This document shows, one piece after another, positions 1 through 64,000 of a stretch of 64,000 nucleotides of DNA. Both the position numbers and the translations under genes were made by a program. Each line of letters opens with the position of its first letter. The stretch's first letter is position 1. The stretch spans positions 62,001-126,000 of the forward strand of contig CALUQN010000004.1 in NCBI GenBank assembly GCA_944322945.1, in the 5' to 3' direction. The notes below the pieces were generated by a model, which saw nothing but the letters and a program-made list of their open reading frames with translations, made no database searches and was not told where the DNA came from. The stretch is from Candidatus Gastranaerophilales bacterium. Its GTDB lineage: Bacteria > Cyanobacteriota > Vampirovibrionia > Gastranaerophilales > Gastranaerophilaceae.

Positions 1-210
1 CAACTTGCAAAAGTTGAAAGCCTGCGTGATAAAGACAGCTTCTCAGATTTAATCAGAGGCTTGTACCTTTACGGTGCAAAAACAGTTCAGCCAAAGGCTC
101 TGGCTAAAATGGTCGTAGAAGCTCCGGAATCTTCTATTCCGGAAATTGATTCAGATTCAGACTCTGATAATGATACAGATACTGATGCTGATTCAGACAA
201 TGATGTGTAA
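1..210 (+). CDS. Probable phage major capsid protein, C-terminal end (partial)
   Basis: The frame is open from base 1 to a TAA at 208-210, giving 69 residues of a protein that starts outside the window. The segment around YLYGAKTVQPKALAKMVV resembles the C-terminal strand of phage coat proteins (a 'YGaKvvrPeAL' pattern). It is followed by an Asp/Ser-rich acidic tail of about 25 residues. The position ahead of scaffold-like, holin-like and adaptor genes fits a coat protein. The assignment rests on a short stretch plus context, so it is tentative. Confidence 0.5.
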   Translation, partial: QLAKVESLRDKDSFSDLIRGLYLYGAKTVQPKALAKMVVEAPESSIPEIDSDSDSDNDTDTDADSDNDV

Positions 211-240
211 TTAAGTATTTTTCACTTTCTTAACCCCTAA

Positions 241-278
241 GGTGTCCGCGGATTTCTTTATATCTGCGGATGCCTTTA
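241..278 (+). terminator. Hairpin after the coat-like gene
   Basis: GGTGTCCGCGGAT (241-253) pairs, with a few G-U or mismatched positions, with ATCTGCGGATGCC (262-274), followed by TTTATA. The T tract is short, so it may attenuate rather than fully stop transcription between the coat-like gene and the next gene. Confidence 0.5.
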
Positions 279-299
279 TAAAAAACAGAAAGGATATAA

Positions 300-572
300 A
301 TGTTTTCAAAATTTAAAGAAACGGTGAAGGAATTAGCCTACACAGCAGTTCTGAGGGCGGAAAAGGCGCTGGGAAGCAAAACCGGTCAGTTAAAAAAAGA
401 AATGGCACTGAATTATATAATTAAAAATCTTCCCCTGCCGTCTATTCTCAAACCGCTAATCGTAAAGCTTTTATCAGGTTTTATAGATGACGCGATAGAA
501 TTTGCCGTGGACTATATGAAAAGGCACAATTGTGAAGAACCGCAGACAGGAGAAATAAAAGATGAACTATAA
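300..572 (+). CDS. Small helical phage protein, holin-associated-domain-like
   Basis: A 90-residue protein starting at an ATG preceded by AAAGGA. The central part (AEKALGSKTGQLKKEMALNY, then IDDAIEFAVDYM) resembles the soluble C-terminal half of LL-H-type phage holins, in which an 'AEk..tG..K' segment is followed by a helix ending in 'IE.AV'. Unlike those holins it has no clear N-terminal membrane segment, so a lysis role is uncertain. It overlaps the next gene by 11 bases, which suggests coupled translation within the phage transcript. Alternative: a virion-associated structural protein. Confidence 0.45.
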   Translation: MFSKFKETVKELAYTAVLRAEKALGSKTGQLKKEMALNYIIKNLPLPSILKPLIVKLLSGFIDDAIEFAVDYMKRHNCEEPQTGEIKDEL

Positions 573-1161
573 CAACAAACAAGAAATTTCATCAACCGCC
601 GAAAATCAAAATCCTATGTTGGAACAAGAGATTAAAGCATACTTAAAACAAAAATTGGAAAATCAAAACATTTCAAATCCGCAGCAGGAAATGCTGAGAA
701 AAATGTTACTAAACAATGAGCAAGGGAATTCTTTGTTGAAAACATACGTAAACAATGTGTGTGACGCCATTATAAAAAATAATGCAAAAAGACAGGCAGC
801 TCCGGCAGAAGATTTGAAAAAGTTTTTTGATATGGACGGCAGAAATGAAGTAATGGCATATCTTAACAATTCCAATATGGATTTTGACAGTGATGAAATC
901 CAAAAAATATCAGCTATAGTGGAAAAGATAGAAAATTCAGCTATAGACAGATATTTGAAGCAAAAAGCCCGCGAAAAAACATTGCAGGAAGAGAACGAAT
1001 ATGCAAAGCAAAGGTTAAAATCCAATGCGCAGAATTCGGGGTACAATTCTCCCGGCAATAAAATTTTTACCCGCGAGCAAATCGGCAAGATGAGTAGTGC
1101 GGAATTTGCCAAAAATGAAAAATTAATCATGGAGCAGCTGCGCCAGGGGTTAATCCAATAA
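562..1161 (+). CDS. Phage protein of unknown function, scaffold-like
   Basis: A 199-residue, highly charged, helix-rich protein with no Cys-rich or membrane segments. The start is supported by AGGAGA at 548-553. The last 33 residues (from KIFTREQIGKM to the end) form a short basic-acidic helical motif resembling C-terminal ends of phage assembly proteins located next to coat genes. A scaffold or virion-packaged role is an inference from composition and its position between a coat-like gene and the tail adaptor. A perfect terminator follows at 1173-1208. Confidence 0.45.
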   Translation: MNYNNKQEISSTAENQNPMLEQEIKAYLKQKLENQNISNPQQEMLRKMLLNNEQGNSLLKTYVNNVCDAIIKNNAKRQAAPAEDLKKFFDMDGRNEVMAYLNNSNMDFDSDEIQKISAIVEKIENSAIDRYLKQKAREKTLQEENEYAKQRLKSNAQNSGYNSPGNKIFTREQIGKMSSAEFAKNEKLIMEQLRQGLIQ

Positions 1162-1172
1162 GCATATTCCAT

Positions 1173-1208
1173 AAACCGACGGGATACTTGAATATCCCGC
1201 CGGTTTTT
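1173..1208 (+). terminator. Rho-independent terminator
   Basis: AAACCGACGGGATA (1173-1186) pairs with TATCCCGCCGGTTT (1193-1206), with one mismatch and a six-base loop, and ends in a T run. It sits just after the scaffold-like gene and directly before the ribosome-binding site of the adaptor gene. Confidence 0.8.
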
Positions 1209-1224
1209 AAAAAGGAGATAACTG

Positions 1225-1863
1225 ATGAACTATTTTGAAATAATAAACAAATGCCTTGTTGAATTAGGATACAAGCAGGTGGGCGCGTTTGCTGAACTCA
1301 CCAAAAATGATCACAAAAAATTGAAAAATATAGTAAACATAATAAATAATACAATTTGCCGCAATGACAACTGGTATTTCCTTATGCGCAAAACGACATT
1401 GCCGTTAAAAGCCGGTGAAACAGAACTGAAAAACACCATTAACGGCAGAATAATAAAGCTTGTAATAGACAATCAGGAATACAATTACCTGATAAATTAC
1501 GAGGACTATGTTTCAAAACGTATTCCGGAAAAAAGTTTCACAGTCTGTGGTGATAAACTTGTATTCCCTGAATTTGATGCGGATAAGAGCATAGAAATAA
1601 CTTATTATACAAAAAATACTACAGTATCGTCAGACGGTACGGAAAAAGCATCTCTCGAGACTGAAACGGATGTTTCACTTATTCCGGATCCGTATGCGGA
1701 ACCACTGCTTGTATATGGAGCATGCCTCAGATTAAAAGCCAATCCCCAGCATGTAAAATTCAGCTACTGGTATGGCATGTATAAAGATGCGCTTGCAGAT
1801 ATGAAATCACAGATTTCAATATCAGCAAAAGAAATGCCATATATAAAGATGCACCGCAGATAA
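1225..1863 (+). CDS. Phage head-tail adaptor-like protein
   Basis: A 212-residue protein; the ATG has a strong AAAGGAG site at 1211-1217. The layout matches podoviral adaptor proteins (P22 gp4/SU10 adaptor type): an N-terminal helical segment, a beta-rich middle (residues about 50-135), then a C-terminal helix pair with the pattern LIPDPYAEPLLVYGACLRLK followed by a conserved-looking Y/W-rich helix. Such proteins form the ring between the portal and the tail nozzle. The family assignment is from pattern memory, not alignment. The gene ends a block; 360 bases without genes follow. Confidence 0.55.
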   Translation: MNYFEIINKCLVELGYKQVGAFAELTKNDHKKLKNIVNIINNTICRNDNWYFLMRKTTLPLKAGETELKNTINGRIIKLVIDNQEYNYLINYEDYVSKRIPEKSFTVCGDKLVFPEFDADKSIEITYYTKNTTVSSDGTEKASLETETDVSLIPDPYAEPLLVYGACLRLKANPQHVKFSYWYGMYKDALADMKSQISISAKEMPYIKMHRR

Positions 1864-2222
1864 TCCTGAAGCTAAGTCCCTGATTGCGGTAGTGCATGCT
1901 TGCCCAACTGGAAATTCTTAAAAGTAACAGCAGGTCAGGCTTAATTGAGTAAATAGTGAGTAGTGAATAGCAACTAAGTGATTAGTCTTAGCGCTTACGC
2001 GCAGCTGTTACTGTAGGTCAGGCACTGCCTGACAGTAATTTACTTAAAAGGCATGGCGATTCGAATACTTGCCCAACGCGCCACCACGTGAAAATTCGGG
2101 CAAAAAAAACAGGAAGTTTTCATTCCCCCCTGTTAAGATTTACACTAGCCGAAATATAAATAGCATGTTTATTATAACTTTTTTTTGAAAAAAAAGCAAA
2201 TTTTGATAAGAAATGTAAAAAT
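1864..2222. other. Gene-free region with host-type palindromic repeats
   Basis: This gap inside the phage module carries copies of repeats found elsewhere in the window. One is AGCGCTTACGCGCAGCTGTTA next to a GTCAGGCACTGCCTGAC palindrome (about 1989-2036), matching 43339-43384. The others are two fragments containing TTGCCCAAC (about 1900 and 2070). An AACAGG...CCTGTT hairpin lies near 2110-2136. The presence of host-type repeats suggests the phage module has resided here long enough to be invaded, or that recombination joined two blocks at this point. A promoter for the small-terminase block probably lies at 2140-2210, but no clear consensus was seen. Confidence 0.55.
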
Positions 2223-2666
2223 ATGTCAAACAAAATGAAACAATTAACCTCCCAGCAAAAGCTGTTTGTAGCCGAATATATCAAGACTCTTGACGGCGAA
2301 GATGCGGCTAAAAAAGCCGGATATAAATCAAAAGATATTAAAGAGACCGCAAACCGGCTCCTTGCTGAAAATCATATAGTAAAAGAAATAAAAAACCAGA
2401 TAAATAGCCAGATTTCATCACTACGTGTTCATAAAGGCTATGTTATCCAAAAACTTCTACAGATAGCGGAATTTTCGCTGACGGAAGAAGATATCACAGA
2501 CAAAGACGGCAACTACACCGGCAAAAAGAAACTCCGTGACACAGGTGCCGGTCTCAGAGCGCTTGAGAGTTTGTGCAAGTACCTCGGTATAACTTCAGAC
2601 GAAGGTGAAGCTTACAAACCTGCCAAAATAATTACTATCTCAAACCTTGATGATGAAAAAATCTGA
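2223..2666 (+). CDS. Phage terminase small subunit
   Basis: A 147-residue protein with the Terminase_2 pattern at residues 6-50: LTSQQKLFVAEYIKTLDGED, AAKKAGYKSK, then a leucine/valine-rich segment ending in IVKEIKNQI. Small terminases bind the pac/cos DNA site and present DNA to the large subunit. The C-terminal half carries the usual charged linker and a short segment probably used for oligomerisation. It opens the second phage block, followed by a hypothetical gene, an acetyltransferase and the portal. The ribosome-binding site is weak. Confidence 0.85.
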   Translation: MSNKMKQLTSQQKLFVAEYIKTLDGEDAAKKAGYKSKDIKETANRLLAENHIVKEIKNQINSQISSLRVHKGYVIQKLLQIAEFSLTEEDITDKDGNYTGKKKLRDTGAGLRALESLCKYLGITSDEGEAYKPAKIITISNLDDEKI

Positions 2667-2689
2667 ACCAAAAGAAAGGACTAAAAAAC

Positions 2690-3049
2690 ATGAAAAACAA
2701 AAAAGATTTGGAAGCCATCCTGATAAATAAAACAACTATGGATGACTTGATAAATATGAAAATAGAAAATGAGTTTATGCGCGAAATGTCAGATGCCGGA
2801 CGACAAAAAAAGAAAAAAGTCATTACTGACATAAAACAGGTGCCCAAAGGTCTTCTGTTCAGCAAGAATGCCGTATTCAGACTTTTTAACCGTAATACAA
2901 AGACCGAAACAACAATAAACGGATTGCAGGCTGAGGGCATGCTCGGACTGCAAAATTCTGTCCGTGAAAAACTTTTGAAAGGTGAAACCGGAACCTTTGC
3001 AACTGAAGATGCTTATATAAGATTTGAAAAACTATGTTTAATTTCTTAA
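2690..3049 (+). CDS. Phage protein of unknown function
   Basis: A 119-residue basic protein with good start context (AAAGAAAGGA upstream of the ATG). The C-terminal half (RLFNRNTKTETTINGLQAEG, then a TFATEDAYIRFEKL segment) looks like a compact alpha/beta domain; I do not recognise a family. Its 3' end overlaps the acetyltransferase gene by 16 bases, so the two are probably translationally coupled. The position between small terminase and portal suggests a packaging or head-assembly accessory, but nothing in the sequence proves it. Confidence 0.6.
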   Translation: MKNKKDLEAILINKTTMDDLINMKIENEFMREMSDAGRQKKKKVITDIKQVPKGLLFSKNAVFRLFNRNTKTETTINGLQAEGMLGLQNSVREKLLKGETGTFATEDAYIRFEKLCLIS

Positions 3050-3591
3050 CAATTACTCTCGATAAAACCCGTGAGGTAAATCATGTCAGAACTTTACCTC
3101 CTTTTTGTCATTTACCCCGCCTTTTCTTTTTATACAAAAGGTATGAAAAATATCTGCACGACGATTACACGGAAAAAATGAATTTTAAACAATTCATAAC
3201 ACTTGCAGTCAATAACAGATTTTTCTGGTTAATAACGGAAAAATTGAGCGGTAAACCCGCAGGATTTGTATATTTGGATAACATAACCGGAAATGATACG
3301 AGTCTTTACAGTGCGGAGATAACAACCTGTTTTGAAAAATCTTACTGGGGTGAAAAAACTCATATCTGTGCAATGGAATTTTTCGAACTTATATTTAAAA
3401 AATTCGGGTTTTACAAGATACGAGCACAAATTTACCCGCAGAATTTCAGAGTCAAAACCCTTCTGCAAAAATGCGGATTTATAAAAGAATGTACCCTGAA
3501 AAATGAAACCATGCTCAACGGCAAACTTCAGGACATAGAACTGTATGCACTATTCAACAAAAAGAAATGCGAGGAACTTAATGAAAATTGA
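3034..3591 (+). CDS. GNAT-family N-acetyltransferase within the phage module
   Basis: A 185-residue protein with a GNAT layout: a central strand AGFVYLDNI (about residues 72-80), an ITTCFEKSYWGEKTH segment with the G-containing acetyl-CoA loop region, and a C-terminal FYKIRAQIYPQNFRVKTLLQ-KCGF motif (about residues 129-152), typical of the RimJ/RimL-like 'N..S..l.eK.GF' end. The acyl acceptor is unknown. Acetyltransferases occur as accessory genes in phages and can modify host or virion proteins. The gene overlaps both neighbours (16 and 11 bases), so it is expressed with the structural genes rather than as a separate cargo gene. Confidence 0.7.
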   Translation: MFNFLTITLDKTREVNHVRTLPPFCHLPRLFFLYKRYEKYLHDDYTEKMNFKQFITLAVNNRFFWLITEKLSGKPAGFVYLDNITGNDTSLYSAEITTCFEKSYWGEKTHICAMEFFELIFKKFGFYKIRAQIYPQNFRVKTLLQKCGFIKECTLKNETMLNGKLQDIELYALFNKKKCEELNEN

Positions 3592-5248
3592 AACAGATGA
3601 TTTAACAGTACAGATAAACGATACCGAAGAAAAATTTTTAGCAAACTGTATTATCAAGAAATATGACACACTGGAAAACGAGCGGTTACCGCAGATAAGC
3701 GACATCAAACTTATCAGAAATTCCATCTATAATCAGACAATCCCCAAAATTAACGCCTGGGAAAGTACGATTGAACTGCCTGATATATATGAGCTGGCGC
3801 AGACTTTAAAATCACATCTTGCGCAAAATTTGTATTCTCATCCGGACGCCATGTTTGATGTAACTGGCACGTCGCCGGAAACACAGGAATTTGCAAATAA
3901 ACAAAAAGCAATGCTGGTTAATACCTTTGAGCAGATGAAGTTTGAAGACGAAATGGAAAAAATAATTGACAGCGTAGTTGAAACCGGAGAGTGCACGCTT
4001 TTTGTAGGCTGGGAGACCCGTATAAAACAGGTAAGACGTCAGCTGACACCGGAAGAACAGCTATTTAATCCCGATAATAAAAGTTTTGTGGTTGAAGAAA
4101 AATTAATCTATGACAATGCAAAAATTAAACACATAAAATCGGAGGACTTTGTATTTGAAAAGTGTTCAACTTCAGACTGGGACAACTGTGCCAAAATTTA
4201 CAGGACATATTCGTCACTGGAGGAGATTGTCGGAGACAAAGCAAACAATATGCTGACGGAAGAAAAACTGGAAACACTGAAAGGAGTGATGGCGAAGAAC
4301 AAAAAAGAAACTACCAAAGCCGTCGAAGAAAACAAGCTGGAAATTTTGGAATACTGGGGCGACATAGAACTCTCGGACGGAACTGTCTTAAAGAATAAAT
4401 TGGCAGTAATTGCAGGACGTCAGGAGCTTATCAGGTTTGAATCAAACCCGTTTGTAATCAATCCGTTTATCCATGCGAATATAATCGAAAATCCGACGAC
4501 AGGACGGGGAATTTCACCGCTTAGGGTGGCACTTATTCTGAACAATCTCGCATCTACAATTTTGAACAAGCAGATAGATGCGCTTGCTTTGATGATGAAT
4601 CCGCCGTACTTGGCGCCGAAAGGCTGTTTCAGAGGTCAGCAGGATGTTCAGCCGGGTAAAATTATTGAATATGATGCTGCCTTGATGCCAAACCAGCCGA
4701 TACCGTTGAGCTTTGACAAAGCAATGCAGGGCTGGGATTTCCTTAATTATTTCAAAGCCACAATTGAAAGTGCTACAGGAATTTTCAAGAATATGGCAGG
4801 CAATATCCAAACTCAGGAGAGAACTGCTACAGAACTTAATTATTCCGCCAACGGTCAGGAGGCACGGCTTAACCTTATTATTGAATCTATAAACCGCAAA
4901 ATTCTGATACCAACCATAGAAAAAACTGCAGAAATCATCTCAAATTTCAAACTTGGTGAAGAAACCATAACGCTAAATAATCATGGTAAAACGGAATTTA
5001 TTAACATAGATGACAATATACGAAACGCCAATTATATATACCGTTACGGCGACAGAAAGGCGAATTTTGAACGAAAATCAAAACTGAAGGAACTGTTTGA
5101 AATAGTAAGTTCATTTGCGCAGGTAGACGTTGTCGCACAAAGAATAGACTGGATAGAGTGTTTCAAATTTGCCCTTGAACAGTACGGCGTTGAAAATTCC
5201 AATAATTTTCTGCTTGAAAACCCGCAGGGTAATAATCCAAATGCTTGA
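3581..5248 (+). CDS. Phage portal protein
   Basis: A 555-residue protein. The ATG at 3581 is chosen over an upstream in-frame ATG at 3545 because it has GAGGAA at the right distance and gives a short 11-base overlap with the previous gene. Size, the N-terminal segment with several tryptophans and prolines, a middle region (about residues 290-330) with INPFIHANIIENPTTGRGIS and a LNNLASTILNKQIDAL helix, and a C-terminal wing/helical part fit podovirus-type head-tail connector (portal) proteins. The portal forms the 12-subunit ring through which DNA is packaged. No frameshift or truncation is visible. Confidence 0.75.
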   Translation: MKIETDDLTVQINDTEEKFLANCIIKKYDTLENERLPQISDIKLIRNSIYNQTIPKINAWESTIELPDIYELAQTLKSHLAQNLYSHPDAMFDVTGTSPETQEFANKQKAMLVNTFEQMKFEDEMEKIIDSVVETGECTLFVGWETRIKQVRRQLTPEEQLFNPDNKSFVVEEKLIYDNAKIKHIKSEDFVFEKCSTSDWDNCAKIYRTYSSLEEIVGDKANNMLTEEKLETLKGVMAKNKKETTKAVEENKLEILEYWGDIELSDGTVLKNKLAVIAGRQELIRFESNPFVINPFIHANIIENPTTGRGISPLRVALILNNLASTILNKQIDALALMMNPPYLAPKGCFRGQQDVQPGKIIEYDAALMPNQPIPLSFDKAMQGWDFLNYFKATIESATGIFKNMAGNIQTQERTATELNYSANGQEARLNLIIESINRKILIPTIEKTAEIISNFKLGEETITLNNHGKTEFINIDDNIRNANYIYRYGDRKANFERKSKLKELFEIVSSFAQVDVVAQRIDWIECFKFALEQYGVENSNNFLLENPQGNNPNA

Positions 5249-5285
5249 TGGCAGCACGCAAAAAACTATGATAATATAAAACAAT

Positions 5286-5789
5286 ATGAGATGGCAGAGC
5301 AAAATCCTGTTTTTAATGTTATTTTTCCCGATGCTGCTTGTCGGGATACTGTTTTCGTATCTTAGCATGAATGAGCTTGCGGAAACTGAAAAAGCGCAGT
5401 CGCAAGCTGCAGCACAAAAAGCTGAAGACGAAGATGAAGAACTGAATAATCCTATGCTTTGGCCGGAAGAACGCAAGCGGCTACGAGAAAAACGCCGGCT
5501 TGAACGCGAGGCACAGATGGCGGAACAACTTGGACAAACGCAGCTGGAAGAAAATACTGCCGCTGCCGATAGTGCCGATGATTATATTGATAATTCACAA
5601 CCGGAAGAAGACGTGACTGACAGCGGATATGAAGATGAAAACAGCAGTGAAGAACCCTATGAAGAAGACTCTTCACAAGCTGAATTTGATAATGATACCC
5701 CGGAACAATCACACCAAAATGAATATGCTCCGCCAGCCAAATATCCGGAACAGACTCTGGAAGAGATACCTATAGAAGAATTTCAATAG
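5286..5789 (+). CDS. Acidic phage protein of unknown function, possible membrane anchor
   Basis: Up to 167 residues. From the first ATG the protein starts with a strongly hydrophobic segment (residues about 7-27), followed by a very acidic, Glu/Asp/Gln/Pro-rich tail with a short basic coiled-coil stretch (ERKRLREKRRLEREAQ). No convincing ribosome-binding site precedes 5286. A second in-frame ATG at 5367 would remove the hydrophobic part, leaving an acidic scaffold-like protein. A different frame in the same first 80 bases encodes a short phage-like peptide (5290-5364, see findings). The start is therefore uncertain; I do not recognise a family. Confidence 0.5.
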   Translation: MRWQSKILFLMLFFPMLLVGILFSYLSMNELAETEKAQSQAAAQKAEDEDEELNNPMLWPEERKRLREKRRLEREAQMAEQLGQTQLEENTAAADSADDYIDNSQPEEDVTDSGYEDENSSEEPYEEDSSQAEFDNDTPEQSHQNEYAPPAKYPEQTLEEIPIEEFQ

Positions 5790-5810
5790 AGAATAAGATT
5801 ATAAAATTGA

Positions 5811-5842
5811 AATAACCACCTTGGTTCAAGGTGGTTATTTTC
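5811..5842 (+). terminator. Rho-independent terminator between acidic gene and large terminase
   Basis: A perfect 13-bp stem, AATAACCACCTTG (5811-5823) with CAAGGTGGTTATT (5827-5839), three-base loop GTT and a following T run. It stands 25 bases before the large-terminase start, so the terminase may have lower or separate expression. Confidence 0.85.
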
Positions 5843-5866
5843 TTGTACACAAGGAAAATAGCAACA

Positions 5867-7156
5867 ATGGAATATAAACTACTAAAGGCACAGCGTGAAT
5901 TTTTAGAGATACCGCATAACTATACTCTGGATGTTGCAGTATATCAGGGCGGTTACGGGTCCGGCAAGACTTTTGCAGGTTCCTTGCTCGGAATATTATT
6001 ATGTATGAAATTCCCGGGGATACGCGGGCTTGTGGGGGCGCAGACTTATACACTCGTGCGGGATACCACCCTTCAAACATATCTTGAACATCTTGATAAC
6101 ATGGGCTTTCAGGAAGGAATTGATTACGAATGGTCGTCCACTTTGCAAAAACTGGTATTCAGAAACACTTCGGAAGTTCTTTTCAGGCACTTTGACGAAC
6201 CAAATAAACTGAAATCTCTAAATCTTGGTTTTGCAGAGATTGAGGAGATGTCCGACATCCCGTATGAAACTTTCAAAATGCTTCTTGGCAGAATGCGCCA
6301 GCAGCCTAAAAAAGAATGGCAAAATTTTACCTACAGAATATTCGGGCACACAAACCCCGAGACACAAAAAGGCTGGGTCTATAAAACTTTTGCGGAAAAT
6401 CCCGCCCCGAATTACCGCCTGATAACTGCGCCGACAACCCAGAATATTTACCTGCCGAAAGGTTTTTGCGATGAATTGAAAAAGATTTACGACGAGCAAT
6501 ATTATAATATATTTGTCCTTGCACAAAACGGCGAATACAACAAAGGGCTTGTAATAAAAGATTTTACGGAAGAAAATATACGGGAAATAAATTACCAGAA
6601 CGATTTGGACTTACACATCAGCTGTGATTTTAACGTTGATCCGATGTGCTGGGTTCTGGCACACAAGACGGACGAAAAAGTCTTCTACTTCGATGAAATT
6701 GTGCTGGAAAATACAACGACCGCAAAAGCTTGTGAAGAATTCTGCCGGCGCTATCCCGCTCATAAAGGTGCAATAATCGTCAATGGCGACGCCTCCGGAG
6801 ATAACAGAAGCTGCACAAGTGAATACACAAATTACGTAATAATTAAAAAGAAACTCCAACAATACGGCTACGACGCCGATATAAAAATAAAAGCCTTCAA
6901 TCCGCCTATAAAAAACAGAATAGCAGCCTTCAATGCCAAAATAAGGAACGCTGAAGGGGAAATCTGTCTTTATGTGGATAAAAAATGCGAAAAGCTCCTC
7001 TACAATATTTATAATCTTAAATATAAAGAAGGCTCATCACGCATAGATATCCCCGCTTACACCCAGATAAAACAAAATAAGGAGCTGAAATTTTTGTCAC
7101 ATCCTATAGATGCGGCGTCATATCTGGTTGATTTTTATTGGCCGATAACCCTTTAA
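5867..7156 (+). CDS. Phage terminase large subunit (ATPase-nuclease)
   Basis: A 429-residue packaging motor. The ATG at 5867, with AAGGAA at 5851-5856, is preferred to the upstream ATG at 5831, which lies inside the terminator hairpin. Walker A is GGYGSGKT (residues 28-35) and a Walker B-type segment GFAEIEEM falls near residues 121-128. The C-terminal nuclease domain begins around HISCDFNVDPMCWVL (about residue 245), whose Asp is the expected first metal ligand, with a later NGDASGDNRS segment. It cuts concatemeric DNA and pumps it through the portal. The small terminase and portal lie upstream, an unusual position for this gene. Confidence 0.9.
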   Translation: MEYKLLKAQREFLEIPHNYTLDVAVYQGGYGSGKTFAGSLLGILLCMKFPGIRGLVGAQTYTLVRDTTLQTYLEHLDNMGFQEGIDYEWSSTLQKLVFRNTSEVLFRHFDEPNKLKSLNLGFAEIEEMSDIPYETFKMLLGRMRQQPKKEWQNFTYRIFGHTNPETQKGWVYKTFAENPAPNYRLITAPTTQNIYLPKGFCDELKKIYDEQYYNIFVLAQNGEYNKGLVIKDFTEENIREINYQNDLDLHISCDFNVDPMCWVLAHKTDEKVFYFDEIVLENTTTAKACEEFCRRYPAHKGAIIVNGDASGDNRSCTSEYTNYVIIKKKLQQYGYDADIKIKAFNPPIKNRIAAFNAKIRNAEGEICLYVDKKCEKLLYNIYNLKYKEGSSRIDIPAYTQIKQNKELKFLSHPIDAASYLVDFYWPITL

Positions 7157-7173
7157 TAAAGAACGGAGAAACA

Positions 7174-7416
7174 ATGGAAAATATACTAATGCACTATTCA
7201 CCCATCTTAATTGCGATAATGATATTTTTAATCCAGCAGCGAATAGTGGTTACCCCTGAGCAGCTGGAGAAAAAACATCGCGAAATTCTTGAAGATGCGG
7301 AAGAAAAATTTGTCACAATACACAGTTTTAATGACTTAAAGGAACAATTTTCCGATATGAAGGAAAAAATAGATAAAATTTACGACTGCGTGATGACCAA
7401 CAACATAATAAATTAA
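7174..7416 (+). CDS. Small phage membrane/coiled-coil protein
   Basis: An 80-residue protein starting at the ATG with a GGAG site at about 7164. One hydrophobic segment (residues 6-20, SPILIAIMIFLIQQ) is followed by a charged coiled-coil (residues 30-70). This architecture is common in small phage proteins encoded near the terminase or lysis genes (holin/antiholin or membrane-attached tail accessory). The exact role cannot be told from sequence. It is the last gene of the phage-like block. Confidence 0.6.
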   Translation: MENILMHYSPILIAIMIFLIQQRIVVTPEQLEKKHREILEDAEEKFVTIHSFNDLKEQFSDMKEKIDKIYDCVMTNNIIN

Positions 7417-7451
7417 ATGTAAATATTTGTTACAAAAAGGGCGAATATTTT

Positions 7452-7479
7452 TAAAGTTTTAGGTAAAAAATGCCGATAA
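7452..7479 (+). promoter_or_regulatory. Sigma-28 (FliA/SigD)-type promoter
   Basis: TAAAGTTT (7452-7459), a 12-base spacer, then GCCGATAA (7472-7479). Both 8-mers match the flagellar sigma-28 consensus exactly; the spacing is one base longer than the E. coli form and within the range seen for Bacillus SigD. It lies 57 bases upstream of the ATG at 7536, with an AAAGG ribosome-binding site at about 7518. A second site with the same spacing is at 60760-60787. Confidence 0.75.
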
Positions 7480-7535
7480 CATGAACAAAAGGACTACATG
7501 TTACTAAATTAATTGAAAGGCAAAAGTTACAACCA

Positions 7536-9143
7536 ATGGGACTGGCAGCATCACAAGCAAGATTTTTAGCCATCACAGCTCGTAAAGCGAACTGCGAACT
7601 GCAATCCATGCAAATAGCGCAGGACAAGCTTTCTATTACAAACGAGTTGACAGAAGCCACAGAGGATTACCAAAGTGCCTTAAATGCCACAAAATTAATT
7701 TGGGATTCAGACGGAACAGGCGAATACACCTATAACGTATCCTACAATCTTTTGATGACTCCGTCAGCAGCCAATATGTATGATCCGTATCTGGTAACAG
7801 ATGCCTCAGGCAGAATTGCCCTTACAACCGCTATGGCAAATGCGGCGGCAGCTGCCGGCATTGATCCTAAAGGCGGTACACAACAGTCAGAAGCCGGCAG
7901 ACAAGGTTTTATTAACGCGTTAGTCAACGCAGGCGTTATAACCGGTTCAACAGGAAATACCGTATTGGATAATGCTTATTCAGAATCCGCAGGTGTCGGC
8001 GGTATACCGCTTGACAAAACAACCGCTTATGCAGTTTCTAATGAAACACTTGCAAATATTTTGTCTGATGACGCATATAACCTTGGGTTGCCTGATTACA
8101 GTGTTTCAATTGACCCGGAAAAAGACAATTATGGTATCGTAATAAATACATCTACATCACCTACAAGAGGCGAGGCGTTTGAAAATTTAACAATTGGTGA
8201 CTTGTTAAATAACAACTATGTTTTAACATACGGCGGTAATGATAACGAAAACGTAGCGCCCGGAAGTACAGGATTTTCTGAATTTATGCAGCAGGTAATC
8301 GGTACCGGCGATTACGAGTCAAATACCGGCTCTATATTCGGTAAGATAGCTCATACATTAACAGATTTACTTGGTATATCAGAACCTAACTTACAGGCAT
8401 TAGAATACGCTTATAACAAAATTATGATGTCTTACACTGAAGAACTCGCATACGATGCAGGTAAACCGGGTTCAACACCGGATGCTCGCAAAAGTGCGGT
8501 TAACAGTGCAAACAGATATAATACAGTTTGTTACACGCGTGATGACAACTTGAATAAAAAACAAAACGCGTATATTGCAGTTAACCTTTCAAACCTTGTA
8601 AGTTCATTCTTGACATATTATGCACAACAGGTTACATCAAGTGATTATTCAGCAGGTCGTCTGGATGAAAACTGCTACTATGTAACAGATGATATGACAT
8701 ATATGTATGAACTAGCGAACGCAAATGCGGTAACTGAAAAAGATTTGTTAATCACAGATTTTTATAACTCGTTATATAACAACATCTGTGCAAACGGATG
8801 GACAGCAGCTTATGGTGATTATCTTGAAGATGATAATTTCCTCCAAAATGCCTTGAAAAACGGTCAATTGTTCATATCTGTACTTGCGACAGACGGATAT
8901 TATTATCAGGAAGTTTACAACGACAACGGATACCTTGTTGAAATTACTGATGATGACGCGATTGCACAGGCAGAACTTGAATTTGAAATCATCAAGAGCA
9001 AGCTCAATGCTAAAGAAGAAAAACTTGATATTGATATGAAGAATGTTGATATGGAAATTTCTTCACTCACAACAGAATACGATACGGTCAAGAACCTTAT
9101 TTCTAAAAATATTGAAAAAGTATTCACAATGTTCCAATCATAA
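7536..9143 (+). CDS. MGLAASQAR-type protein, possibly flagellum-associated
   Basis: A 535-residue protein. The N-terminus (MGLAASQARFLAITARKANC followed by ELQSMQIAQDKLSITNELTE) is a helical segment resembling an uncharacterised family in gut bacteria that I recall only by its 'MGxAASQARxLxxTxRK' start; similar helices occur at ends of flagellar rod/hook-filament axial proteins. The middle is rich in Ala, Asn, Thr, Tyr and Gly (extracellular-looking), and the last 65 residues form a coiled coil ending in IEKVFTMFQS. Paired terminal helices around a surface domain are what axial or secreted structural proteins look like. Transcription from a sigma-28 promoter and a following terminator make it a single-gene unit. 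No signal peptide is seen. The function is inferred only. Confidence 0.6.
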   Translation: MGLAASQARFLAITARKANCELQSMQIAQDKLSITNELTEATEDYQSALNATKLIWDSDGTGEYTYNVSYNLLMTPSAANMYDPYLVTDASGRIALTTAMANAAAAAGIDPKGGTQQSEAGRQGFINALVNAGVITGSTGNTVLDNAYSESAGVGGIPLDKTTAYAVSNETLANILSDDAYNLGLPDYSVSIDPEKDNYGIVINTSTSPTRGEAFENLTIGDLLNNNYVLTYGGNDNENVAPGSTGFSEFMQQVIGTGDYESNTGSIFGKIAHTLTDLLGISEPNLQALEYAYNKIMMSYTEELAYDAGKPGSTPDARKSAVNSANRYNTVCYTRDDNLNKKQNAYIAVNLSNLVSSFLTYYAQQVTSSDYSAGRLDENCYYVTDDMTYMYELANANAVTEKDLLITDFYNSLYNNICANGWTAAYGDYLEDDNFLQNALKNGQLFISVLATDGYYYQEVYNDNGYLVEITDDDAIAQAELEFEIIKSKLNAKEEKLDIDMKNVDMEISSLTTEYDTVKNLISKNIEKVFTMFQS

Positions 9144-9183
9144 CAAAAAACATATAGACCGGTGTGTAAAGCACTGATAACGC

Positions 9184-9215
9184 GGCAGGCAGTCAATTTG
9201 ACTAACCTGCCTTTT
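9184..9215 (+). terminator. Rho-independent terminator
   Basis: GGCAGG-c-AGTCAA (9184-9196) pairs with TTGACT-aa-CCTGCC (9198-9211), ending in TTTT. It closes the sigma-28-controlled gene 41 bases after its stop and separates it from spmA. Confidence 0.8.
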
Positions 9216-9232
9216 AGTGTTTAAATAGCGGT

Positions 9233-9835
9233 ATGAATTATATTTTTTACGGGTTGATAGTAATATCAATAATAACAGGAGCATTGAACGGGCGTCTGCA
9301 GGAGGTCGTAAACTCAATTTTGACGGGTGCGGAATTATCCGTTAAAGTAGCATTCTCTCTGATAGGAGTAATGGCGTTTTGGCTGGGGATGATGAAAATA
9401 GCCCAGGAGAGCGGACTCGTTGATTTTATCACCAAATTAATCAAACCTGTAACGAAGAGACTTTTTAAAGATATCCCGGAAAATTCGCCGGCTATCGGGG
9501 ATATTGCGATGAGTTTTTCCGCAAACGCACTTGGGTTGACAAACGCTGCGACTCCTATCGGCATAAGGGCAATGGAGGAACTTCAAAAACACAATAAAGA
9601 AAAATCCACAGCATCAAACGCTATGTGTATGTTTTTGGCAATGAACACAGCCGGATTTCAGCTTATACCGGCAACAGCTATAGCGGTATTGATAGGTGCA
9701 GGCGCAAAAAATCCTACAGAAATCATCGCACCGACTCTTCTTGTGACAACAATAGCGTTTATTTCTGCAATAGTGCTTGCCAAAGTGTTTGAAAAATTCT
9801 GGGCACCTCAAAAAGAATCCGGAGGTGAATCATAA
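9233..9835 (+). CDS. spmA: Spore maturation protein A-like membrane protein
   Basis: A 200-residue integral membrane protein of the nucleoside-recognition (Gate) domain family. The diagnostic part is IPENSPAIGDIAMSFSANAL-GLTNAATPIGIRAMEEL (residues about 81-117), typical of SpmA, with hydrophobic helices at residues 1-20, 35-60 and 140-185. In Bacillus SpmA and SpmB help dehydrate the spore core, but both genes are widespread in non-sporulating bacteria, where the role is unclear, probably transport of a small molecule. Its TAA overlaps the ATG of spmB by one base, so the pair is translationally coupled. Confidence 0.88.
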   Translation: MNYIFYGLIVISIITGALNGRLQEVVNSILTGAELSVKVAFSLIGVMAFWLGMMKIAQESGLVDFITKLIKPVTKRLFKDIPENSPAIGDIAMSFSANALGLTNAATPIGIRAMEELQKHNKEKSTASNAMCMFLAMNTAGFQLIPATAIAVLIGAGAKNPTEIIAPTLLVTTIAFISAIVLAKVFEKFWAPQKESGGES

Positions 9836-10368
9836 TGTTTCAGGCAATAATGAATCTGCTCTCGCTTTGGGCGCTTCCTGTAATAATTCTTTTGATTTTG
9901 ACTGTCGGACTGGCAAAAAAAGTTCCGTTATATGAAAGTTTTACAGACGGAGCAAAAGACGGATTTAAGGTAGCTGTGAATATTATCCCGTATCTTGTTG
10001 CAATAATTGTCGGGATATCAATGTTTAGAGCATCCGGTGCGATTGATATGATAGGACAGGCGCTTTCCGGTGTGCTTGCGGCTTTAAAAATCCCGCAGGA
10101 AGTATTGCCTGTAATGATAGTGAGACCGCTTTCGGGGTCAGCGGCACTTGGCGTATTTTCTGATATTGTGCATACTCTGGGACCTGACAGCTATGCCGCA
10201 AAGCTTGCAGCGGTAACGATTGGCAGCAGCGAAACAACCTTTTACGTTTTAGCTGTATATTTCGGTGCAATCGGGATATCAAAAATCCGTTATGCCTTAA
10301 TTGTAGGTCTGCTTGCGGATATTATCGGAATTGCCGCAGCAGTTTTGGTGTGTCATAGCATGTTTTAG
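9835..10368 (+). CDS. spmB: Spore maturation protein B-like membrane protein
   Basis: A 177-residue partner of the preceding gene, overlapping it by one base (TAATG), with an SD-like GGAGG in the end of spmA. SpmB features are LYESFTDGAKDGFKVAVNII (residues about 30-49), ending with SGSAALGVFSDIVHTLGPDS and GSSETTFYVLAVYFGAIGI. It is a polytopic inner-membrane protein expected to form a complex with SpmA. No other sporulation gene is in the window, and this lineage is not known to sporulate. The 3' end overlaps the convergent zinc-ribbon gene by 47 bases. Confidence 0.88.
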   Translation: MFQAIMNLLSLWALPVIILLILTVGLAKKVPLYESFTDGAKDGFKVAVNIIPYLVAIIVGISMFRASGAIDMIGQALSGVLAALKIPQEVLPVMIVRPLSGSAALGVFSDIVHTLGPDSYAAKLAAVTIGSSETTFYVLAVYFGAIGISKIRYALIVGLLADIIGIAAAVLVCHSMF

Positions 10369-10714
10369 CTGCATCAGCCCAGCTCTGTGTAAATTCTTTA
10401 TACTCATTCGGCACTACGGTTTTGATTAATACTGCGTAATTTATATCAATAAAATTAATCTTTTGAACGCGTTCAACGACAAATTCGTGCGCGCCGCAGT
10501 TGTGGCAATATTTTTCCTGCGGAACGACCTGACCGTTTTTAATCACGGATTGCAGCTTGACACCGCAGCAGGCGCAGCGGGTCAGATACCACTGATTTTC
10601 GATTAATTCACCGCAGTCAGGACAATATGTCACATCAGCATCAACCGGCACTTTTTCGTGACAGCAATCTTTACTTCCGAATAAAAACTCCATTAACATC
10701 ATCATACTTTTCAT
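10322..10714 (-). CDS. Zinc-ribbon protein of unknown function
   Basis: A 130-residue protein with three Cys-pair knuckles: CPDCG, CACCG and CHNCG (residues about 31-80), plus a CCHE segment near residue 17. This fits one or two rubredoxin-like zinc ribbons. The C-terminal 50 residues are alpha/beta without a known family. The start is uncertain because several ATG codons occur in the first eight codons. Its last 47 bases overlap the 3' end of spmB on the opposite strand; both frames look coding, so this appears to be a true convergent overlap. Confidence 0.6.
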   Translation of the reverse strand: MKSMMMLMEFLFGSKDCCHEKVPVDADVTYCPDCGELIENQWYLTRCACCGVKLQSVIKNGQVVPQEKYCHNCGAHEFVVERVQKINFIDINYAVLIKTVVPNEYKEFTQSWADAAKTCYDTPKLLRQFR

Positions 10715-10744
10715 TTAATGATGAAAAATAAAAAGTCAACAAAA

Positions 10745-11134
10745 TTATTTATTCAACTGAAAAATATCAAAATTCAGCCTGAATGCGACAAAAAGCCATA
10801 TTATATAAGGGATTTGCAGCAGACCGAGCAGTGCCGAAATTTTAAAAAATAATCCTGTCATGGCTATTACTGTGACCAGCAGAAAAAATAAATCAGCAAG
10901 CGCCAGTCCGATTTTTCTGTATTTAAAGAAAATCGGAGTCCAGATGAGATTTAAAATCAATTGCAAAAAGAAAAGCGGGATAGCAAAGAATTTTGCAATA
11001 CTCATTGGCTGAAAATAAAAAATAACAAAAGAAATTCCCATTAAAATATACAAAAAAGTCCACACAGGACGAAAAATTTTTCTGTCAGGTGCGTATGAAG
11101 GTTTTACAATTTCATCATAAAAATCGAAGTTCAT
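10745..11134 (-). CDS. TspO/MBR family membrane protein
   Basis: 129 residues from the ATG at 11134 (a TTG at 11161 would add nine). Matches to the TspO/MBR pattern: PSYAPDRKIFRPVWTFLYIL (residues about 12-31), a helix with PLFFLQLILNLIWTPIFF, and a final IPYIIWLFVAFRLNFDIFQL. That is five transmembrane helices, the usual fold and length. The common W-x-P-P motif is replaced by P-S-Y-A-P-D. TspO proteins bind and may photodegrade or transport porphyrins and act in stress sensing. Thirty bases separate it from the zinc-ribbon gene on the same strand, so the two may share a transcript. Confidence 0.8.
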   Translation of the reverse strand: MNFDFYDEIVKPSYAPDRKIFRPVWTFLYILMGISFVIFYFQPMSIAKFFAIPLFFLQLILNLIWTPIFFKYRKIGLALADLFFLLVTVIAMTGLFFKISALLGLLQIPYIIWLFVAFRLNFDIFQLNK

Positions 11135-11208
11135 ATCGTAATAGTAAACTTTAGGAGGCAAAATTTCATTCCGCTGACAGGTTATTTATTTGTAAAACAG
11201 TAATATTT

Positions 11209-11442
11209 TTAGTCAATTCCGCTCACCAAATCGGATAATTTTATATTCAAAGCTCGGGCTATACGGTGCAAAGTTACAATGGTAGGAGCTTTTTCAGCTC
11301 TTTCAATACTCCCGATAAAATTTCTTGCTGAATTTATTTTAAACGCTAGCTCCTCTTGAGAGATACCTTTTTTGAGCCTAAGTTCTCTTATATGTTTACC
11401 CAAATTTATAAGTAGTTGTGCTTTTGTCTCTACTTGACCCAT
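11209..11442 (-). CDS. XRE-family helix-turn-helix regulator
   Basis: A 77-residue single-domain Cro/CI-type regulator. The HTH is at residues about 24-50 (KGISQEELAFKINSARNFIG), followed by SIERAEKAPTIVTLHRIARALN, the usual last two helices. No extra sensor domain is present. It is divergent from a pilin-like gene across a 64-base gap containing nested inverted repeats, which are good operator candidates for autoregulation and control of the pilin. Confidence 0.85.
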   Translation of the reverse strand: MGQVETKAQLLINLGKHIRELRLKKGISQEELAFKINSARNFIGSIERAEKAPTIVTLHRIARALNIKLSDLVSGID

Positions 11443-11445
11443 GAT

Positions 11446-11490
11446 ACCTATTGTGGTACATTAATGTACAAGTTACTACCACCTATAGGT
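11446..11490. promoter_or_regulatory. Nested inverted repeats, candidate operator of the XRE regulator
   Basis: An outer repeat pairs ACCTATTGTGGTA (11446-11458) with TACCACCTATAGGT (11477-11490), one base longer. Inside is the perfect 12-base palindrome TACATTAATGTA (11457-11468). The region lies between the divergent starts at 11442 and 11507. XRE regulators commonly bind such dyads. Binding is inferred. Confidence 0.55.
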
Positions 11491-11506
11491 GTCATGGGGG
11501 AATAAT

Positions 11507-12187
11507 ATGAAAAAAGCTTTTACACTTGCAGAGGTTTTAATTACGCTGGGGATAATCGGTATAGTTGCAGCTATGACATTACCCACGCTAATTCAAGATT
11601 ACAAAAAGAAAGTAGTAGAAACTCGTCTTGCGCATTTTTATACAGTAATAAATCAGGCTATTCGTCTTTCGGAAGCAGAAAACGGGGATAAAGCATACTG
11701 GTTTGAGAATGCTGGCGGTTGGAATGAAGATCGTACAGAAAATGCAAAACTTGTATGGATGCAAAAATACATATTACCATATATGAACGGGGTCAGATGT
11801 GTAATGCATGACGGTATGTACGCAGACTTACCGGTATGTTATCTGCCTAACGGAGGCGCATTTGCAAGTTATAATACATCAACAATAAACAGAGATTGGA
11901 TATACTGGCCGGGTGATCCAATGAAATGTGCCCCTTCACTTCAAGATAATGTTGGCACGTGTTCATTTGCTTTTTACTACAATCCGCATTCTACACGCAA
12001 TAACCCGTCAAATAACTCTTCAAAAAACTGTATAGAGCCTTGGAAGCTGGGGTGGGACGGAACTAAAGAAATGTTGTATCGTGAATGCCAGAATACATCA
12101 GAAAGCTATGACAGACCATGTGCCGCAATAATTCAATATCACGGCTGGAGAATCCCTGATGACTATCCGTATCAAGTCAGATATTAG
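11507..12187 (+). CDS. Type IV pilin-like protein (prepilin N-terminal motif)
   Basis: 226 residues from the ATG at 11507, which has GGGGGAA upstream; the longer GTG start is not needed. The N-terminus MKKAFTLAEVLITLGIIGIV is a textbook prepilin signal: a short basic leader, F-T-L-x-E with Glu at +5 of the mature form, then a hydrophobic helix. The globular part is rich in Cys (seven or more), Trp, Asn and Tyr, and ends with PCAAIIQYHGWRIPDDYP, suggesting a disulfide-stabilised pseudopilin or minor pilin. It would be processed by a prepilin peptidase and assembled by machinery not in this window. Divergent to an XRE regulator. Confidence 0.85.
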   Translation: MKKAFTLAEVLITLGIIGIVAAMTLPTLIQDYKKKVVETRLAHFYTVINQAIRLSEAENGDKAYWFENAGGWNEDRTENAKLVWMQKYILPYMNGVRCVMHDGMYADLPVCYLPNGGAFASYNTSTINRDWIYWPGDPMKCAPSLQDNVGTCSFAFYYNPHSTRNNPSNNSSKNCIEPWKLGWDGTKEMLYRECQNTSESYDRPCAAIIQYHGWRIPDDYPYQVRY

Positions 12188-12982
12188 GATTTTAATCGTT
12201 GCGGCACAGTCCGATTGGTTGCGGCGCAGCAAGTGACTGAGTAATTGAGCTGGCTGTCATTGCACATATAAATATAGTGAGGGCAAAGCGAACGCGTGCC
12301 CACCAAATTTGTCATTTTGTCGATTGAAAAGACTGCATACGTAATTCTGAGGGCTTTAGCCCGAAGAATCTCAATAAAAAAGAGATTCTTCACCCTCGAA
12401 TTGCCATCGGGTTCAGAATGACGGGGTGTTAAAGACATTAGGACGATAGGACGTTAAGTCCGTTTCATTAATCTGTCATGCTGAACTTGGTTCAGCATCT
12501 TGCCACCGTTGAGACTGACGTGCATTTTTCACAATCTTAGACCCTGCGGAAAACCGGACATTTTTCACAAAGTCATAGATTTTGGAAAAAGTAGTCAAAC
12601 AAGTTCAGGGTGACATATAAAGCCCCTCTCCTAATTTAGGAGAGGGGAAGGGGTGAGGTGCAAACATCATGTTTGCTGTCATCCTGAAAGCGTAGAAAAT
12701 CCGTTTTTGTTAAAACGAGATTTTCTAGCTGTTCAGGATCTTACAGTATGGGAAACCAACGCAGGACTTAAAATGTGACAAGACCCTGAAACAAGTTCAG
12801 GGTGACAGATAAAGCCCCTCTCCTAATTTAGGAGAGGGGAAGGGGTGAGGTTTTCCCGTTGGGCAAGTATGCCCAACCTACAGTTCTTAATCACTTAATC
12901 ACTTAATCACCTGATCACTTGATCACTTGATCACTTAGTCACTTAGTCACTTAATCACTTGATCACCTGATCACTTAAAGTA
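12188..12982. repeat. Repeat-filled intergenic region
   Basis: 795 bases without a plausible gene, built of interspersed repeats. A GGGCAAAGCGAACGCGTGCCC hairpin (about 12283-12303; similar at 43146) is followed by TTCTGAGGGCTTTAGCCCGAAGAATC (about 12342-12368; also 62451). Next is a 63-base element with CCGGACATTTTTCAC (12548-12611; also 55948-56011). A 60-base composite unit ending in an AGGAGAGGGG hairpin is present twice (12600-12659 and 12791-12850). A hairpin element at 12696-12742 has an inverted copy at 52794-52841. A GTTGGGCAAGTATGCCCAAC palindrome (12859-12878) precedes the 8-bp tandem array next to plsY. Confidence 0.8.
12891..12978. repeat. Tandem array of 8-bp units abutting plsY
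   Basis: Eleven consecutive copies of TCACTTAA or one- to two-base variants (TCACCTGA, TCACTTGA, TCACTTAG) fill 88 bases and stop four bases from the plsY stop codon. The unit is too short and has no spacers, so it is not a CRISPR. Such arrays usually vary in copy number by slippage. Confidence 0.9.
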
Positions 12983-13591
12983 TTAACGGACTTTGTTTTC
13001 TTCACCTTTGAGAAGACGTTTGATGTTTTCCCTGTGCAAATAAATAATATAAACCGCTCCGAGTGCACAATATCCAATGTATGCAGCAGGCGCATTCAGT
13101 CCCCACATAATAAACGGAGACAGAGCAAGCGCTATGATTGACCCGAGTGAAACATATTTTGATGTATAAGTTATCACACCCCAGATTGCCGCTATGATTA
13201 AGCCCGCAATCCAATTCAGGGCAAGGATTGTGCCGACACCGGAGGCAACCGATTTTCCGCCTGTGAATTTTAAAAATATTGACTTGCTGTGGCCTAAAAT
13301 TACCGCTACAGCCGCCAATACCGGCAGTAACCCTATCCCGGCGAATGAAACGGTGAAAAGTTTTGCTAAAATAACAGGCAAAGCACCTTTGAGTGCATCA
13401 AGCAGCATTACGATAAAAAACCATTTTTTACCCATAACACGCTTGACATTTGTCGCGCCGGTTGACCCGGAACCGATTGTTCTGATGTCTTGTCCGGTAA
13501 ATAATTTGACAATGATATATCCTGTCGGGATTGAACCTATTAAATATGCCGCAATTATTACTATCAATATTTCTATAACTGTTTTTTCCAT
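12983..13591 (-). CDS. plsY: Glycerol-3-phosphate acyltransferase PlsY
   Basis: A 202-residue inner-membrane enzyme that transfers acyl from acyl-phosphate to glycerol-3-phosphate, the first committed step of phospholipid synthesis together with PlsX. All family motifs are visible: GSIPTGYI (residues about 18-25), GSGSTGATNVKRVMGKK (residues about 40-56), and GHSKSIFLKFTGGKSVASGVG (residues about 99-119), within five to seven hydrophobic helices. Length is normal. It stands alone on the minus strand, and its 3' end directly adjoins a tandem 8-bp repeat. Confidence 0.95.
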   Translation of the reverse strand: MEKTVIEILIVIIAAYLIGSIPTGYIIVKLFTGQDIRTIGSGSTGATNVKRVMGKKWFFIVMLLDALKGALPVILAKLFTVSFAGIGLLPVLAAVAVILGHSKSIFLKFTGGKSVASGVGTILALNWIAGLIIAAIWGVITYTSKYVSLGSIIALALSPFIMWGLNAPAAYIGYCALGAVYIIYLHRENIKRLLKGEENKVR

Positions 13592-13732
13592 CTCTTCCCC
13601 TTTTTTTCCGGTAAATTTAAAATGAACAATTCTTTCCGGATTTCGTTTTATTATTATAACACAAAGCCACTATACAGGCAATTTGTTTAATGCTAAAATG
13701 TATTTATCGGTAGCTACAAAAGGTTAAGCAGT

Positions 13733-14638
13733 TTGATAAAAAAAATTCTGTCCTTAATTATCACATTCACGCTGTTAGCGGCGCCATTGACTGCCGCGCA
13801 GGATGTGCAGTATGATTTCAGCGACGAAGCACAGATAAAGTTTAACCAGAACGCAGATATTTATAAACCGATAAATACAAATTTTCAGGAAAACTCAACG
13901 CCCGTTACAGAAGAACACAAGTTTAAACGGGTAAAAGAAAAGAAAAAACATCAAGAACAATCCCAGATTGAAGAAATTCATCTTGAAACACCCGCTGAAC
14001 TTCCGAAAATTGAAGTTCCGAAATACGACCCGAAAGCTAAACTGCTAGGCAAAGTTGTTTACGTCCCGCAGGGCACGGTTCTTAATGTCCAGCTCCAGTC
14101 AGGAATAAGTTCGGGCAGTTTAGACGAAAACGACAGGCTGACCGCGGTATTACCGGAAAATTGGGTTTACAACGGGAACCTCATTGCACCTGCCGGCAGT
14201 CTTGTGTACGGCACTGCTATTGATGCGACGCCTGCCGGATATGCTTACGGAAGCGGCGCTATGGAGCTTGTGTTTGATAAAATTATGACCCCTGACGGTC
14301 AGGTTTATAACATTAACGCCGAAAAAATACGGCTGGAAGCGGATAGCAGCCGCGGCAAAAATATGACAAGAGATGTTCTGGTAGGTGCCGGCATAGGTCT
14401 TCTGGCAGGGTTATTGATGACAGCACTCGGCGGAGGATATTACGGCGGTGATAATGATTATGCCCAGGCAATGCTTATATATGGCGCCGCAGGCGCCGCA
14501 GGCGGAGGCATAAAAGGAATTGCTTCCCGCGGGGAGAATGTTTCCATAGCTCCGGATACGGTTTTGCAGCTTAAACTTCTTGAACCGCTCGAGGTTATCC
14601 CCCAAAACGTTGATACACAATTGCCTAATCAGTTTTAA
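13733..14638 (+). CDS. Exported VirB10/TrbI-like C-terminal domain protein
   Basis: 301 residues from a TTG start with AGGTTAAG upstream. An N-terminal signal peptide (residues 1-22, ending near ...LTAAQ) is followed by a charged, Lys/Glu-rich linker to residue about 95. The domain from GKVVYVPQGTVLNVQLQSGI through LIAPAGSLVYGTAIDATPAG resembles the OMP-pore domain of VirB10/TrbI/TraB. A glycine-rich hydrophobic stretch (GAGIGLLAGLLMTALGGGYY) interrupts it at about residues 218-265. This suggests a periplasmic or outer-membrane protein, though no other type IV secretion genes are seen. It precedes the VWA gene by 35 bases and probably leads the envelope cluster. Confidence 0.6.
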   Translation: MIKKILSLIITFTLLAAPLTAAQDVQYDFSDEAQIKFNQNADIYKPINTNFQENSTPVTEEHKFKRVKEKKKHQEQSQIEEIHLETPAELPKIEVPKYDPKAKLLGKVVYVPQGTVLNVQLQSGISSGSLDENDRLTAVLPENWVYNGNLIAPAGSLVYGTAIDATPAGYAYGSGAMELVFDKIMTPDGQVYNINAEKIRLEADSSRGKNMTRDVLVGAGIGLLAGLLMTALGGGYYGGDNDYAQAMLIYGAAGAAGGGIKGIASRGENVSIAPDTVLQLKLLEPLEVIPQNVDTQLPNQF

Positions 14639-14673
14639 TATGTTAAAATTTATGCAAATAAAGGATGTTTTTT

Positions 14674-15342
14674 ATGAATAAAAGGTTAATTACTTTAGGG
14701 TTGATAATTCTGGCAGTGTCGTTGGTTCTGGCTTTTGTCGTTTCGCTCGCCAGAAAAATTAAAATCGACGACTTTCACCCTGCTGCTGTAATTTTTGTTG
14801 TGGATTCTTCTGCCTCAAACCAGTCTAAGCTGCCGGAGCAGAAAAAAACTCTTCGACAAATCTGCAATATTTTAGACCCTGAAGATCAGGTTAAAATTAT
14901 CAAAGTGTCAGAAGATTCATATCTGATTTATGAAGGCACCCCGCACAACGGGAGCGGAATTACAAAAGCTATGGATGCTTTTACGGAGTTTGACCCGAAC
15001 GATTACGGCACCGCTTACGGCGTGGGGCTTAAAAAAGCCATGAATCACGCGCTCACTATGTACGGAGAAGGCTACATCCCCGCGGTTGTGGTCATAGGTG
15101 ATTTGGAAAATGAGGGCGCTGTGGATAAACAAATTAACTGGGATACTTTAGCGCAAAATGTTGCTAATGTTAAAGCACAGGCTCCTGAATTGGCTATGAT
15201 GTTTTTGTATGCCCATCCGGAAAAACTGGATAAGGTGAAAGAGCTGCTTTCTCCTGTTCTCGGCGAAACTAAACTTGTTATTTCGCCAGAACAAACTATA
15301 GACAAATCAATCAGAAAATTTCTCCACGCAATCGGAAGATAA
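14674..15342 (+). CDS. Membrane-anchored von Willebrand A-like domain protein
   Basis: 222 residues from the ATG at 14674 (AAAGGA at 14660-14665). One N-terminal membrane segment (residues about 5-27) is followed by an outside-facing domain that starts AAVIFVVDSSASNQ. D-S-S-A-S fits the metal-ion-dependent adhesion site DxSxS. Later GTAYGVGLKKAM and PAVVVIGDLENEG correspond to the expected MIDAS Thr and Asp loops. VWA domains mediate metal-dependent protein-protein contacts. The gene lies 19 bases ahead of the FHA-like membrane protein and likely shares its operon. Confidence 0.65.
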   Translation: MNKRLITLGLIILAVSLVLAFVVSLARKIKIDDFHPAAVIFVVDSSASNQSKLPEQKKTLRQICNILDPEDQVKIIKVSEDSYLIYEGTPHNGSGITKAMDAFTEFDPNDYGTAYGVGLKKAMNHALTMYGEGYIPAVVVIGDLENEGAVDKQINWDTLAQNVANVKAQAPELAMMFLYAHPEKLDKVKELLSPVLGETKLVISPEQTIDKSIRKFLHAIGR

Positions 15343-15361
15343 CAGAAAGAGGTAATATAAA

Positions 15362-16978
15362 ATGACAATCGTAATTTCATCTTCTAAAAATGAAAAAATT
15401 TTTATTGATAAAGATATGATTAATATCGGCACCAACCCGAACTGTGATTTCCAGCTGGATTTGGATTTTGACCTGCTGATTACGGTTCAGTATGTCAAAG
15501 CTGAAAATAAATGTATTGTTATGAATACATTCCACAGCGATAAAATATTCTTTAAAGGCGAAACTTTCGGCAAAATAGAAGTCGGCAATATCTGCAAACT
15601 TTTGACGGCGGATTCATCAGAGTTTATCAGCATAAGAGTTTTGTCAGAAGAAAACGATTCTCCAAGAAAAACTATCAAAGCTATCGGGGAAGAAGATTTT
15701 ACAGAAAACGATATTAAACGCCTCTACGGAAGTGATTCCGATCCGATTACACGCGTAAAAATCGAAAAGCAAAAAGAAGATATCGAAAGCGCCCGCGTTG
15801 CTATTATTAAGCAGGCCGGCTATACGATTACTGATTTGAAACATAAATTGTCATCCAATTTTAAAACAAGTTTATTTCTGCACATTGCAATGTTTTTCGG
15901 TGCAGTAATGTGTGCTTTCGGATTGTCTAATTATTTGATGGGATTGTCCATTGCAGATTCTGCCAATTATATGCACCTTCCGACAAACATTAAAATCTGG
16001 TTTGTATATTCAATACTTGTTTACGGAATTTGCCTGCTGATGAAACAGGGCGTATATCAGTCTCTGGTTAACAAATCAGTCAGAGACGTTCTGCCGACAT
16101 CACGTTTTGCGGAAACTTTCTTCATCGGATTTGCAACACTTTTAATGCTCGGTGTTTATGCGATTAACCTTGTTTATTTTATGAATGTTAAAGACTTTGT
16201 GGTATTTGCAATATTTATTTCACTGTTCTTTGCCGGTTTAACTGCCGGACTTGCAGTGGGCTGCGGGTATTTTAAATACAGCGGCAACGCGCTTTCTTTG
16301 AGCCTTAACAAACATGAATACAGAGAAGATTTTGAAGCTGTTTTGAAAGCATACAGACAGTGGATTGAAAGATATGTTAACAATCTCGGCAAAACCAAAA
16401 TTCAGTATATAAAAGATAAATTATTCAATTTGCAGATAAAATCGGTATTTGAAATTATAATCGGGCTTTTGACAGCACCGTTTCTGGCTTATGGTGTATC
16501 AAACACTCTTGCAATGTGTTTTCCGGAAGCTGCCGGATGGGTCAGAATTTCCGGCTTGAGAATAAGCCCTGTATTTTTGGTTCTGGCAACATTTTTGATT
16601 ATTTTTGCGTTCTTTTCATTTGTAAGTGCATTCACCAGCACAAAGAAAATTCAAGCCTCGGAAGTTATCAAGCAGGACGGGTTCAGTGATTTTATGCACC
16701 ACGGGGTTGATATTTACGGGCTTGAGGGCGTGAGAAAAATCAATTCAGATAAAGTTCGCGCGTTTGTGATTGCATGTTCAATTATTTTCATTGAATTTTC
16801 AATGAACGTGTCATACTTTATGACCGAAATCGGCGGAGATTTGTCAGGAATTTTCCTGAGCTTAATTGCTGCGCTTGTTCCGACAGCTCTCCTGATTGCG
16901 GAAACGCTTATGCTCAGCCAGACACGTTTTGAAATTTATGCTTGTGATGAACTGATTTCTAAAATTGATAAAGATTAA
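15362..16978 (+). CDS. Large polytopic membrane protein with FHA-like N-terminal domain
   Basis: 538 residues with an AAAGAGG site ahead of the ATG. Residues 1-95 form a beta-rich domain with an FHA-like pattern (DKDMINIGTNPNCDFQLDLD), but the conserved phosphothreonine-binding Arg and Ser are not evident. A charged linker (residues about 100-155) leads to eight or so hydrophobic helices in two groups (about 175-320 and 360-530), with a cytoplasmic-looking charged loop between (about 325-355). I do not recognise the membrane part as a known transporter. Its gap to the next gene is two bases, so it is co-expressed with the TonB-like proteins downstream. Confidence 0.6.
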   Translation: MTIVISSSKNEKIFIDKDMINIGTNPNCDFQLDLDFDLLITVQYVKAENKCIVMNTFHSDKIFFKGETFGKIEVGNICKLLTADSSEFISIRVLSEENDSPRKTIKAIGEEDFTENDIKRLYGSDSDPITRVKIEKQKEDIESARVAIIKQAGYTITDLKHKLSSNFKTSLFLHIAMFFGAVMCAFGLSNYLMGLSIADSANYMHLPTNIKIWFVYSILVYGICLLMKQGVYQSLVNKSVRDVLPTSRFAETFFIGFATLLMLGVYAINLVYFMNVKDFVVFAIFISLFFAGLTAGLAVGCGYFKYSGNALSLSLNKHEYREDFEAVLKAYRQWIERYVNNLGKTKIQYIKDKLFNLQIKSVFEIIIGLLTAPFLAYGVSNTLAMCFPEAAGWVRISGLRISPVFLVLATFLIIFAFFSFVSAFTSTKKIQASEVIKQDGFSDFMHHGVDIYGLEGVRKINSDKVRAFVIACSIIFIEFSMNVSYFMTEIGGDLSGIFLSLIAALVPTALLIAETLMLSQTRFEIYACDELISKIDKD

Positions 16979-16980
16979 TC

Positions 16981-17805
16981 ATGAATATTTTAAAATTTAT
17001 TTCATTAACAACATTAATTGTGATAATAACAGCCGCGGTAATTTTGACAAAACCGGTCATGCACAAACCAGCGGTGCTGGAAGATGCCGCGTTTACTTTA
17101 GCTTCTCTTGAAAAGAAAACTCCGGTCAAAGAAGTCAAAACGGATTTTCCTTCCTCCCTGCCGCCTGCGCAAAAGACAGTTGTCCAAAAGCCTGCGCCCG
17201 TGGTGAAAAGGATTGTCAGAATTGTGAAACAGGAGGTTCCGGCACCCACACAAACTGTCACCGTAAAGCAACACCCCGTTCAGCAAAAACCGCAGCCAGT
17301 CAAGACTGTAACAACTGAAAAAACAGAAGTTAAACTTCCTGTCAAAATACTTGAGACTGCAAATGAACCTGTCGAAATTGAAAAACCGGTTAAACTCGAA
17401 GTTGAAAAGCCCGTCAAAGTTGTTACAACACCTGTAAACACCGCACCGCTCACTGAAAAAGAAGAAATCATTGCCTGGAACAAATGGAGGAGTGATTTGC
17501 AAAACAAGGTTATGCGGGATGCCAAAATAAATGCGCCCGTCGGAACGACTTTTTATTTTTCCTGCACGGTTGATAAGTTCGGTAATATTTCCAACATAAA
17601 CACCTGGTCTGATAACGACTACTACACGCCGCTTGCCAAACGGGTCATAAAACCGGTTCTGAGCAGCTATCAAAACCAGCCGATACTGAAATTCCCGGCG
17701 CGTACACAGCGTACTATTACCAATGTTAACGGCTCTTTTACAATGGCGTTTACTGACCGCTACTCAACTCCTGCGGACTATTCCGATTATGAAAGGATAA
17801 AATAA
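16981..17805 (+). CDS. TonB-like periplasm-spanning protein
   Basis: 274 residues: an N-terminal membrane segment (residues 5-23), a long Pro/Lys/Val/Glu-rich stalk with repeated P-V-K/E-P-V units (residues about 38-160), and a C-terminal globular region (residues about 165-274) whose start, WNKWRSDLQNKVMRDAKINA then GTTFYFSCTVDKFGNISN, resembles the TonB C-terminal/TolA-like fold. It is predicted to stretch through the periplasm from the inner membrane. Translation of a 45-residue membrane ORF begins immediately after its stop. Confidence 0.65.
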   Translation: MNILKFISLTTLIVIITAAVILTKPVMHKPAVLEDAAFTLASLEKKTPVKEVKTDFPSSLPPAQKTVVQKPAPVVKRIVRIVKQEVPAPTQTVTVKQHPVQQKPQPVKTVTTEKTEVKLPVKILETANEPVEIEKPVKLEVEKPVKVVTTPVNTAPLTEKEEIIAWNKWRSDLQNKVMRDAKINAPVGTTFYFSCTVDKFGNISNINTWSDNDYYTPLAKRVIKPVLSSYQNQPILKFPARTQRTITNVNGSFTMAFTDRYSTPADYSDYERIK

Positions 17806-17943
17806 ATGACAAAAAATAAAATTTTTGCAGTTTTAATAATCTTAGCACTAATCTTTGTGACAGCTGCGGCAGTTCACACAAAGCCGGAATTGCACAAAAC
17901 TTTTGAAATTCAGATTTTGAAATTTATAAAGGCTGACAACTGA
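17806..17943 (+). CDS. Small membrane protein in the TonB-like cluster
   Basis: A 45-residue ORF starting with an ATG directly after the TAA of the preceding gene (17803-17805). It ends in a TGA that overlaps the next gene's ATG by one base (TGATG at 17941-17945). The sequence MTKNKIFAVLIILALIFVTA is a single transmembrane helix with a basic start, followed by about 25 mostly polar residues. Both junctions are tight, which strongly suggests it is translated. It could be a remnant of a paralogue's N-terminus, since its layout parallels the first 30 residues of the upstream TonB-like protein. Confidence 0.65.
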   Translation: MTKNKIFAVLIILALIFVTAAAVHTKPELHKTFEIQILKFIKADN

Positions 17944-18941
17944 TGTACAAATGCACTGACTGCGGAAAAATTACAAAAGACAAACCTCAATATTGCGACT
18001 GCGGGAACAATATTTTTGAAGAAGTTGATGCCCCGCAGACCGGCGCCCCAAGCCGCAGAGATTACGGTCTGCATTCCGGTAAGAATAATTTTTCTCTGCC
18101 GGCAGATTTTGACCGGCTGTCAGTTGCGATTTTTGTTATTTGTTTAATCTTAGCGGTAATTCCGTGGTTTTTCGTCCTCAGACCTTTGCCGAAAAACGAA
18201 ACAAAGCATTCAGTAAAACCGGTTGAAGTCAAAAAAAGTCTGCCTGATTTTGAAAGTTTGTGGGACGACACTCCAATTGCACAGCCAACACCTGCGGCAG
18301 AAAATATTGAGCTCCAAACAGTTGAACAGCCGCAGACAATTATTGAATACGTTACCCAGATAGTTCAGGTGCCGCGCCGCGAGCCGAAAGTCACACCGCC
18401 TGCCCCAAAACCTCAATCACAGACTGCCTCACAGCCTAAAAAAGAGGAAGTGAAGCAGCAGCCAAAGCCTAAAACACAAACTCAAAATAAGCCGCAAACT
18501 AAAGATAAACCGGATGTCATTAACCGTATTGAACAAAAGTTAGCGCAAAATTCTGCCCCGTCACAAAAAACTGAAAATCAACAAAAAAGCACTGTAGCAA
18601 AACCACAGCCAAAACCTCAAACACCAAAGCCAACGGCTGAAGAATTAGCTGCCTTAAATCAATACCGAAATAATCTCCGGATGATTTTACTTTCAAAATT
18701 AAATGTCCAAAGTATCATCGGAGAAGGGGAATGCGATATTGAATTTGCCATAGACCGCTCCGGAAAGCTTATTAACCGGAATTTTTCCAAGCAGTCATCC
18801 AACAAAACCCTCAATGATGCTGTTTATTACATGCTGATGAGTGTTCCTGTGTATCAGCCGCCGCCAAAAGCTTACAAAGGCGAGATGATACGTCTGCATT
18901 TTTACATCAATAACGGTTACTACGAAATAAGCTTTAAATAA
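17943..18941 (+). CDS. Zinc-ribbon plus TonB-like C-terminal domain protein
   Basis: 332 residues. An N-terminal cytoplasmic zinc ribbon (MYKCTDCGKITKDKPQYCDC) is followed by one membrane helix (residues about 58-78) and a long Pro/Gln/Lys-rich stalk (residues about 85-235). The C-terminal domain (ALNQYRNNLRMILLSKLNV, then CDIEFAIDRSGKLINRNFSK and VYQPPPKAYKGEMIRLHFYI) matches TonB/TolA C-terminal domains. The cytoplasmic zinc ribbon fused to a periplasm-spanning stalk is an uncommon combination. The start codon overlaps the stop of the small membrane ORF. Confidence 0.65.
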   Translation: MYKCTDCGKITKDKPQYCDCGNNIFEEVDAPQTGAPSRRDYGLHSGKNNFSLPADFDRLSVAIFVICLILAVIPWFFVLRPLPKNETKHSVKPVEVKKSLPDFESLWDDTPIAQPTPAAENIELQTVEQPQTIIEYVTQIVQVPRREPKVTPPAPKPQSQTASQPKKEEVKQQPKPKTQTQNKPQTKDKPDVINRIEQKLAQNSAPSQKTENQQKSTVAKPQPKPQTPKPTAEELAALNQYRNNLRMILLSKLNVQSIIGEGECDIEFAIDRSGKLINRNFSKQSSNKTLNDAVYYMLMSVPVYQPPPKAYKGEMIRLHFYINNGYYEISFK

Positions 18942-18946
18942 ATAGA

Positions 18947-18979
18947 AAAGCCGGTGAAGAAATTATACCGGCTTTTTTG
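18947..18979 (+). terminator. Terminator closing the envelope operon
   Basis: AAAAGCCGGT pairs with ACCGGCTTTT around an 11-12-base loop, followed by TTGTTG. With A- and T-rich flanks it can serve both the + strand operon and the convergent gene at 18988-19713. Confidence 0.8.
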
Positions 18980-18987
18980 TTGTTATA

Positions 18988-19713
18988 TTAGTTGTTATTA
19001 ACTTTATATTCCAATAACATCTCAAGATGTTTGGGAAATTTAGGCGGAAATTTATCAAACGGGGCAGTGTCTTTGATTATATCAAGAATTTCATTGTCAA
19101 TATTCTCTTTGCCTGAAGCATGTTGAAGTTCACATTTGACAATTTCTCCGTCAGAATTTATATTGAGATATATTTTGACAGGGGTTTCTGGTTTGGCGGA
19201 AAGATTTTTATTCAATCTTCTTGTCAATTGCAGGCTGATATCGGACATATAGGCTCTATCTGTATACAAAGAGCCGTACGGCATAAATTGAACAAAGTCA
19301 TTGCTTGCGCCGTCATAAATTTGGATATATTTCAACCGTCCTGACGGATAGTCATAGATGGCATCACTTTTGGGATTGGAAAGTTTTTCCACTGATACTG
19401 CCGTCAAATCATTTGTCTTTTTGTTATAAAGCAGCTCTGCGTAACGATATTGGACGTAATAATAATTTGGATTTTGGTATTTATTTTGTTTGTTTGGGAT
19501 TAAATTTTCATTGTACGTATCAGAAATTTTTCTGGTATCAATTCGTATTCTGGGAATAAGATTTTTGAAGACTTTTTCACTTGCCAGATTAACAAAATTA
19601 TATCCGCCGCTATCCTGTTCTGTCAGCTGATAAGGGACGATAAAATCTTTTGCGTTAACCTGAGAAGCTCCCAGTAAAATTCCGCACAACGCGGTCAATA
19701 ATATTTTTTTCAT
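18988..19713 (-). CDS. Exported TonB C-terminal-like protein
   Basis: A 241-residue protein with a signal peptide (residues 1-21, MKKILLTALCGILLGASQVNA). The middle part is Tyr/Asn-rich. The end (residues about 160-241: AKPETPVKIYLNINSDGEIV, then KCELQHASGKENIDNEILDI and FDKFPPKFPKHLEMLLEYKV) carries the TonB_C pattern of the 'energy transducer TonB' family. It lacks a membrane anchor, so it would be free in the periplasm or attached to a partner. It is the third TonB-C-like protein in 3 kb, convergent with the cluster. Confidence 0.6.
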   Translation of the reverse strand: MKKILLTALCGILLGASQVNAKDFIVPYQLTEQDSGGYNFVNLASEKVFKNLIPRIRIDTRKISDTYNENLIPNKQNKYQNPNYYYVQYRYAELLYNKKTNDLTAVSVEKLSNPKSDAIYDYPSGRLKYIQIYDGASNDFVQFMPYGSLYTDRAYMSDISLQLTRRLNKNLSAKPETPVKIYLNINSDGEIVKCELQHASGKENIDNEILDIIKDTAPFDKFPPKFPKHLEMLLEYKVNNN

Positions 19714-19902
19714 ATCTCAGACTTATCCTATAAATTTAACTATAAAAATTATACCATACGTTTTTTTTAACTGACATCATTCAGATACTTTATTATTTCT
19801 TGAAGCCTTAATGCAGTGTAGCTGCCGGCTGATTGCTGACAGCAGAAAACGGCACAGCATTGTCGTGTATATTGCTTTTTATTCAGCCGGCATTGCAAAA
19901 GT

Positions 19903-21474
19903 TTAGTGTCCGTCTGGAGCTGCCTCTTTTTTTGCTGCATCCGCTAATTTTTCAGCAGAATAATCCGCCGTACCTGGGAATTCATTTTGTCCTGTTGTTA
20001 CTTTTGTTATCCAGTATTGAACTTTCGGGATAACAGTTGACAGGAATATTGCAGATATTGCAAACCCTGTGCCCCAGTTAAACATATTGAATGCAAAGTT
20101 TTTGTAGTTAACTTTTTTCAGTAATTTTTCTGTTATATCAACGCCGGCTTCTTTTGCTTCCTGGACAACGTGTTTTGCATAATGGTAAACATCTTCTTTC
20201 AGAGTTTCAAGGTGCTTGTTGTTTACGTAAGCAAACGGGTCGCAGTGAGCCCCGCCTGTTTCTATATTGTATATGTTGTCTATAAATTCAGGTGAATTTA
20301 AGACCCCGCCGCGGAAGATATCTTTTACCTGAGTTTTTGTCAAGATGTCAACACCCTCAAGCGGCGGCTGTAATTTTGACATCTTTCTTGCTATTTCTTC
20401 ATACTTTCCGGCATCCGCAGGGAAGTCTGCTTTTACAGTCTCTATAAAATCGTCAAGATGAATTATGCCGTGTTTGAACTTTCTGGACATTGAATCAGAA
20501 ATCAAATGTGAACGGTGGCTGTCACCGTATATAAGTTCAGCAAATTTTTCAGGCTTCATTTTGCCGCCGTTTTCTTTCAAATATTCCATCATCACATCGT
20601 GGATTTGTTTTGCTGCAACCGGATTTAATCTCGTTTTTCGTCCGCCCTGCTCAATCATGTTCATCCATCTGTTCATATTCGGCATATTGAACATGTAGAA
20701 ATATATTGATGACAAATCACGCCACAAAACCTCGGTTCTTTCGTGGTTGTTTCTTGAACTTATGGCACGACCTCCTGCAATACCCACGTCTGTTGATAAA
20801 AGCTGATATGTCGGATTGTTTTCAAAGTTATGCGCAAGCGCAAGCATTGTCTGGACTCCGTTTCCTTCAAACGTTAACTCATTATCTTTGTTGTTTATTT
20901 TGTCAATATAATTTTTTAATCTTACTCGTGAATTTTCAAAAACATATTTTCTCGGATTTTCTTTCATCTCTTCCATATGTTTTTCGTGGATTTGTGCGGT
21001 GATATGCTGGTTAATCTTAGGCACAACAAAACCGACAAGCGCGTTTGCCAGCAAGATACTTGCGCCGACTTTCATGCACTTAAAGACCCCCAGAGTTTTG
21101 TCCGTAAATTTCGGGTATTTCATTATAAAGTTTCTGAGCGGATTTCTTACCTTATCCTTACCCACATCAAACGCTGCTGTCGGAAGTTTTAAAATCATTT
21201 TTCCGAAATAGTCGTTCATTGCATTAAAGCCTTTTACTCCTCCAAACCAGAATAAGGCGCCGACTGTCTCTTCCGTACCGCGTTCTCTGGCTTCTTCATA
21301 GCCGCCTCTTTTATATGCCTGAATTGTTCTTCCTCCGGTTACAAAAGCTTCTAGCAAAATCAACGGCGCCATTGTATGGCTTGCTAACCCGCGGACAAAT
21401 CTGCGAGGAATTGCATACTGTCTTATCGTTTGAGGATTTTTGTTAATCAGGGTCGGTTGTATTGTATTCGGCAT
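19903..21474 (-). CDS. Large membrane-associated protein of unknown function
   Basis: 523 residues. I do not recognise a family. Hydrophobic segments occur at about residues 30-45, 133-152 and 470-490, and the remainder is helical and charged, with a CDPFAYVN segment near residue 410. No signal peptide or catalytic motif is visible. The start ATG at 21474 has no strong SD. The 260-base gap upstream is shared with a divergent membrane protein of similar character (21738-22595), and the two may share regulation. Probably specific to this bacterial lineage. Confidence 0.6.
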   Translation of the reverse strand: MPNTIQPTLINKNPQTIRQYAIPRRFVRGLASHTMAPLILLEAFVTGGRTIQAYKRGGYEEARERGTEETVGALFWFGGVKGFNAMNDYFGKMILKLPTAAFDVGKDKVRNPLRNFIMKYPKFTDKTLGVFKCMKVGASILLANALVGFVVPKINQHITAQIHEKHMEEMKENPRKYVFENSRVRLKNYIDKINNKDNELTFEGNGVQTMLALAHNFENNPTYQLLSTDVGIAGGRAISSRNNHERTEVLWRDLSSIYFYMFNMPNMNRWMNMIEQGGRKTRLNPVAAKQIHDVMMEYLKENGGKMKPEKFAELIYGDSHRSHLISDSMSRKFKHGIIHLDDFIETVKADFPADAGKYEEIARKMSKLQPPLEGVDILTKTQVKDIFRGGVLNSPEFIDNIYNIETGGAHCDPFAYVNNKHLETLKEDVYHYAKHVVQEAKEAGVDITEKLLKKVNYKNFAFNMFNWGTGFAISAIFLSTVIPKVQYWITKVTTGQNEFPGTADYSAEKLADAAKKEAAPDGH

Positions 21475-21737
21475 GTTTTAATTCTTTTCCACACATATCA
21501 CAGTTCATTTAATACCGGTGAATATAAAAATTTGCCTGTGCAAAGTTTTATATTTTGATAAAATCTCTGTTTTTACTTGATATTTCAGGCTTTTAAGCTT
21601 TGTAAATCTTGCTTAACATTATTTCCGTTTTATAGTGTAGCACAGATATCAATTAAGAATTGTTAAATTTTCCGTTAAAATAGCAATAGTTTTTTTTACG
21701 TGTTTTATGTATCATATAGAAGAAAGAAGATGTAATT

Positions 21738-22595
21738 ATGGTAGTTAAATCTGTAAATTATCAAACCTTAAACAGCGGCTCTGCATATAATAATTTTAAA
21801 CAAAGAATTAATACAACAAATCAACAAGAATTTTCCGCATCAGAGCATAAAACAGAAGAAGATAATGTCAAAGCCGGCGCCTTTTTAGGGTCAGCCCTCG
21901 GGGTTGCGGCAACCACGGCTGTAATCGCCAAAAAACAGGGTTACTCCCTTAACCCCATGCGGCTTTTTATGACTAAAGCCAAAAACTGGGCTATATTCAA
22001 TATTAATAAGGACAAAAAAGTTAAATATGAAACCGGTGAAATTCTTGCACTGGGTGCTTCATCAGTAGCCGGAGGTTTTATAGGCGGAACAATAACCGAT
22101 GACAAAAAGAATATTAAAGCTAAAGCTCGTGAAAGCTTAAATCAGCTTGTCGGTAATATTCTAATACCAATAGGGGCTATAGGCGGCACAGGACTGGTTT
22201 ATTCCGATATGAAGCTAAAATCAGGCAAAAGTATTCAAAAAATTGTTACAAATGCCATGCCGCAGCTGAACGGTACAAACAAAGCAGTCAAAGTCATCAA
22301 CGGAATGATTAAAGCAATCCCGACCCTTGCAGTGACAGCAGCTGCTCTGGGTACAGGAATTGTCGCCGGTAACAAAGTTTCAAACTTTATCAACGAAAAA
22401 ATTTATAAAAAAGAAATTGACCGTGATATCAAAGCAACCGATTTTGCACCGCACCTTGATGATGTATGTCTTGCCGCATCTATTATGGCACCAAAATCTA
22501 CCTTCTGGGCAGGTGTTGCAAGATTAGTGCCTGTAGTGCTTACAGTTCCGGGTTACGAAGCCGGAAGTGCTGCAGAAAAACCGGTTACAAAATAG
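21738..22595 (+). CDS. Glycine-rich membrane-associated protein of unknown function
   Basis: 285 residues, AAGAAGATG context at the start. The polar Asn/Gln-rich N-terminus (residues 1-45, with EFSASEH at 31-37) resembles the F-x-G/A N-termini of other small proteins here, though placed later. Then come several Ala/Gly-rich hydrophobic stretches (about residues 48-65, 100-125, 145-160, 200-220), often G-x-x-x-G, typical of glycine-zipper membrane segments, and a C-terminal hydrophobic piece. Function unknown. Confidence 0.6.
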   Translation: MVVKSVNYQTLNSGSAYNNFKQRINTTNQQEFSASEHKTEEDNVKAGAFLGSALGVAATTAVIAKKQGYSLNPMRLFMTKAKNWAIFNINKDKKVKYETGEILALGASSVAGGFIGGTITDDKKNIKAKARESLNQLVGNILIPIGAIGGTGLVYSDMKLKSGKSIQKIVTNAMPQLNGTNKAVKVINGMIKAIPTLAVTAAALGTGIVAGNKVSNFINEKIYKKEIDRDIKATDFAPHLDDVCLAASIMAPKSTFWAGVARLVPVVLTVPGYEAGSAAEKPVTK

Positions 22596-22680
22596 TATCG
22601 TTATTTCAATTTTACACAGGCTGAGCCGCTGACACATCCGGCAAAAATTGGAAGTTATATAAAAGTTTCAACCAAATAAT

Positions 22681-22767
22681 ATGTCATCCCGAATTTATTT
22701 CGGGATCTTACGGTTGGAAACAGTTGCTTCAAGTTGGTAAGACCCTGAAACAAGTTCAGGGTGACAA
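22681..22767. repeat. Interspersed repeat copy (CCCGAA...TTCGGG / CCTGAA...TTCAGG hairpins)
   Basis: Two hairpins, TCATCCCGAATTTATTTCGGGA and GACCCTGAAACAAGTTCAGGG, are separated by about 30 bases. The unit matches 55842-56050 closely, except that the latter contains an extra block of about 50 bases. It sits between the ends of convergent genes (stop at 22595; minus-strand gene from 22846). Confidence 0.75.
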
Positions 22768-22845
22768 TTTTAGCCATTATTAGTGGAATTTGTTATATAA
22801 GTCTCTCAAAATTAGTCTGCGCCGCCAGCGAAGTCTTATGACAAC

Positions 22846-23346
22846 TTAAATATCAGGATTAGTCGGGGTGTCTCTGAATTTGCTTATCTCTTCAAAGTAG
22901 CTTTCAAGCGCGATATAACCTTTGTAAATCTCGTTTGAAATGTTGGCATATCTGTTTGCGTCAAGGAATTTTAATTCCTTTGTGCGGATATCCAAAATAG
23001 CATCAGCATCGGCGCGTAATTTTTCGTCAGGGGAAGCTGCCCATTTTTGTAAAAGAGCAATTTCTTCATACATTTGTTTTACTGTGGTGTATTCAAGTGT
23101 ATTAAAATCGTATTTTTGAAGAAGAGCCTTTTCCGCATTGGTAATTCTGCTCATCACTGCCTGGAATTTGAAAACACGTTTGATGACAATATAGTTGTCA
23201 GCCGCTTTTTTGTGAGAAAACGGGACATTGTTCTTGGCAAGAAGCGCTGCGTATGACCTTGATGTAAATACTGCATCTTCACGCGAAAAAGCACTTCTGG
23301 AAGTTAAATCGAAATCTGATCTTTTTTCAATTATGTCATCTAACAT
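22846..23346 (-). CDS. Helical protein of unknown function
   Basis: 166 residues, start supported by GGAGGGG before the ATG. It is almost entirely helical and charged with no membrane segment, Cys or known motif. Its length and helix pattern suggest a three- to four-helix bundle. It lies on the same strand as speD, but a terminator (about 23438-23475) separates them, so it is probably transcribed alone. Confidence 0.55.
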   Translation of the reverse strand: MLDDIIEKRSDFDLTSRSAFSREDAVFTSRSYAALLAKNNVPFSHKKAADNYIVIKRVFKFQAVMSRITNAEKALLQKYDFNTLEYTTVKQMYEEIALLQKWAASPDEKLRADADAILDIRTKELKFLDANRYANISNEIYKGYIALESYFEEISKFRDTPTNPDI

Positions 23347-23437
23347 CTTTTCCCCTCCGAACTATATCTTAAATAAATAATAAAATAATCATGCATTTTT
23401 GTCATGCATGATTGACAACTTTTTTACATAAATTAAA

Positions 23438-23475
23438 AAAAGAGCCAATCCTTTATCGGAGAGGCTCTTTTTTGT
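23438..23475 (-). terminator. Terminator downstream of speD
   Basis: AAAAAAGAGCC and GGCTCTTTTTT pair around a 16-base loop. The flanking A and T runs make it usable in both directions; on the minus strand it closes the speD transcript. Confidence 0.85.
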
Positions 23476-23489
23476 TTGTTAATTATGAA

Positions 23490-23945
23490 TTAATTTTCAA
23501 GCTGCTGCATAATTTCAAAAGGTTTTTCAGCAACTTTCATGGTTTCTTCATCAATAATTCCTCTTTTTAATTCCGTGAAAGTAGCTTTTTTAGAATTAAA
23601 CATTTTTTTGAGGAATTCATAAGACACTTTTGGATCGCATTTGTCACCACAAGTGAATAAATCAACGGCGGCATAACCCAATTCCGGCCATGTATGTATT
23701 GCAAGATGGCTTTCAGAGATAATTACAACTCCCGAAACGCCATACGGGTTAAACATATGAAAACATTTTTGAACAATTGTTGCTCCGCATTCTAAGGCTG
23801 CGTCTACCATATATTTTTCAACCTTGTCCAGGCTGTTTAATGTGTTGGGGTCGCATTCGAAAAATTCTGCTAATACATGTTGTCCCAAGTGGATTTCCTT
23901 TTTACCGTTTTCTTTAAACGCTGTAAATGGTGATGTTATTGCCAA
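23490..23945 (-). CDS. speD: S-adenosylmethionine decarboxylase proenzyme (SpeD)
   Basis: 151 residues, prokaryotic class 1B enzyme that makes decarboxylated SAM for spermidine synthesis. The self-cleavage site is ISESHLAIHTWPELGY: cleavage between Glu78 and Ser79 would form the pyruvoyl group, with His84 and Cys99 as the other catalytic residues at the usual spacing. The start is a TTG eight bases after a perfect AGGAGG. The N-terminus is about 17 residues longer than classical SpeD; a second in-frame TTG at residue 20 (with AAGGAA ahead) is an alternative. An out-of-frame ATG mini-ORF overlaps the TTG (see findings). Confidence 0.93.
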   Translation of the reverse strand: MAITSPFTAFKENGKKEIHLGQHVLAEFFECDPNTLNSLDKVEKYMVDAALECGATIVQKCFHMFNPYGVSGVVIISESHLAIHTWPELGYAAVDLFTCGDKCDPKVSYEFLKKMFNSKKATFTELKRGIIDEETMKVAEKPFEIMQQLEN

Positions 23946-23950
23946 TTCAT
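23936..23950 (-). promoter_or_regulatory. Four-codon mini-ORF overlapping the speD start
   Basis: Between the AGGAGG (23954-23959) and the speD TTG (23945), an out-of-frame ATG-AAT-TGG-CAA-TAA (23950 down to 23936) spans the start codon. The ATG is only three bases from the SD, the TTG eight, so initiation should favour TTG, but the two could compete. Confidence 0.35.
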
Positions 23951-24210
23951 GTGCCTCCTTTTATAAGTTCTACTTACTACATTGTTATACTTACGCTATA
24001 ACATATTACAATAAACAATGAAAAATTTGTAAAATTTACACTTAAAATTTTATTTTTTTTATTTTCCGCACTGCCTCTAAAGCTATAAACCGCAACAGGT
24101 TTGCATTTTGCACCGGTTATGTTTATTAAGTTTTATTAACCATGTAGTATTTCAGATGCAGTTAAAAGAAATTTGTTGCATATAAAATTGAGCTATTATA
24201 AAATTAACTT

Positions 24211-24906
24211 ATGAATAAGATATTAGTAATAGATGATGATGCGGCAATAAATGAGCTAATCAAGGTAAACCTTGAACTTGCGGGATATAAAGTAATACAG
24301 GCATTTGACGGCACAAAGGGATTTGCGCTGTGTAAACAGGAACTTCCTTCTTGCGTGGTATTGGACGTGATGATGCCGGAAGTTGACGGTTTCACGGTTG
24401 CGCAATGGATAAGAAAGAATGACGAAACCGCAGAAATTCCGATATTGATGCTGACAGCGCTTTCGCAGGTGAGCGACAAGGTGAACGGGTTTAATATCGG
24501 GGTGGATGATTATCTGGTCAAGCCTTTTGAAATGGAAGAATTGCAGGTAAGGGTTCGTGCGCTGTTAAAAAGAACCCGTCAAATCCCAAAATCTGCCTCA
24601 ACCCGTGAGCTTCTCACACTTGGAGAAATGACTCTGCTGCCTGAGAGCTACAGCGTGAAAATTAATGACAAAATCGCAAAGCTTACTCCGATAGAATTTG
24701 ATATTTTCAATCTGTTGTTTCAAAATCACGGCAATATGGTAACTTCTGCCAAAATTCTGAAAGACATCTGGGGCTATGCGCCTGACGATGACATTGAAAC
24801 CATACGCGTCCACATAAGACATTTGCGCACAAAGCTCGACAAAATTTCAGACGGCAAAAAATATATTGAAACAATATACGGCGGCGGCTACAAGCTTGTT
24901 ATATAG
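24211..24906 (+). CDS. OmpR/PhoB-family response regulator
   Basis: 231 residues. The receiver domain (1-117) has the acidic pair DDD near residues 8-10, phospho-acceptor Asp in VVLDVMMPEVDGF (about residue 51), Thr in LMLTAL, and Lys in DYLVKPF. The C-terminal winged-helix DNA-binding domain (about 132-231) contains LTPIEFDIFNLLFQNHGNMV and the recognition-helix region DDDIETIRVHIRHLRTKLDK ending in YIETIYGGGYKLV. No histidine kinase is adjacent, so it is an orphan here. It most resembles the RpaA/RpaB-PhoB class. A plausible promoter (TTGTTG-17-TTATAA) lies at about 24173-24202. Confidence 0.9.
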   Translation: MNKILVIDDDAAINELIKVNLELAGYKVIQAFDGTKGFALCKQELPSCVVLDVMMPEVDGFTVAQWIRKNDETAEIPILMLTALSQVSDKVNGFNIGVDDYLVKPFEMEELQVRVRALLKRTRQIPKSASTRELLTLGEMTLLPESYSVKINDKIAKLTPIEFDIFNLLFQNHGNMVTSAKILKDIWGYAPDDDIETIRVHIRHLRTKLDKISDGKKYIETIYGGGYKLVI

Positions 24907-24933
24907 CAGCTGCGAGTTTTTTTGAATTTTTTA

Positions 24934-25668
24934 TTAAACGTGTCTTTCTGTCGGGTTTAAAAGCAGTCCGGCGATTTTGTCAGCGCCTTCATATCCACGG
25001 GCAAGAACAATTTCAGCTGCCATTTTTCTGTCATAATCAACAAACTTGTGATTGATTGAGAACCCGCCGTTATTAAAATCTGCAATAACATAGCAGGCGT
25101 CAGGAACTTCTGTCATAGGCCTGCCTACACTTCCGACATTTACAACGGTTTGTTTTGTTGAAGTCTGATACCCGCACGGCTGGTGGGTATGTCCGCAGAA
25201 AATTAAATCCGCATCTGTATCTTTTATCATTTCTTCAACTTCGTTAACCGGCATGTCAGGGAATATATTTTCGTTATTTTTTCTCGGAGAACCGTGCACA
25301 AGCAGAACTTTTACACCTTCTATCTCTAATTCTGTCTGCGGCGGAAGTGTTTTCAAATATTCTTTTTTATCGGCCGGCAGAATTTTTACGTCATCTCTGA
25401 GCGCATTTGCCATCATAGGATACATTTTTTTTACGTCCTCATAGGTTTGCTCTGTGTATTCGGCAATTAGTTTATCTGTATTACCCTGAATAACAGTCCA
25501 GTCTGTTTGTTTTCTTACAAAATCAATCACAAGACCGGGCTGCGGACCTGCCATAGCAAGGTCGCCGAGGCAGAATATTTTGTCACAGTGCTCTTGTTTA
25601 ATATCTTTCATAACAGCTTCCAGAGCCTGATAATTTGCGTGGATGTCAGAGATAACCGCTATTTTCAT
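24934..25668 (-). CDS. YfcE/MJ0936-type metallophosphoesterase
   Basis: 244 residues from the ATG at 25668; the longer frame upstream is antisense to ispG's leader. Calcineurin-like motifs in order: DIHANYQAL (DxH, residues 8-10), GDLAMAGP (GD), GNTDK (GNxD/H), VHGSPR and GHTHQP. These bind two metal ions. Family members hydrolyse phosphodiesters or phosphomonoesters; the natural substrate is unknown. Divergent from ispG across only 42 bases, so their promoters must overlap. Confidence 0.88.
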   Translation of the reverse strand: MKIAVISDIHANYQALEAVMKDIKQEHCDKIFCLGDLAMAGPQPGLVIDFVRKQTDWTVIQGNTDKLIAEYTEQTYEDVKKMYPMMANALRDDVKILPADKKEYLKTLPPQTELEIEGVKVLLVHGSPRKNNENIFPDMPVNEVEEMIKDTDADLIFCGHTHQPCGYQTSTKQTVVNVGSVGRPMTEVPDACYVIADFNNGGFSINHKFVDYDRKMAAEIVLARGYEGADKIAGLLLNPTERHV

Positions 25669-25710
25669 AAAACTTACTCCCTTATAATTTTGTTGTGCTA
25701 CAATAATTTT

Positions 25711-26766
25711 ATGATAAACAGAAGAAAAACAAAAGAGATTTCTATAGGCAATGTAAAAATAGGCAACAACGCCCCGATTAGCGTGCAATCCATGTGCAAC
25801 ACAGACACACGTGACATTGAAGCTACGATGTCTCAGATATCAGAACTCGCAGAACACGGATGCGAACTTGTGAGGCTTGCCGTCCTCAACAAAGACGCGG
25901 CAGAAGCGGTTAAAGAGCTCGTAAAACGTTCGCCGGTGCCGTTGATTGCGGATATTCATTTTGACTACAGGCTTGCAATTCAGTGTATAAATAACGGAAT
26001 AAGCGCACTAAGGCTTAACCCGGGTAATATCGGCAGGCGGGAAAATGTAGAAAAGGTCGTTACACTTGCCAAACAGCAAAAAACGCCTATCCGCATCGGA
26101 GTTAACGCCGGTTCGTTAGAAAAAGAACTATTAGAAGAAAATATTCCGCTGTCTGAAAAGATGGTTAAAAGTGCTTTAAAACATATCAAAATCCTTGAGG
26201 ATTTGGATTTTGACCTGATAAAAGTTTCACTGAAATCTTCTGACGTTTTAACAACTATAGAGGCTTACCGCGCGATGTCACAGAAGATTGACTACCCTCT
26301 TCATCTCGGAGTCACGGAAGCGGGCACTCTCAAAGGCGGTTTGATAAAATCATCCGTCGGACTCGGCACCCTTCTTGCTGAAGGTATCGGGGATACAATA
26401 AGAGTTTCACTCACAGAAAATCCGGTTGAAGAAGTTGATGCAGGGTTCCAAATTTTAAAATCCTTGGGTCTTAGAGAGCGCGGAGTTAATTTTGTTTCAT
26501 GTCCGACCTGCGGCAGGACGCAGATTGATTTAATTTCGCTCGCTAAAAAAGTTGAAGAAAAGTTTAAAAATCTGGATTTGCCAATTACAATCGCAACAAT
26601 GGGCTGCGCCGTGAACGGTCCCGGGGAAGCACGTCATGCAGACTTTGGGATTGCCGGCGGAATAAAAGAAGGATATGTTTTTAAAAAAGGCGAAATTATC
26701 GCGAAGGTTCCGGAAGAACAATTGCTCGAAAAATTGGAAGAAATTATAATAAAATCCTACAAATAA
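25711..26766 (+). CDS. ispG: 4-hydroxy-3-methylbut-2-enyl diphosphate synthase (IspG)
   Basis: 351 residues from the ATG at 25711 (MINRRKTKEISIGNVKIG), not the far longer open frame. IspG reduces MEcPP to HMBPP in the MEP isoprenoid pathway using a [4Fe-4S] cluster. The TIM-barrel part begins with PISVQSMCNTDTRD and carries ADIHFDYRLA. The cluster ligands are in SCPTCGRTQ (two Cys) and MGCAVNGPGEA (third Cys), with the Glu of the terminal VNGPGE. This is the short bacterial form. Its presence shows isoprenoids are made by the non-mevalonate route. Confidence 0.96.
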   Translation: MINRRKTKEISIGNVKIGNNAPISVQSMCNTDTRDIEATMSQISELAEHGCELVRLAVLNKDAAEAVKELVKRSPVPLIADIHFDYRLAIQCINNGISALRLNPGNIGRRENVEKVVTLAKQQKTPIRIGVNAGSLEKELLEENIPLSEKMVKSALKHIKILEDLDFDLIKVSLKSSDVLTTIEAYRAMSQKIDYPLHLGVTEAGTLKGGLIKSSVGLGTLLAEGIGDTIRVSLTENPVEEVDAGFQILKSLGLRERGVNFVSCPTCGRTQIDLISLAKKVEEKFKNLDLPITIATMGCAVNGPGEARHADFGIAGGIKEGYVFKKGEIIAKVPEEQLLEKLEEIIIKSYK

Positions 26767-26802
26767 TCCATGTATAATCTTTGTAAAGAATTTATAATGT
26801 TT

Positions 26803-26831
26803 TTGTAGATGTCCTTAAATAGTATTATAAT
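26803..26831 (+). promoter_or_regulatory. Sigma-70-type promoter of the exported protein/TPR/GHL10 operon
   Basis: TTGTAG (26803-26808), exactly 17 bases, then TATAAT (26826-26831), 20 bases before the ATG at 26852. GAGGTG provides the ribosome-binding site. Confidence 0.75.
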
Positions 26832-26851
26832 TAGTTGAAACAGAGGTGTAC

Positions 26852-27172
26852 ATGAAAAGTAAATTATTTGTAATTGGAATGCTGGCAATGCTTGCTGCAC
26901 CTGCTTATGCAGTTATTACCACGGAACAGGCATCTTCTATGGACGAGCTCCAAAAGCAAGGTTATTCCGTCCTGACCGCAGATTCCGTGCAATCCAGCAA
27001 GGCGCGTGCTACCGGTATGGAATACACAACCTCGGTCAGAGAGCGTTATGACAGTTCGCCTGCTATTGTAAGATGGATTAGAAACGCATTTATTTACATT
27101 GATCCTGCCTATGATGACGGCAAATCAATGCACCACGATATTAAATATGGTCCGTCTTTTGAAGATTTATAA
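26852..27172 (+). CDS. Small exported protein of unknown function
   Basis: 106 residues with a clear signal peptide (MKSKLFVIGMLAMLAAPAYA, cleavage after AYA at residue 20). The mature part is about 86 residues, polar, with YDSSPAIVRWIRNAFIYIDP in its middle. No Cys, no known domain. First gene of an operon; its 3' end overlaps the following TPR gene by 26 bases. Confidence 0.7.
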   Translation: MKSKLFVIGMLAMLAAPAYAVITTEQASSMDELQKQGYSVLTADSVQSSKARATGMEYTTSVRERYDSSPAIVRWIRNAFIYIDPAYDDGKSMHHDIKYGPSFEDL

Positions 27173-27818
27173 TAAACTTTTAATATCTCTGTTTTTAATA
27201 TCAATAATCACCGCATCGTTTGCTCCGGCATTAGCATTCCAGACCGGACGCATAGAGATGGATGATATATTTGTGGACTATTCAAAATTAGACAGAAGTT
27301 CCATTGAAGCAGAGGCAGAATACCTCTTCTACAACGGAGAAACCGCGGAAAGCAAGGAGGACAGATTAAAATTTTTCGATTTAGCAATGGGCAAATATCA
27401 GCTCCTGACTAAAATAGATCCGTCTCAAATTTATCCGTGCGTGCAGCTCGGGAGAATTTACGACGAAAAGAAAGTAGACAGGATGGCTAAGGAATATTTC
27501 TACAGGGCAACAAATTTGAATTCTCGTGACCCTTATGCAAATTTCTACTTCGGAGAATTCTTTTACAAAAGAAATAACTATAAAAGGGCATTAAATTATT
27601 ACCTGATATCTTATAATAATGGATATAACAACAGTTATGATCTCAATTTGAAATTAGGTAAAACTTACGAAAAACTTGCAGACCTGATTAAGGCGCGTGA
27701 ATTCTATGAAGCATCTTTGAAAATGTATCCGGAAAACACCGAACTGCAAGAAAAAATTAACCAAATAAATTCGCTAAACTACGAAAACTCTGAATATTAT
27801 TATTTCATTCGGGAGTAA
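27147..27818 (+). CDS. Exported tetratricopeptide repeat protein
   Basis: 223 residues from the ATG at 27147 (MVRLLKIYNKLLISLFLISI), which gives a proper signal peptide ending near ALAF; the upstream open frame lies inside the previous gene. Residues about 60-215 contain at least four TPR units, for example CVQLGRIYDEKKVDRMAKEY, and LNLKLGKTYEKLADLIKARE followed by FYEASLKMYPEN. TPRs act as protein-binding scaffolds in the periplasm. It lies three bases before the hydrolase gene and probably works with it. Confidence 0.78.
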   Translation: MVRLLKIYNKLLISLFLISIITASFAPALAFQTGRIEMDDIFVDYSKLDRSSIEAEAEYLFYNGETAESKEDRLKFFDLAMGKYQLLTKIDPSQIYPCVQLGRIYDEKKVDRMAKEYFYRATNLNSRDPYANFYFGEFFYKRNNYKRALNYYLISYNNGYNNSYDLNLKLGKTYEKLADLIKAREFYEASLKMYPENTELQEKINQINSLNYENSEYYYFIRE

Positions 27819-27821
27819 GCA

Positions 27822-29747
27822 ATGAAAAAAATTATACTAAGCATATTTTTATTACTAATGACAACAGCAAACGCATTTGCTGCCGACGTTGTCAATGCTT
27901 ACGCCCCGTATATAATGACAAAAAATGAAATCTTGTTTGCACAATCAAACAGAACAATATCAAAAATAGACCCCAGCATTCAAAGTAACACAACAGGAAC
28001 ATATTTCCCTGGGGTCAGAGGCGCAAACCAGCTTGTAATATACACACCTGCATACGGAGAACGCACAAACACCAACGAATACGGCACTGAAGCCATTGTC
28101 GAAGGCAATACCGTTAAATCCATAAGCGGCGCGGATTCTTATATCCCAAAAAACGGTTTTGTAATAAGCGGTCACGGTTCAGCACAAAATTGGATTAATA
28201 GAAACATTACAGTCGGTACAAAAGTTTATATTGATTTACCTAATATGACACTCAATACATACCTCACCTCTGAAAGCTACCTTTTTGAAGCCGAAGAAAA
28301 AATAAAAGAAGCGACGGAAATGGTAGAGTTTTACAAACGCTACAGAAACGATTACAAAAGCAAAGTACCGTCAGAATACATCACAGAAGCAACAGAATAT
28401 CTCAAACTTGCAAAACATTTTCCTGCAAAAATTGACAATTTTTCAAAAAAAGCAATTGAATCCGCCAACATGGCAATAAGAACAGCTCTCCCCTACAGCC
28501 AATATGAGACAAAAGCTGTCTGGCTCAGACCGGTTGAAAAAAAACGCGACGATATAGAAGCAACTCTTGACAAACTCAAACTTGCCGGGATTAACACGAT
28601 ATTTCTTGAAACATACTTTCACGGGCGGACAATTTACCCGAGTGATGTAATGGCATCTTACGGGTTTGTAAAACAGCGTGAAAACTTTGTAGGTTTTGAC
28701 CCGCTGCAAATATGGATTAGAGAAGCCCACAAGCGCGGCATGAAACTGCACATCTGGTTTGAAACTTTTTACGTCGGAAATGCTTACCCGTATTCCAATG
28801 CCAAAAATATTCTTGCAGTACACCCTGAATGGGCAAATAAAAACAAAAAATTTGCGGACTACAACGCCCCGACGCAATCTGTTGCGGAACACAACGGGTA
28901 TTTCTTAGATCCGGCCAACCCGGCGGTGCAGGAATTTCTGATGAGTTTGATTACGGAAATAATACAGGAATATAAACCGGACGGAATTAACCTTGATTAC
29001 ATCAGATACCCGCAGGCTGTCGCAAAAAATGACACTTACAGCTGGGGTTACTCATCTTTTGCAAGAAAAGACTTTGCTGCACTCCACGGTGTTGATCCCG
29101 TAAATTTGAAAATGGATGATCCGCTCTGGCAGGTTTGGTGCGCATACCGCAGTGAAAAAGTTACCAATATGGTCAGAAAAGTCGGAACACTTTGCAATAA
29201 GAAAAAAGTTTACATCAGTACTGTCATTTTCCCGAACAGAACTTACGCTTACGAAAATAAACTTCAGGATTGGCGCGTATGGTCGCTTCGCGGCTATGTA
29301 AACGGTTTTACACCGCTTTTATTGACCTGTGATTCCACAGTTGCCAATTCTATGGTCAGAGAAATCGTTAACTCAAAATCCGCCGGCACTGACCTCATCG
29401 CAGGACTTTTTGTCAGCTTTATGCACGGCACGGAAGAAGATATGATTAGACAAATCTATGAAATCAGAAAATTAGGTTTGAAAGGGATATCATTCTTTGA
29501 TTACGCACACTTTACGCAGAAGTATATTGATGTGCTTGCCATGAGTGCATTCAACCCGAAACCGCCTGTCAAGAAAACCCCTACACCTGACTTTAAAGCT
29601 ATGTGGACAGCACACGAAAAACCAGCTCAAATTTTGACCCCGCAAGGTCAGCAAGAAGCCATAAAAACACCTCAGGAAGATAAAAAATCAGGTGCTGATA
29701 AAGAGAAAAAACAACGCAAAAGTTTCTGGAAATTCTGGAAAAGATAA
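27822..29747 (+). CDS. Exported GHL10-family glycoside hydrolase-like protein
   Basis: 641 residues with a signal peptide (1-20). N-terminal region to about residue 220 is of unknown fold and may bind cell wall. The central (beta/alpha)8 part starts at KAVWLRPVEKKRDDIEATLD and carries GINTIFLETYFHGRTIYPSD, RGMKLHIWFETFYVGN and DGINLDYIRYP, the hallmarks of the DUF187/GHL10 (YngK-like) family; acidic residues in the NLDYIRYP strand are probably catalytic. The C-terminus is a Lys/Pro-rich tail ending KKQRKSFWKFWKR. A peptidoglycan or polysaccharide target is likely but unproven. Confidence 0.85.
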   Translation: MKKIILSIFLLLMTTANAFAADVVNAYAPYIMTKNEILFAQSNRTISKIDPSIQSNTTGTYFPGVRGANQLVIYTPAYGERTNTNEYGTEAIVEGNTVKSISGADSYIPKNGFVISGHGSAQNWINRNITVGTKVYIDLPNMTLNTYLTSESYLFEAEEKIKEATEMVEFYKRYRNDYKSKVPSEYITEATEYLKLAKHFPAKIDNFSKKAIESANMAIRTALPYSQYETKAVWLRPVEKKRDDIEATLDKLKLAGINTIFLETYFHGRTIYPSDVMASYGFVKQRENFVGFDPLQIWIREAHKRGMKLHIWFETFYVGNAYPYSNAKNILAVHPEWANKNKKFADYNAPTQSVAEHNGYFLDPANPAVQEFLMSLITEIIQEYKPDGINLDYIRYPQAVAKNDTYSWGYSSFARKDFAALHGVDPVNLKMDDPLWQVWCAYRSEKVTNMVRKVGTLCNKKKVYISTVIFPNRTYAYENKLQDWRVWSLRGYVNGFTPLLLTCDSTVANSMVREIVNSKSAGTDLIAGLFVSFMHGTEEDMIRQIYEIRKLGLKGISFFDYAHFTQKYIDVLAMSAFNPKPPVKKTPTPDFKAMWTAHEKPAQILTPQGQQEAIKTPQEDKKSGADKEKKQRKSFWKFWKR

Positions 29748-29881
29748 ACCTGCCGTTTGTATAAAAACGGAATATGATGCCGCGCTCAATATAGACTTGT
29801 TACAATTCATAGTGAACAGGTCACTTTTTTCATGTTCGTGATAAAATAAACGTAAAAATAAAAGTTTTTTAAGGAGAAGCT

Positions 29882-31324
29882 ATGGAAAATTTGAGAGATA
29901 AATACGAAGTCGTAATAGGTTTGGAAGTTCACGCACAATTGAAAACCAAATCAAAAATATTTGCACCGGACGGAACAGAGTTCGGGAAAGAACCTAATAC
30001 CCAGACAAGCCCTATCACTTTAGGAATGCCGGGTGTTTTGCCGGTTTTGAACAAAGAAGCCGTTAATATGGGTATTCTGACAGGTTTGGCGCTCAACTGT
30101 GAAATTCCGGAGCGCTGCAAATTCGACAGAAAACAGTATTTTTATCCTGACCTTCCGAAAGGATATCAAATTTCCCAGTATGATGAACCGATTTGCGTAA
30201 ACGGTTATCTGGATATCAAAGGCAAAAGAATCGGTATCACCCGCGCACATTTGGAAGAAGATGCAGGAAAACTTGTTCACGCAGGCGCTGACGGACTTGC
30301 AGGCTCAAGTTATTCACTCGTTGACCTCAACCGTGCAGGCACACCGCTTTTGGAAATCGTTTCCGAACCTGATATGAGAAGTTCGGATGAAGCAAGAGCT
30401 TATATGGAAGAATTAAGAAACATCGTCCGCTACATCGGAGTTTGCGACGGTAACCTCGAAGAAGGTTCAATGAGATGTGATGCAAATATTTCCATAATGC
30501 CGAAAGGTTCAAAAGAGTTCGGCACCCGTGCGGAAATTAAAAACGTAAACAGTTTCTCCGCTCTCCAGCGAGCTATTGAATACGAAATCGACAGACAAAT
30601 CGAAATTGTCGAAGAAGGCGGCAAAGTTGTTCAGGAAACAAGATTGTGGGATGATAACAGCCGTGAAACACGTTCTATGAGAGGTAAAGAAGATGCTCAC
30701 GATTACAGATACTTCCCGGAACCTGACTTGATGCCTCTTCAAATTTCCCGCGAATGGGTTCAGGAAATAAGAGACAAAATGCCGGAGCTTCCGTCTCAAA
30801 AACGTGCCAGATACCAGAGTATCGGTTTGAGCGAATATGACGCTTCAGTTATTGTAGAACAAATGGGGCTGGCTCTCTTCTTTGACAAAGTTCTTGAACT
30901 CGGCGGAAACGCTAAAATCGCTGTTAACTTTATTATGGGTGAAATCGCTGCCCACCTCAAAGAAGAACACCTTGAAATCACTGATACAAAGCTAACACCG
31001 GAAAATCTCGTCGAACTCATCGGTTTGATTGAAAAAGGTACAATTTCTAATAACATTGGTAAACAAATTATTATTGATATGATGAAAGACGGCACAAAGG
31101 CATCCGAAATTGTTGAAAAACGCGGACTCAGCCAAATCAGCGACGAAGGCGCCATAAAAGCTGTTGTTCAAAAAGTTGTAGATGCAAATCCTGAACAGGT
31201 TGCCTCATACAAAGCCGGTAAAGTTCAACTCTTAGGATTCTTTGTCGGTCAGGTTATGAAAGAAACCAAAGGCAGAGCTAACCCGAAAACTGTTAACGAA
31301 TTATTAAAGGAAATACTTGGCTAA
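29882..31324 (+). CDS. gatB: Asp/Glu-tRNA amidotransferase subunit B (GatB)
   Basis: 480 residues, normal length, AAGGAG ribosome-binding site. GatB phosphorylates misacylated Glu-tRNA(Gln)/Asp-tRNA(Asn) and transfers ammonia supplied by GatA. Motifs: [18 protein letters not shown] (residues about 10-27), [18 protein letters not shown]-like segment at about 147-165, and [12 protein letters not shown] (about 276-287). The C-terminal GatB/YqeY tRNA-binding region has INFIMGE-type and [20 protein letters not shown] sequences. gatA and gatC are elsewhere. It heads an operon with a SIS protein and a glycosyltransferase. Confidence 0.97.
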
Positions 31325-32381
31325 TATGTTTAAAAATTCAAATCAAAAATCAAGCATGGAATGCGAAATTTTCGAGCAGCCGGAAATTTTGAGTAATATT
31401 TTGAATACTTATGTCAGCGGAGAAGATATCAAAATTACTCTTCCTGAAAATATCAATAAAGTTGTTTTGGTAGCCAGCGGCTCATCATACAACTGCGCGA
31501 GATTTGCTGCTGATTTGTTCGGCAATGTCGCTCAAATTGAGGCGCGGGCTATATATTCCAGCGAATTTTTATTGAAATCAGCCGTGCCGCATGCTGATGA
31601 TATTCTCTATGTATTTATAACCCAATCAGGCGAAACCTCCGACACCAACAAAGCTTTGAACAAGGCTAAACAATTCGGAGTACAGACTCTTTGCGTTACA
31701 AACAAAAAGGATTCCACCATCTGGCAGGCTTCAGACTTCAAAATTGACTGTATGGCGGGCGAAGAAAAAAGTATTGCCGCAACAAAATCTCTCATTGCGC
31801 AAATGCTTTGTTTAAGCCTGATTATTTTGAAATATGCCAAATTCAAAGGTATTGATATCACAAACCACCTGACAAATCTGGCTTCATTGCCGGAAGTCCT
31901 CGCTGATACTCTGGAACATAAAGACTGTCTTTTGGATATGGCGGCTTTTCTTTCCAAATTCCAAAACATAATCGTTGCGGCTGACGGAATTTCTTATGCT
32001 ATTGCGCGTGAAGCATGCTTAAAAATTAAGGAAACTTCTTATATAAATGTTTCTTCAAGCATACTGGGCGAATTTATGCACGGCCACGTTGCGGTTTTGA
32101 ACAACAAGGCTGCACTGTTGTATATTTCAGTAGACGATATGAGTTATACAGCAATCAAAAATCTGAATAAAATTATAGAAGAATATGACACTCCTATATG
32201 TGTTATAGGTCAATCAAATTCTCAGGTTGATACAAAATATGTTATAGGGGTTAATTATGAAAGCGAACTTGTAAAAAGTTTTGCGTGTGTTTTATTAATT
32301 CAGCTTCTTGCTCTGGAAATTGCGTATAAATTAAAACGTAATGTCGATAAGCCACACGGATTAAACAAGGTTGTTCAATAG
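31317..32381 (+). CDS. SIS-domain sugar isomerase/deaminase (GlmS isomerase-like)
   Basis: 354 residues from a TTG at 31317, five bases after AAAGGA; the ATG at 31326 is the alternative. It contains two SIS domains, the first with [15 protein letters not shown] (about 50-64), [14 protein letters not shown] (about 100-113) and KSIAATKSL, the second with the segment after [10 protein letters not shown] and [16 protein letters not shown]. This equals the isomerase half of GlmS without the N-terminal glutamine amidotransferase domain, as in AgaS/FrlB-type enzymes, and ends [12 protein letters not shown]. It therefore probably uses free ammonia or releases it. The first start overlaps the gatB stop. 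Confidence 0.82.
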
Positions 32382-33934
32382 TGGACTTCGTTAAAATTAG
32401 AGAATTTACAAGAAAATTTTGGGCGGTAATTTTAGTTTTCCTGATAGCTTTTTCTGTCCGTGTATTCTATATTTCGCAAAAATCAGGATTGCATGTAGAT
32501 GAATCACTCTCATATATAATTTCATCAGTAAACAAATACGGATGGACTGATAACATTCCTGCCGGTACGCAATATATTGGAAAGGAACTTTTAAATTTAA
32601 CTTTTGGAGACCCTAAGTCGATTAAAGAGGTATTTAAAGATGTTGGCACGATGTATATTGATAATCGGGACGACTCGTGGACTAATCTGTATTATACATT
32701 CCTTAGAATTTCTTCTGCCGCGGCGGATGATTATGAACTTAAACGTTTGATAGCACGCGGCTGCGGGTTGAATTTATTATTTTTCACATTATCTTTCTTT
32801 TATTTTTTCAAGCTGCTGCAAATTTTATTTAAAGACGAGGATAAACAAAAGTATATTCCTTTCGCATTGTTCATCGCCTACATGAATACCGGCGCAATTT
32901 CAAATACGCTTTATATCCGCCCTTACCAGCTGCAGGAAGCTATGCTGGTTATTATGACTTATATATTTGCTATTTTTTATAATGATATAAAAAATAACAA
33001 ATGTAATTTGCCGCCTAAGAAAATTATCTTGACCGCACTTGTTATGTCTGTTGTGAGTTTGTCCGGATATTTTTGTTTGGTTTATGAATGTTTGCTGGGG
33101 ATTGTTTTGCTTTATATGTGTTTTAAAAATAAAGATTACAAAACCGCCGGCAAATTTATGTTGATTTTTATTTTAAATATAGTATTTGCAAATTTGCTAT
33201 ACTTGAGGTTTATATTTGGCGTCAATGCACCGAGAGCGGCTGAGGTCTGCTATAATGTATCTATAAATTCCGAAAATATCAAACTTTCGTCACAGAGAAT
33301 TATTACGCTATTAACTCGATTTTTGTTTTATCCGGCAATTATCATTCTAACGATTATTTCGGCAACAGTGCAAAAAAACAAAAAAGAAATTAACCGGCTT
33401 TTACTTGTTATATCAGGAGCTGCATTTGTGTGGTGTTTAACAATTATGTATCTTGCGCCGTATAAAATTTTGAGATATATTATGCCGGTATTTCCGCTTA
33501 TGACTTTAGTGCTGGCGGACTTTGTCCAAAGAATTAATTTTAAAATCTGTTATGTTTACGCAGGGTTATATCTCTGGGCTGCAATCTTTGCGTCAAGTTT
33601 GGATTACGGTGCGCCGAGACCTGAAAAAATCATTCCATTTGGAGCACCTATAGAAAATGTTTTCAGACGCACAAACGAACAGTATGCCTATAGATATAAA
33701 CCGGAATTACCGGTTTTCATCAATGAAGTTGAACCTTGGACTACAGCGAGTTTATTCCCGTACCTGAATCCTTCACAAAATTATAAATTTGTTGAGTTTT
33801 CATTTTTGGAAAACAAATTGTATCCCAAAAACAGTTTCATCGTATTTCCGCAAGAAAAATCTCTTCCGGAGGAAGAGACTTTTCAAAAACTTGACTGCGG
33901 TTTATATTATAAATGTTTTGAAACGGGGGATTAG
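32381..33934 (+). CDS. Polytopic membrane glycosyltransferase (GT39/ArnT-like)
   Basis: 517 residues from a GTG overlapping the previous stop by one base (TAGTG). About 10-12 hydrophobic helices. The N-terminal LIAFSVRVFYISQKSGLHVD-ES segment (residues about 18-42) has the Asp-Glu typical of lipid-linked sugar transferases of the PMT/ArnT (GT-C) class, followed by a long extracytoplasmic loop. It would move a sugar from a polyprenyl carrier to lipid A, wall polymer or protein on the periplasmic side. The link with the SIS gene suggests a sugar pathway. Ends overlapping a convergent gene by four bases. Confidence 0.7.
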   Translation: MDFVKIREFTRKFWAVILVFLIAFSVRVFYISQKSGLHVDESLSYIISSVNKYGWTDNIPAGTQYIGKELLNLTFGDPKSIKEVFKDVGTMYIDNRDDSWTNLYYTFLRISSAAADDYELKRLIARGCGLNLLFFTLSFFYFFKLLQILFKDEDKQKYIPFALFIAYMNTGAISNTLYIRPYQLQEAMLVIMTYIFAIFYNDIKNNKCNLPPKKIILTALVMSVVSLSGYFCLVYECLLGIVLLYMCFKNKDYKTAGKFMLIFILNIVFANLLYLRFIFGVNAPRAAEVCYNVSINSENIKLSSQRIITLLTRFLFYPAIIILTIISATVQKNKKEINRLLLVISGAAFVWCLTIMYLAPYKILRYIMPVFPLMTLVLADFVQRINFKICYVYAGLYLWAAIFASSLDYGAPRPEKIIPFGAPIENVFRRTNEQYAYRYKPELPVFINEVEPWTTASLFPYLNPSQNYKFVEFSFLENKLYPKNSFIVFPQEKSLPEEETFQKLDCGLYYKCFETGD

Positions 33935-34272
33935 CTTTTTGTGTTATCAGCCGCAATTTTATCAGCCTGAGCTTTTCTTTTGCTGTTAATAATGGCATCA
34001 GGAATGGTTCCCAGTGCTCTGCCGGCAAGTGTTGCTGCAGCTACGATTGCGCCAAGAATTCCGTATGTTGCGGCGACAGCCTTGCCGCCTTTCAAAAATC
34101 TTGATGCAGTAACTGCCGAACAAAACTGTACAATATCGGTGCGTGCCGCAATTCCGCCGCCTAACAAGCCGACTACGGTACCTATTCTTTTTCCGGTATT
34201 TGTTTTTTCATAAGTATTGCCCTTCTTGGTTTGGGCTAATCTGCCTGCAAATGAAACACTACTTACTTCCAT
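33931..34272 (-). CDS. F-x-G family small protein (SFAG)
   Basis: 113 residues; ATG at 34272 with AAAGG eight bases upstream is preferred to a TTG two codons earlier. The N-terminus MEVSSVSFAGRLAQTKKG carries the short M-x-I/V-polar-F-x-G pattern shared with five other genes here. Then come two glycine-zipper-like hydrophobic segments (residues about 29-45 and 62-85: GGKAVAATYGILGAIVAAAT), and a charged C-terminus. Likely membrane-associated. Function unknown. Confidence 0.6.
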   Translation of the reverse strand: MEVSSVSFAGRLAQTKKGNTYEKTNTGKRIGTVVGLLGGGIAARTDIVQFCSAVTASRFLKGGKAVAATYGILGAIVAAATLAGRALGTIPDAIINSKRKAQADKIAADNTKS

Positions 34273-34369
34273 TTTCAAAACCTTTCTATATTTCAGAGGT
34301 AAACATATTAAGTACCAAAAATAAAAATTTTTGTCTACTTTTAAAGAAAAATTTTACAAAAATTTACAA

Positions 34370-35404
34370 TTAAAATTGATTCAAAAATCTTTCATCATTA
34401 TTGAAGAAAAGTCGAATGTCATCTATTGCATATTTGAGCATTGCAAGTCTTTCGACTCCCATGCCGAAAGCAAAGCCTGTATAAATTTCAGGGTCAATGC
34501 CGACGCCTCTTAATACGTTAGGGTCAACCATACCGCAGCCGAGAATTTCAAGCCAGCCTGTACCTGAACATGTTCTGCAGCCCTTGCCTTCACACATAAT
34601 ACATTGTACATCAACTTCGGCAGAAGGCTCAGTGAACGGGAAAAAGCTGTTTCTGAATCTTGTCGGGCGGCTTGCACCGAAATATATTCTGATAAATTCG
34701 TTTAAGACACCTTTCAAATCGCCGAAAGTTATGTCTTTATCGACATACAGACCTTCTATCTGGTGGAAGAAATTATTTTTTCTGGCGTTGATATTTTCGT
34801 TACGGTAGACTCTGCCCGGAGCAACTATTCTGATAGGCGGTTTTTGTTCTTCCATAACGTGAATTTGGGCGCCGGAGGTTTGGCTTCTTAAAACCACATT
34901 CGGAGCTATTGTTGTGTAGAATGTATCCTGAACATCGCGTGCCGGATGGTCTTTCGGAACATTCAGCATATCAAAGTTAAAGTATTCGGTTTCAACTTCC
35001 GGAGAATTTCTGTCCGGAGCGACGGAAAATCCGAGGCTCTGAAAGATTGAAACAATTTCATTAGTTGTTGAAGTCAGAGGGTGAACTTTTCCTTCCGGTG
35101 TGAATTTGCCTGGGAGGGTTATATCTATTCTTTCTTTTTGGAGTTTTTCGTTGAGTTCTTTATGGTAAAACTCATCGTATTTCAACTTTAAAGATGCTTC
35201 CAGTTTTTGTGTAATTTCATTGGCAAGTGAACCTACAATTCTTTTATCTTCATCAGATAAATTTTTAAGATTTTTTTTTATTTCGTTAAATTCGCCTTTG
35301 CGGCTCAGATATTTGCCTCTTATTTCTTCAATGTCACTTATTGAAGCTGCCTTTGCCAGATCTTCATTTGCATTTTTGAAAATTGTTTCAAGTTGTTGTT
35401 TCAT
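34370..35404 (-). CDS. pheS: Phenylalanine-tRNA ligase alpha subunit
   Basis: 344 residues. N-terminal coiled-coil (1-85) for tRNA binding, then the class II catalytic core: TLPGKFTPEGKVHPLTSTTN (about 95-114), FNFDMLNVPKDHPARDVQDT (about 147-166), a motif 2-type VYRNENINARKNNFFHQIEG (about 202-221) and motif 3 GFAFGMGVERLAML (about 313-326). It pairs with the beta subunit encoded 14 kb away. The separation of pheS and pheT contrasts with the pheST operon of most bacteria and matches Cyanobacteria. Confidence 0.97.
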   Translation of the reverse strand: MKQQLETIFKNANEDLAKAASISDIEEIRGKYLSRKGEFNEIKKNLKNLSDEDKRIVGSLANEITQKLEASLKLKYDEFYHKELNEKLQKERIDITLPGKFTPEGKVHPLTSTTNEIVSIFQSLGFSVAPDRNSPEVETEYFNFDMLNVPKDHPARDVQDTFYTTIAPNVVLRSQTSGAQIHVMEEQKPPIRIVAPGRVYRNENINARKNNFFHQIEGLYVDKDITFGDLKGVLNEFIRIYFGASRPTRFRNSFFPFTEPSAEVDVQCIMCEGKGCRTCSGTGWLEILGCGMVDPNVLRGVGIDPEIYTGFAFGMGVERLAMLKYAIDDIRLFFNNDERFLNQF

Positions 35405-35422
35405 CTTTCCCTCTATAAATTT

Positions 35423-36043
35423 TTAAATAAACTGGTTGTAATTTTTTTCGTGTCCTATAGTGGATTCCGGGCCGTGTCCGGAATATACTTTTATGTCGTC
35501 ATCAAGGTTAAACAGAGTACCTTTTATGCTATTGAGCAATGTTTTGAAATTTCCTCCGTAAAGGTCTGTTCTTCCAACACTTTCTCTAAATAAAGTATCT
35601 CCCGAAAATAGTTTGTCGTCAATAAGATAGCAAACTCCGCCCTCGGAGTGTCCGGGGGTGTATATTGTTTTAATTTTTGTATTTCCAAACGGAAGCTCCT
35701 GACCGTCTTCAATCAGTTCATCGTATTCCGGAACTTCGACATCCTGTGTCATCCCGAACATTGCCATTATCTGTTTTATATTATCCAGCATGAAAACATC
35801 GCCTTTATTGATGTAAACTTTTGCCCCGAGAGCCTTTTTCATTTCGTTTACGCCGAGAACGTGGTCAAAATGTCCGTGGGTTAACAGAATATATTTGACA
35901 TTTGCTCCTAGAGTTTTGACATCATCAAGAATTTCCTGTTTCATTTCGGAACAGTCAATTAATACTCCGTCTTTAGTTTCTTCATCAACGAGCAGGTAGT
36001 TATTTGCCTCAATAGGTCCTGCTATGTATTGTTTCAAAATCAT
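35423..36043 (-). CDS. Metallo-beta-lactamase-fold hydrolase (glyoxalase II-like)
   Basis: 206 residues. Zinc-binding motif HGHFDH (residues about 56-61), with IYTPGHSEGGVCYLI (third His), LFSGDTLFRESVGRTDL (bridging Asp) and VYSGHGPESTIGHEKN (last His). Length and order match the YcbL/hydroxyacylglutathione-hydrolase group, which hydrolyse thioesters such as S-lactoylglutathione, but the C-terminal substrate helix of true GloB is absent, so the substrate is uncertain. It lies between pheS and kdsA on the same strand, four bases after kdsA. Confidence 0.88.
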   Translation of the reverse strand: MILKQYIAGPIEANNYLLVDEETKDGVLIDCSEMKQEILDDVKTLGANVKYILLTHGHFDHVLGVNEMKKALGAKVYINKGDVFMLDNIKQIMAMFGMTQDVEVPEYDELIEDGQELPFGNTKIKTIYTPGHSEGGVCYLIDDKLFSGDTLFRESVGRTDLYGGNFKTLLNSIKGTLFNLDDDIKVYSGHGPESTIGHEKNYNQFI

Positions 36044-36047
36044 AAAA

Positions 36048-36863
36048 TTAGTTCCTTACAAGTGTAAAAATATTTTTACACATTTTAAATTCTTTTTCCG
36101 CATCTGCAAGTGGCAGCATATTAGGCCCGTCACATAACGCTTTGTCAGGCTCTGGGTGAATTTCAAAGAACAGACCGTTTGCGCCTGCTGCCATTGCGGC
36201 TCTTGCAAGTGTCGGCACAAATCTTCTGTCTCCGCCCGATGAACATCCGTTCGCACCCGGAAGCTGTACGCTGTGGGTTGCATCAAATATGACAGGGCAG
36301 CCAAAACTGCTCATAATAGGTATTGCTCTGAAATCTACAACAAGATTATTATATCCGAACGTTACCCCTCTGTCGGTTACGAGAATGTTTGGATTTCCGC
36401 TGTCTTCAACTTTTTTTATAAGACCTTTCATCTGTTCAGGTGCAAGAAATTGTCCTTTTTTTATATTCACGATTTTGCCGGTTTTTGCAGCTGCAACCAG
36501 GAGGTCTGTCTGCCTGCATAAAAATGCCGGAATTTGCAATATATCAGCAACCTCGCTCACTGGTGCCGCCTGCTCCGGTGAATGGATATCAGTCACTATA
36601 GGTACATTAAATTTTGATTTTATGCCTGCAAGAATTTCCAGTCCTTTTTCCAATCCTGGACCGCGAAAGTTTGTAAGTGAAGAGCGGTTTGCTTTGTCAA
36701 AAGATGATTTGAATACAAAATTTATATCTAATTTTGCGGTAATCTCTTTCAAAGTACGGGCAGTTTCTTCCATTATGTCTGTTGACTCAATGACACACGG
36801 GCCTGCAAGTATTGTCAGCTTTTCTCCGCCTATTGTAAAATTGTTTAATCTTATTTCTCTCAT
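36048..36863 (-). CDS. kdsA: 3-deoxy-8-phosphooctulonate synthase (KDO-8-P synthase)
   Basis: 271 residues. Condenses phosphoenolpyruvate with arabinose-5-phosphate, supplying KDO for lipopolysaccharide. Family motifs: LAGPCVIES (residues about 19-27), [51 protein letters not shown], and [20 protein letters not shown] near the end, followed by [20 protein letters not shown]. The Cys in LAGPC-V and other positions leave metal-dependent or metal-independent class to be checked. It is strong evidence that the cell makes an LPS-type outer membrane. Confidence 0.96.
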
Positions 36864-36914
36864 ATTCTTATTATATTAAAAATATACCTGAATTACAAAT
36901 TATTTGCCACAGGT

Positions 36915-37160
36915 CTATTCAATTAACTGATAAAGCGTGGGCGCTTCCTGAACGCTCACGTTATTTTCCGGCACACGCAAAACTTTTGCGCGCACAGTTC
37001 TGTTTGCGTAAACTATTTCTATAACATCGCCTTCTTTAATCTGTTTTGAGGGTTTTGCACTCTGACCGTTGACGCTGACTCTTCCCATGTCGGAAACTTC
37101 ATTAGCTACGGTTCTTCTTTTTATTAATCTTGATACTTTTAAAAATTTATCTAATCTCAA
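36915..37160 (-). CDS. S4-domain RNA-binding protein (RqcP/YabO-like)
   Basis: An 81-residue single S4 domain: MRLDKFLKVSRLIKRRTVAN (the S4 alpha-helix hairpin), VSVNGQSAKPSKQIKEGDVI and a final beta part ending in APTLYQLIE. The domain order and length fit the RqcP/Hsp15 group, which bind ribosomal subunits with stalled peptidyl-tRNA in ribosome quality control. No rqcH is visible here. It is divergent from the phosphoesterase at 37252. Confidence 0.88.
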   Translation of the reverse strand: MRLDKFLKVSRLIKRRTVANEVSDMGRVSVNGQSAKPSKQIKEGDVIEIVYANRTVRAKVLRVPENNVSVQEAPTLYQLIE

Positions 37161-37206
37161 TTCTTTTCCTCTTATCGTTCATAGTGTATCATACTTTGTT
37201 AATTTA

Positions 37207-37215
37207 TGGTATAAT
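37207..37215 (+). promoter_or_regulatory. Extended -10 promoter (TGGTATAAT)
   Basis: TG-G-TATAAT at 37207-37215, 36 bases before the ATG of the exported phosphoesterase; no good -35 is present, which fits an extended -10 promoter. Confidence 0.6.
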
Positions 37216-37251
37216 ATTTTTGTTAAATTCAAATTTGGAGCTTTATTCGGA

Positions 37252-38085
37252 ATGAAAAAATATATATTTCTTTTGGCATCAATAATTCTTTTTGCATTCA
37301 TGTCACAATCTGCGGCTTTTGCAAGAGCAAAAGAAATAAGATTTGTTCAGGTTACGGATACTCATTATTCTACTGATAATAAATATTCCGAACAGGTGCT
37401 TAAAGCGACTGTTGAAGATATTAACAACCTTAATAACGTTTCGTTTGTCGTTTTTACCGGCGATAATATAAATAAACAAAATCCGGAATATCTTAAAAGA
37501 TTTATACGTATAGTTAATAAATTGAAAGCTCCGTATTATATTACACTCGGAAACCACGACGTGTTCAGAAATAACGGGCTTTCTAAACAACAGTACATGG
37601 ATATAGTCAAAAATTACAATTTATTATATCCGACTAAAAGAGTAAATTATGTTTTCAAAAAGAAAGGGTATGTTTTCATAATAGTAGACGGTTCAAAAGA
37701 AATTATTCCTAATAACAACGGATATTACAGAAAAGATACTCTGGAATGGCTTGATAAAAAACTTACTAAATACCATAGACATCCGGTGGTAATTTTGCAG
37801 CATTTTCCGCTTATTCCGCCTAAAGATATCAAATCATACCGCACATATCAGGCAGATGTTTATCTTGACTTGCTCAAAAAACATCATAATGTAATTGCTG
37901 TGATTGCCGGACATCACCATATAAACGGTGAAACTATGCAGGACGGAATTTATCACATTACTTCGCCAACGCTTTTGAACAATCCGCATCAGTATAAAAT
38001 TATTGATATTTCAACTGTAAAAGGCTTTTCTTCTATGATTTATACACAGTTGAAAGATGTCGAGGTTGATGATTCTGGATTGTAA
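37252..38085 (+). CDS. Exported calcineurin-like metallophosphoesterase
   Basis: 277 residues from the ATG at 37252; the earlier open frame overlaps the S4 gene and is not used. Signal peptide MKKYIFLLASIILFAFMSQS ending near AFA (residue 24). Motifs: VQVTDTHYS (DxH), VFTGDNINKQNP (GD), YITLGNHDVF (GNHD), VVILQHFPLIPP (H) and IAGHHHINGE (GHxH). It thus binds two metal ions and acts in the periplasm or outside. Substrate unknown; the second phosphoesterase of this window and the only exported one. Confidence 0.88.
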   Translation: MKKYIFLLASIILFAFMSQSAAFARAKEIRFVQVTDTHYSTDNKYSEQVLKATVEDINNLNNVSFVVFTGDNINKQNPEYLKRFIRIVNKLKAPYYITLGNHDVFRNNGLSKQQYMDIVKNYNLLYPTKRVNYVFKKKGYVFIIVDGSKEIIPNNNGYYRKDTLEWLDKKLTKYHRHPVVILQHFPLIPPKDIKSYRTYQADVYLDLLKKHHNVIAVIAGHHHINGETMQDGIYHITSPTLLNNPHQYKIIDISTVKGFSSMIYTQLKDVEVDDSGL

Positions 38086-38161
38086 TCTTGATTTTTATAT
38101 AAAATACTATTATAATTAAAAAATAAAAGAGCTTATAATTTTAGAGGATTAAAATAATATA

Positions 38162-39523
38162 ATGGATGACTCGGCAAATACCATATTTAACTTGTTTGTA
38201 ATAGCGTTTCTGTTATTTTCAAACGGATTTTTTGTGGCTTCGGAATTTGCAATGGTAAAGGTCAGAAAGACCAGAATAGAACAGCTTGTCAACGAAGGCA
38301 ACTACAACGCTAAAATTGCACTTGAAGCGCTCAAAGATTTGGATAAATTTATAGCAGCTGTACAACTCGGGGTTACAATCTCCAGTATCGGCTTAGGTTG
38401 GGTCGGCGAAGGCACTCTTGCACACATTATAGAGCCGATTTTTGCTTTTATTCCGGGACTCGGGCAGGATATTGCCACTCACACAATGGCTGTTTCTATT
38501 TCTTTTGCACTGATTACACTCCTGCACGTTGTAATCGGTGAATTAATCCCGAAATCTATTGCGCTTGAATTTACGGAAAAAACAACTCTTATAATTGCAA
38601 AACCAATGCAGATTATTACATTTGTATTTAATCCTTTTATCTGGATATTGAACGGTTTCGGCAACTGGCTGCTGAAGTTGTTTCACATCCCGCACTCTCA
38701 CAGAGGTTCTCTTGTCCATTCTACAGAAGAACTTGATATGCTCGTAAACGCAAGTTATGACGGCGGGGTGCTTAATGAAACAGAAAAAGATATCCTCCAC
38801 AACGCGTTCAAGTTTTCCGATTTAACTGCAAAACAGGTTATGGTACCAAGAACAGATATGGTTTGTATTCCGATAGATATGTCCATTGCGGAATTAAACA
38901 AACTCGCAGCAGAAAATCAGTATACAAGGTATCCTGTCTATGAAGATGATATCGACCATATAACAGGGCTTGTGCACGTAAAAGATTTGTATTCCCTTCT
39001 TCTTAAAAATGAAGAATGCCCGATTAGTGCAATCCAGAGAGAAATCCTTCTGGTGCCGGAAACTATTACAATGGATAACCTTATCCTTGAATTTAAAAAA
39101 CGCAAAGGTCAGATGGCAATAGTAATTGACGAATTTGGCGGGACATCAGGACTTGTTACGCTGGAAGACGTTATGGAAGAAATCTTTGGCGAAGTACAGG
39201 ATGAGTTTGACGAAGAAGAGGAAGAAGAAGACATCAAAGAAGTTGCGCCGAATACTTATGAGGCAAATGCAATGATGCGTATTGACGAAATCGCTGAATT
39301 TTTCAACATTGACGAGAAAGATTTGGATGATGAAGATGTCGATACAATCGGCGGGCTTGTCCTGAAAGAACTTGGCCGTATTGCGGAAGTTAATGACAGC
39401 GCTACCCTAAAAGGCTTGACTTTTGTTGTCAAAGAAATTGACGGCGCCAGAATAACAAAGCTTATCATCAAAAAAGAACAGCCGTCCGAAGAAGAAAAAG
39501 AAGACTCTCCGGACAACGATTAA
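38162..39523 (+). CDS. HlyC/CorC family membrane protein (CNNM-CBS-CorC)
   Basis: 453 residues: DUF21/CNNM membrane domain (about 1-185; FFVASEFAMVKVRKTRIEQL and HVVIGELIPKSIALE), a pair of CBS domains (about 205-330; MVPRTDMVCIPIDMSIAELN), MAIVIDEFGGTSGLVTLEDV, then an Asp/Glu-rich linker (DEFDEEEEEEDI) and the CorC_HlyC transporter-associated domain (about 355-440). Members are associated with Mg2+/Co2+ homeostasis; direct haemolysin activity is historical naming. Normal length. Confidence 0.92.
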   Translation: MDDSANTIFNLFVIAFLLFSNGFFVASEFAMVKVRKTRIEQLVNEGNYNAKIALEALKDLDKFIAAVQLGVTISSIGLGWVGEGTLAHIIEPIFAFIPGLGQDIATHTMAVSISFALITLLHVVIGELIPKSIALEFTEKTTLIIAKPMQIITFVFNPFIWILNGFGNWLLKLFHIPHSHRGSLVHSTEELDMLVNASYDGGVLNETEKDILHNAFKFSDLTAKQVMVPRTDMVCIPIDMSIAELNKLAAENQYTRYPVYEDDIDHITGLVHVKDLYSLLLKNEECPISAIQREILLVPETITMDNLILEFKKRKGQMAIVIDEFGGTSGLVTLEDVMEEIFGEVQDEFDEEEEEEDIKEVAPNTYEANAMMRIDEIAEFFNIDEKDLDDEDVDTIGGLVLKELGRIAEVNDSATLKGLTFVVKEIDGARITKLIIKKEQPSEEEKEDSPDND

Positions 39524-39558
39524 TCATTGATTGAGATTGTTCAAAATTGGAACCTGAC

Positions 39559-39909
39559 TTATTTATTAAGTAAGCCTGTTTTTAACTTGAATTCGTATTC
39601 TTTCATATAAGAAAATTTTTCAAGAAGTTTGCGGAACAAATCTTTTTGGGTTAAGAGAACAGGCTCTTTGTCTGCTTCTGTGGCATAGAGTGAATGTATT
39701 TGTTTACCGTCTTTCAACTCTTTTTTATAGCTTATAGTAATGTTGTCGGAGTTAGGTACTTCTGTAAAACGTCTGACGGCACAACAAAATTGTTTATACT
39801 TAGCCGGAACATTGTTTTTTTTATAAAACGCGTCTGCTGCGTCTAAAAAATGTCTGTCATAGTTTGCGCTAAAGCTTTGATGGTTATTTTTTATATTTGA
39901 AACCTGCAT
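39559..39909 (-). CDS. F-x-G/A family small protein (SFSA)
   Basis: 116 residues. N-terminus MQVSNIKNNHQSFSANYDRH has the shared short motif (F13-S-A). The rest is a compact alpha/beta domain with two close Cys (CCAV) and no hydrophobic segment, so it should be soluble if not secreted. The family function is unknown. It lies convergent to the CorC-family gene, 36 bases apart. Confidence 0.6.
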   Translation of the reverse strand: MQVSNIKNNHQSFSANYDRHFLDAADAFYKKNNVPAKYKQFCCAVRRFTEVPNSDNITISYKKELKDGKQIHSLYATEADKEPVLLTQKDLFRKLLEKFSYMKEYEFKLKTGLLNK

Positions 39910-40289
39910 TATATTCTCCTTTTATCACCATAAATAGTCATGATTAGTAATAATTTTATAAAAACCGTAAAAAAATAATTTGCTAGTTTCACCTATTATA
40001 AGGCATTGCCTTTAGGTAATGCCCTTTCTTAGGAAAGGAGGTTCCTCTTAGAAAGAGGGAAATGTCGTTAAGCTCTTACGGGTGCTGCAATAGACGCCGT
40101 ATTTTAAAAGACTTTCAAAGTTTCTTGAACCTCTTCTAAAGGCAGCATTTAAGATTGTGGAAAGAATAATGATGCAAACGTTGCGTTTGCCAAACATCAT
40201 GTTTGCTGTCACCGCGGAGTCGGCTTGACATTACGATTAAAAGGGGCAGTTTGTACATACCTCTAATTGCTTTGTCGTAACGCTGTTAA
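39910..40289. repeat. Intergenic repeat region between gyrA and the SFSA gene
   Basis: 380 bases without a gene. AGGCATTGCC-TTTA-GGTAATGCCCTT (40001-40026) is a stable hairpin with T-rich flank. 40067-40130 matches, in inverted orientation, 52415-52475. CAAACATCATGTTTGCTGTCA (about 40193-40213) recurs near 12661 and, degenerate, 52518. No promoter for the SFSA gene could be chosen confidently. Confidence 0.7.
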
Positions 40290-42848
40290 TTATTCTTCTG
40301 TAGGAGTATTCAGCAAACTTGTCTGTTCGACAGCCGGAGCTTCCTGTGCAGCGCAGGTTTGTGATTTATTAACCGCATCGTCGTCATCTTCAGGATTGAG
40401 GATTTTGTTGACTGAAACAACAGAATCATTTTCCATCAGATTTTGTGCTCGTACACCAGTTGCCGGTCTGCCCTGACAGCTGATTGAACCTGCATTCAAT
40501 CTTGTTACAACTCCGTTTGCAGTTACCATCATAATGTCGTCGGAATCTTTTACGATAGTAAGTGCCACAAGTCTTGATGACGCTGATTTAAACTTGGTTG
40601 CGATAAGTCCGATGCCGCCTCTGTTCTGGCTTCTGAATTCAGAGAGTTTTGTACGTTTGCCAAAACCGTCAGATGTCACGACTAGCAAATCCGCATCATA
40701 ATCACGCGGCACAATATCACAGCCGACAATTGTATCGCCGGTGCGTAATTTCATTGAAGTTACGCCGCGTGCGCTTCTGCCGAGCGGTCTCAAATCTTCA
40801 ATCGGGAATCTGATTGCCATACCGCAGGATGTTCCGATAATGATTTCATCCCTTGCTGTTGCCAGTTTTACCCAGTTAAGCTCATCGCCTTCTTCCAAAC
40901 CGATAGCTATGATACCGTTTCTTCTTATATTAGAGAAATTGTCTAATTCAATACGTTTGATATATCCCTTTTTAGTAAGCATAATCAAATTCAAATCGTG
41001 AGAGAATGTGCTTACCGGTACAACGGCCGTAATCTGTTCGCCCTGTTCGATTGGCAGAACATTTACTATCGGCAGACCTTTGGATTGGCGTCCGCCTTCA
41101 GGGAAGTCGTAGACATTCAGACTATAAACAGTTCCTTTTGATGAGAAGAACAACACTTTGTCGTGCATCATTGCTGTAAAGAAGTGTTGGATATCATCAT
41201 CTTCTTTTGTTTTGATACCGGATTTGCCGCGGGTTGCACGGTTCTGACGTTCAAATGTGTCAAGTGAAATCCGTTTCAAATATCCCTGATGGGTGATGAA
41301 TACTGCCATCGGCGTATTCGGGGTCAGGTCTTCTATTGTGACTTCGCCTTGTTCAGGGATAATTTGTGTTTTTCTGTCGTCGCCGTATTTTTCTTTGTCT
41401 TCCAACAGTTCTGTTTTGATAATGTCGAGGACTCTCTGGCGGCTTGCAAGAATATCTTCATATTCAGCGATTTTTTTCAATAATTCATCGTATTCAGCCT
41501 TAACTTTGTCCTGTTCTAATCCTGTTAATCTTCTCAACTGCATTTCAAGGATTGCGTTTGCCTGATCTGCGTCAAGCCCGAATCTCGACATCAAGCCTTC
41601 TCTTGCATCATCTGTTGTTTTTGAATTTTTGATGAGTTCAATTACTTCGTCAATTGAACCGAGAGCAATAATTAAACCTGCCAAGATATGCGCTCTGATT
41701 TTAGCTTTTTTAAGGAAGAAAATAGTTCTTCTTGTAACGATTTCAACTCTGTGTTCAACAAACTCGTTGAGGACTTCATAGAGGTTCATCAAGCGAGGCT
41801 GCTTGCCGCAGAGTGCCAGCATATTTACACCGAAAGTTGTTGCAAGCTGGGTATATTTAAAGAGGTTGTTTTTAACAACATCAGGTTTTGCGTCACGTTT
41901 GAGTTCAATAACTATTCTCATACCTTCGCGGTCAGACTCGTCTCGCAAATCAGAGATGCCGTTAAGTTTACCGTCTTTAACAAGTTCAGCAATTTTTTCA
42001 ATTAGCATGGCTTTGTTAACCTGATAAGGAATTTCTGTAACAACAATAGCTGTACGAGCCTGGCGTCCGCCGCCGCCTGCGATTTCTTCAATAGTTGCAA
42101 CCGCCTGCATTTTGATTGAGCCTCTGCCTGTTTCATAGGCCTGTTTGATGTCATTCAGACCAACGATAGTTGCCGCAGTCGGGAAGTCAGGACCTTTGAT
42201 ATATTCCATAAGTTCTGCAACCGTAATATTAGGGTTGTCAATCAGGGCTATAGTACCATCGACAATTTCGCAGAGGTTATGCGGCGGAATATTTGTAGCC
42301 ATACCGACGGCAATACCAGAACTGCCGTTTAAAAGCAGCATCGGAAGTCTAACAGGCAATACTGAAGGTTCCTGCAAAGAGCCGTCAAAGTTCGGTTCAA
42401 ATTCTACAGTTTCACAGTCAATATCAGCGAGCATGGATTGCGTAATTTTATGCATACGGGCTTCTGTATAACGCATTGCAGCAGCGCTGTCGCCGTCTAC
42501 TGACCCAAAGTTACCGTGGCCGTCAACCACCAGATATCTTGTATTGAAATCCTGTGCCAGGCGGACAAGGGCTTCGTAAACAGAGCTGTCACCATGAGGG
42601 TGGTATTTACCAAGCACTTCACCGACTATACGGGCACATTTCTTAAACGGTTTGTCCGGAGTCATTCCCAGTTCGTTCATTGCATATAAAATTCTTCTGT
42701 GAACAGGTTTTAAGCCGTCACGTACGTCCGGCAGTGCACGTCCTACGATTACACTCATTGCGTAATCTATGTATGAACGTTTCATCTCTTCTCTTATATT
42801 AACAGGAACGATTTTTCCGTCATGGAACATACTTTGCTGGTTACTCAA
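40290..42848 (-). CDS. gyrA: DNA gyrase subunit A
   Basis: 852 residues from a TTG start (42846-42848) placed seven bases after GGAGGG. The catalytic Tyr127 lies in [10 protein letters not shown], and the quinolone region is [10 protein letters not shown], with Ser88 and Glu92 at the E. coli 83 and 87 positions. GyrA-box motif [10 protein letters not shown] (Q..R.G.G-type) and the C-terminal beta-pinwheel repeats (for example [20 protein letters not shown]) are present. Gyrase introduces negative supercoils with GyrB, which is not in this window. An extended -10 promoter lies upstream at about 42892-42900. Confidence 0.97.
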
Positions 42849-42891
42849 TCTTTTACCCTCCGGTGTCTGTAAAATTCAATTCTATACTTGT

Positions 42892-42906
42892 ATTATAGCA
42901 CAAAAA
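42892..42906 (-). promoter_or_regulatory. Extended -10 promoter of gyrA
   Basis: Read on the minus strand: TTTTTGTGCTATAAT, containing TG-C-TATAAT. The same 15-mer occurs before tmk (52883-52897), so it may be a common promoter form in this genome. Confidence 0.6.
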
Positions 42907-43769
42907 CAGAATTTCAGGCACTAATATTTACAAAAGCAAACATAGAAATCAACAAACGCATGATGTTTTCAGTAAAAAGGACGCCAGGACGTTAACACGT
43001 TAAGTCCGTTTTATTAATCTGTCACCCTGAACTTGTTTAAACCTCCTTCCCCGGCTTAGGAAAGCGAATTTGCACTCTGCCGAACAAAACCTGACTAAAT
43101 GTCTGGTTTTGTGAGAGGGGACGACACGCAGAAGAAGTTATAGGGTGGGCAAAGCGAAAGAGTGCCCACAAATTTTATTAGCGCTAACGCGCCTTTTTTG
43201 TAATGTAATTGATAACTTACACAAATCTTTTTAGCGCATACGCGCAGTTTATGCAATATAATTGATAATTCCCCCAATTTTCATTAGCGCATACGCGCAG
43301 TTTATGCAATATAATTGATAATTCCCCCAATTTTCATTAGCGCATACGCGCAGCTGTTTATGTAGGTCAGGCACTGCCTGACAGCATTACTAAAGAATAC
43401 AAAAAAGTTATTTTCGGAACACGCGTCTCACTGACGTTCGCGCTTTTTGCTCACTCGCGATTAACGGGTCTGGGCATTGCCAGCATGTCTTGCAGCCGCA
43501 AGCCAACTCTGCAATGCCGGCGCCCTCAGCTCGTTCGCGCTATCGTCCTCAAATAACTTTTCTGTATTCTTTTTTGCAGACGGTGCAGTCACTGTAGGTT
43601 GGGGCATACTTGCCCAACAATACACTGCCCTCTCCTGATTCAGGAGAGGGTGAAAAGAACTTAACGTCTTAACGTCCTATCGTCTTCAAAGCGAATTAAT
43701 CCGCTCTACTCTTTCTCTCGCACTTATGGGGAGAGGGAGAAGTATGCCCAACCTACAATTCTTTGTGCA
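42907..43769. repeat. Repeat-rich intergenic region
   Basis: Over 850 bases without a credible gene. It contains a 105-base element (43027-43131) nearly identical to 52542-52646; a GGGCAAAGCGAAAGAGTGCCC hairpin (about 43146-43166); the 53-bp tandem repeat (43233-43352); a GTCAGGCACTGCCTGAC palindrome (about 43366-43383); a TTGGGGCATACTTGCCCAAC palindrome (about 43601); and a CCTCTCCTGATTCAGGAGAGG hairpin (about 43627). A GACGTTAAG-type element near 42978-43003 recurs at 12443. Confidence 0.8.
43233..43352. repeat. 53-bp tandem repeat with an AGCGCATACGCGC core
   Basis: Two full copies (43233-43285 and 43286-43338) and a partial third, starting AGCGCATACGCGCAG and ending in TTTTCATT; the copies are nearly identical. 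The core is related to single copies at about 1989 and 43184. The core is itself an imperfect palindrome (GCGC...GCGC). Confidence 0.9.
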
Positions 43770-45323
43770 TTACAATGCTGCGCCGACACTTGCAGGAATT
43801 ACGCCCATGGCTGCTGCCCCGTCAAAAAACGATGGAAATACTATCGCATCAAGTGCATAAGCACCGGCAGCAACAGATACAACCACTATACCCGCTTTTA
43901 CGGCAGCAGGTAAATTCTCTATGGCTTCTCTTACTTCATCGAAAGAAGTTTTTGCTCTTACCCCTAATGAAGTTTCGCCTACAACCACTTGTCCCATCTT
44001 TGGAAGCAATATTACACTGTTGTCACCAAGTTTAAAATGTGCGGGTTTGCCGTTTTTGATATTTTCAAGTGCTTTTTCCATCATAGCGGCTGATAATTTT
44101 CTTTGCAGTTGTTCTCTTATTTCTTTTTCCTTCTCAAACCATTCTTTGTCACGTTTGTTTAAGTCTTTATCATAGTAATTTGTTAATATAATTTCGTTAC
44201 TCGGATCTATAACTGAAAGCGAATATCCGCCGTTTTCCATAGGTTGTATATTTACACGATTAACACCAAATCTGAATAGGTGGCGATTATTAAATACCAG
44301 ACCAATATCGTTGTGCAGTGTCAGGGTATACCAGTTATCCGGCTTATTAACACTGAAATCCCGTGCATATACATATTCCAGCTTATCTCCGCTAATTTGT
44401 TTCTTATCTAGAAAAACCATCGCTTTGCGTGCATCACTTAAAGCATCTGTTATTAATTCAAATTCTTTATGAGAAAGCGGATTGTTAAATTTTACTATCC
44501 TTTCTTCCGTATTTTTATACTCATCTTTTAAGCTCGCACCAGATGAAAATATTTTTACAGCACCGATAGAAAACAAGGTTTCACCAACCGGCAATATAAA
44601 TGGATTACCGTTACTGTTTTGTCTTATTGCTTTAAACTTGCTTAGCATTTTTCCGTCTTTAGAAAATGCGACGGCTTCTATTTCGTCACCATTTTTATAA
44701 AGAAGGTTAAAATTACCGTTTCTTAATCTGTCAATTTTAAAACCGTGACTATCAAACAGACTATATTTTCCGCTGTAGCCGCCATTTCTGTCAGCCTTCA
44801 TCTTATACTTGCCGTCTATAACAAAACCGTTAAACATAGCATCTATCTGTTTAAATTTTCCGTCATTGATATACGGCAGTGCCTGAAAAATTGCTGACTG
44901 ATACATTCTGTTATTGAAATAAGGGGAATGTTGAAGGATATATTGACTGATATCAGGACTGGATATTGAAATTGTTACACCGTCGTTTGCTTTGTGAATT
45001 TGTATATTATTTTTCGGTTTTATTGCTTTTGATGAGTCTGCGGCTGAAATAGTTAATTCCCCGTCAGGTATGTTTAATTTCTCAAGCTCGTTTTGTAAAT
45101 CGTTTACAAGTTCTATAGCATGTTCAAACATATCTTTTTCAGGATATGGGTTTTTCATATCACAGGAAGATAAACCTGCTACAATTATTGTAGGAATAAT
45201 AAGTTTTTTAGCGATTTCAGGCATTTGTTTTTTATCCGTTTCTTCTCTTTTTAACGCTCCGAAATTTGTATTCGCTGTTTGTCTGTTTCTGTAAAAATTA
45301 TTGACATTATAATTTATTCGCAT
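43770..45323 (-). CDS. Large F-x-G family protein with internal membrane-like segment
   Basis: 517 residues. The N-terminus MRINYNVNNFYRNRQTANTN then FGALKREE has the N-F-G motif. Residues about 41-54 (LIIPTIIVAGLSSC) look like a lipoprotein signal with a lipobox Cys, but lie after the F-x-G segment rather than at the start. A long beta-rich domain follows with a pattern of Y/N/K-rich strands, and the C-terminus (about 470-517) is hydrophobic. I do not recognise the fold. It may be a surface or secreted protein of this lineage. Confidence 0.6.
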   Translation of the reverse strand: MRINYNVNNFYRNRQTANTNFGALKREETDKKQMPEIAKKLIIPTIIVAGLSSCDMKNPYPEKDMFEHAIELVNDLQNELEKLNIPDGELTISAADSSKAIKPKNNIQIHKANDGVTISISSPDISQYILQHSPYFNNRMYQSAIFQALPYINDGKFKQIDAMFNGFVIDGKYKMKADRNGGYSGKYSLFDSHGFKIDRLRNGNFNLLYKNGDEIEAVAFSKDGKMLSKFKAIRQNSNGNPFILPVGETLFSIGAVKIFSSGASLKDEYKNTEERIVKFNNPLSHKEFELITDALSDARKAMVFLDKKQISGDKLEYVYARDFSVNKPDNWYTLTLHNDIGLVFNNRHLFRFGVNRVNIQPMENGGYSLSVIDPSNEIILTNYYDKDLNKRDKEWFEKEKEIREQLQRKLSAAMMEKALENIKNGKPAHFKLGDNSVILLPKMGQVVVGETSLGVRAKTSFDEVREAIENLPAAVKAGIVVVSVAAGAYALDAIVFPSFFDGAAAMGVIPASVGAAL

Positions 45324-45815
45324 GTTTTCTCCTTATAGATTTGATGGCATTAACTTGAATGTATCTGCACTAAAACTCCTGATTTACTTTTTTTGCTAGT
45401 TTGTAGGTAAATTTATTATAAATTTGTAATATTTTTGCATCGTACTGCTATATTAAACGGGGATAGTAGTAGGTTGGGCTTTCAGCCCAACAATGTAAAA
45501 TCCCAAATTAGATTTGTAGGTTTGGGCATACCTGCCCAATGTAAAAGAACACATGGTTTGATTTCTTGTTACAGATGGTTTGATTATTTTGGTAAACTAC
45601 CACACTAATTTTTCTCAAAATTGTTGGCAATTTTTCTCAAACTCTGTAAAAGAACAACCAGTTCAGGAATATTTGACAGACAGTTCAGGAATTTTGGGAC
45701 AGATAAATTTAGAAACTTAAATTAATGTTATAAAATATTATATTAATTAAAATAGCAAAAAAAAAAATTACAGTTTTTATATTTTCATACGCAACCAAAT
45801 AGGAGATATTAATAA
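45324..45815. repeat. Intergenic region with duplicated leader element (copy A)
   Basis: 492 bases. GTTGGGCTTTCAGCCCAAC (about 45475-45493) and a degenerate GGGCATACCTGCCC palindrome flank a stretch, 45495-45595, that is repeated at 46472-46620 ahead of the next F-x-G gene. Includes AAGAACACATGGTTTGATTT and TTTGATTATTTTGGTAA. The last 200 bases are AT-rich and should hold the promoter of the gene at 45816. Confidence 0.7.
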
Positions 45816-46352
45816 ATGAGAATAGATAATAATTACACTCAAAGACAACCGAATTTTGGTAGTTTGAAATCTATAACATACCAAAGTCATTTTAATCCTG
45901 ATGTTTACCCTGAAGAATTTGCAAAGGTTTTGAAGGCTATCAAAGAATCAAAAGCGTTCAATGAATTTTTCAAACAGTATGATGTAGATATGTATTTTCA
46001 TGAGGGGGAAGGTCCTTTCAAGAAGGACTATATTTACATGATGTTAAAAACAACAGTCCCCAAAACTAAAGGTAACAACTTGCGTCCGACATTATATCTT
46101 GGTGCTGATCAGGGTCATAATGAACCAATATGTTCCACTTATACTCTGCTTAATAGATTAACCAAAAAAATTAAAAATATAGAATTTTCAGATTTAAAAT
46201 ATAAACTTGATGATGCATTAAAAGAATTGGAAGAGAATGAGAAAAAGAAAAATGCCAGAACGAATGTTGATGAGATTGCAGATAATCTCCTTTCACTGGG
46301 AAAACCTAAAAAGAAAAATTTCTTTGAAAAACTATTCGGCTGGTTAAAATAA
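45816..46352 (+). CDS. F-x-G family protein (NFGSL)
   Basis: 178 residues with an AGGAG site before the ATG. N-terminus MRIDNNYTQRQPNFGSLKSI, then a predicted alpha/beta domain (DVYPEEFAKVLKAIKES, a YMMLKTTVPKTKG strand and SKDYIYM-like segment) and a basic tail ending FEKLFGWLK. No membrane helix. It shares an upstream leader sequence with the gene at 46720 and the N-terminal motif with five others. Confidence 0.6.
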   Translation: MRIDNNYTQRQPNFGSLKSITYQSHFNPDVYPEEFAKVLKAIKESKAFNEFFKQYDVDMYFHEGEGPFKKDYIYMMLKTTVPKTKGNNLRPTLYLGADQGHNEPICSTYTLLNRLTKKIKNIEFSDLKYKLDDALKELEENEKKKNARTNVDEIADNLLSLGKPKKKNFFEKLFGWLK

Positions 46353-46719
46353 TTAACACTTATTGTAGAATTTCGTAAGTCGTTTTAGTAAAACCGACCT
46401 TAATTATATTTCCAAGCCAGTAGGTTGGGCATACCTTGCAATGTCCTACTGACTGATTACGTTTTTAGTAAGTAAAATCCCAAATTAGATTAGTAGGTTG
46501 GGCATACCTGCCCAACGATAAAATTGGACATTAATTGGACTGTAAAAATTCTTAAATTTGAGTAAGTGTAAAAGAACACATGGTTTGATTTCAATTTACA
46601 GATGCTTTGATTATTTTGGTAAGGTTTATTGTAAAAAAATATTGTTTGTGAATAAAAATCTTGTTGAAAAATATAACAAATTTAACTAAAATAACTATGT
46701 TAATATGTAGAGGTAATAT
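46353..46719. repeat. Intergenic region with duplicated leader element (copy B)
   Basis: 367 bases without a gene. 46472-46620 repeats 45495-45595 with about 48 extra bases in its middle. A GTTGGGCATACCTGCCCAAC palindrome is at about 46497-46516, and a damaged copy at about 46434. Confidence 0.7.
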
Positions 46720-47193
46720 ATGAAGATAAATTCTTGCAATAACACATCATTTTCCGGAATAAGAGTAGTTATGAATAATCGAGAACAAAAAAATCTCGCC
46801 AAAGCAATGGGGACAATTCGAGGTATAAATGCAATATTTAAACCACAGATTCTAGTTATCAACGATATGTATTATGGGATATTTTGTATGAAGCATATTG
46901 GTGACGAGTTTATTATTGAAAAAATGTTAAAGAAAAATGATGTGAAATATGATATATTCTTGCCTATGACCAAAGCAGTACCAGAGGATAAGTATCATTG
47001 GATATTAACTGGAATCCCCATTAATACCATTAAGCAAAGATTTAGATCCTTGAAATTATCAGACAATACAATACGCGGAAATATTAGGAAAGAAATATTT
47101 AGTAACAAATACAAAATAGAACGTTTTGAAGAAGAAAAAAATGAAATTAGATTATTAAAAGAAAAAATAAAAAATAAATACAAGTTTCTATAG
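46720..47193 (+). CDS. F-x-G family protein (SFSG)
   Basis: 157 residues; GAGGTAAT precedes the ATG. N-terminus MKINSCNNTSFSGIRVVMNN fits the motif set (F11-S-G). It continues as a basic alpha/beta protein with a Lys-rich C-terminal helix. No membrane or catalytic motif seen. Codon use is AT-rich, more so than the housekeeping genes, as in its neighbour at 45816. Confidence 0.55.
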   Translation: MKINSCNNTSFSGIRVVMNNREQKNLAKAMGTIRGINAIFKPQILVINDMYYGIFCMKHIGDEFIIEKMLKKNDVKYDIFLPMTKAVPEDKYHWILTGIPINTIKQRFRSLKLSDNTIRGNIRKEIFSNKYKIERFEEEKNEIRLLKEKIKNKYKFL

Positions 47194-47730
47194 TTTTTAG
47201 ATTGGTATTATAGCCTAACAATCAAGGGGATTAATCGGGCTTTAAAATACAATTGGACTTTCCCAAAATAATCATTTTATCCGTACACTTCAAAAATGGT
47301 GCGGAATTTAGCTATATTAAGAAAAATCAATCTATCCGTACAGTCCGAAAAAAGTCCATTTCGGCAGTTTGATTTTTTTGGTAAACTTAATTTTCCGACC
47401 TGAAAATGCCCTCGCAGAGCGGGCTGTCCAAAATAATCAAAGTATCCGTACAAATAAAACCGGTCGTTAAATTACAGTAAGCATCAGGCTAATTTAAAAG
47501 TATCATTTGTAAATCCAAGTCCTAATAAAGTCCTGTTCAGTCCAGTTCAAAAACAATGCATCACAGAACTTCCGACGGCTAATGTTTAGAGTTGTTGGGC
47601 AAGTATGCCCAACCGACAATTTATTCTATAGACAACGAACTGGACATTAAAATACAATCATGCAGTTTCCGACAACTGTAATTTAGTATTGTTGGGACAC
47701 TTCATACTAAACCGACAATAATTACTAAAA
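47194..47730. other. Gene-free AT-rich region with repeat fragments
   Basis: 537 bases with no open frame I would call. Near-repeats: TTATCCGTACAC, TATCCGTACAGT and TATCCGTACAAA (about 47277, 47334, 47450), and a partial third copy of the leader element (TTTGATTTTTTTGGTAAAC, about 47370). A GTTGGGCAAGTATGCCCAAC palindrome lies at 47598-47617. The tRNA-Ser gene follows. Confidence 0.6.
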
Positions 47731-47817
47731 CGGAGAAGGCGGGATTCGAACCCGCGGAGGGCGTGAACCCTCACAAATTTTCGAGATTTGCACCTTAAAC
47801 CGCTCGGACACTTCTCC
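47731..47817 (-). tRNA. tRNA-Ser, anticodon CGA
   Basis: Read on the minus strand: acceptor stem GGAGAAG with CTTCTCC, anticodon stem-loop CAAAT-CTCGAAA-ATTTG giving CGA, a long class II variable arm (GAGGGTTCACGCCCTC), and a T-arm GCGGGTTCGAATCCCGC. Reads UCG codons. Discriminator base G; CCA is not encoded. Confidence 0.93.
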
Positions 47818-47842
47818 TTTTTATTTTTTATTACTTTTTATA

Positions 47843-48463
47843 TTACCATTTCCCTAAATGGATTTTTTGTTTTGCGTTATATTCCGCTTGTTCTACATCA
47901 GATCTATCTTTTGCCGGGTATCCAAGTCCTATATAACACGGCAGAAGGTAATCTGACGGTGCCCCAACTTCTGCAGCTACATTCAAACCTTCTTCTCCTA
48001 CCGGTATGCGCATTGAACAGCCCAATCCTTCTGCCGTTGCTGCCAAAAATATATTTTCTATTGCACACCATATTGAAGTCAATGGATTTAATGAGCTTAC
48101 TGAGGTAGGATTTAGCACTCCGGAATTGGTTCTGAAAAACGGTAATATTATATGTGAAGAGTTATACAACATTGTGTACTGCCGAGGCATTGCTATTGCG
48201 TACATTTTTTGCTGGGAGGTTCCTTCTGTGAGTATTTGTTTTAATATCTCCAGCTGCGGCTCTATTCCTTTTTTTATATACTGCAAAACGTTCTCTTTGT
48301 CTTTTTTGTCCTGTATTATTACAAATTCCCAATTCCTTAAATGGTCATGCGTCGGCGCCTGCAAGCCGGCGTTTATAATCCGCTCCAAAACCTCTTCAGG
48401 TACAATTTTATCTTCAAAATCCCGGACTGTCCGCCTTTTATATATCGCCTCGTATAATTCCAT
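47843..48463 (-). CDS. Nitroreductase-family flavoprotein
   Basis: 206 residues from the ATG at 48463. FMN-binding nitroreductase pattern: MELYEAIYKRRTVRDFEDKI (1-20; R-x-S/T-x-R-x-F), ERIINAGLQAPTHDHLRNWE (N/W pair), the helix containing SIWCAIENIFLAATAEGLGC, and a final LPCYIGLGYPAKDR. Uses NAD(P)H to reduce quinones, nitro-compounds or others; the substrate is unknown. It begins after a divergent gap to the QFGSL gene. Confidence 0.88.
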   Translation of the reverse strand: MELYEAIYKRRTVRDFEDKIVPEEVLERIINAGLQAPTHDHLRNWEFVIIQDKKDKENVLQYIKKGIEPQLEILKQILTEGTSQQKMYAIAMPRQYTMLYNSSHIILPFFRTNSGVLNPTSVSSLNPLTSIWCAIENIFLAATAEGLGCSMRIPVGEEGLNVAAEVGAPSDYLLPCYIGLGYPAKDRSDVEQAEYNAKQKIHLGKW

Positions 48464-48699
48464 TCTGCACCTGATTCTATTGTGAATATTGTTACTTATA
48501 ACCTTATTATACCTGAAAAACTTATTTTTACTATCGGTTTGTTCTGATTTTCTCCTATTCTGCTCCATTCAGCTCCAGCTCCTTTACAATATATTTGTTA
48601 AGATTTTGTTACAATTCGGCTCTCAAAAAGGCAATTTTTTTAGGTTTAAATACTTTATATATACATAAGAGATAAATACAAGAAAGAGAGCAAGAGAAA

Positions 48700-48981
48700 A
48701 TGTTAGCAACAGATCAAAGAGGCAAACAAGGACAATTTGGTTCTTTAACTAAAAAAAGACCAGGCGCTGCAAGAAAAAAGGCGACAAAACCTTTTAGAAT
48801 TGAAGATTACAATTATCTTCAGCAGAAAGACAGAAGAATGAGATTTAACAATTCACAGGATCCAATCTATTACGTTTTTGACTGTATTGAAAACAGACCT
48901 ATCAAAACTCTTGCTAAAGAATTCGTAAAAGACTCTTTCTTTGAAATCGCAAACTTTGTATCAAAAGCATTCGTTGGATAA
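48700..48981 (+). CDS. Small basic F-x-G-like protein (QFGSL)
   Basis: 93 residues with GAGCAAGAG ahead of the ATG. The N-terminus MLATDQRGKQGQFGSLTKKR resembles the F-x-G set (F13-G-S), although it lacks the M-x-I/V start. The body is very basic (RPGAARKKATKPFR) and ends in a hydrophobic-amphipathic helix. No known domain. It could bind nucleic acid or the membrane. Confidence 0.5.
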   Translation: MLATDQRGKQGQFGSLTKKRPGAARKKATKPFRIEDYNYLQQKDRRMRFNNSQDPIYYVFDCIENRPIKTLAKEFVKDSFFEIANFVSKAFVG

Positions 48982-49125
48982 TCAATAGGAAAAAAGAAAA
49001 AGACAAGGAAAATCGTCGGAAAATCAACAGGGACAAAAGAGACAAGGAAAAGTAAAGGCAAAAAAGGAATTTAGGAAAATAGGACACAAAAAAGCGGCTT
49101 ATAAGCCGCTTCTTTATTTAGAAGA

Positions 49126-49773
49126 TTATTTAATTGCCGGGAACAGGTATTTAATTCCGTTATCCGCCCGCCATCTGATATATCCGGTTTTGGGTTTGTC
49201 TTCTATATCGGAAACACTTACCAGAACCCAATTCCCTTTTACTGCGTGTAGCTTTATAAATTCCGGCATCTTCATACGTGTAACTATTTGTGAACTGTCA
49301 TCCGTCGCGCTGTGCAGGTCGTTTACTGTTTCCGGAGCATCTTTCAATACGTAAAGACCGTATTTGCGTCCGTACATATTATAGAAATTCAGCCATGACA
49401 TAAATTTATACGGATCGTCTTTCTTCATCCAGCCTGTTGAGCCGTCAGAGTTGTTGTAGATTACCTGTACCCAGTCTTCGGTTTCGTCAGTCACAGCCAT
49501 CAGTGCAAGTCGCTTTGACGGAATAAATACAACAAACAAATCAGAAAAATTTACGCTGTCAGGAAAAACTTCTTTTTCATTCCATTTGATACTATGGACA
49601 ACAGGTGCGTTCTCCCGGGGCTCTTTATAAAGTGTAATCTCGTTTGAAGCCTGATACAGTCCAAGTGTCGCAGTGTATTTTGTGCTCACGGTCTGCGGCA
49701 TGACATCAGCCGCCCACGATGCCTGCATAAGCCCTAACATTACAACAATAAGACCTACAAGTATTTTCTTCAT
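49126..49773 (-). CDS. Exported SH3-like protein
   Basis: 215 residues from the ATG at 49773 (GGGAG upstream), signal peptide MKKILVGLIVVMLGLMQASW ending AAD. Middle and C-terminal parts resemble two SH3b-like beta-barrels (EDWVQVIYNNSDGSTGWMKK and FIKLHAVKGNWVLVSVSD, then GYIRWRADNGI), a fold used to bind peptidoglycan or protein ligands. Four bases separate it from pheT, so it may be at the end of the pheT transcript. Confidence 0.65.
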   Translation of the reverse strand: MKKILVGLIVVMLGLMQASWAADVMPQTVSTKYTATLGLYQASNEITLYKEPRENAPVVHSIKWNEKEVFPDSVNFSDLFVVFIPSKRLALMAVTDETEDWVQVIYNNSDGSTGWMKKDDPYKFMSWLNFYNMYGRKYGLYVLKDAPETVNDLHSATDDSSQIVTRMKMPEFIKLHAVKGNWVLVSVSDIEDKPKTGYIRWRADNGIKYLFPAIK

Positions 49774-49777
49774 GTAA

Positions 49778-52258
49778 TTACTCCCTGAATGAAATATCTG
49801 CATAAGTTTTTTGAAGTTTATTTCTTATAGAATTCATCTGTCCTTCAATAACTTCATCGGTTAAGGTAGCGTTAGGGTCTTGCATGTGAATTCTGAAAGC
49901 AAGAGATTTAAAGCCTTCTTTAATGTGCTCACCCTGATACACGTCAAAGACTTCGCTGCCTTTGAAGATATTTTGCTGAACAGCACCTTTGATTACGCGT
50001 TGAATATCATCAAAAGTAACGTCATCATTGATGATAAACGCAAGGTCACGTTTTACTTCCGGGAACTGCGGGAGTTTTTTAAATCTTGTTACGCTTTCTT
50101 TCATAATAGCAATGATTTCATCCAAGTCGAGTTTGAAGATAAACGCATCCTGGTTGAGTTTTAATTTATCTTTCAATATAGGATGAATTTGTCCGAAATA
50201 GCCGACTGGCTGTGGATTTTTGCCAAGAACCGTTACAACGGCGCTTTTATATGGGTGTAAGGTCGTATGTGTGGCGGCAAGCGGTGATTTATCCAGCGGA
50301 ACGAGTTTAATGCGTTTTTCAACACCGAGTTCGGTGAATAATTTTTCCATAATACCTTTTACAGTGTAGAAATCAGTATCAGCAGTTTTTTGCCAGAGGG
50401 AGTGTTCGACTTTTCCGGTAATAACACCGCCTAAAATTCTGTGTTCTTTTACGCCGGAATATTTTTCATCAGCTTCGCCTGCTCTGTAGTATGTTCTGCC
50501 GATTTCATACGCCCAAAAATCTTTCTGTCCGTTGTCATAGTTGTATTTCATACAGTTGAGAACACTTGCAGCCATTGTCTGACGGAGCATTGCATAGTCT
50601 TCGCTGGCAGGATTGCAGACATAGACTGCTTTTTCTGCATCAAACGGAATCATAAACTTGTCTAAAAGCGGTTTCCCGATTAAAGAACTTGTGATAATTT
50701 CGTTTAAGCCGGAGGATAGCATAATTTCATTGACTTTTTTAATGACTTTTTCATCGAGTGAAATTTCAGGAGTTTGTGACTTACTTGGGAGCGACGGTGC
50801 AATCTTGTCGTAGCCGTTAATCCTTGAAATTTCTTCAATCAGGTCAATTTCACGTGTAACGTCGCCGGCTCTGAAAGATGGGACGAGGAATTTTGCAGCG
50901 GCGTCGTTTCCGCCGAGTTTTTCAAACCCCAGTTTTTCAAGAATCGTAATACATTTTTCCGGTTCAATTGCGCAGCCGAGAATTCTTTTAACTTGTGCAA
51001 ATCTCAGGGTAATTTCAATAGGCTCGAGTTTATTTACACCGGTTTCAACAACTCCGACTACTTCCGCATCTGCGTATTCTGTCAAAAGCTGCATGGCGCG
51101 CATTAACGCAGGTTTTACAGCTTCAATATCAACGCCGCGTTCAAATCTTGAGCAGGCTTCGCTCTTGTAACCGACACTGCGTGAACTTTTTCTGTTGCTT
51201 TGAGGCGTGAAGTACGCTGCTTCCAACGCCATTGAAGTTGTGTTATCGTCAATTTCGGAGTTCATGCCGCCAAAGACGCCTGCAATACAAACGCCTTTTT
51301 CTTTATCGGCGATTAAGACGCTGTCTCGGGTTAATTTTCTTTCAACACCGTCGAGTGTAACAATAGTTTCGCCCTCTTGTGCACGTCTTACGCAAAGATA
51401 ATGATCGAGTTTGTCATAATCAAATGCGTGCAGAGGAGTGCCGTATTCCAGCATAACGTAGTTTGTAATATCAACAACATTGTTGATAGCACGGACACCT
51501 GATGCAATGAGTCTTTTTTGCATCCATTCAGGTGACGGTTTGATTTTGATATTTTTTAAAATACCGATAGAATAATATTTGCAGACATCATTATCAATAA
51601 TTTCCACTTCAAAATCATCCGTAGATAAATCTTTTGTGCATTCAATCATGTTGAATTTAAGAGGTTTATTAAAAATAGCGCTCAATTCTCTGGCAACACC
51701 GACTACAGACATTTGATCGCCGCGGTTTGCAGTCGGCGCAACATGGATAATAGTATCTTTTTCAAACCCGAGAACATCTTCAACATTCTGACCGATTTGA
51801 ACGGAAGGGAAAATTCTGTCAAGTATCAATATGCCGTCTTCTTGTTGGTATTCACGCTCTGCGACGCCGAGTTCATCGTCAGAACAAAGCATCCCTTGGG
51901 ATTCTACGCCGCGGATGACCGCTGGTGTAAGGGTAAACATTTCTCCTGTTTTTCTGTCCAAAACTTGGCTTCCGACAGATGCGTACGGTACAATCTGTCC
52001 TTCTTTAATATTTTGAGCGCCGCATACGACAGTTTTCAGACCGGAACCGGTGTTCACTGTTACGAGGTGGAGCCTGTCCGAATTAGGATGTGCTGCTATT
52101 TGTTCAATTCTGACAGTTTTTATATTGGTAAATTTAGGTTTAACTTCTTCAAGCGCTTCTACTTCCAGCCCGCTCATAGTAAGTTCGTGAGCAATTTGTT
52201 CTTCTGTTACGTCAGATAAGTCAACCAGTTCATTCAACCAATTCAATGATACTTGCAT
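49778..52258 (-). CDS. pheT: Phenylalanine-tRNA ligase beta subunit
   Basis: 826 residues. Domain order is normal: N-terminal B1 and tRNA-binding/OB domain (MQVSLNWLNELVDLSDVTEE; KTVRIEQIAAHPNSDRLHLV), B3/B4 editing domain (about 205-390; GTPLHAFDYDKLD; TLDGVERKLTRDSVLIAD), B5, the catalytic-like core (SPSKSQTPEI-like to HSLWQKTADTDFY) and a C-terminal anticodon-binding FDX-ACB domain (LPQFPEVKRDLAFIINDDVT). Works as alpha2-beta2 with PheS. Not adjacent to pheS. Confidence 0.97.
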   Translation of the reverse strand: MQVSLNWLNELVDLSDVTEEQIAHELTMSGLEVEALEEVKPKFTNIKTVRIEQIAAHPNSDRLHLVTVNTGSGLKTVVCGAQNIKEGQIVPYASVGSQVLDRKTGEMFTLTPAVIRGVESQGMLCSDDELGVAEREYQQEDGILILDRIFPSVQIGQNVEDVLGFEKDTIIHVAPTANRGDQMSVVGVARELSAIFNKPLKFNMIECTKDLSTDDFEVEIIDNDVCKYYSIGILKNIKIKPSPEWMQKRLIASGVRAINNVVDITNYVMLEYGTPLHAFDYDKLDHYLCVRRAQEGETIVTLDGVERKLTRDSVLIADKEKGVCIAGVFGGMNSEIDDNTTSMALEAAYFTPQSNRKSSRSVGYKSEACSRFERGVDIEAVKPALMRAMQLLTEYADAEVVGVVETGVNKLEPIEITLRFAQVKRILGCAIEPEKCITILEKLGFEKLGGNDAAAKFLVPSFRAGDVTREIDLIEEISRINGYDKIAPSLPSKSQTPEISLDEKVIKKVNEIMLSSGLNEIITSSLIGKPLLDKFMIPFDAEKAVYVCNPASEDYAMLRQTMAASVLNCMKYNYDNGQKDFWAYEIGRTYYRAGEADEKYSGVKEHRILGGVITGKVEHSLWQKTADTDFYTVKGIMEKLFTELGVEKRIKLVPLDKSPLAATHTTLHPYKSAVVTVLGKNPQPVGYFGQIHPILKDKLKLNQDAFIFKLDLDEIIAIMKESVTRFKKLPQFPEVKRDLAFIINDDVTFDDIQRVIKGAVQQNIFKGSEVFDVYQGEHIKEGFKSLAFRIHMQDPNATLTDEVIEGQMNSIRNKLQKTYADISFRE

Positions 52259-52882
52259 TTTTTATAATTCCCTCATATATAAATATTTTAATCTACAAGC
52301 AGCATTTTATATCAAAAAAAAACAATTGTAAAATAATAGAAACATAAACCGCATAGACAAAACGTGAGGGGGCAAACATTATTTTCGCAAACGGAAATAC
52401 CGCCTTTTGTTGATGTTCAAGAAACTTTAAAAGTCTTTTAATCGGCGGCTTTTATAACGCTCGTAAGAGCTTAACGACTTTATTCCCTCCCCAGGTCGGG
52501 GATGGCTGGGGTGGGGAGCAAACATAATGTATACTGTCATTCTGAACTTGGTTAAACCTCCTTCCCCGGCTTGGGGAAGCGAATTTGCACTCTGCCGAAC
52601 AAAACCTGACTAAATGTCTGGTTTTGTGAGAGGGGACGACACGCAGTTAGTCCGGTTAGCGAGGAAATTGAGCGAAGTTGAACCGCAGGTTCAAAAGCGA
52701 AACTTTCCGAGCGTGAAGCAAATTCAAGACAGGCTGGGATGGGGAACAACAGGTTCAGCCATCGTAAAGTCCTGCGTTGTCTTTTCGCACTGCAAGATCC
52801 TGAACAGCTTGAAAATCTCGTTTTTTAAAAAAAACGGATTTAATATAAAGGTCTATTCACTCCAGTTTGCTCGCTATTCATC
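52259..52882. repeat. Repeat-rich intergenic region before tmk
   Basis: No gene is supported. 52415-52475 is an inverted copy of 40067-40130; CCTCCCCAGGTCGGGGATGG (about 52487) is a hairpin; 52542-52646 is the 105-base element shared with 43027-43131; 52794-52841 is an inverted copy of 12696-12742. Elements are stacked without spacers, suggesting repeat-on-repeat insertion. Confidence 0.75.
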
Positions 52883-52897
52883 TTTTTGTGCTATAAT
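52883..52897 (+). promoter_or_regulatory. Extended -10 promoter of tmk
   Basis: TTTTTGTGCTATAAT with TG-C-TATAAT, identical in all 15 positions to the gyrA promoter element; 22 bases before the tmk ATG. Confidence 0.65.
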
Positions 52898-52918
52898 CTG
52901 TATTATGGAGGCTTTGTT

Positions 52919-53545
52919 ATGACGCAGGGATTGTTTATCACATTTGAAGGCGCTGACGGCTGCGGTAAGACCACCCAGCTTAAACTGCTTGCAGAATATT
53001 TACAAAAAAACGGCGTGGATGTTCTCGTTACCAGAGAACCAGGCGCTAAAGGTCTCGGCGAAAAACTCCGCGATATTCTGCTGAATTATGACGGCGTTGT
53101 TTCTGACCGTTGCGAAGCTTTTCTCTTCCTTGCTGATCGTGCACAGCATATTGATACAATTGTTGCACCGGCTGTGGATGCAGGTAAGGTTGTCCTCTGT
53201 GACAGACATATTGACAGCACTGCCGCTTATCAGGGCTATGGCAGAGGGCAGGATATTGTGCAGATTAATAACTTGAATATGATTGCCACAGGCGGCAGAA
53301 AACCTGATTTAACCATTGTTTTTGATATTGATGCGGAAACCTCCCTTGCACGCGTCGGCTCTGCAAAAGACAGGATGGAAAGCTCCGGTATAGAGTTTTT
53401 TAACCGTGTTAGAGATGGGTATTTGAAAATTGCAGCGCTGGAACCCAATAGAATTAAGGTTCTTGATGCAACAAAATCTATTGATGAAGTTCAGCAAGAT
53501 GTCATTGAGCTTATTAATACGAAATTGTGCGCTTTAAAAAGTTAA
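52919..53545 (+). CDS. tmk: Thymidylate kinase
   Basis: 208 residues from the ATG at 52919 with GGAG eight bases upstream. Phosphorylates dTMP to dTDP for DNA synthesis. P-loop FEGADGCGKTT (9-19), DR motif in VLCDRHIDSTAAYQGYGRG (LID/substrate region), and TREPGAKGLGEKLR (dTMP-binding). Standard length. Its TAA overlaps the convergent gene's stop by four bases. Confidence 0.96.
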   Translation: MTQGLFITFEGADGCGKTTQLKLLAEYLQKNGVDVLVTREPGAKGLGEKLRDILLNYDGVVSDRCEAFLFLADRAQHIDTIVAPAVDAGKVVLCDRHIDSTAAYQGYGRGQDIVQINNLNMIATGGRKPDLTIVFDIDAETSLARVGSAKDRMESSGIEFFNRVRDGYLKIAALEPNRIKVLDATKSIDEVQQDVIELINTKLCALKS

Positions 53546-54177
53546 ACCAGTAAGTTTGAGTTTTCGGGCATTTTAACAACATCAATAACATTAAGCCCTC
53601 TGAAATGTGAGACTACTTTGATATTTGACGGATTTTTTGTATTTTCTTTGGCTAAAATAGCACCTACAATTGCTTCCAGCTGCGACATAGGCATCATATT
53701 GACCGGCAAATCCTCATATCCCCATTCATATTTCAGCGCCTGCTGCAGAAATTTGCAGTCCGCAGGGGAACGCTCTTTAAAACATGAGTTGAGATGCAGG
53801 CTCTGACGCGTCAGGTATAATTCAAACCTATTGACATCAATATTTTGCTCTTCTTGTAGTGATTTAAAAAATTCGGCACCGCGGGTGGAATATCTTTGCG
53901 TCCAGTTGTCCTGATTCGGCATAAGCGGGTTTGTTGCAACCATCTGGTAAGGCTTTGACAGCACACGCCATTTCCCGTTCAACATTGTTTTGTCCCACGG
54001 TAGAGATACACAGATTTTTGATTGTTTCAATGATGAAAAATTTTCGAAAAAATGAATAACGTCATTCATTTTGTAGAATTTGTCAATCATTATTATATTG
54101 TCTGCCTCATCAATAATAGCCAGCCCTGTGTCAATTGTGGAGCCGGCTGACAGTGATAATCCTACATAATAATTCAT
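53542..54177 (-). CDS. RNase H-like fold protein (DUF429-like)
   Basis: 211 residues. The start YYVGLSLSAGSTIDTGLAII is a glycine-rich first strand of an actin/RNase H-like fold, with ICVSLPWDK as a later strand and the helix PMSQLEAIVGAILAKENTK near the end, as in DUF429-type predicted nucleases. Substrate and activity are unknown. It follows map by nine bases on the same strand, so it is probably in the adk-map transcript. Confidence 0.6.
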   Translation of the reverse strand: MNYYVGLSLSAGSTIDTGLAIIDEADNIIMIDKFYKMNDVIHFFENFSSLKQSKICVSLPWDKTMLNGKWRVLSKPYQMVATNPLMPNQDNWTQRYSTRGAEFFKSLQEEQNIDVNRFELYLTRQSLHLNSCFKERSPADCKFLQQALKYEWGYEDLPVNMMPMSQLEAIVGAILAKENTKNPSNIKVVSHFRGLNVIDVVKMPENSNLLV

Positions 54178-54186
54178 AGAATATAA

Positions 54187-54939
54187 TTACTCCATAAGCT
54201 TTGTCATAATCATAGGCTCGTCGTCGGTTGCAAGAACTGTATGTTCAAAGTGTGCGGAAGCTTTGCTGTCAGCAGTGCTTACAGTCCATTCGTCATCAGC
54301 GACGACAACTTCGTCGCATCCGAGGTTAAGCATAGGTTCTATTGCTATAACGTATCCTTGCTTAATCAGAGTATGATCTCCGACTCTGTAATTGTACAAA
54401 AACGGTTCTTCGTGCATTGTTCTGCCCACGCCGTGACCGCCGTATTGTCTTACAATCCCGTAATGTTCGCGGTTTGCGACGGCTTCTATAGCGCCGGATA
54501 TGTCGTCCAGAACATTACCGGCTCTCATTTGTGCGATACCTGCGTAAAGAGCCTCTTCCGTGACTTTCATTAATTTTTGTTTTTCTTCGGAAATTTTTCC
54601 GACAGCATAAGTCCATGCGCTGTCGCCTACAAATCCGCCATAAGTTGCGCCTACATCAATGCTTATTATGTCACCCTCTTTCAGAATGACATTTGCTGAC
54701 GGGATGCCGTGTACTACCTGTTCGTTTATTGATGTGCATATAGCTCCGGGGAAGCCGTGGTAACCTAAAAATGTCGGGATGGCACGGTTTTCTTTTATAA
54801 CTTTTGTTGCTATACTGTCAAGTTCCAGTGTGCTGATGCCGGGTTCTACCACTTCTTTCATTTTTTGATGAACAAGTGCTACGATGTGTCCGGCATGGCG
54901 CAATCGTTTTATATCATCTTTTGATTTACGGTTAATCAT
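54187..54939 (-). CDS. map: Methionine aminopeptidase, type I
   Basis: 250 residues. Removes N-terminal Met. Metal ligands are in IDVGATYGGFVGDSA (two Asp), YGGHGVGRTMHEEPF (His, substrate His), VIAIEPMLN (Glu) and the last Glu in FEHTVLAT; HGFPGAICTSINEQVVHGIP carries the conserved substrate His. Length is normal. Preceded by adk with a 23-base gap. Confidence 0.97.
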   Translation of the reverse strand: MINRKSKDDIKRLRHAGHIVALVHQKMKEVVEPGISTLELDSIATKVIKENRAIPTFLGYHGFPGAICTSINEQVVHGIPSANVILKEGDIISIDVGATYGGFVGDSAWTYAVGKISEEKQKLMKVTEEALYAGIAQMRAGNVLDDISGAIEAVANREHYGIVRQYGGHGVGRTMHEEPFLYNYRVGDHTLIKQGYVIAIEPMLNLGCDEVVVADDEWTVSTADSKASAHFEHTVLATDDEPMIMTKLME

Positions 54940-54962
54940 TTGTACTTCTTTCTCTATAAAAA

Positions 54963-55622
54963 TTATTTAATTACTTCAAGCAATCTTTCCCAAACTGTTT
55001 CAATGTCGCCGTTTGCGTCGATTGTTCTCAATAATCCTTTATTTTTGTAGTATTCAATCAACGGTGCTGTTTCGTTGAAATAAGTGTCAAATCTTGCCTG
55101 AGCTACTTCGCGGGTATCATCTTTGCGCTGGGTTAATTGTGCGCCGCATTTGTCACAGGTATTTTCTTTTTTCGGTGCCTTAAATGCAAGGTTGTAGATT
55201 TCTCCGCAAACAGGGCAAGAACGGCGGTTTACTATTCTTTCAACCAGAATGCCTGTGTCTATATCAAAATATACCGCTATAAATTCTCTTTTTATATCTT
55301 TGTCGATTTCGGCGTTCATTTTTTCAAGCTCATCAGCCTGTTCTACGCTTCTCGGGTAACCGTCGAGGATATAGCCGTTTTTGCAGTCATCTTGAGATAA
55401 TCTGTTTTTGATAATTTTTGAAACAAGTTCAACCGGTACAAGCTGACCTTTATCAATATATGATTTAGCTTCTTTTCCGGCTTCGGTTTCGCCTTTGATT
55501 TCCGCTCTTAAAAGCGAGCCGGTGTCAATATGCGGCATATTCAAGTGCTCTGCAAGTCTTGCTGTTTGTGTGCCTTTGCCGCAGGCGGGCGGTCCTAAAA
55601 AAATAAGTTCTTTTTTTGTCAT
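54963..55622 (-). CDS. adk: Adenylate kinase
   Basis: 219 residues. Interconverts ATP + AMP and 2 ADP. P-loop FLGPPACGKGTQ (8-19), AMP-binding DGYPRSVEQADEL, and the long LID with a Cys4 zinc site (CPVCG and CDKCG, about residues 130-155). The Cys-type LID is typical of zinc-binding Gram-positive and cyanobacterial-relative adenylate kinases. adk-map is here outside a ribosomal protein operon, as far as the window shows. Confidence 0.97.
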   Translation of the reverse strand: MTKKELIFLGPPACGKGTQTARLAEHLNMPHIDTGSLLRAEIKGETEAGKEAKSYIDKGQLVPVELVSKIIKNRLSQDDCKNGYILDGYPRSVEQADELEKMNAEIDKDIKREFIAVYFDIDTGILVERIVNRRSCPVCGEIYNLAFKAPKKENTCDKCGAQLTQRKDDTREVAQARFDTYFNETAPLIEYYKNKGLLRTIDANGDIETVWERLLEVIK

Positions 55623-56077
55623 AATTCTTTTCTCTCTTTTGTTACCTTATAAACTTATCTTACATCAAGAAATGTTTTTATTCAACAAAACTACAAAGGT
55701 ATTTATATATATATGTTTCCCAAAATATTATTAAAAGATAAAAATAATGTCATTCCAAACGCCGGACTGAGCTACGTATTTCGAAATCTTACTACCGGCA
55801 AGACCCTGCGGAAAAACAACACAGGATTTGAATGGTGACAAGACCCTGAAACAAGTTCAGGGTGACAAAAAAATTAATATGTCATCCCGAATTTATTTCG
55901 GGATCTTACCACTAGGAAACAGTTGCTTCAAGTTGGCAAGCCCCTGTGGGAAACCGGACATTTTTCACAAAATCATAGATTTTGGAAAAAGTAGTCAATC
56001 AAGTTCAGGGGAACAAGTTTGCCCATTTTTAGTAGAATTTGATATATATTCCACTCCAAAACCTTGCAGGGCGGGTT
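55623..56077. repeat. Repeat cluster between adk and the coiled-coil gene
   Basis: 55842-56050 is a copy of the 22681-22767 repeat (CCTGAA...TTCAGG and CCCGAA...TTCGGG hairpins) carrying an extra CCGGACATTTTTCAC block (55948-56011) that also exists at 12548-12611. The first 170 bases hold the AT-rich upstream region of adk without a clear promoter. Confidence 0.75.
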
Positions 56078-56728
56078 TTATTTTATTGTGCTCATTGATT
56101 TGGTGATTTGTGAATGGATTTTATTTGCGCGGTACAGATATGCGGTTAATTTTTCGTAGCTTGCGGTTGTTTCACCGTATGGAACTTTCATCGCAATTAA
56201 TTCATCAACGTTCTGGTTTATGCTTCTTAATGTATCCAGAGAATCACTCAAATCCATTATTGATTTGAATTTTTTTGAGACTTTGGAGATAATTTTTTTT
56301 GATATAAATTTTTGCATTTTGGTAATTACGGATTCTTTTTTGCTGCCTTTGATAGCAGAGCCGGCAATTTTTTCGGCAAGATTGCGTTTTGAAAATTCTT
56401 CTTTCAGTTCCGCGATTTCTTTTTCCAGAGTTTTTGCCTGAATTTTTAATTCCATTACATCGAGCAGTTTCCCCAAAAGTTCTGCGCCTTTTATTTTGGC
56501 GTTTACTGCGTCAAGCATTTCTGTTTTTTCTGCAATTTTATATTCAAGTTTGATAAATTCATCCCCGAGCTCATCGACGGAATTATTGTTCAAAAGATTG
56601 GAATCATAATCATTCAGCTTGTGATTACTCATAAAAGGAAGAGAAGCCTGAGGCTCAAAAAACGTTTGTTTTCTGCTTCCGAATATATTGGTGACACTTT
56701 CAACTTTTTGATTATTACTGCTATCCAT
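56078..56728 (-). CDS. Coiled-coil protein of unknown function
   Basis: 216 residues. Polar N-terminus (1-45), then a long coiled-coil from about residue 58 to 125 (KIAEKTEMLDAVNAKIKGAE; IQAKTLEKEIAELKEEFSKR), then a helical C-terminal part with KKIISKVSKKFK. No membrane segment. No known family. On the same strand as the LptF-type gene, 57 bases downstream of it; co-transcription is plausible. Confidence 0.55.
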   Translation of the reverse strand: MDSSNNQKVESVTNIFGSRKQTFFEPQASLPFMSNHKLNDYDSNLLNNNSVDELGDEFIKLEYKIAEKTEMLDAVNAKIKGAELLGKLLDVMELKIQAKTLEKEIAELKEEFSKRNLAEKIAGSAIKGSKKESVITKMQKFISKKIISKVSKKFKSIMDLSDSLDTLRSINQNVDELIAMKVPYGETTASYEKLTAYLYRANKIHSQITKSMSTIK

Positions 56729-56785
56729 ACTATTTATATTTTAACTCAAATTATACTTGATATTCACCTGCAAACGGTGGAAAAA

Positions 56786-57910
56786 TCAGTTAATTGTGTA
56801 GACTTTTTTGTAGTAAAGGTAAACACCTGCGCAGGTGAGGACTATATTCGGCATCCATGCTGCCAAAAACGGCGGCATAGTACCGGCTTCCCCGAACGAA
56901 ATAGACAGTGCACGTATCAGATAATACACAAATATAATCAGAATGCTGAACAAAAATCCGCGGTTATATCTGACTCTCGGCGGGGTAATTGCAAGCGGAA
57001 CACCAATCAGAACAAGGGCAATTGTTGTGAGCGGCAGCGCAATTTTGTCAAACAATTCAACATAAATTTCACGCTGCTGCTTTCCGCTTAATTCTGCTTT
57101 TCTCAGGTATTTTATTAATTTTGTAAAATTCATTTCTTTGGCAACGTTTTTATTTAATTCTCTTGACATATCAAGCCCGAATTTTACGACTGAATCGTCA
57201 AAGAGTGTTGTATTCAAGACTTTTCCGTCATCTCCGACTGTGTAAATTGCGCCCTTTTCAAAATTCCAGCCTTCAGGAGACGTTTTGCCCTCTTGCGCCT
57301 GAAGAATTTGTATGGTGCCTTCTTTGGAAGTATCAAGCACTGTAATGTTATGCAAAATTTTATCTTCGCAATATCCGACATAAAACAGTCTTTTCAATCC
57401 GCCGCGGTCATTGAGTTCTTTGAATACAAAGTTCTGTTTGCCGTCAGGGATATTTTTCTGCCCGAGAGCCCACAGCGCCAAATCTTTTGACTGCTTAGTC
57501 ATTACAGGCACGATACTTTCGTTTATTACAAAACTGAATACAGACATACATATTGCAAATATAAAAATCGGTTTTGCTATTCTGTTAAGTCCGATGCCGC
57601 ACGCTCTCATAACTGTTATTTCCGAATCCAGACTCAACTTATTAAGCGTCATAACAGTTGCAAGCAAAACGCCCATAGGTATTGTCATTACAATGACTGA
57701 AGGCAGGTTCAGGATTATCATCATAAAAGCCACTTTAAACGGAATTCCGAAAAGCGATATCTGTTTGATAAGCGTAATAAACGTATCAGATGCAAAAATA
57801 ATTGATGTAAATACGCAAACACCCATCAAAAACATTTCAATGACCTGTCTGAGAATGTATATATCAAGTAGAGAAATTCGTTTTATCGAGCGGCTTATTT
57901 GTTTAAACAT
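56786..57910 (-). CDS. LptF/LptG-family lipopolysaccharide export permease
   Basis: 374 residues. Six hydrophobic helices, three at each end (about residues 20-110 and 285-365), flank a large periplasmic beta domain (about 135-270). LSLDSEITVMRACGIGLNRI at about 92-111 is the LptF/G coupling-helix region, and PLTTIALVLIGVPLAITPPR (about 292-311) the C-terminal half. LptF/G extract LPS from the inner membrane with the ATPase LptB, elsewhere. Only one of the two is in the window, so F versus G cannot be told; in many cyanobacterial relatives one protein serves both. Confidence 0.9.
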   Translation of the reverse strand: MFKQISRSIKRISLLDIYILRQVIEMFLMGVCVFTSIIFASDTFITLIKQISLFGIPFKVAFMMIILNLPSVIVMTIPMGVLLATVMTLNKLSLDSEITVMRACGIGLNRIAKPIFIFAICMSVFSFVINESIVPVMTKQSKDLALWALGQKNIPDGKQNFVFKELNDRGGLKRLFYVGYCEDKILHNITVLDTSKEGTIQILQAQEGKTSPEGWNFEKGAIYTVGDDGKVLNTTLFDDSVVKFGLDMSRELNKNVAKEMNFTKLIKYLRKAELSGKQQREIYVELFDKIALPLTTIALVLIGVPLAITPPRVRYNRGFLFSILIIFVYYLIRALSISFGEAGTMPPFLAAWMPNIVLTCAGVYLYYKKVYTIN

Positions 57911-57953
57911 AGAGTAATGATAGTTGAAACAAAAAAAATAATCAAATTATTAT

Positions 57954-59939
57954 CTATTCGTTGCCGGAATAAATTCTTATGTAATTCCAATAGCTTCTGA
58001 AAACTTTTTTGACGTAATCTTTTGTTTCCTGATAAGGAATTTGTTCGACAAATTCATCTGTGTCGTTGTAGTAGAGTGAGGATTTCCACCTGTTGACCGA
58101 ACCTATCCCGCCGTTATATGCCGCAACTGATGAAATATCAAGTCCGTTCAACATACTTTTCAATTCAGCGTAATAATAGCTGCCGAGTTTGATATTTGTT
58201 TCCGGATTGTGGAGGTCTTTTACGGAGTCAATCGTGACACCGTGTTTTGAGCCGATTTCTTTTGCTGTGGACGGCATTAGCTGCATTAAGCCACCTGCGC
58301 CGACAGAACTTTGCGCCTGAGGATTAAAATAGCTTTCTTCTCTCACTATTGCAAGTATCAGAGGAGAATTGTTCCCGACGTGTGATGAATATTTTTTTAT
58401 CAAATCATAATAATCTATAGGATAAACAAGCCGCCAGCGAAGGTCATATTTGTCAGGTTTGTCCTCTATTTTTTCCATAGCATCGCGTGCCACAAGCATT
58501 GAATGCGAGTAGTCACCTTTTTGATAATATATCCAGCTTTTTACAAATTCATCGTCATTTAATTCAAACAACATGTCATAGTCGCCGACTTGTGCCAGAT
58601 GCAGGTTGAGTTTTGCGTCTTTGTTAATTTCGTATGGGTATTTAACCTCTTTTTCTTTGATGTAATTATTTATGATAGCGCCGTGCATGTCATTAAGGTT
58701 CAGATATGCTCTGTATGCGTAATAATTATCCGGATAGCGTGCTATTACGCCTCTGTAGCAGCTTTTATATTCGTCGCGGTCTGTTGAACTTGTCTCAAGA
58801 ACTTTCCCCAGCCAGTACATAACCATCGGGGAATATTTTATGCTGCTGTATTTGTTCAAATATGAGCGCCCGTTTATCTTAGCCGCGGCGTACTCTTTAT
58901 TTTTTACCTGTATAAGAAAAATATTTGCAAGGGCGTCTCCTGTATATTCACTCTCTGGGTATTTGTTATAGAGTTCTCTGTAGCATGAGAGTTGTTGAGA
59001 TGCCGGTGAAGACTGGCATTTAAGGTTAAGAATATAGTCTCTGCCTACAGGTGCCGGATAAGAATACAATTTTGAAAGTGCTCCGTATTCATTCGGTTCT
59101 GTTTTTGCATACAAATCCACAGCGTCACGGAGGTCATCAATATTTACATCTTTTGCGTGAAATGACAGCCCGTATTCCGTGAGTGCTTTCGCCTTAGATT
59201 TTAAACCAAGTGAAAAATTAATTTTTGCTCCAAGTGCCCAGGATTTTGCTGCAGGAACATGGAAAAGTGCCTCATTTGCACATTTCAGGTCACCGAGGAG
59301 ATAATAACTTTTTGCGATTAAAAGATAATCTTGAGTCCCAATAGGAAGGTTTGCAATTTTTATTTCGCTTAAAATATTCTGAACCCATCTGCCTGACGGA
59401 GATTTTTTCAGATATGACATGTAGCGGTTTTTAATTTCTAGTTTTTCTTCGTCAGTCAAATCAGAGGTTGAAGTCAAAAGAATTTTTCCGAGAAAATATT
59501 CCGCAGCAATACCGTAATCGGTTCCGGGTGCGGCGGCGAGAATTTCTTCAAAATATTTTTGCGCCAAATCAGGTCTTGAATCTACTAGCAGTCTTGCCGC
59601 GTGATATTTTGACCTCAGACTCAGCCTGTGGGACGGGTAATTATTGAACAAAAGCTGATATTGTTTAATCGCTGCATCAAAATCTTCTATATCTTCCGCG
59701 CACTTTGCCTGCCGGTATATCGCAGCAGGTTTCAGGTCTGAAAGAAACGAAACTTTTGAAAATTGGTAATAGGAATTTTGCAAATTCCCTGCTTTGTAAT
59801 CTTCAAATGCCTGTGTATAAATTTCCAGAGCTCGCGATGCGGAATGTGCTATAGTGACAGCCCCCGCAGCTATTGCCAACCCAACCCCAAGTATTACGGC
59901 TATGATTATGATTTTTTCTTTTTTGGTTAAAGGGTTCAT
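57954..59939 (-). CDS. Soluble lytic transglycosylase (Slt70-like) with TPR-type helices
   Basis: 661 residues from the ATG at 59939, where a membrane/signal helix (MNPLTKKEKIIIIAVILGVG) begins; an ATG at 59984 would add 15 residues. A long alpha-helical superhelix with TPR-like units (about 35-480) ends in a C-terminal SLT domain: ILAIVREESYFNPQAQSSVG with catalytic Glu in E-S, GAGGLMQLMPSTAKEIG, and SVAAYNGGIGSVNRW. It cleaves the MurNAc-GlcNAc bond to give 1,6-anhydroMurNAc. It acts in the periplasm, probably anchored to the inner membrane. Confidence 0.93.
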   Translation of the reverse strand: MNPLTKKEKIIIIAVILGVGLAIAAGAVTIAHSASRALEIYTQAFEDYKAGNLQNSYYQFSKVSFLSDLKPAAIYRQAKCAEDIEDFDAAIKQYQLLFNNYPSHRLSLRSKYHAARLLVDSRPDLAQKYFEEILAAAPGTDYGIAAEYFLGKILLTSTSDLTDEEKLEIKNRYMSYLKKSPSGRWVQNILSEIKIANLPIGTQDYLLIAKSYYLLGDLKCANEALFHVPAAKSWALGAKINFSLGLKSKAKALTEYGLSFHAKDVNIDDLRDAVDLYAKTEPNEYGALSKLYSYPAPVGRDYILNLKCQSSPASQQLSCYRELYNKYPESEYTGDALANIFLIQVKNKEYAAAKINGRSYLNKYSSIKYSPMVMYWLGKVLETSSTDRDEYKSCYRGVIARYPDNYYAYRAYLNLNDMHGAIINNYIKEKEVKYPYEINKDAKLNLHLAQVGDYDMLFELNDDEFVKSWIYYQKGDYSHSMLVARDAMEKIEDKPDKYDLRWRLVYPIDYYDLIKKYSSHVGNNSPLILAIVREESYFNPQAQSSVGAGGLMQLMPSTAKEIGSKHGVTIDSVKDLHNPETNIKLGSYYYAELKSMLNGLDISSVAAYNGGIGSVNRWKSSLYYNDTDEFVEQIPYQETKDYVKKVFRSYWNYIRIYSGNE

Positions 59940-60000
59940 ACCTATTAATTTTATCAAAAATTTCGGATTTTCAAAATTTTTCATTTTTTTTTACAAACAA

Positions 60001-60029
60001 AAAAGCAAGGCTTTTTACACCTTGCTTTT
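60001..60029 (-). terminator. Terminator of the LysM gene
   Basis: AAAAGCAAGG (60001-60010) pairs with CCTTGCTTTT (60020-60029). Read on the minus strand the stem ends in a T run, placing it downstream of the LysM gene and before the lytic transglycosylase. Confidence 0.85.
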
Positions 60030-60068
60030 GTTGTAACTTGTATGGTTGGTACAAGTTAGGAACGAAAC

Positions 60069-60719
60069 TTATTTAGGTATCGGCATATCAGCCGGATACA
60101 GTCTCAGTTTACTGTCGTAAATTCCTGCACTATCCGAGTCGCCGCCGCCCGGGATGTAATTGTGTCTTCTTATAGCACCGTCCTGCAGGTTATATCTTTC
60201 TTTGATTTCACCGTAAGTTTCAGTGCCGAAAAGTCCTTCATCTTCCGTGCGGTACTCGTAGTACCCGCCGGTTTTGATTAGTCCGAAAAGGGCTGTATCT
60301 TCCGGTACCCAGGCTAGTCTGCCGGATTTTAAATCTTTGTTCATATAATGTTGGGCAACTTCTACAGGGTCTGTCAAACCTTTTTGTTCAACTTCCTGCT
60401 GCTCAGCTTTCATTCTCGCATTGTGTTTGCGTTGTGCAATTAATTCATCACTCGCTGTGCCGCGCGGGATAATTAAATCCTGACCTATCATGATGTCTTT
60501 GAGGCTGGTATTGTTTGCAGCCATAATGTCTTCAACTGTTGTGTCATATTTTACGGCAAGTTCCGACAGTGTCATTCCTTCCGTAACTTTAATTGTAACA
60601 TTATTACCGTTACCATTTGTAAAATTAATAGTAATTTGACCATCTTCACTTTGCGGGACAACTGTTGTTCTCTGGGGGTCGCCGCCAATTGAGCCTACGC
60701 CTTGTACACCTTTTACCAT
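60069..60719 (-). CDS. LysM-domain protein
   Basis: 216 residues with AAGGAG upstream of the ATG. A LysM domain spans about residues 41-86 (VTIKVTEGMTLSELAVKYDT ... VEDIMAANNTSLKDIMIGQD, LIIPRG). The C-terminal part (about 118-216) is polar, with Tyr/Gly-rich YYEYRTEDEGLFGTETYGEI. It has no signal peptide or membrane helix. LysM binds peptidoglycan or chitin, so export would have to be non-classical, for instance through the flagellar apparatus. A sigma-28-type promoter lies upstream. Confidence 0.78.
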   Translation of the reverse strand: MVKGVQGVGSIGGDPQRTTVVPQSEDGQITINFTNGNGNNVTIKVTEGMTLSELAVKYDTTVEDIMAANNTSLKDIMIGQDLIIPRGTASDELIAQRKHNARMKAEQQEVEQKGLTDPVEVAQHYMNKDLKSGRLAWVPEDTALFGLIKTGGYYEYRTEDEGLFGTETYGEIKERYNLQDGAIRRHNYIPGGGDSDSAGIYDSKLRLYPADMPIPK

Positions 60720-60759
60720 GATGTGTTTCTCCTTAGATTGTATATTTTCTCTATGTATG

Positions 60760-60787
60760 TATACGGCACAATCTGTGAAAAACTTTA
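60760..60787 (-). promoter_or_regulatory. Second sigma-28-type promoter, upstream of LysM gene
   Basis: On the minus strand, TAAAGTTT (60787-60780), a 12-base spacer, then GCCGTATA (60767-60760). The first 8-mer and spacing equal those at 7452-7479; the -10 has six of eight consensus positions. The LysM ATG is 41 bases downstream. Confidence 0.6.
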
Positions 60788-60795
60788 GGGTTTAT

Positions 60796-61446
60796 TTACA
60801 AAATGTTACAAAACATGTCAAAAATTTTATGCACAGGCTTAAAAAGTTCTTGAACGGGGCAGGTTTCATCAAGTTCCAGAGTGATTGTTTTAATTCCTCT
60901 TTCGACACCTGCATAAGTTCCGAAACTGCCGGGTGTTGGGTAGCCGATACTTGCTTCCGCCGGATAATTTATTATGTTTGAAATTTTTTCCGCAAGCTCC
61001 TCTGCCGGCCCGTCATAGTTCACTACTTTGTAAGGTGAATGCAATGTAAGGATTATTTCAGGTTTGTATTCTTCCAACACTTCAATTAAAAATTTTGTTT
61101 CAGCCTCGCTTGCCGGAGAAATTCCGCCGTAGTAGGCGGTTTCACGGTCATCGCAGGTCGCATTTTCACCTTTATTCTGTCCCCAGTTTTTTGTCGGGAA
61201 ATTCCGGTTAAGGTCAACGCCGTTGGCGTTTGTGCGGGTGTTTTGCTCCATACCGTCAGGATTCAGGCATGGAATAAACAAAAGCGGGGTTTCCGGTGTT
61301 TGCCTCAGGTATTGCTTTATAATAATTTCGCCTTGCGGCTCATCACCGTGTACTACTCCGATAATCAGAATATTTTTGTGGTTATCATTTCCGATTAACT
61401 CTATTTTATTACCGTTTTTAGTGGTTATTTGTTTTAAGCTTCTCAT
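60796..61446 (-). CDS. M14-family zinc carboxypeptidase (MpaA-like murein peptide amidase)
   Basis: 216 residues. Zinc ligands HGDEPQGE (His33 and Glu36) and the third His in LTLHSP (about residue 137); substrate-binding NPDG and GVDLNRNFP (Arg); the catalytic Glu in TITLELDE (about 192). Size and short form fit MpaA/succinylglutamate-desuccinylase-like M14 enzymes, which cleave the D-Glu-mDAP bond of murein peptides in the cytoplasm. No signal peptide, in line with this role. Its ATG overlaps the ftsY stop by one base. Confidence 0.85.
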   Translation of the reverse strand: MRSLKQITTKNGNKIELIGNDNHKNILIIGVVHGDEPQGEIIIKQYLRQTPETPLLFIPCLNPDGMEQNTRTNANGVDLNRNFPTKNWGQNKGENATCDDRETAYYGGISPASEAETKFLIEVLEEYKPEIILTLHSPYKVVNYDGPAEELAEKISNIINYPAEASIGYPTPGSFGTYAGVERGIKTITLELDETCPVQELFKPVHKIFDMFCNIL

Positions 61447-62360
61447 TATTCAAACAATGCGTTAATAAATTCTTCCGAATTAAATGTTTTTAAATCTTCC
61501 ATTTTTTCGCCGACACCAACAAGTTTTACGGGCAGCTTCATTTCTTTTGCAACCGCGAGTACAATTGCGCCTTTAGCGGAGCCGTCAAGTTTTGTGAGTG
61601 CAACGGAGGTGATATTTACGGCTTCCGTGAAAACTTTTGCCTGCTGCAAGCCGTTTTGTCCGGTATTTGCGTCAAGCACCAGAATGCTTTCGCGCAATGC
61701 TTCCGGCGCGTTTTTATCTATTACATTTTTAATTTTTGAGAGTTCTTCCATCAGGTTGAATTTATTCTGGAGCCTGCCTGCCGTATCAACAAGGATTACG
61801 TCATAATTTTCGTTTTTGGCTTTTTGGATGGCTTCATAGACAACTGACGCCGGATCGGCTTTGTCGCGGCGGACAATATCTGCACCTGCACGTTTTGACC
61901 AGATGTCGAGCTGTTCTTCCGCTGCTGCACGGAAGGTGTCGCCTGCGGCTATCAGAACTTTCTTTCCTTCATTTTTAAACTTGTATGCGAGTTTTGCAAT
62001 CAGAGTTGTTTTGCCTGCTCCGTTTACGCCTGCGATAAAATAAATATTCAAAGCGTCAGGCGTGTAATTTAATACATTTGAACCCGCGTCCGATAATGTT
62101 TTCAAAAATTCCGTTCTCAAATACTCCTTAACCTGTGACGGTTTAATCTTATCCTGATTGCGGAGTTTGTCAACGAGTTCCGCGGCGTAATTTACACCCA
62201 AATCCGCGCTAATCAGGGTATCTTCCATGTCATCAAGTACAAATTCCGAAAACTCTTCTTCCTCGGAAACTGTGTTCACTACATTCCCGACAAGTGCCTG
62301 TGCGGTATTTGCTACCGTTTGTTTAAGATCATTAAATTTTTCAGAAAAGAATTTGAACAT
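61446..62360 (-). CDS. ftsY: Signal recognition particle receptor FtsY
   Basis: 304 residues. Membrane receptor for the SRP, targeting proteins to SecYEG. Short acidic N-terminus (about 1-60), N helical bundle, then the GTPase: G1 GVNGAGKTTLIAKLA (111-125), G2 GDTFRAAAEEQL, G3 VDTAGRLQNK, G4 TKLDGSAKG and a GVGEKMEDLKTF end. NG domain complete; the long acidic A domain of E. coli is absent, as in many bacteria. Followed by the M14 peptidase with one-base overlap. Confidence 0.97.
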   Translation of the reverse strand: MFKFFSEKFNDLKQTVANTAQALVGNVVNTVSEEEEFSEFVLDDMEDTLISADLGVNYAAELVDKLRNQDKIKPSQVKEYLRTEFLKTLSDAGSNVLNYTPDALNIYFIAGVNGAGKTTLIAKLAYKFKNEGKKVLIAAGDTFRAAAEEQLDIWSKRAGADIVRRDKADPASVVYEAIQKAKNENYDVILVDTAGRLQNKFNLMEELSKIKNVIDKNAPEALRESILVLDANTGQNGLQQAKVFTEAVNITSVALTKLDGSAKGAIVLAVAKEMKLPVKLVGVGEKMEDLKTFNSEEFINALFE

Positions 62361-62656
62361 ACAGAAATTTTACCATGAAAACAGAAGAGTAAACAGTTAC
62401 ACGGAACGGGGATATAGCAAGTTCCGCAGATACTATAAAAATTTCGTCATTCTGAGGGCTTTAGCCCGAAGAATCATAATTATATTCATATACTTCTCTA
62501 ACGCTCAGTATGACGCGGTTTTGTAAATTGAGGCGGGATTTGCCAGATATGTCCCGTTTGTATATTTGAATGCCGGGATGGCAATTTTCAGGAACAAAAT
62601 GTTTTTATTTAATCATAAAAGGTATTTTTTTAACAAAGTAAAAGGACACGGGGAAA
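62361..62656. other. Gap with one repeat copy
   Basis: TTCTGAGGGCTTTAGCCCGAAGAATC (about 62451-62476), shared with 12342-12368; the hairpin inside is GGGCTTTAGCCC. Remaining sequence is AT-rich and presumably carries promoters for ftsY (minus) and the metalloprotease (plus). Confidence 0.6.
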
Positions 62657-63886
62657 ATGAAAGCAGTCGGAAAAGTTGCAGTCAAATTGTATGAGTATCT
62701 AGGAGCGTCAAAACAAGCGGCGCGTACAGCGTCAAAGGGAACGGCAAAACAATTTTCGCAAATACTATCGGGTAAGTCACGAAAGGAAAAGAAAGAATTT
62801 TTAAAAGCACTTGAAAGGCTTGCTGATGACACAAAGAAACCGGGAAATGCTTCCGATATAATATTTAAGACTTTAACCAAAGGTAAAGAAGGTAATGACC
62901 GCCGCATTGCTGTAGGGCATTATAATGAAATAACGCTGCGGTTAGGTTTCCGTCGTTCTATGAACAATATAAGCGTAGAATTGCCTAAAATCATAGAAAG
63001 TTCAATGAAAAGCTGTATTGACGATGCAGTCCGGAAGGTAATGAGTCCTGAGAATATGAACAAAATGGTCAATGAAGCTCTAAAGGAAGCACGCAAGCAA
63101 GCTATGCAAGATGCAGCCACTATGCTTTATCGTTTTGCGGCTTCTCCTATTAATCTGGTAAGGCGCGCATTTATCCCAAAAGGAAAACGAACAACACTCA
63201 CTGAACTTATCAGAAAACCTAAAGAACAGTTTAAAGATGCCTATTATTCAAAACTTTTGGAGCAAAAAGGATTGATTGGGCGCGCCCCTCAAAAGGCAGT
63301 AGTAACCAAAGATTCCGCTGGGCTGCATGTAGAAACTCTTCTTGGCGGACAATCTGTTGAAGGTGGTTTTAACGGGTTTAATAATACCATATCTTATACA
63401 AAAGAATTTTCTTCAATGCCGCGGAGCATTCAGGCTAACATGTTGACCCACGAGCTTCGTCATTTTGAGCAGGCTGATCAGATTATCAGAACTTTCGGGA
63501 TAGAAAGATATATTCAGGCAAAAAAAACAAATTTATTTAAACAATTTTCACAAATGTCGCAATATAAAAACGCTTCACGGGAACAAATAAGTGCGGCAGT
63601 TGATGAATGGCTGATTCAAAACAATTACACTGATGACGTAATAAAAGCAGCATTTGCAAAATCAATTTCTGCACCGCGAATCAATCCGGCGTCTGCTAAA
63701 GGTCAAAGAGCACAAAAATATCTGGAAGCTACAGAAAATTATCAGGGGTTGAAAAAGGATAATTTCTTAACTACCGCTACGAAAGAATATCTGGAAAATC
63801 CTATGGAAGTAGAAGCATATTCAATGGGTAAAAAAGCAGGGCGTCAGGTCGGCATCATTGAAGATTTGAATTTGATGTACATATAG
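62657..63886 (+). CDS. Putative zincin-type metalloprotease of unknown family
   Basis: 409 residues. The middle has THELRHFEQAD (His265-Glu266-x-x-His269: HExxH), and a later ENPMEVEAY (about 380-388), which could give the third (Glu) metal ligand. This order is seen in gluzincin-type and DUF4157-like peptidases. The N-terminal 200 residues are helical and highly basic, with no signal peptide or membrane helix. The length and basic charge might suit a secreted effector or a DNA-associated protease, but this is unproven. Nothing about its targets is known. Confidence 0.6.
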   Translation: MKAVGKVAVKLYEYLGASKQAARTASKGTAKQFSQILSGKSRKEKKEFLKALERLADDTKKPGNASDIIFKTLTKGKEGNDRRIAVGHYNEITLRLGFRRSMNNISVELPKIIESSMKSCIDDAVRKVMSPENMNKMVNEALKEARKQAMQDAATMLYRFAASPINLVRRAFIPKGKRTTLTELIRKPKEQFKDAYYSKLLEQKGLIGRAPQKAVVTKDSAGLHVETLLGGQSVEGGFNGFNNTISYTKEFSSMPRSIQANMLTHELRHFEQADQIIRTFGIERYIQAKKTNLFKQFSQMSQYKNASREQISAAVDEWLIQNNYTDDVIKAAFAKSISAPRINPASAKGQRAQKYLEATENYQGLKKDNFLTTATKEYLENPMEVEAYSMGKKAGRQVGIIEDLNLMYI

Positions 63887-63913
63887 TTTTAAATCTCCGG
63901 TTAATGAAAAAAA

Positions 63914-64000
63914 CTATATTATGTCATCATCTAAAATGAAATCGTGTCCCATATTGTGCATTAAACTTAGATATGCGCTGTAATAAGTGTTCATCATATC
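63914..64000 (-). CDS. C-terminal end of an unknown protein (partial)
   Basis: Minus-strand open frame from the window edge to a TAG (63914-63916), 28 residues including YYSAYLSLMHNMGHDFILDD. Too short for identification; it may simply be a chance frame, although its end lies convincingly 27 bases after the metalloprotease stop. Confidence 0.35.
   Translation of the reverse strand, partial: DMMNTYYSAYLSLMHNMGHDFILDDDII

What the first reader, a model, noticed from the sequence alone, without database searches (positions are those of the whole stretch)
7452..7479. Near-perfect flagellar sigma-28 promoter drives an undescribed 535-residue protein
Both 8-mers of the sigma-28 consensus (TAAAGTTT and GCCGATAA) are exact, 12 bases apart, 57 bases from the gene start, and the gene ends in its own terminator. 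Two exact octamers at almost the right spacing are very unlikely by chance. The protein has terminal helices and a Asn/Thr/Ala-rich middle, like secreted axial proteins. It may be a flagellar or surface component of this lineage that has not been described.
Basis: partly seen in the sequence, partly recalled or inferred. Interest (0 to 1): 0.75.

Follow-up and report, generated by a model that had tools for sequence, protein, structure and literature searches.

The report
Sigma-28-driven secreted-looking protein family
In gut relatives of cyanobacteria that have no flagellum filament, a flagellum-type genetic switch and a flagellum-like export machine appear to have been kept to make and probably secrete a large, previously undescribed family of proteins, of which this gene is one member.

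Summary
The promoter is real: exact TAAAGTTT-N12-GCCGATAA at 7452-7479, 56 bases before a 535-aa gene. It is a lineage-wide rule. The own genome (2.1 Mb, Gastranaerophilales-like) holds 12-14 paralogues with conserved helical ends (MG[ML]AASQAR...; ...LDTEhxxLqTEYDsvKxxI.KNiEksF) and variable middles. Of 13 with an upstream region, 11 carry the same promoter, as do 70 of 80 homologues (24 of 326 other genes). A second conserved element, the dyad TGTWA-N6-8-TWACA, lies about 34 bp before the -35. A FliA-type sigma factor is encoded; flagellin and hook were not found. What remains is a flagellum-like export set (FliE/F/H, FlhA, FliN-O-P-Q-R, FlgB/C/F). Its FlhA belongs to a second clade, distinct from the flagellar FlhA of flagellated relatives. 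The family occurs in 211 of 289 class genomes, always with an FlhA-type match, and 125 of these lack flagellin. Some family genes sit beside fliN-OPQR or fliI. AlphaFold gives long N- and C-terminal helices around a folded middle; no detectable homology to flagellin or any known family. Most likely these are sigma-28-controlled substrates, perhaps surface-appendage subunits, of a flagellum-derived secretion machine. Export itself is inferred.

The parts
7418..7434 (+). dyad TGTAA-N7-TTACA, 34 bp upstream of the -35; candidate activator site
   Evidence: TGTWA-N6-8-TWACA present upstream of 75/94 family genes vs 24/327 other genes, mostly 34 bp before TAAAGTTT
7452..7459 (+). sigma-28 -35 octamer TAAAGTTT, exact
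   Evidence: conserved in homologues
7472..7479 (+). sigma-28 -10 octamer GCCGATAA, exact, spacer N12
   Evidence: GCCGATAA or GCCGTMAA in homologues
7536..9143 (+). 535-aa family protein (including stop codon)
   Evidence: ORF; family
7539..7682 (+). conserved N-terminal helix (residues 2-49), motif MGLAASQARFLAITARK
   Evidence: AlphaFold; N-terminal alignment A2; conservation
8952..9137 (+). conserved C-terminal helix (residues 473-534)
   Evidence: AlphaFold; C-terminal alignment A3; conservation
9179..9221 (+). hairpin with TTTT tail, likely intrinsic terminator
   Evidence: z -3.4; not listed by the strict pattern
60760..60787 (-). second sigma-28-like site in the window, TAAAGTTT-N12-GCCGTATA
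60069..60719 (-). 216-aa LysM-like protein (MVKGVQGVG...), starting 40 bp downstream of the second site; probable member of the same regulon
   Evidence: LysM recognised by eye only

Best explanation
The gene encodes one member of a lineage-specific family of axial-type proteins: long N- and C-terminal helices with a variable folded middle and no Sec signal or membrane segment. FliA (sigma-28), probably helped by a regulator binding the upstream dyad, transcribes the family. In flagellin-less members such as this genome, the products most likely leave the cell through a retained flagellum-like type III export machine (FlhA-II clade, FliE/F/H, FliN-O-P-Q-R, FlgB/C/F rod). They are then displayed at the surface, perhaps as subunits of a non-flagellar appendage. 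Shown: the promoter, the family, its conservation, the sigma factor, the export genes, the absence of detectable flagellin, the FlhA-II clade. Inferred: transcription by FliA, the dyad's function, export, surface location, polymerisation.
For: Promoter in 11/13 own paralogues and at >=12/16 in 70/80 homologues vs 24/326 other genes; FliA present. Family in 211/289 class genomes, every one with an FHIPEP match, and absent from all 54 FHIPEP-negative genomes; 125 of them without flagellin. Own FlhA is in a 100/100-supported clade with the second FlhA of flagellated relatives (83% identity) rather than their flagellar FlhA (37%). Export genes. Family gene beside fliN-OPQR in 6 loci (fliN alone in 3 truncated ones) and near fliI in 2. 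A sigma-28 site also precedes small genes beside the own fliOPQR cluster. Terminal helices in two subfamilies; ends conserved, middle variable.
Against: No homology to any known exported axial protein. The protein has 4 Cys, unlike typical flagellins. Two deep families (f7, f9) have FlhA-II-clade genes but no detected family member, and f6/f11/f12 have the family with a flagellar FlhA; their second FHIPEP match was not identified, so the pairing with system II is not strict. FlhB and FliI were not looked for in the own genome. FliA was looked for only in the own genome. Co-occurrence is confounded by phylogeny.
Confidence: 0.58

Rival explanations
1. The family members are individually secreted adhesins or effectors of the flagellum-like export machine that do not polymerise; the helical ends are export and chaperone-docking signals.
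For: 12-14 divergent paralogues per genome, 338-865 aa, with very different middles, one with GLUG motifs, look like a repertoire rather than one filament subunit.
Against: Both ends are conserved together, which an N-terminal export signal alone does not require; no effector domain was recognised.
Confidence: 0.25
2. The gene is part of the phage-like module directly upstream (portal, terminase, 80-aa gene), for example a surface or attachment protein of a domesticated particle.
For: TerL and the 80-aa gene lie directly or closely upstream of window-type homologues in more than 30 loci; the IMG/VR contigs that carry the family carry the same module.
Against: The other own paralogues carry the same ends and promoter away from it; the gene has its own promoter; no PHROGs hit and no match in 50,697 phage records; the module is far more conserved (TerL 77-94%) than this gene (34-72%).
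Confidence: 0.07
3. The proteins are cytoplasmic or cell-structure proteins that use FliA for timing; the flagellum-like genes are decaying leftovers.
For: No export was shown; [quoted passage not shown]
Against: The subset's FlhA is not the flagellar orthologue but a second clade, 83-99% identical among the f1 copies compared, and FHIPEP is present in all 188 family-f1 genomes, which does not look like decay; gene adjacency.
Confidence: 0.1

Closest known systems
Flagellin / FlgK / FlgL axial proteins
   Same: sigma-28-type promoter as in classical late flagellar genes; conserved helical ends, variable middle; no Sec signal
   Different: no sequence or fold similarity detected; sampled flagellins of relatives mostly lack this promoter; genome without flagellin
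Filament-less flagellar basal bodies of Buchnera (PMC8109811)
   Same: flagellar basal-body and export genes kept (abstract); absence of a filament is general knowledge, not read in the paper
   Different: here the FlhA is a separate clade from the flagellar one, and a large sigma-28-linked protein family accompanies it
Myxococcales early-diverging non-flagellar type III system (Abby and Rocha, PMC3459982)
   Same: flagellum-derived export set lacking parts essential for motility, once read as a relic
   Different: components here score nearer the flagellar than the injectisome models, mostly below both curated cut-offs; rod genes FlgB/C/F and FliA kept
Partial flagellar gene sets of Gastranaerophilales (Soo 2014, PMC4040986; Soo 2015, PMC4451040)
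   Same: same lineage and the same observation of incomplete sets
   Different: those papers infer loss of flagella; the FlhA tree here indicates a second paralogous system instead

Membership tests
sigma-28 (FliA) regulon | TAAAGTTT-N11/12-GCCGATAA close upstream of the gene | tested here: met
   exact; conserved in homologues
sigma-28 (FliA) regulon | FliA-type sigma factor in the genome | tested here: met
   235 bits vs cut-off 189.6
sigma-28 (FliA) regulon | transcription start at the site, FliA-dependent | not testable with these tools
   needs RNA 5' end mapping or a fliA deletion
Flagellin family | Flagellin_N (PF00669) or detectable profile homology | tested here: not met
   own genome no match; hhalign probability 0.1%, positive control 96.9%
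Flagellin family | helical N and C termini flanking a variable domain | tested here: met
   helices 2-49 and 473-534; 2-49 and 515-576 in L176
Flagellin family | fold match to solved filament, hook or junction proteins | tested here: not met
   filament hits only at E 3.9-5.4 with TM at most 0.17
Functional flagellum | flagellin and hook genes in the genome | tested here: not met
Flagellar/non-flagellar type III export apparatus | FlhA, FliP, FliQ, FliR, FliH, MS-ring | tested here: met
   FlhA, FliF, FliH and FliR below the flagellar equivalog cut-offs, FliP above
Flagellar/non-flagellar type III export apparatus | FlhB and FliI in the own genome | not tested
Phage structural proteins | match to PHROGs or phage records | tested here: not met

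The most novel reading that the evidence does not exclude
Much of the class Vampirovibrionia carries a second, flagellum-derived type III secretion machine (FlhA-II clade). In its gut order, members without flagellin use it, under FliA and a second regulator, to build a new kind of surface appendage from a dozen variable family proteins; gene sets recorded as remnants of a lost flagellum are in fact this working machine.
Probability: 0.4. Interest if true: 0.88.

Novelty: new variant of a known kind. Interest (0 to 1): 0.72.

Why it matters
It would turn the supposedly decayed flagellar genes of a widespread animal-gut lineage into an intact secretion machine with its own regulator and a large substrate family, give a naturally filament-less flagellar-type system for studying how flagellum and injectisome are related, and point to the main surface proteins of bacteria that have hardly been studied in culture.

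Tried and rejected
(1) Chance promoter: rejected. (2) Flagellin, rod or FliE homology: hhalign, Foldseek, Pfam, NCBIfam and PDB sequence search negative. (3) Phage gene: rejected as the main reading. (4) Loose pattern counts (3 mismatches) are uninformative: equal to the reversed control. (7) First attempt to read genes downstream of minus-strand sites used the wrong orientation and was redone.

Full report
Observation. The site is exact: TAAAGTTT at 7452-7459, GCCGATAA at 7472-7479, spacer 12. No shuffled window matched. The gene runs 7536-9143, 535 aa, and is followed by a stable hairpin with a T tail. There is no signal peptide or membrane segment by hydropathy.

It is a family. The own genome has 14 matches to the N-terminal profile; two lie on identical sequence at both ends of one contig and others are cut by contig ends, so about 12-14 genes. 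They share the N-terminus (MG[ML]AASQARLLSITxR...) and C-terminus (...LDTEHNALQTEYDSVKxVIDKNIEKSFxxF) and differ in the middle. No Pfam, NCBIfam or PHROGs family describes them; one member has GLUG motifs.

The promoter goes with the family. Eleven of 13 own upstream regions carry a site of at least 12 of 16, 32-56 bp from the ATG (the two exceptions are L018 and L031). Of 80 homologues from other genomes 70 reach 12 of 16, against 24 of 326 other genes in the same loci. A dyad TGTWA-N6-8-TWACA, usually 34 bp upstream of the -35, occurs in 75 of 94 family upstream regions against 24 of 327. Genome-wide, 13 N12 sites have at most one mismatch against 0.5 expected. Other intergenic sites precede genes for a LysM-like protein in this window (60069-60719, minus strand), MVKG/MVDG-type proteins, and several 50-100-aa proteins; one pair of the latter lies next to the own fliOPQR cluster. 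Of 14 flagellin genes sampled from flagellated relatives, only one or two have a similar site, so in this lineage the promoter seems to mark this family rather than flagellin. Flagellins further down an operon, or with long leaders, could have been missed.

Machinery. FliA/WhiG: C2:27012-27674. FlhA with FliE, FliF, a FliG-position protein without a FliG domain, and FliH on C21. FliN-like, FliO, FliP, FliQ, FliR at C1:110.6-114.5 kb. FlgC, FlgB and FlgF/G-like near fliA. No flagellin and no hook-type protein beyond those. FlhA, FliF, FliH and FliI of this system score below both the flagellar and the injectisome equivalog cut-offs (FliI from a relative), while the flagellar FlhA of a relative passes its cut-off.

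Two FlhA clades. In a 21-sequence tree the own FlhA groups, with 100/100 support, with the second FlhA of flagellated relatives (83% identical) and with FlhA of families f7 and f9, apart from the flagellar FlhA of the same genomes (the tool warns of long branches within the tree).

Distribution. Family: 211 of 289 class genomes, including all 188 of the own taxonomic family. Flagellin: 95 genomes, of which 86 also have the family. FHIPEP: 235 genomes, covering all 211. Thus 125 genomes have the family without flagellin, and none has it without an FHIPEP match; two of the 211 (G088, G196) show only weak, partial FHIPEP matches. These overlaps were counted by hand from the listed rows.

Neighbourhood and structure. 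Family genes are divergently adjacent to fliN-O-P-Q-R in L165, L166, L170, L176, L178 and L184, to fliN in three truncated loci, and near fliI in L112 and L116. The adjacency is largely one orthologous arrangement. AlphaFold models of two subfamilies (pLDDT 85.8 and 75.5) have an N-terminal helix 2-49 and a 62-residue C-terminal helix.

Conclusion. Shown: a conserved, sigma-28-type promoter on a new multigene family in genomes that keep a distinct flagellum-like export machine and often no flagellin. Inferred: FliA-dependent transcription, export by that machine, surface display. The alternatives of non-polymerising secreted proteins, a cytoplasmic role, or a phage-module component remain open in that order.

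Noticed in passing
window 1-7413 and L033 8985-12001 (just upstream): Compact phage-like module: amidase-like, coat-like (by eye), holin-like, tail, TerS, portal, TerL, 80-aa gene. TerL is 77-94% and portal 67-91% identical and in the same place in more than 30 loci of many MAGs, which looks like a vertically inherited, domesticated element, perhaps gene-transfer-agent-like; IMG/VR lists pieces of it as viruses.
   Followed up: partly
L051 9043-10515 (own C1, minus strand): 491-aa protein whose C-terminal part matches the FlhA cytoplasmic domain without the membrane part. FHIPEP counts in related genomes suggest it is widespread; possibly a soluble docking platform.
   Followed up: no
L049 10769-11803 (own C21): FliG-position protein without a detectable FliG domain; weak MgtE_N or FliG_M similarity here and in a relative.
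   Followed up: no
L049, L050, L051, L017, L043 (own genome): Many unrelated proteins begin with a short motif like M..I....N..F(G/K) (for example MINKISGISFKTYYPQ, MKVGAINSYSASFGNKK); a possible shared N-terminal signal of this lineage. Seen by eye in ORF lists.
   Followed up: no
L055, L061, L066, L075, L078 (own genome): Sigma-28-like sites precede very small genes (51-69 aa) with good ribosome sites; candidates for chaperones or anti-sigma factors.
   Followed up: no

Follow-up and report, generated by a model that had tools for sequence, protein, structure and literature searches.

The locus lies in a 64,000-nucleotide window of contig CALUQN010000004.1, taken from the genome (2.1 Mb, 98.6% complete) of a Candidatus Gastranaerophilales bacterium. 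Seven open reading frames, named A to G here, are present at the positions given by the original prediction, and their coordinates were confirmed (Table 1). Genes A through F follow one another on the plus strand and are nearly contiguous, with gaps of 26, 19, 2, 0 and −1 bases. Terminator-like matches in the region exceed those in shuffled sequences (13 versus 7.0), none of them falling between F and G, and promoter-like matches stay near the shuffled level (20 versus 15.6).

Table 1. Genes and features of the locus, numbered from the first nucleotide of the window.
Feature	Positions	Strand	Description
A	13733–14638	+	Exported (signal peptide) TrbI/VirB10-like protein
A, TrbI stretch (aa 110–196)	14060–14320	+	Pfam TrbI
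A, glycine-rich hydrophobic hairpin (about aa 212–262)	14366–14518	+	Glycine-zipper hairpin
B	14665–15342	+	Single N-terminal TM helix and VWA domain
B, VWA domain	14788–15111	+	Pfam VWA_2, E 1.7e-7, 32.3 bits (cut-off 27)
C	15362–16978	+	FHA-fold domain and about 8 TM helices; new family
C, FHA-fold domain (aa 1–95)	15362–15646	+	AlphaFold2 model
C, about 8 TM helices (aa 160–538)		+	AlphaFold2 model
D	16981–17805	+	N-terminal TM helix, KPxMHK motif, Pro-rich linker, TolA-III/TonB-like C-terminal domain
D, TolA-III/TonB-like C-terminal domain (aa 154–260)	17440–17760	+	Predicted fold
E	17806–17943	+	45-aa single-TM protein
F	17943–18941	+	Zinc ribbon, TM helix, Pro-rich linker, TonB_2 domain
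F, zinc ribbon CxxC-x10-CxCG	17952–18005	+	Cys 4, 7, 18 and 20 invariant in 30/30
F, TM helix (aa 61–79)		+	TM helix in 96/96 F rows
F, TonB_2 domain	18660–18884	+	Pfam, E 1.9e-4, 21.9 bits (cut-off 22)
G	18988–19713	−	Exported, TonB_2 domain, no TM anchor; neighbour, not core
G, TonB_2 domain	19042–19224	−	Pfam, E 2.1e-6, 28.2 bits (cut-off 22)

Conservation and distribution of the operon

Gene neighbourhoods were compared in two samples, one of 40 loci and one of 80 named loci (the top-ranking 80 among the 329 relatives found), which gave 106 distinct loci once C sequences shared by the two samples had been removed. C has D as its immediate neighbour in 102 of these loci and B in 98; F lies within the same gene run in 87, and the order B-C-D-F is intact in 77. 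In 51 distinct loci A immediately precedes B or C. The genes outside the operon differ among loci. Because the order is kept while the flanking genes vary, A to F are genes and not chance open reading frames, and the neighbours stay together in relatives rather than being scattered. The convergent gene G, which had been proposed as part of the same machine, is near the operon in 6 of the 40 and 21 of the 80 loci, and that part of the prediction was given up. PlsY, encoded next to A, was dropped as a partner, being divergent and within three genes in only 12 of the 40 loci.

Searches with C matched 42 of 99 relatives. A search of the same genomes with B yielded 41 matches, in a set of genomes identical to that carrying full-length C; the sole C-matching genome without B (G040) has a C match that is a 96-residue N-terminal piece. 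Searches at the class and phylum levels matched C in 138 of 289 and in 128 of 386 genomes, respectively, tallies that include the g38 genomes at E values of about 1e-22 to 1e-27, probably representing a short piece only. Every phylum-level match belongs to the family of the window, Gastranaerophilaceae. Both C and B also occur in one genome from a different family (G075, 66% complete). No match to C was obtained among 72,556 plasmid records or in the search of phages. As far as sampled, the A–F operon is confined almost wholly to this gut family. Some genomes hold two copies of the operon, and four of the second copies (L054–L057) have the composition A-C-D-F, without B.

Features of the encoded proteins

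C is a new membrane protein family. Pfam searches with 41 members returned only scattered weak matches to any family, with no match to FHA or to PF01618, and a sequence search of the PDB with C gave no match. In the AlphaFold2 model, built from 57 relatives and the window sequence (pLDDT 77.5, pTM 0.53), the N-terminal domain is all-beta and finds its best structural match in FHA-1 of Rv1747 (Z 12.7, 93 aligned, 2.3 Å; model pLDDT about 78 there); Foldseek likewise matches it to FHA with an E value of 3.2e-3. The predicted fold is therefore that of an FHA domain, as originally proposed, though the Pfam FHA profile matches none of the 41 members. FHA domains bind phosphothreonine through the residues G-R and S-x-x-H. 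The canonical Arg is missing from C, where position 24 is T, S, N or G and never R in 121 rows, and position 43 is Q in 94 of these rows and E in 22. Phospho-sensing by C is doubtful because this Arg is lacking.

The membrane half of C contains a set of residues (E364, T371, T382, H447, E478, N482, S500, T508, E514 and T515) that are identical in all 121 rows, which represent 107 distinct sequences. The fold search of the PDB with C barely probed this half, as the FHA domain filled the rows; helical rows had TM-scores of about 0.1–0.2. Two candidate relationships were rejected: similarity to ExbB, for which hhalign of the membrane half against 20 ExbBs gave 0.5%, and an internal duplication of helices 1–4 as helices 5–8, for which it gave 0.9%.

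The AlphaFold2 model of D (67 relatives and the window sequence; mean pLDDT 75.0) displays a single helix at the N-terminus, then a disordered linker leading to a helix-strand-strand-helix-strand domain, with blocks at about residues 161–260 reaching pLDDT 92–98. In the structural search the top 20 rows are all TolA-III/TonB C-terminal domains, with Z scores from 7.7 to 3.7 followed by an unrelated row at 3.5, the value of 7.7 falling in the range where the tool warns of a common arrangement. The relationship is weak by sequence: hhalign of the C-terminal domain gave 5.8% to TonB and 34% to F, and Pfam searches with 38 D members found nothing beyond single weak matches, the window protein having no match. 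A TM helix is present in 115 of 116 D rows, and the linker of the window protein contains 13.7% Pro. E shares with D a TM helix with a KPxMHK-type motif behind it, and is devoid of linker and C-terminal domain; to judge from the sequence, it looks like a copy of the TM and KPxxHK segment of D. Gene calls at 50 of 97 loci place one or more small open reading frames between D and F, the majority of them encoding a KPxMHK-type motif. A second small protein with two helices is present at some loci.

The zinc ribbon motif of F is found in 95 of 97 rows, and the linker of the window protein contains 16.1% Pro. The TM flanks of F carry a mean net charge of 0.55 before the helix and 1.23 after it, so that the positive-inside rule is not followed, which argues against a cytoplasmic zinc ribbon. 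The F profile matches TonB structures with an E value of 0.0025, and hhalign against the C-termini of ExbB-operon TonBs gave 97.4%. A screen of A to G with NCBIfam identified only G as TonB-family, under its cut-off, the remainder being weak sub-threshold matches. Of the three TonB-C-like proteins anticipated at the locus, G exceeds the Pfam cut-off, F is borderline, and D qualifies by predicted fold only.

The VWA domain expected in B stands above the Pfam cut-off. Its MIDAS signature, DxSxS...T...D, is kept in most of 114 rows (DxSxS in 109, GTA in 108 and GDLE in 106). The N-side flank of the TM helix is more positive than the C-side flank in 89 of 113 rows and less so in 5; since positive charge sits on the N-terminal side, the VWA domain is expected outside the cytoplasm. 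Exported VWA proteins of one family are encoded beside the operon in 11 of the 40 loci (15 proteins). Three of the four copies lacking B have one to four such genes, with Pfam VWA matches above cut-off, divergent from A and just upstream of it, and the fourth (L055, in genome G013) has an exported-VWA match just upstream of A, as judged by match position. Of 99 genomes, 13 have full-length relatives of the exported proteins (E < 1e-60), and each of the 13 also carries C; with weaker VWA relatives included, the total is 84 of 99, irrespective of C. The host genome has a weak relative only (G000, contig C10).

A had been described as VirB10-like. The match of its TrbI-like beta segment to Pfam TrbI has an E value of 4.7e-6, stays under the Pfam cut-off (27 of 35 bits) and is partial, covering profile positions 1–84 of 188. 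In the A family, a TrbI match (E ≤ 0.1) is found in 15 of 27 members and Gly-zipper_YMGG in 6. A relative of A (31% identity, E 8e-20; hhalign 99.9%) heads the TonB-ExbB-ExbD-ExbD operon of the host genome. In 21 ExbB neighbourhoods a relative of A is present in 20, directly upstream of TonB in 18. The host genome contains nine matches to the A family at E ≤ 0.01, so the occurrence of this relative beside TonB may not be as specific as it seems.

Relation to TonB, Tol and vWA transducers

The absence of ExbBD near the cluster, which the original prediction had pointed out, is true of the region. The host genome has exactly one PF01618 (ExbB) match and two ExbD matches, all clustered with TonB in one operon on a different contig. 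Among the called genes of the neighbourhoods, no ExbB or ExbD match was found in 119 of 120 loci, the exception being a 255-aa ExbB/MotA-like gene on the other strand (L156). With the conserved synteny, and with C matching no Pfam family consistently, the presence of transducer-like proteins without ExbB neighbours bears out the view of a conserved envelope unit without a described counterpart; none of the open-licence PMC papers listed in literature searches was found to describe the operon.

The TonB/TolA-type arms described so far are powered by ExbB/TolQ-type motors (see also PMC12204202). D and F are analogous to the arms of TonB-ExbB-ExbD and TolA-TolQ-TolR in consisting of a TM helix, a Pro-rich linker and a TonB/TolA-like C-terminal domain, and the TonB-ExbBD operon of the host is itself adjoined by a relative of A. 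By contrast with those systems, the operon lacks ExbB/TolQ and ExbD/TolR, C is unrelated to ExbB by sequence, and VWA, FHA and zinc ribbon modules are added. The docking motif S-x3-H (SHLS), kept within the first 90 residues by 17 of 19 ExbB-operon TonBs that served as positive control, is absent from all TM segments of D (0/101), F (0/85) and B (0/99). Acidic residues are missing from the TM segments of D in 94 of 101 sequences, so that an ExbD/TolR-like proton site is lacking there, and an Asp or Glu is found in the TM segment of B in 1 of 99. From these motifs, the set A-D-F resembles a TonB-type system in which the ExbB docking signature either was lost or never existed.

Force transducers with a vWA domain have been described beside tolQ-like genes (PMC12204202, Mol Biol Evol 2025), and they resemble B in being membrane-anchored VWA proteins within a trans-envelope gene set. 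In the available text of that study, these transducers have either SHLS or an Asp-bearing TolR-like helix, neither of which is present in B; they sit with tolQ-like genes, whereas the neighbour of B is C, and B lacks a long linker.

A putative trans-envelope complex and alternative readings

We propose that A to F form an operon for a lineage-specific trans-envelope complex with TonB/TolA-like anatomy, in which C would serve as the membrane platform and possibly as the motor, and we give this reading about even chances. It draws on the observed gene order and co-occurrence of B and C, on the modelled folds of C and D, and on the domains predicted in F and B. C would constitute the inner-membrane platform or hub, on which D, E and F would dock, each through its single TM helix; for D and E, their common KPxMHK motif would mediate the docking. 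D and F would cross the periplasm on their Pro-rich linkers, a topology that, for F, its charge pattern opposes. The C-terminal domains of D and F would pair with a partner on the outer-membrane side, for which A, whose relative immediately precedes TonB-ExbB-ExbD in the host genome, is the best candidate. A ligand or an adhesin would be bound by the VWA domain of B or, in some genomes, by that of the exported VWA proteins encoded next to the operon. Force on the arms, if any, would come from C itself, through its invariant membrane Glu, or from the one ExbBD motor of the cell. Such a complex might connect sensing in the cytoplasm with the outer membrane, as the original prediction suggested.

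The proposed complex raises the question of whether the operon contains another membrane engine or reuses the TonB/TolA fold as a passive bridge. In the boldest version, C would be the founder of an envelope motor unrelated to ExbB, TolQ and MotA, an ion-driven, FHA-carrying protein of 8 TM helices with invariant membrane glutamates that would pull or turn the D and F arms, docked via the KPxMHK motif shared with E, and would act on an assembly of A and VWA proteins at the outer membrane. The membrane glutamates, as predicted, permit such an engine, a conjecture that we nonetheless hold to be doubtful. For the poorly cultured gut Gastranaerophilales, the operon provides a testable lineage-specific surface or envelope trait.

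An alternative is that the single ExbB-ExbD-ExbD motor of the cell drives D and F, with C acting as a scaffold or a regulator and making that motor available to a second set of transducers. Several TonBs run on one ExbBD in many bacteria, and the single PF01618 and two ExbD genes of the host, together with the presence of PF01618 in 99 of 99 relatives, would fit such an arrangement. That same ubiquity makes PF01618 uninformative for co-occurrence with C: ExbB is equally common in genomes without C. The TM helices of D and F also lack the S-x3-H motif that 17 of 19 operon TonBs keep. Motor sharing appears rather unlikely, and a device independent of ExbBD is, in our view, the more likely of the two.

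In another reading, the assembly is a passive tether or sensing bridge, in which D and F would tie the inner membrane to A or to peptidoglycan, and C and F would relay a signal, with no force exerted. Zinc ribbons and FHA domains are interaction domains, and a motor gene is missing from the operon, both of which favour a bridge. A precedent within the cyanobacterial phylum is SjdR of Anabaena, a TonB-like protein with a structural, septal and likely non-transport role (PMC8262864), from which D and F differ in that SjdR, in the available text of that source, lacks the TonB C-terminal domain and has no comparable operon described. Set against a bridge are the invariant Glu478, Asn482 and Glu514, which lie in predicted membrane helices of C and exceed the needs of a scaffold. 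We regard this reading, too, as improbable, if worth keeping in mind beside the proposed complex.

A surface adhesion or gliding device resembling the Glt/CglB focal-adhesion machine of Myxococcus would have the same repertoire of FHA domain, TonB-like arms, zinc ribbon and VWA surface protein. GltJ carries a zinc ribbon. The available accounts describe GltG as combining FHA and TonB (PMC3169522) and CglB as a surface protein with a VWA domain that Glt retains (PMC13104615). The exported VWA genes beside the operon, and the restriction of their full-length relatives to C-bearing genomes, would agree with such a device, whereas the weak VWA relatives are distributed irrespective of C. Similarly, a single PF01618 gene is found in 30 of 40 C-bearing as against 6 of 20 C-less family members (p 0.0017, uncorrected for ancestry), the extra PF01618 genes being MotA in our reading; this flagellar trend may equally reflect shared ancestry. 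Complete flagellar gene sets are reported, in the available text of one study, in three of nine Gastranaerophilales genomes (PMC4040986). FHA and TonB reside here in separate proteins and not in one bitopic protein as in GltG, C has 8 TM helices, the operon lacks an AglRQS-type motor, and gliding of Gastranaerophilales was not found among the open-licence PMC papers listed in literature searches. The likeness is one of domain repertoire; membership of the operon in the Glt/CglB machinery is not supported, and a device of this type seems quite unlikely.

The idea that the operon is left over or branched off from a type IV secretion or conjugation system, to which the part of a TrbI domain in A would testify, is hardly credible, as that match is partial and sub-threshold, C is without a match on the 72,556 plasmid records, A has a signal peptide where VirB10/TrbI has an inner-membrane anchor, and the relative of A sits with TonB-ExbBD.

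A TonB operon and other TonB_2 proteins of the same genome

The genome that carries the operon also encodes a TonB-ExbB-ExbD-ExbD operon, on contig C2, whose first genes are two TrbI-like proteins; the second of these lies immediately upstream of TonB in 18 of the 21 ExbB loci. Two further TonB_2-domain proteins were found. The one on contig C23 contains an acidic stretch and a transmembrane segment, and adjoins genes that by eye are sigma-factor-like and zinc-ribbon NTPase-like. The other, on contig C12, is an exported protein of 117 amino acids with little besides the domain, and resembles G, the convergent exported protein next to the operon. Unanchored TonB_2 domains of this kind may be a theme of the group.

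Neighbours of the operon

Relatives of a prepilin-like protein of the window, which bears an N_methyl motif and DUF6613, lie close to the operon in several loci. Exported VWA proteins with a MIDAS motif adjoin it, and upstream of some operon copies lacking the VWA gene B, such genes occur as tandem copies. The window also contains Pfam matches to an SU10-type adaptor, small and large terminase and a head-tail connector, phage packaging and head genes that likely represent a prophage.

An FHA-only match to C

In genome G040, a 100-residue frame matches C in its FHA part only, and no B, D or F was seen among the called genes nearby. Other g38 genomes have C matches with similarly weak E-values.

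Positions of the features
Feature	Position
Phage genes	window 1225-7156
Prepilin-like protein	window 11489-12187
Exported VWA, MIDAS	L053:6706-7623
Exported VWA, MIDAS	L069:6534-7466
Exported VWA, MIDAS	L049:12279-13199
TonB-ExbB-ExbD-ExbD operon	L166:7134-11432
TonB_2 protein, C12	L167:5866-6219
TonB_2 protein with its neighbouring genes, C23	L168:132-4927
FHA-only frame	G040 contig C3 23550-23837 (inside L169)
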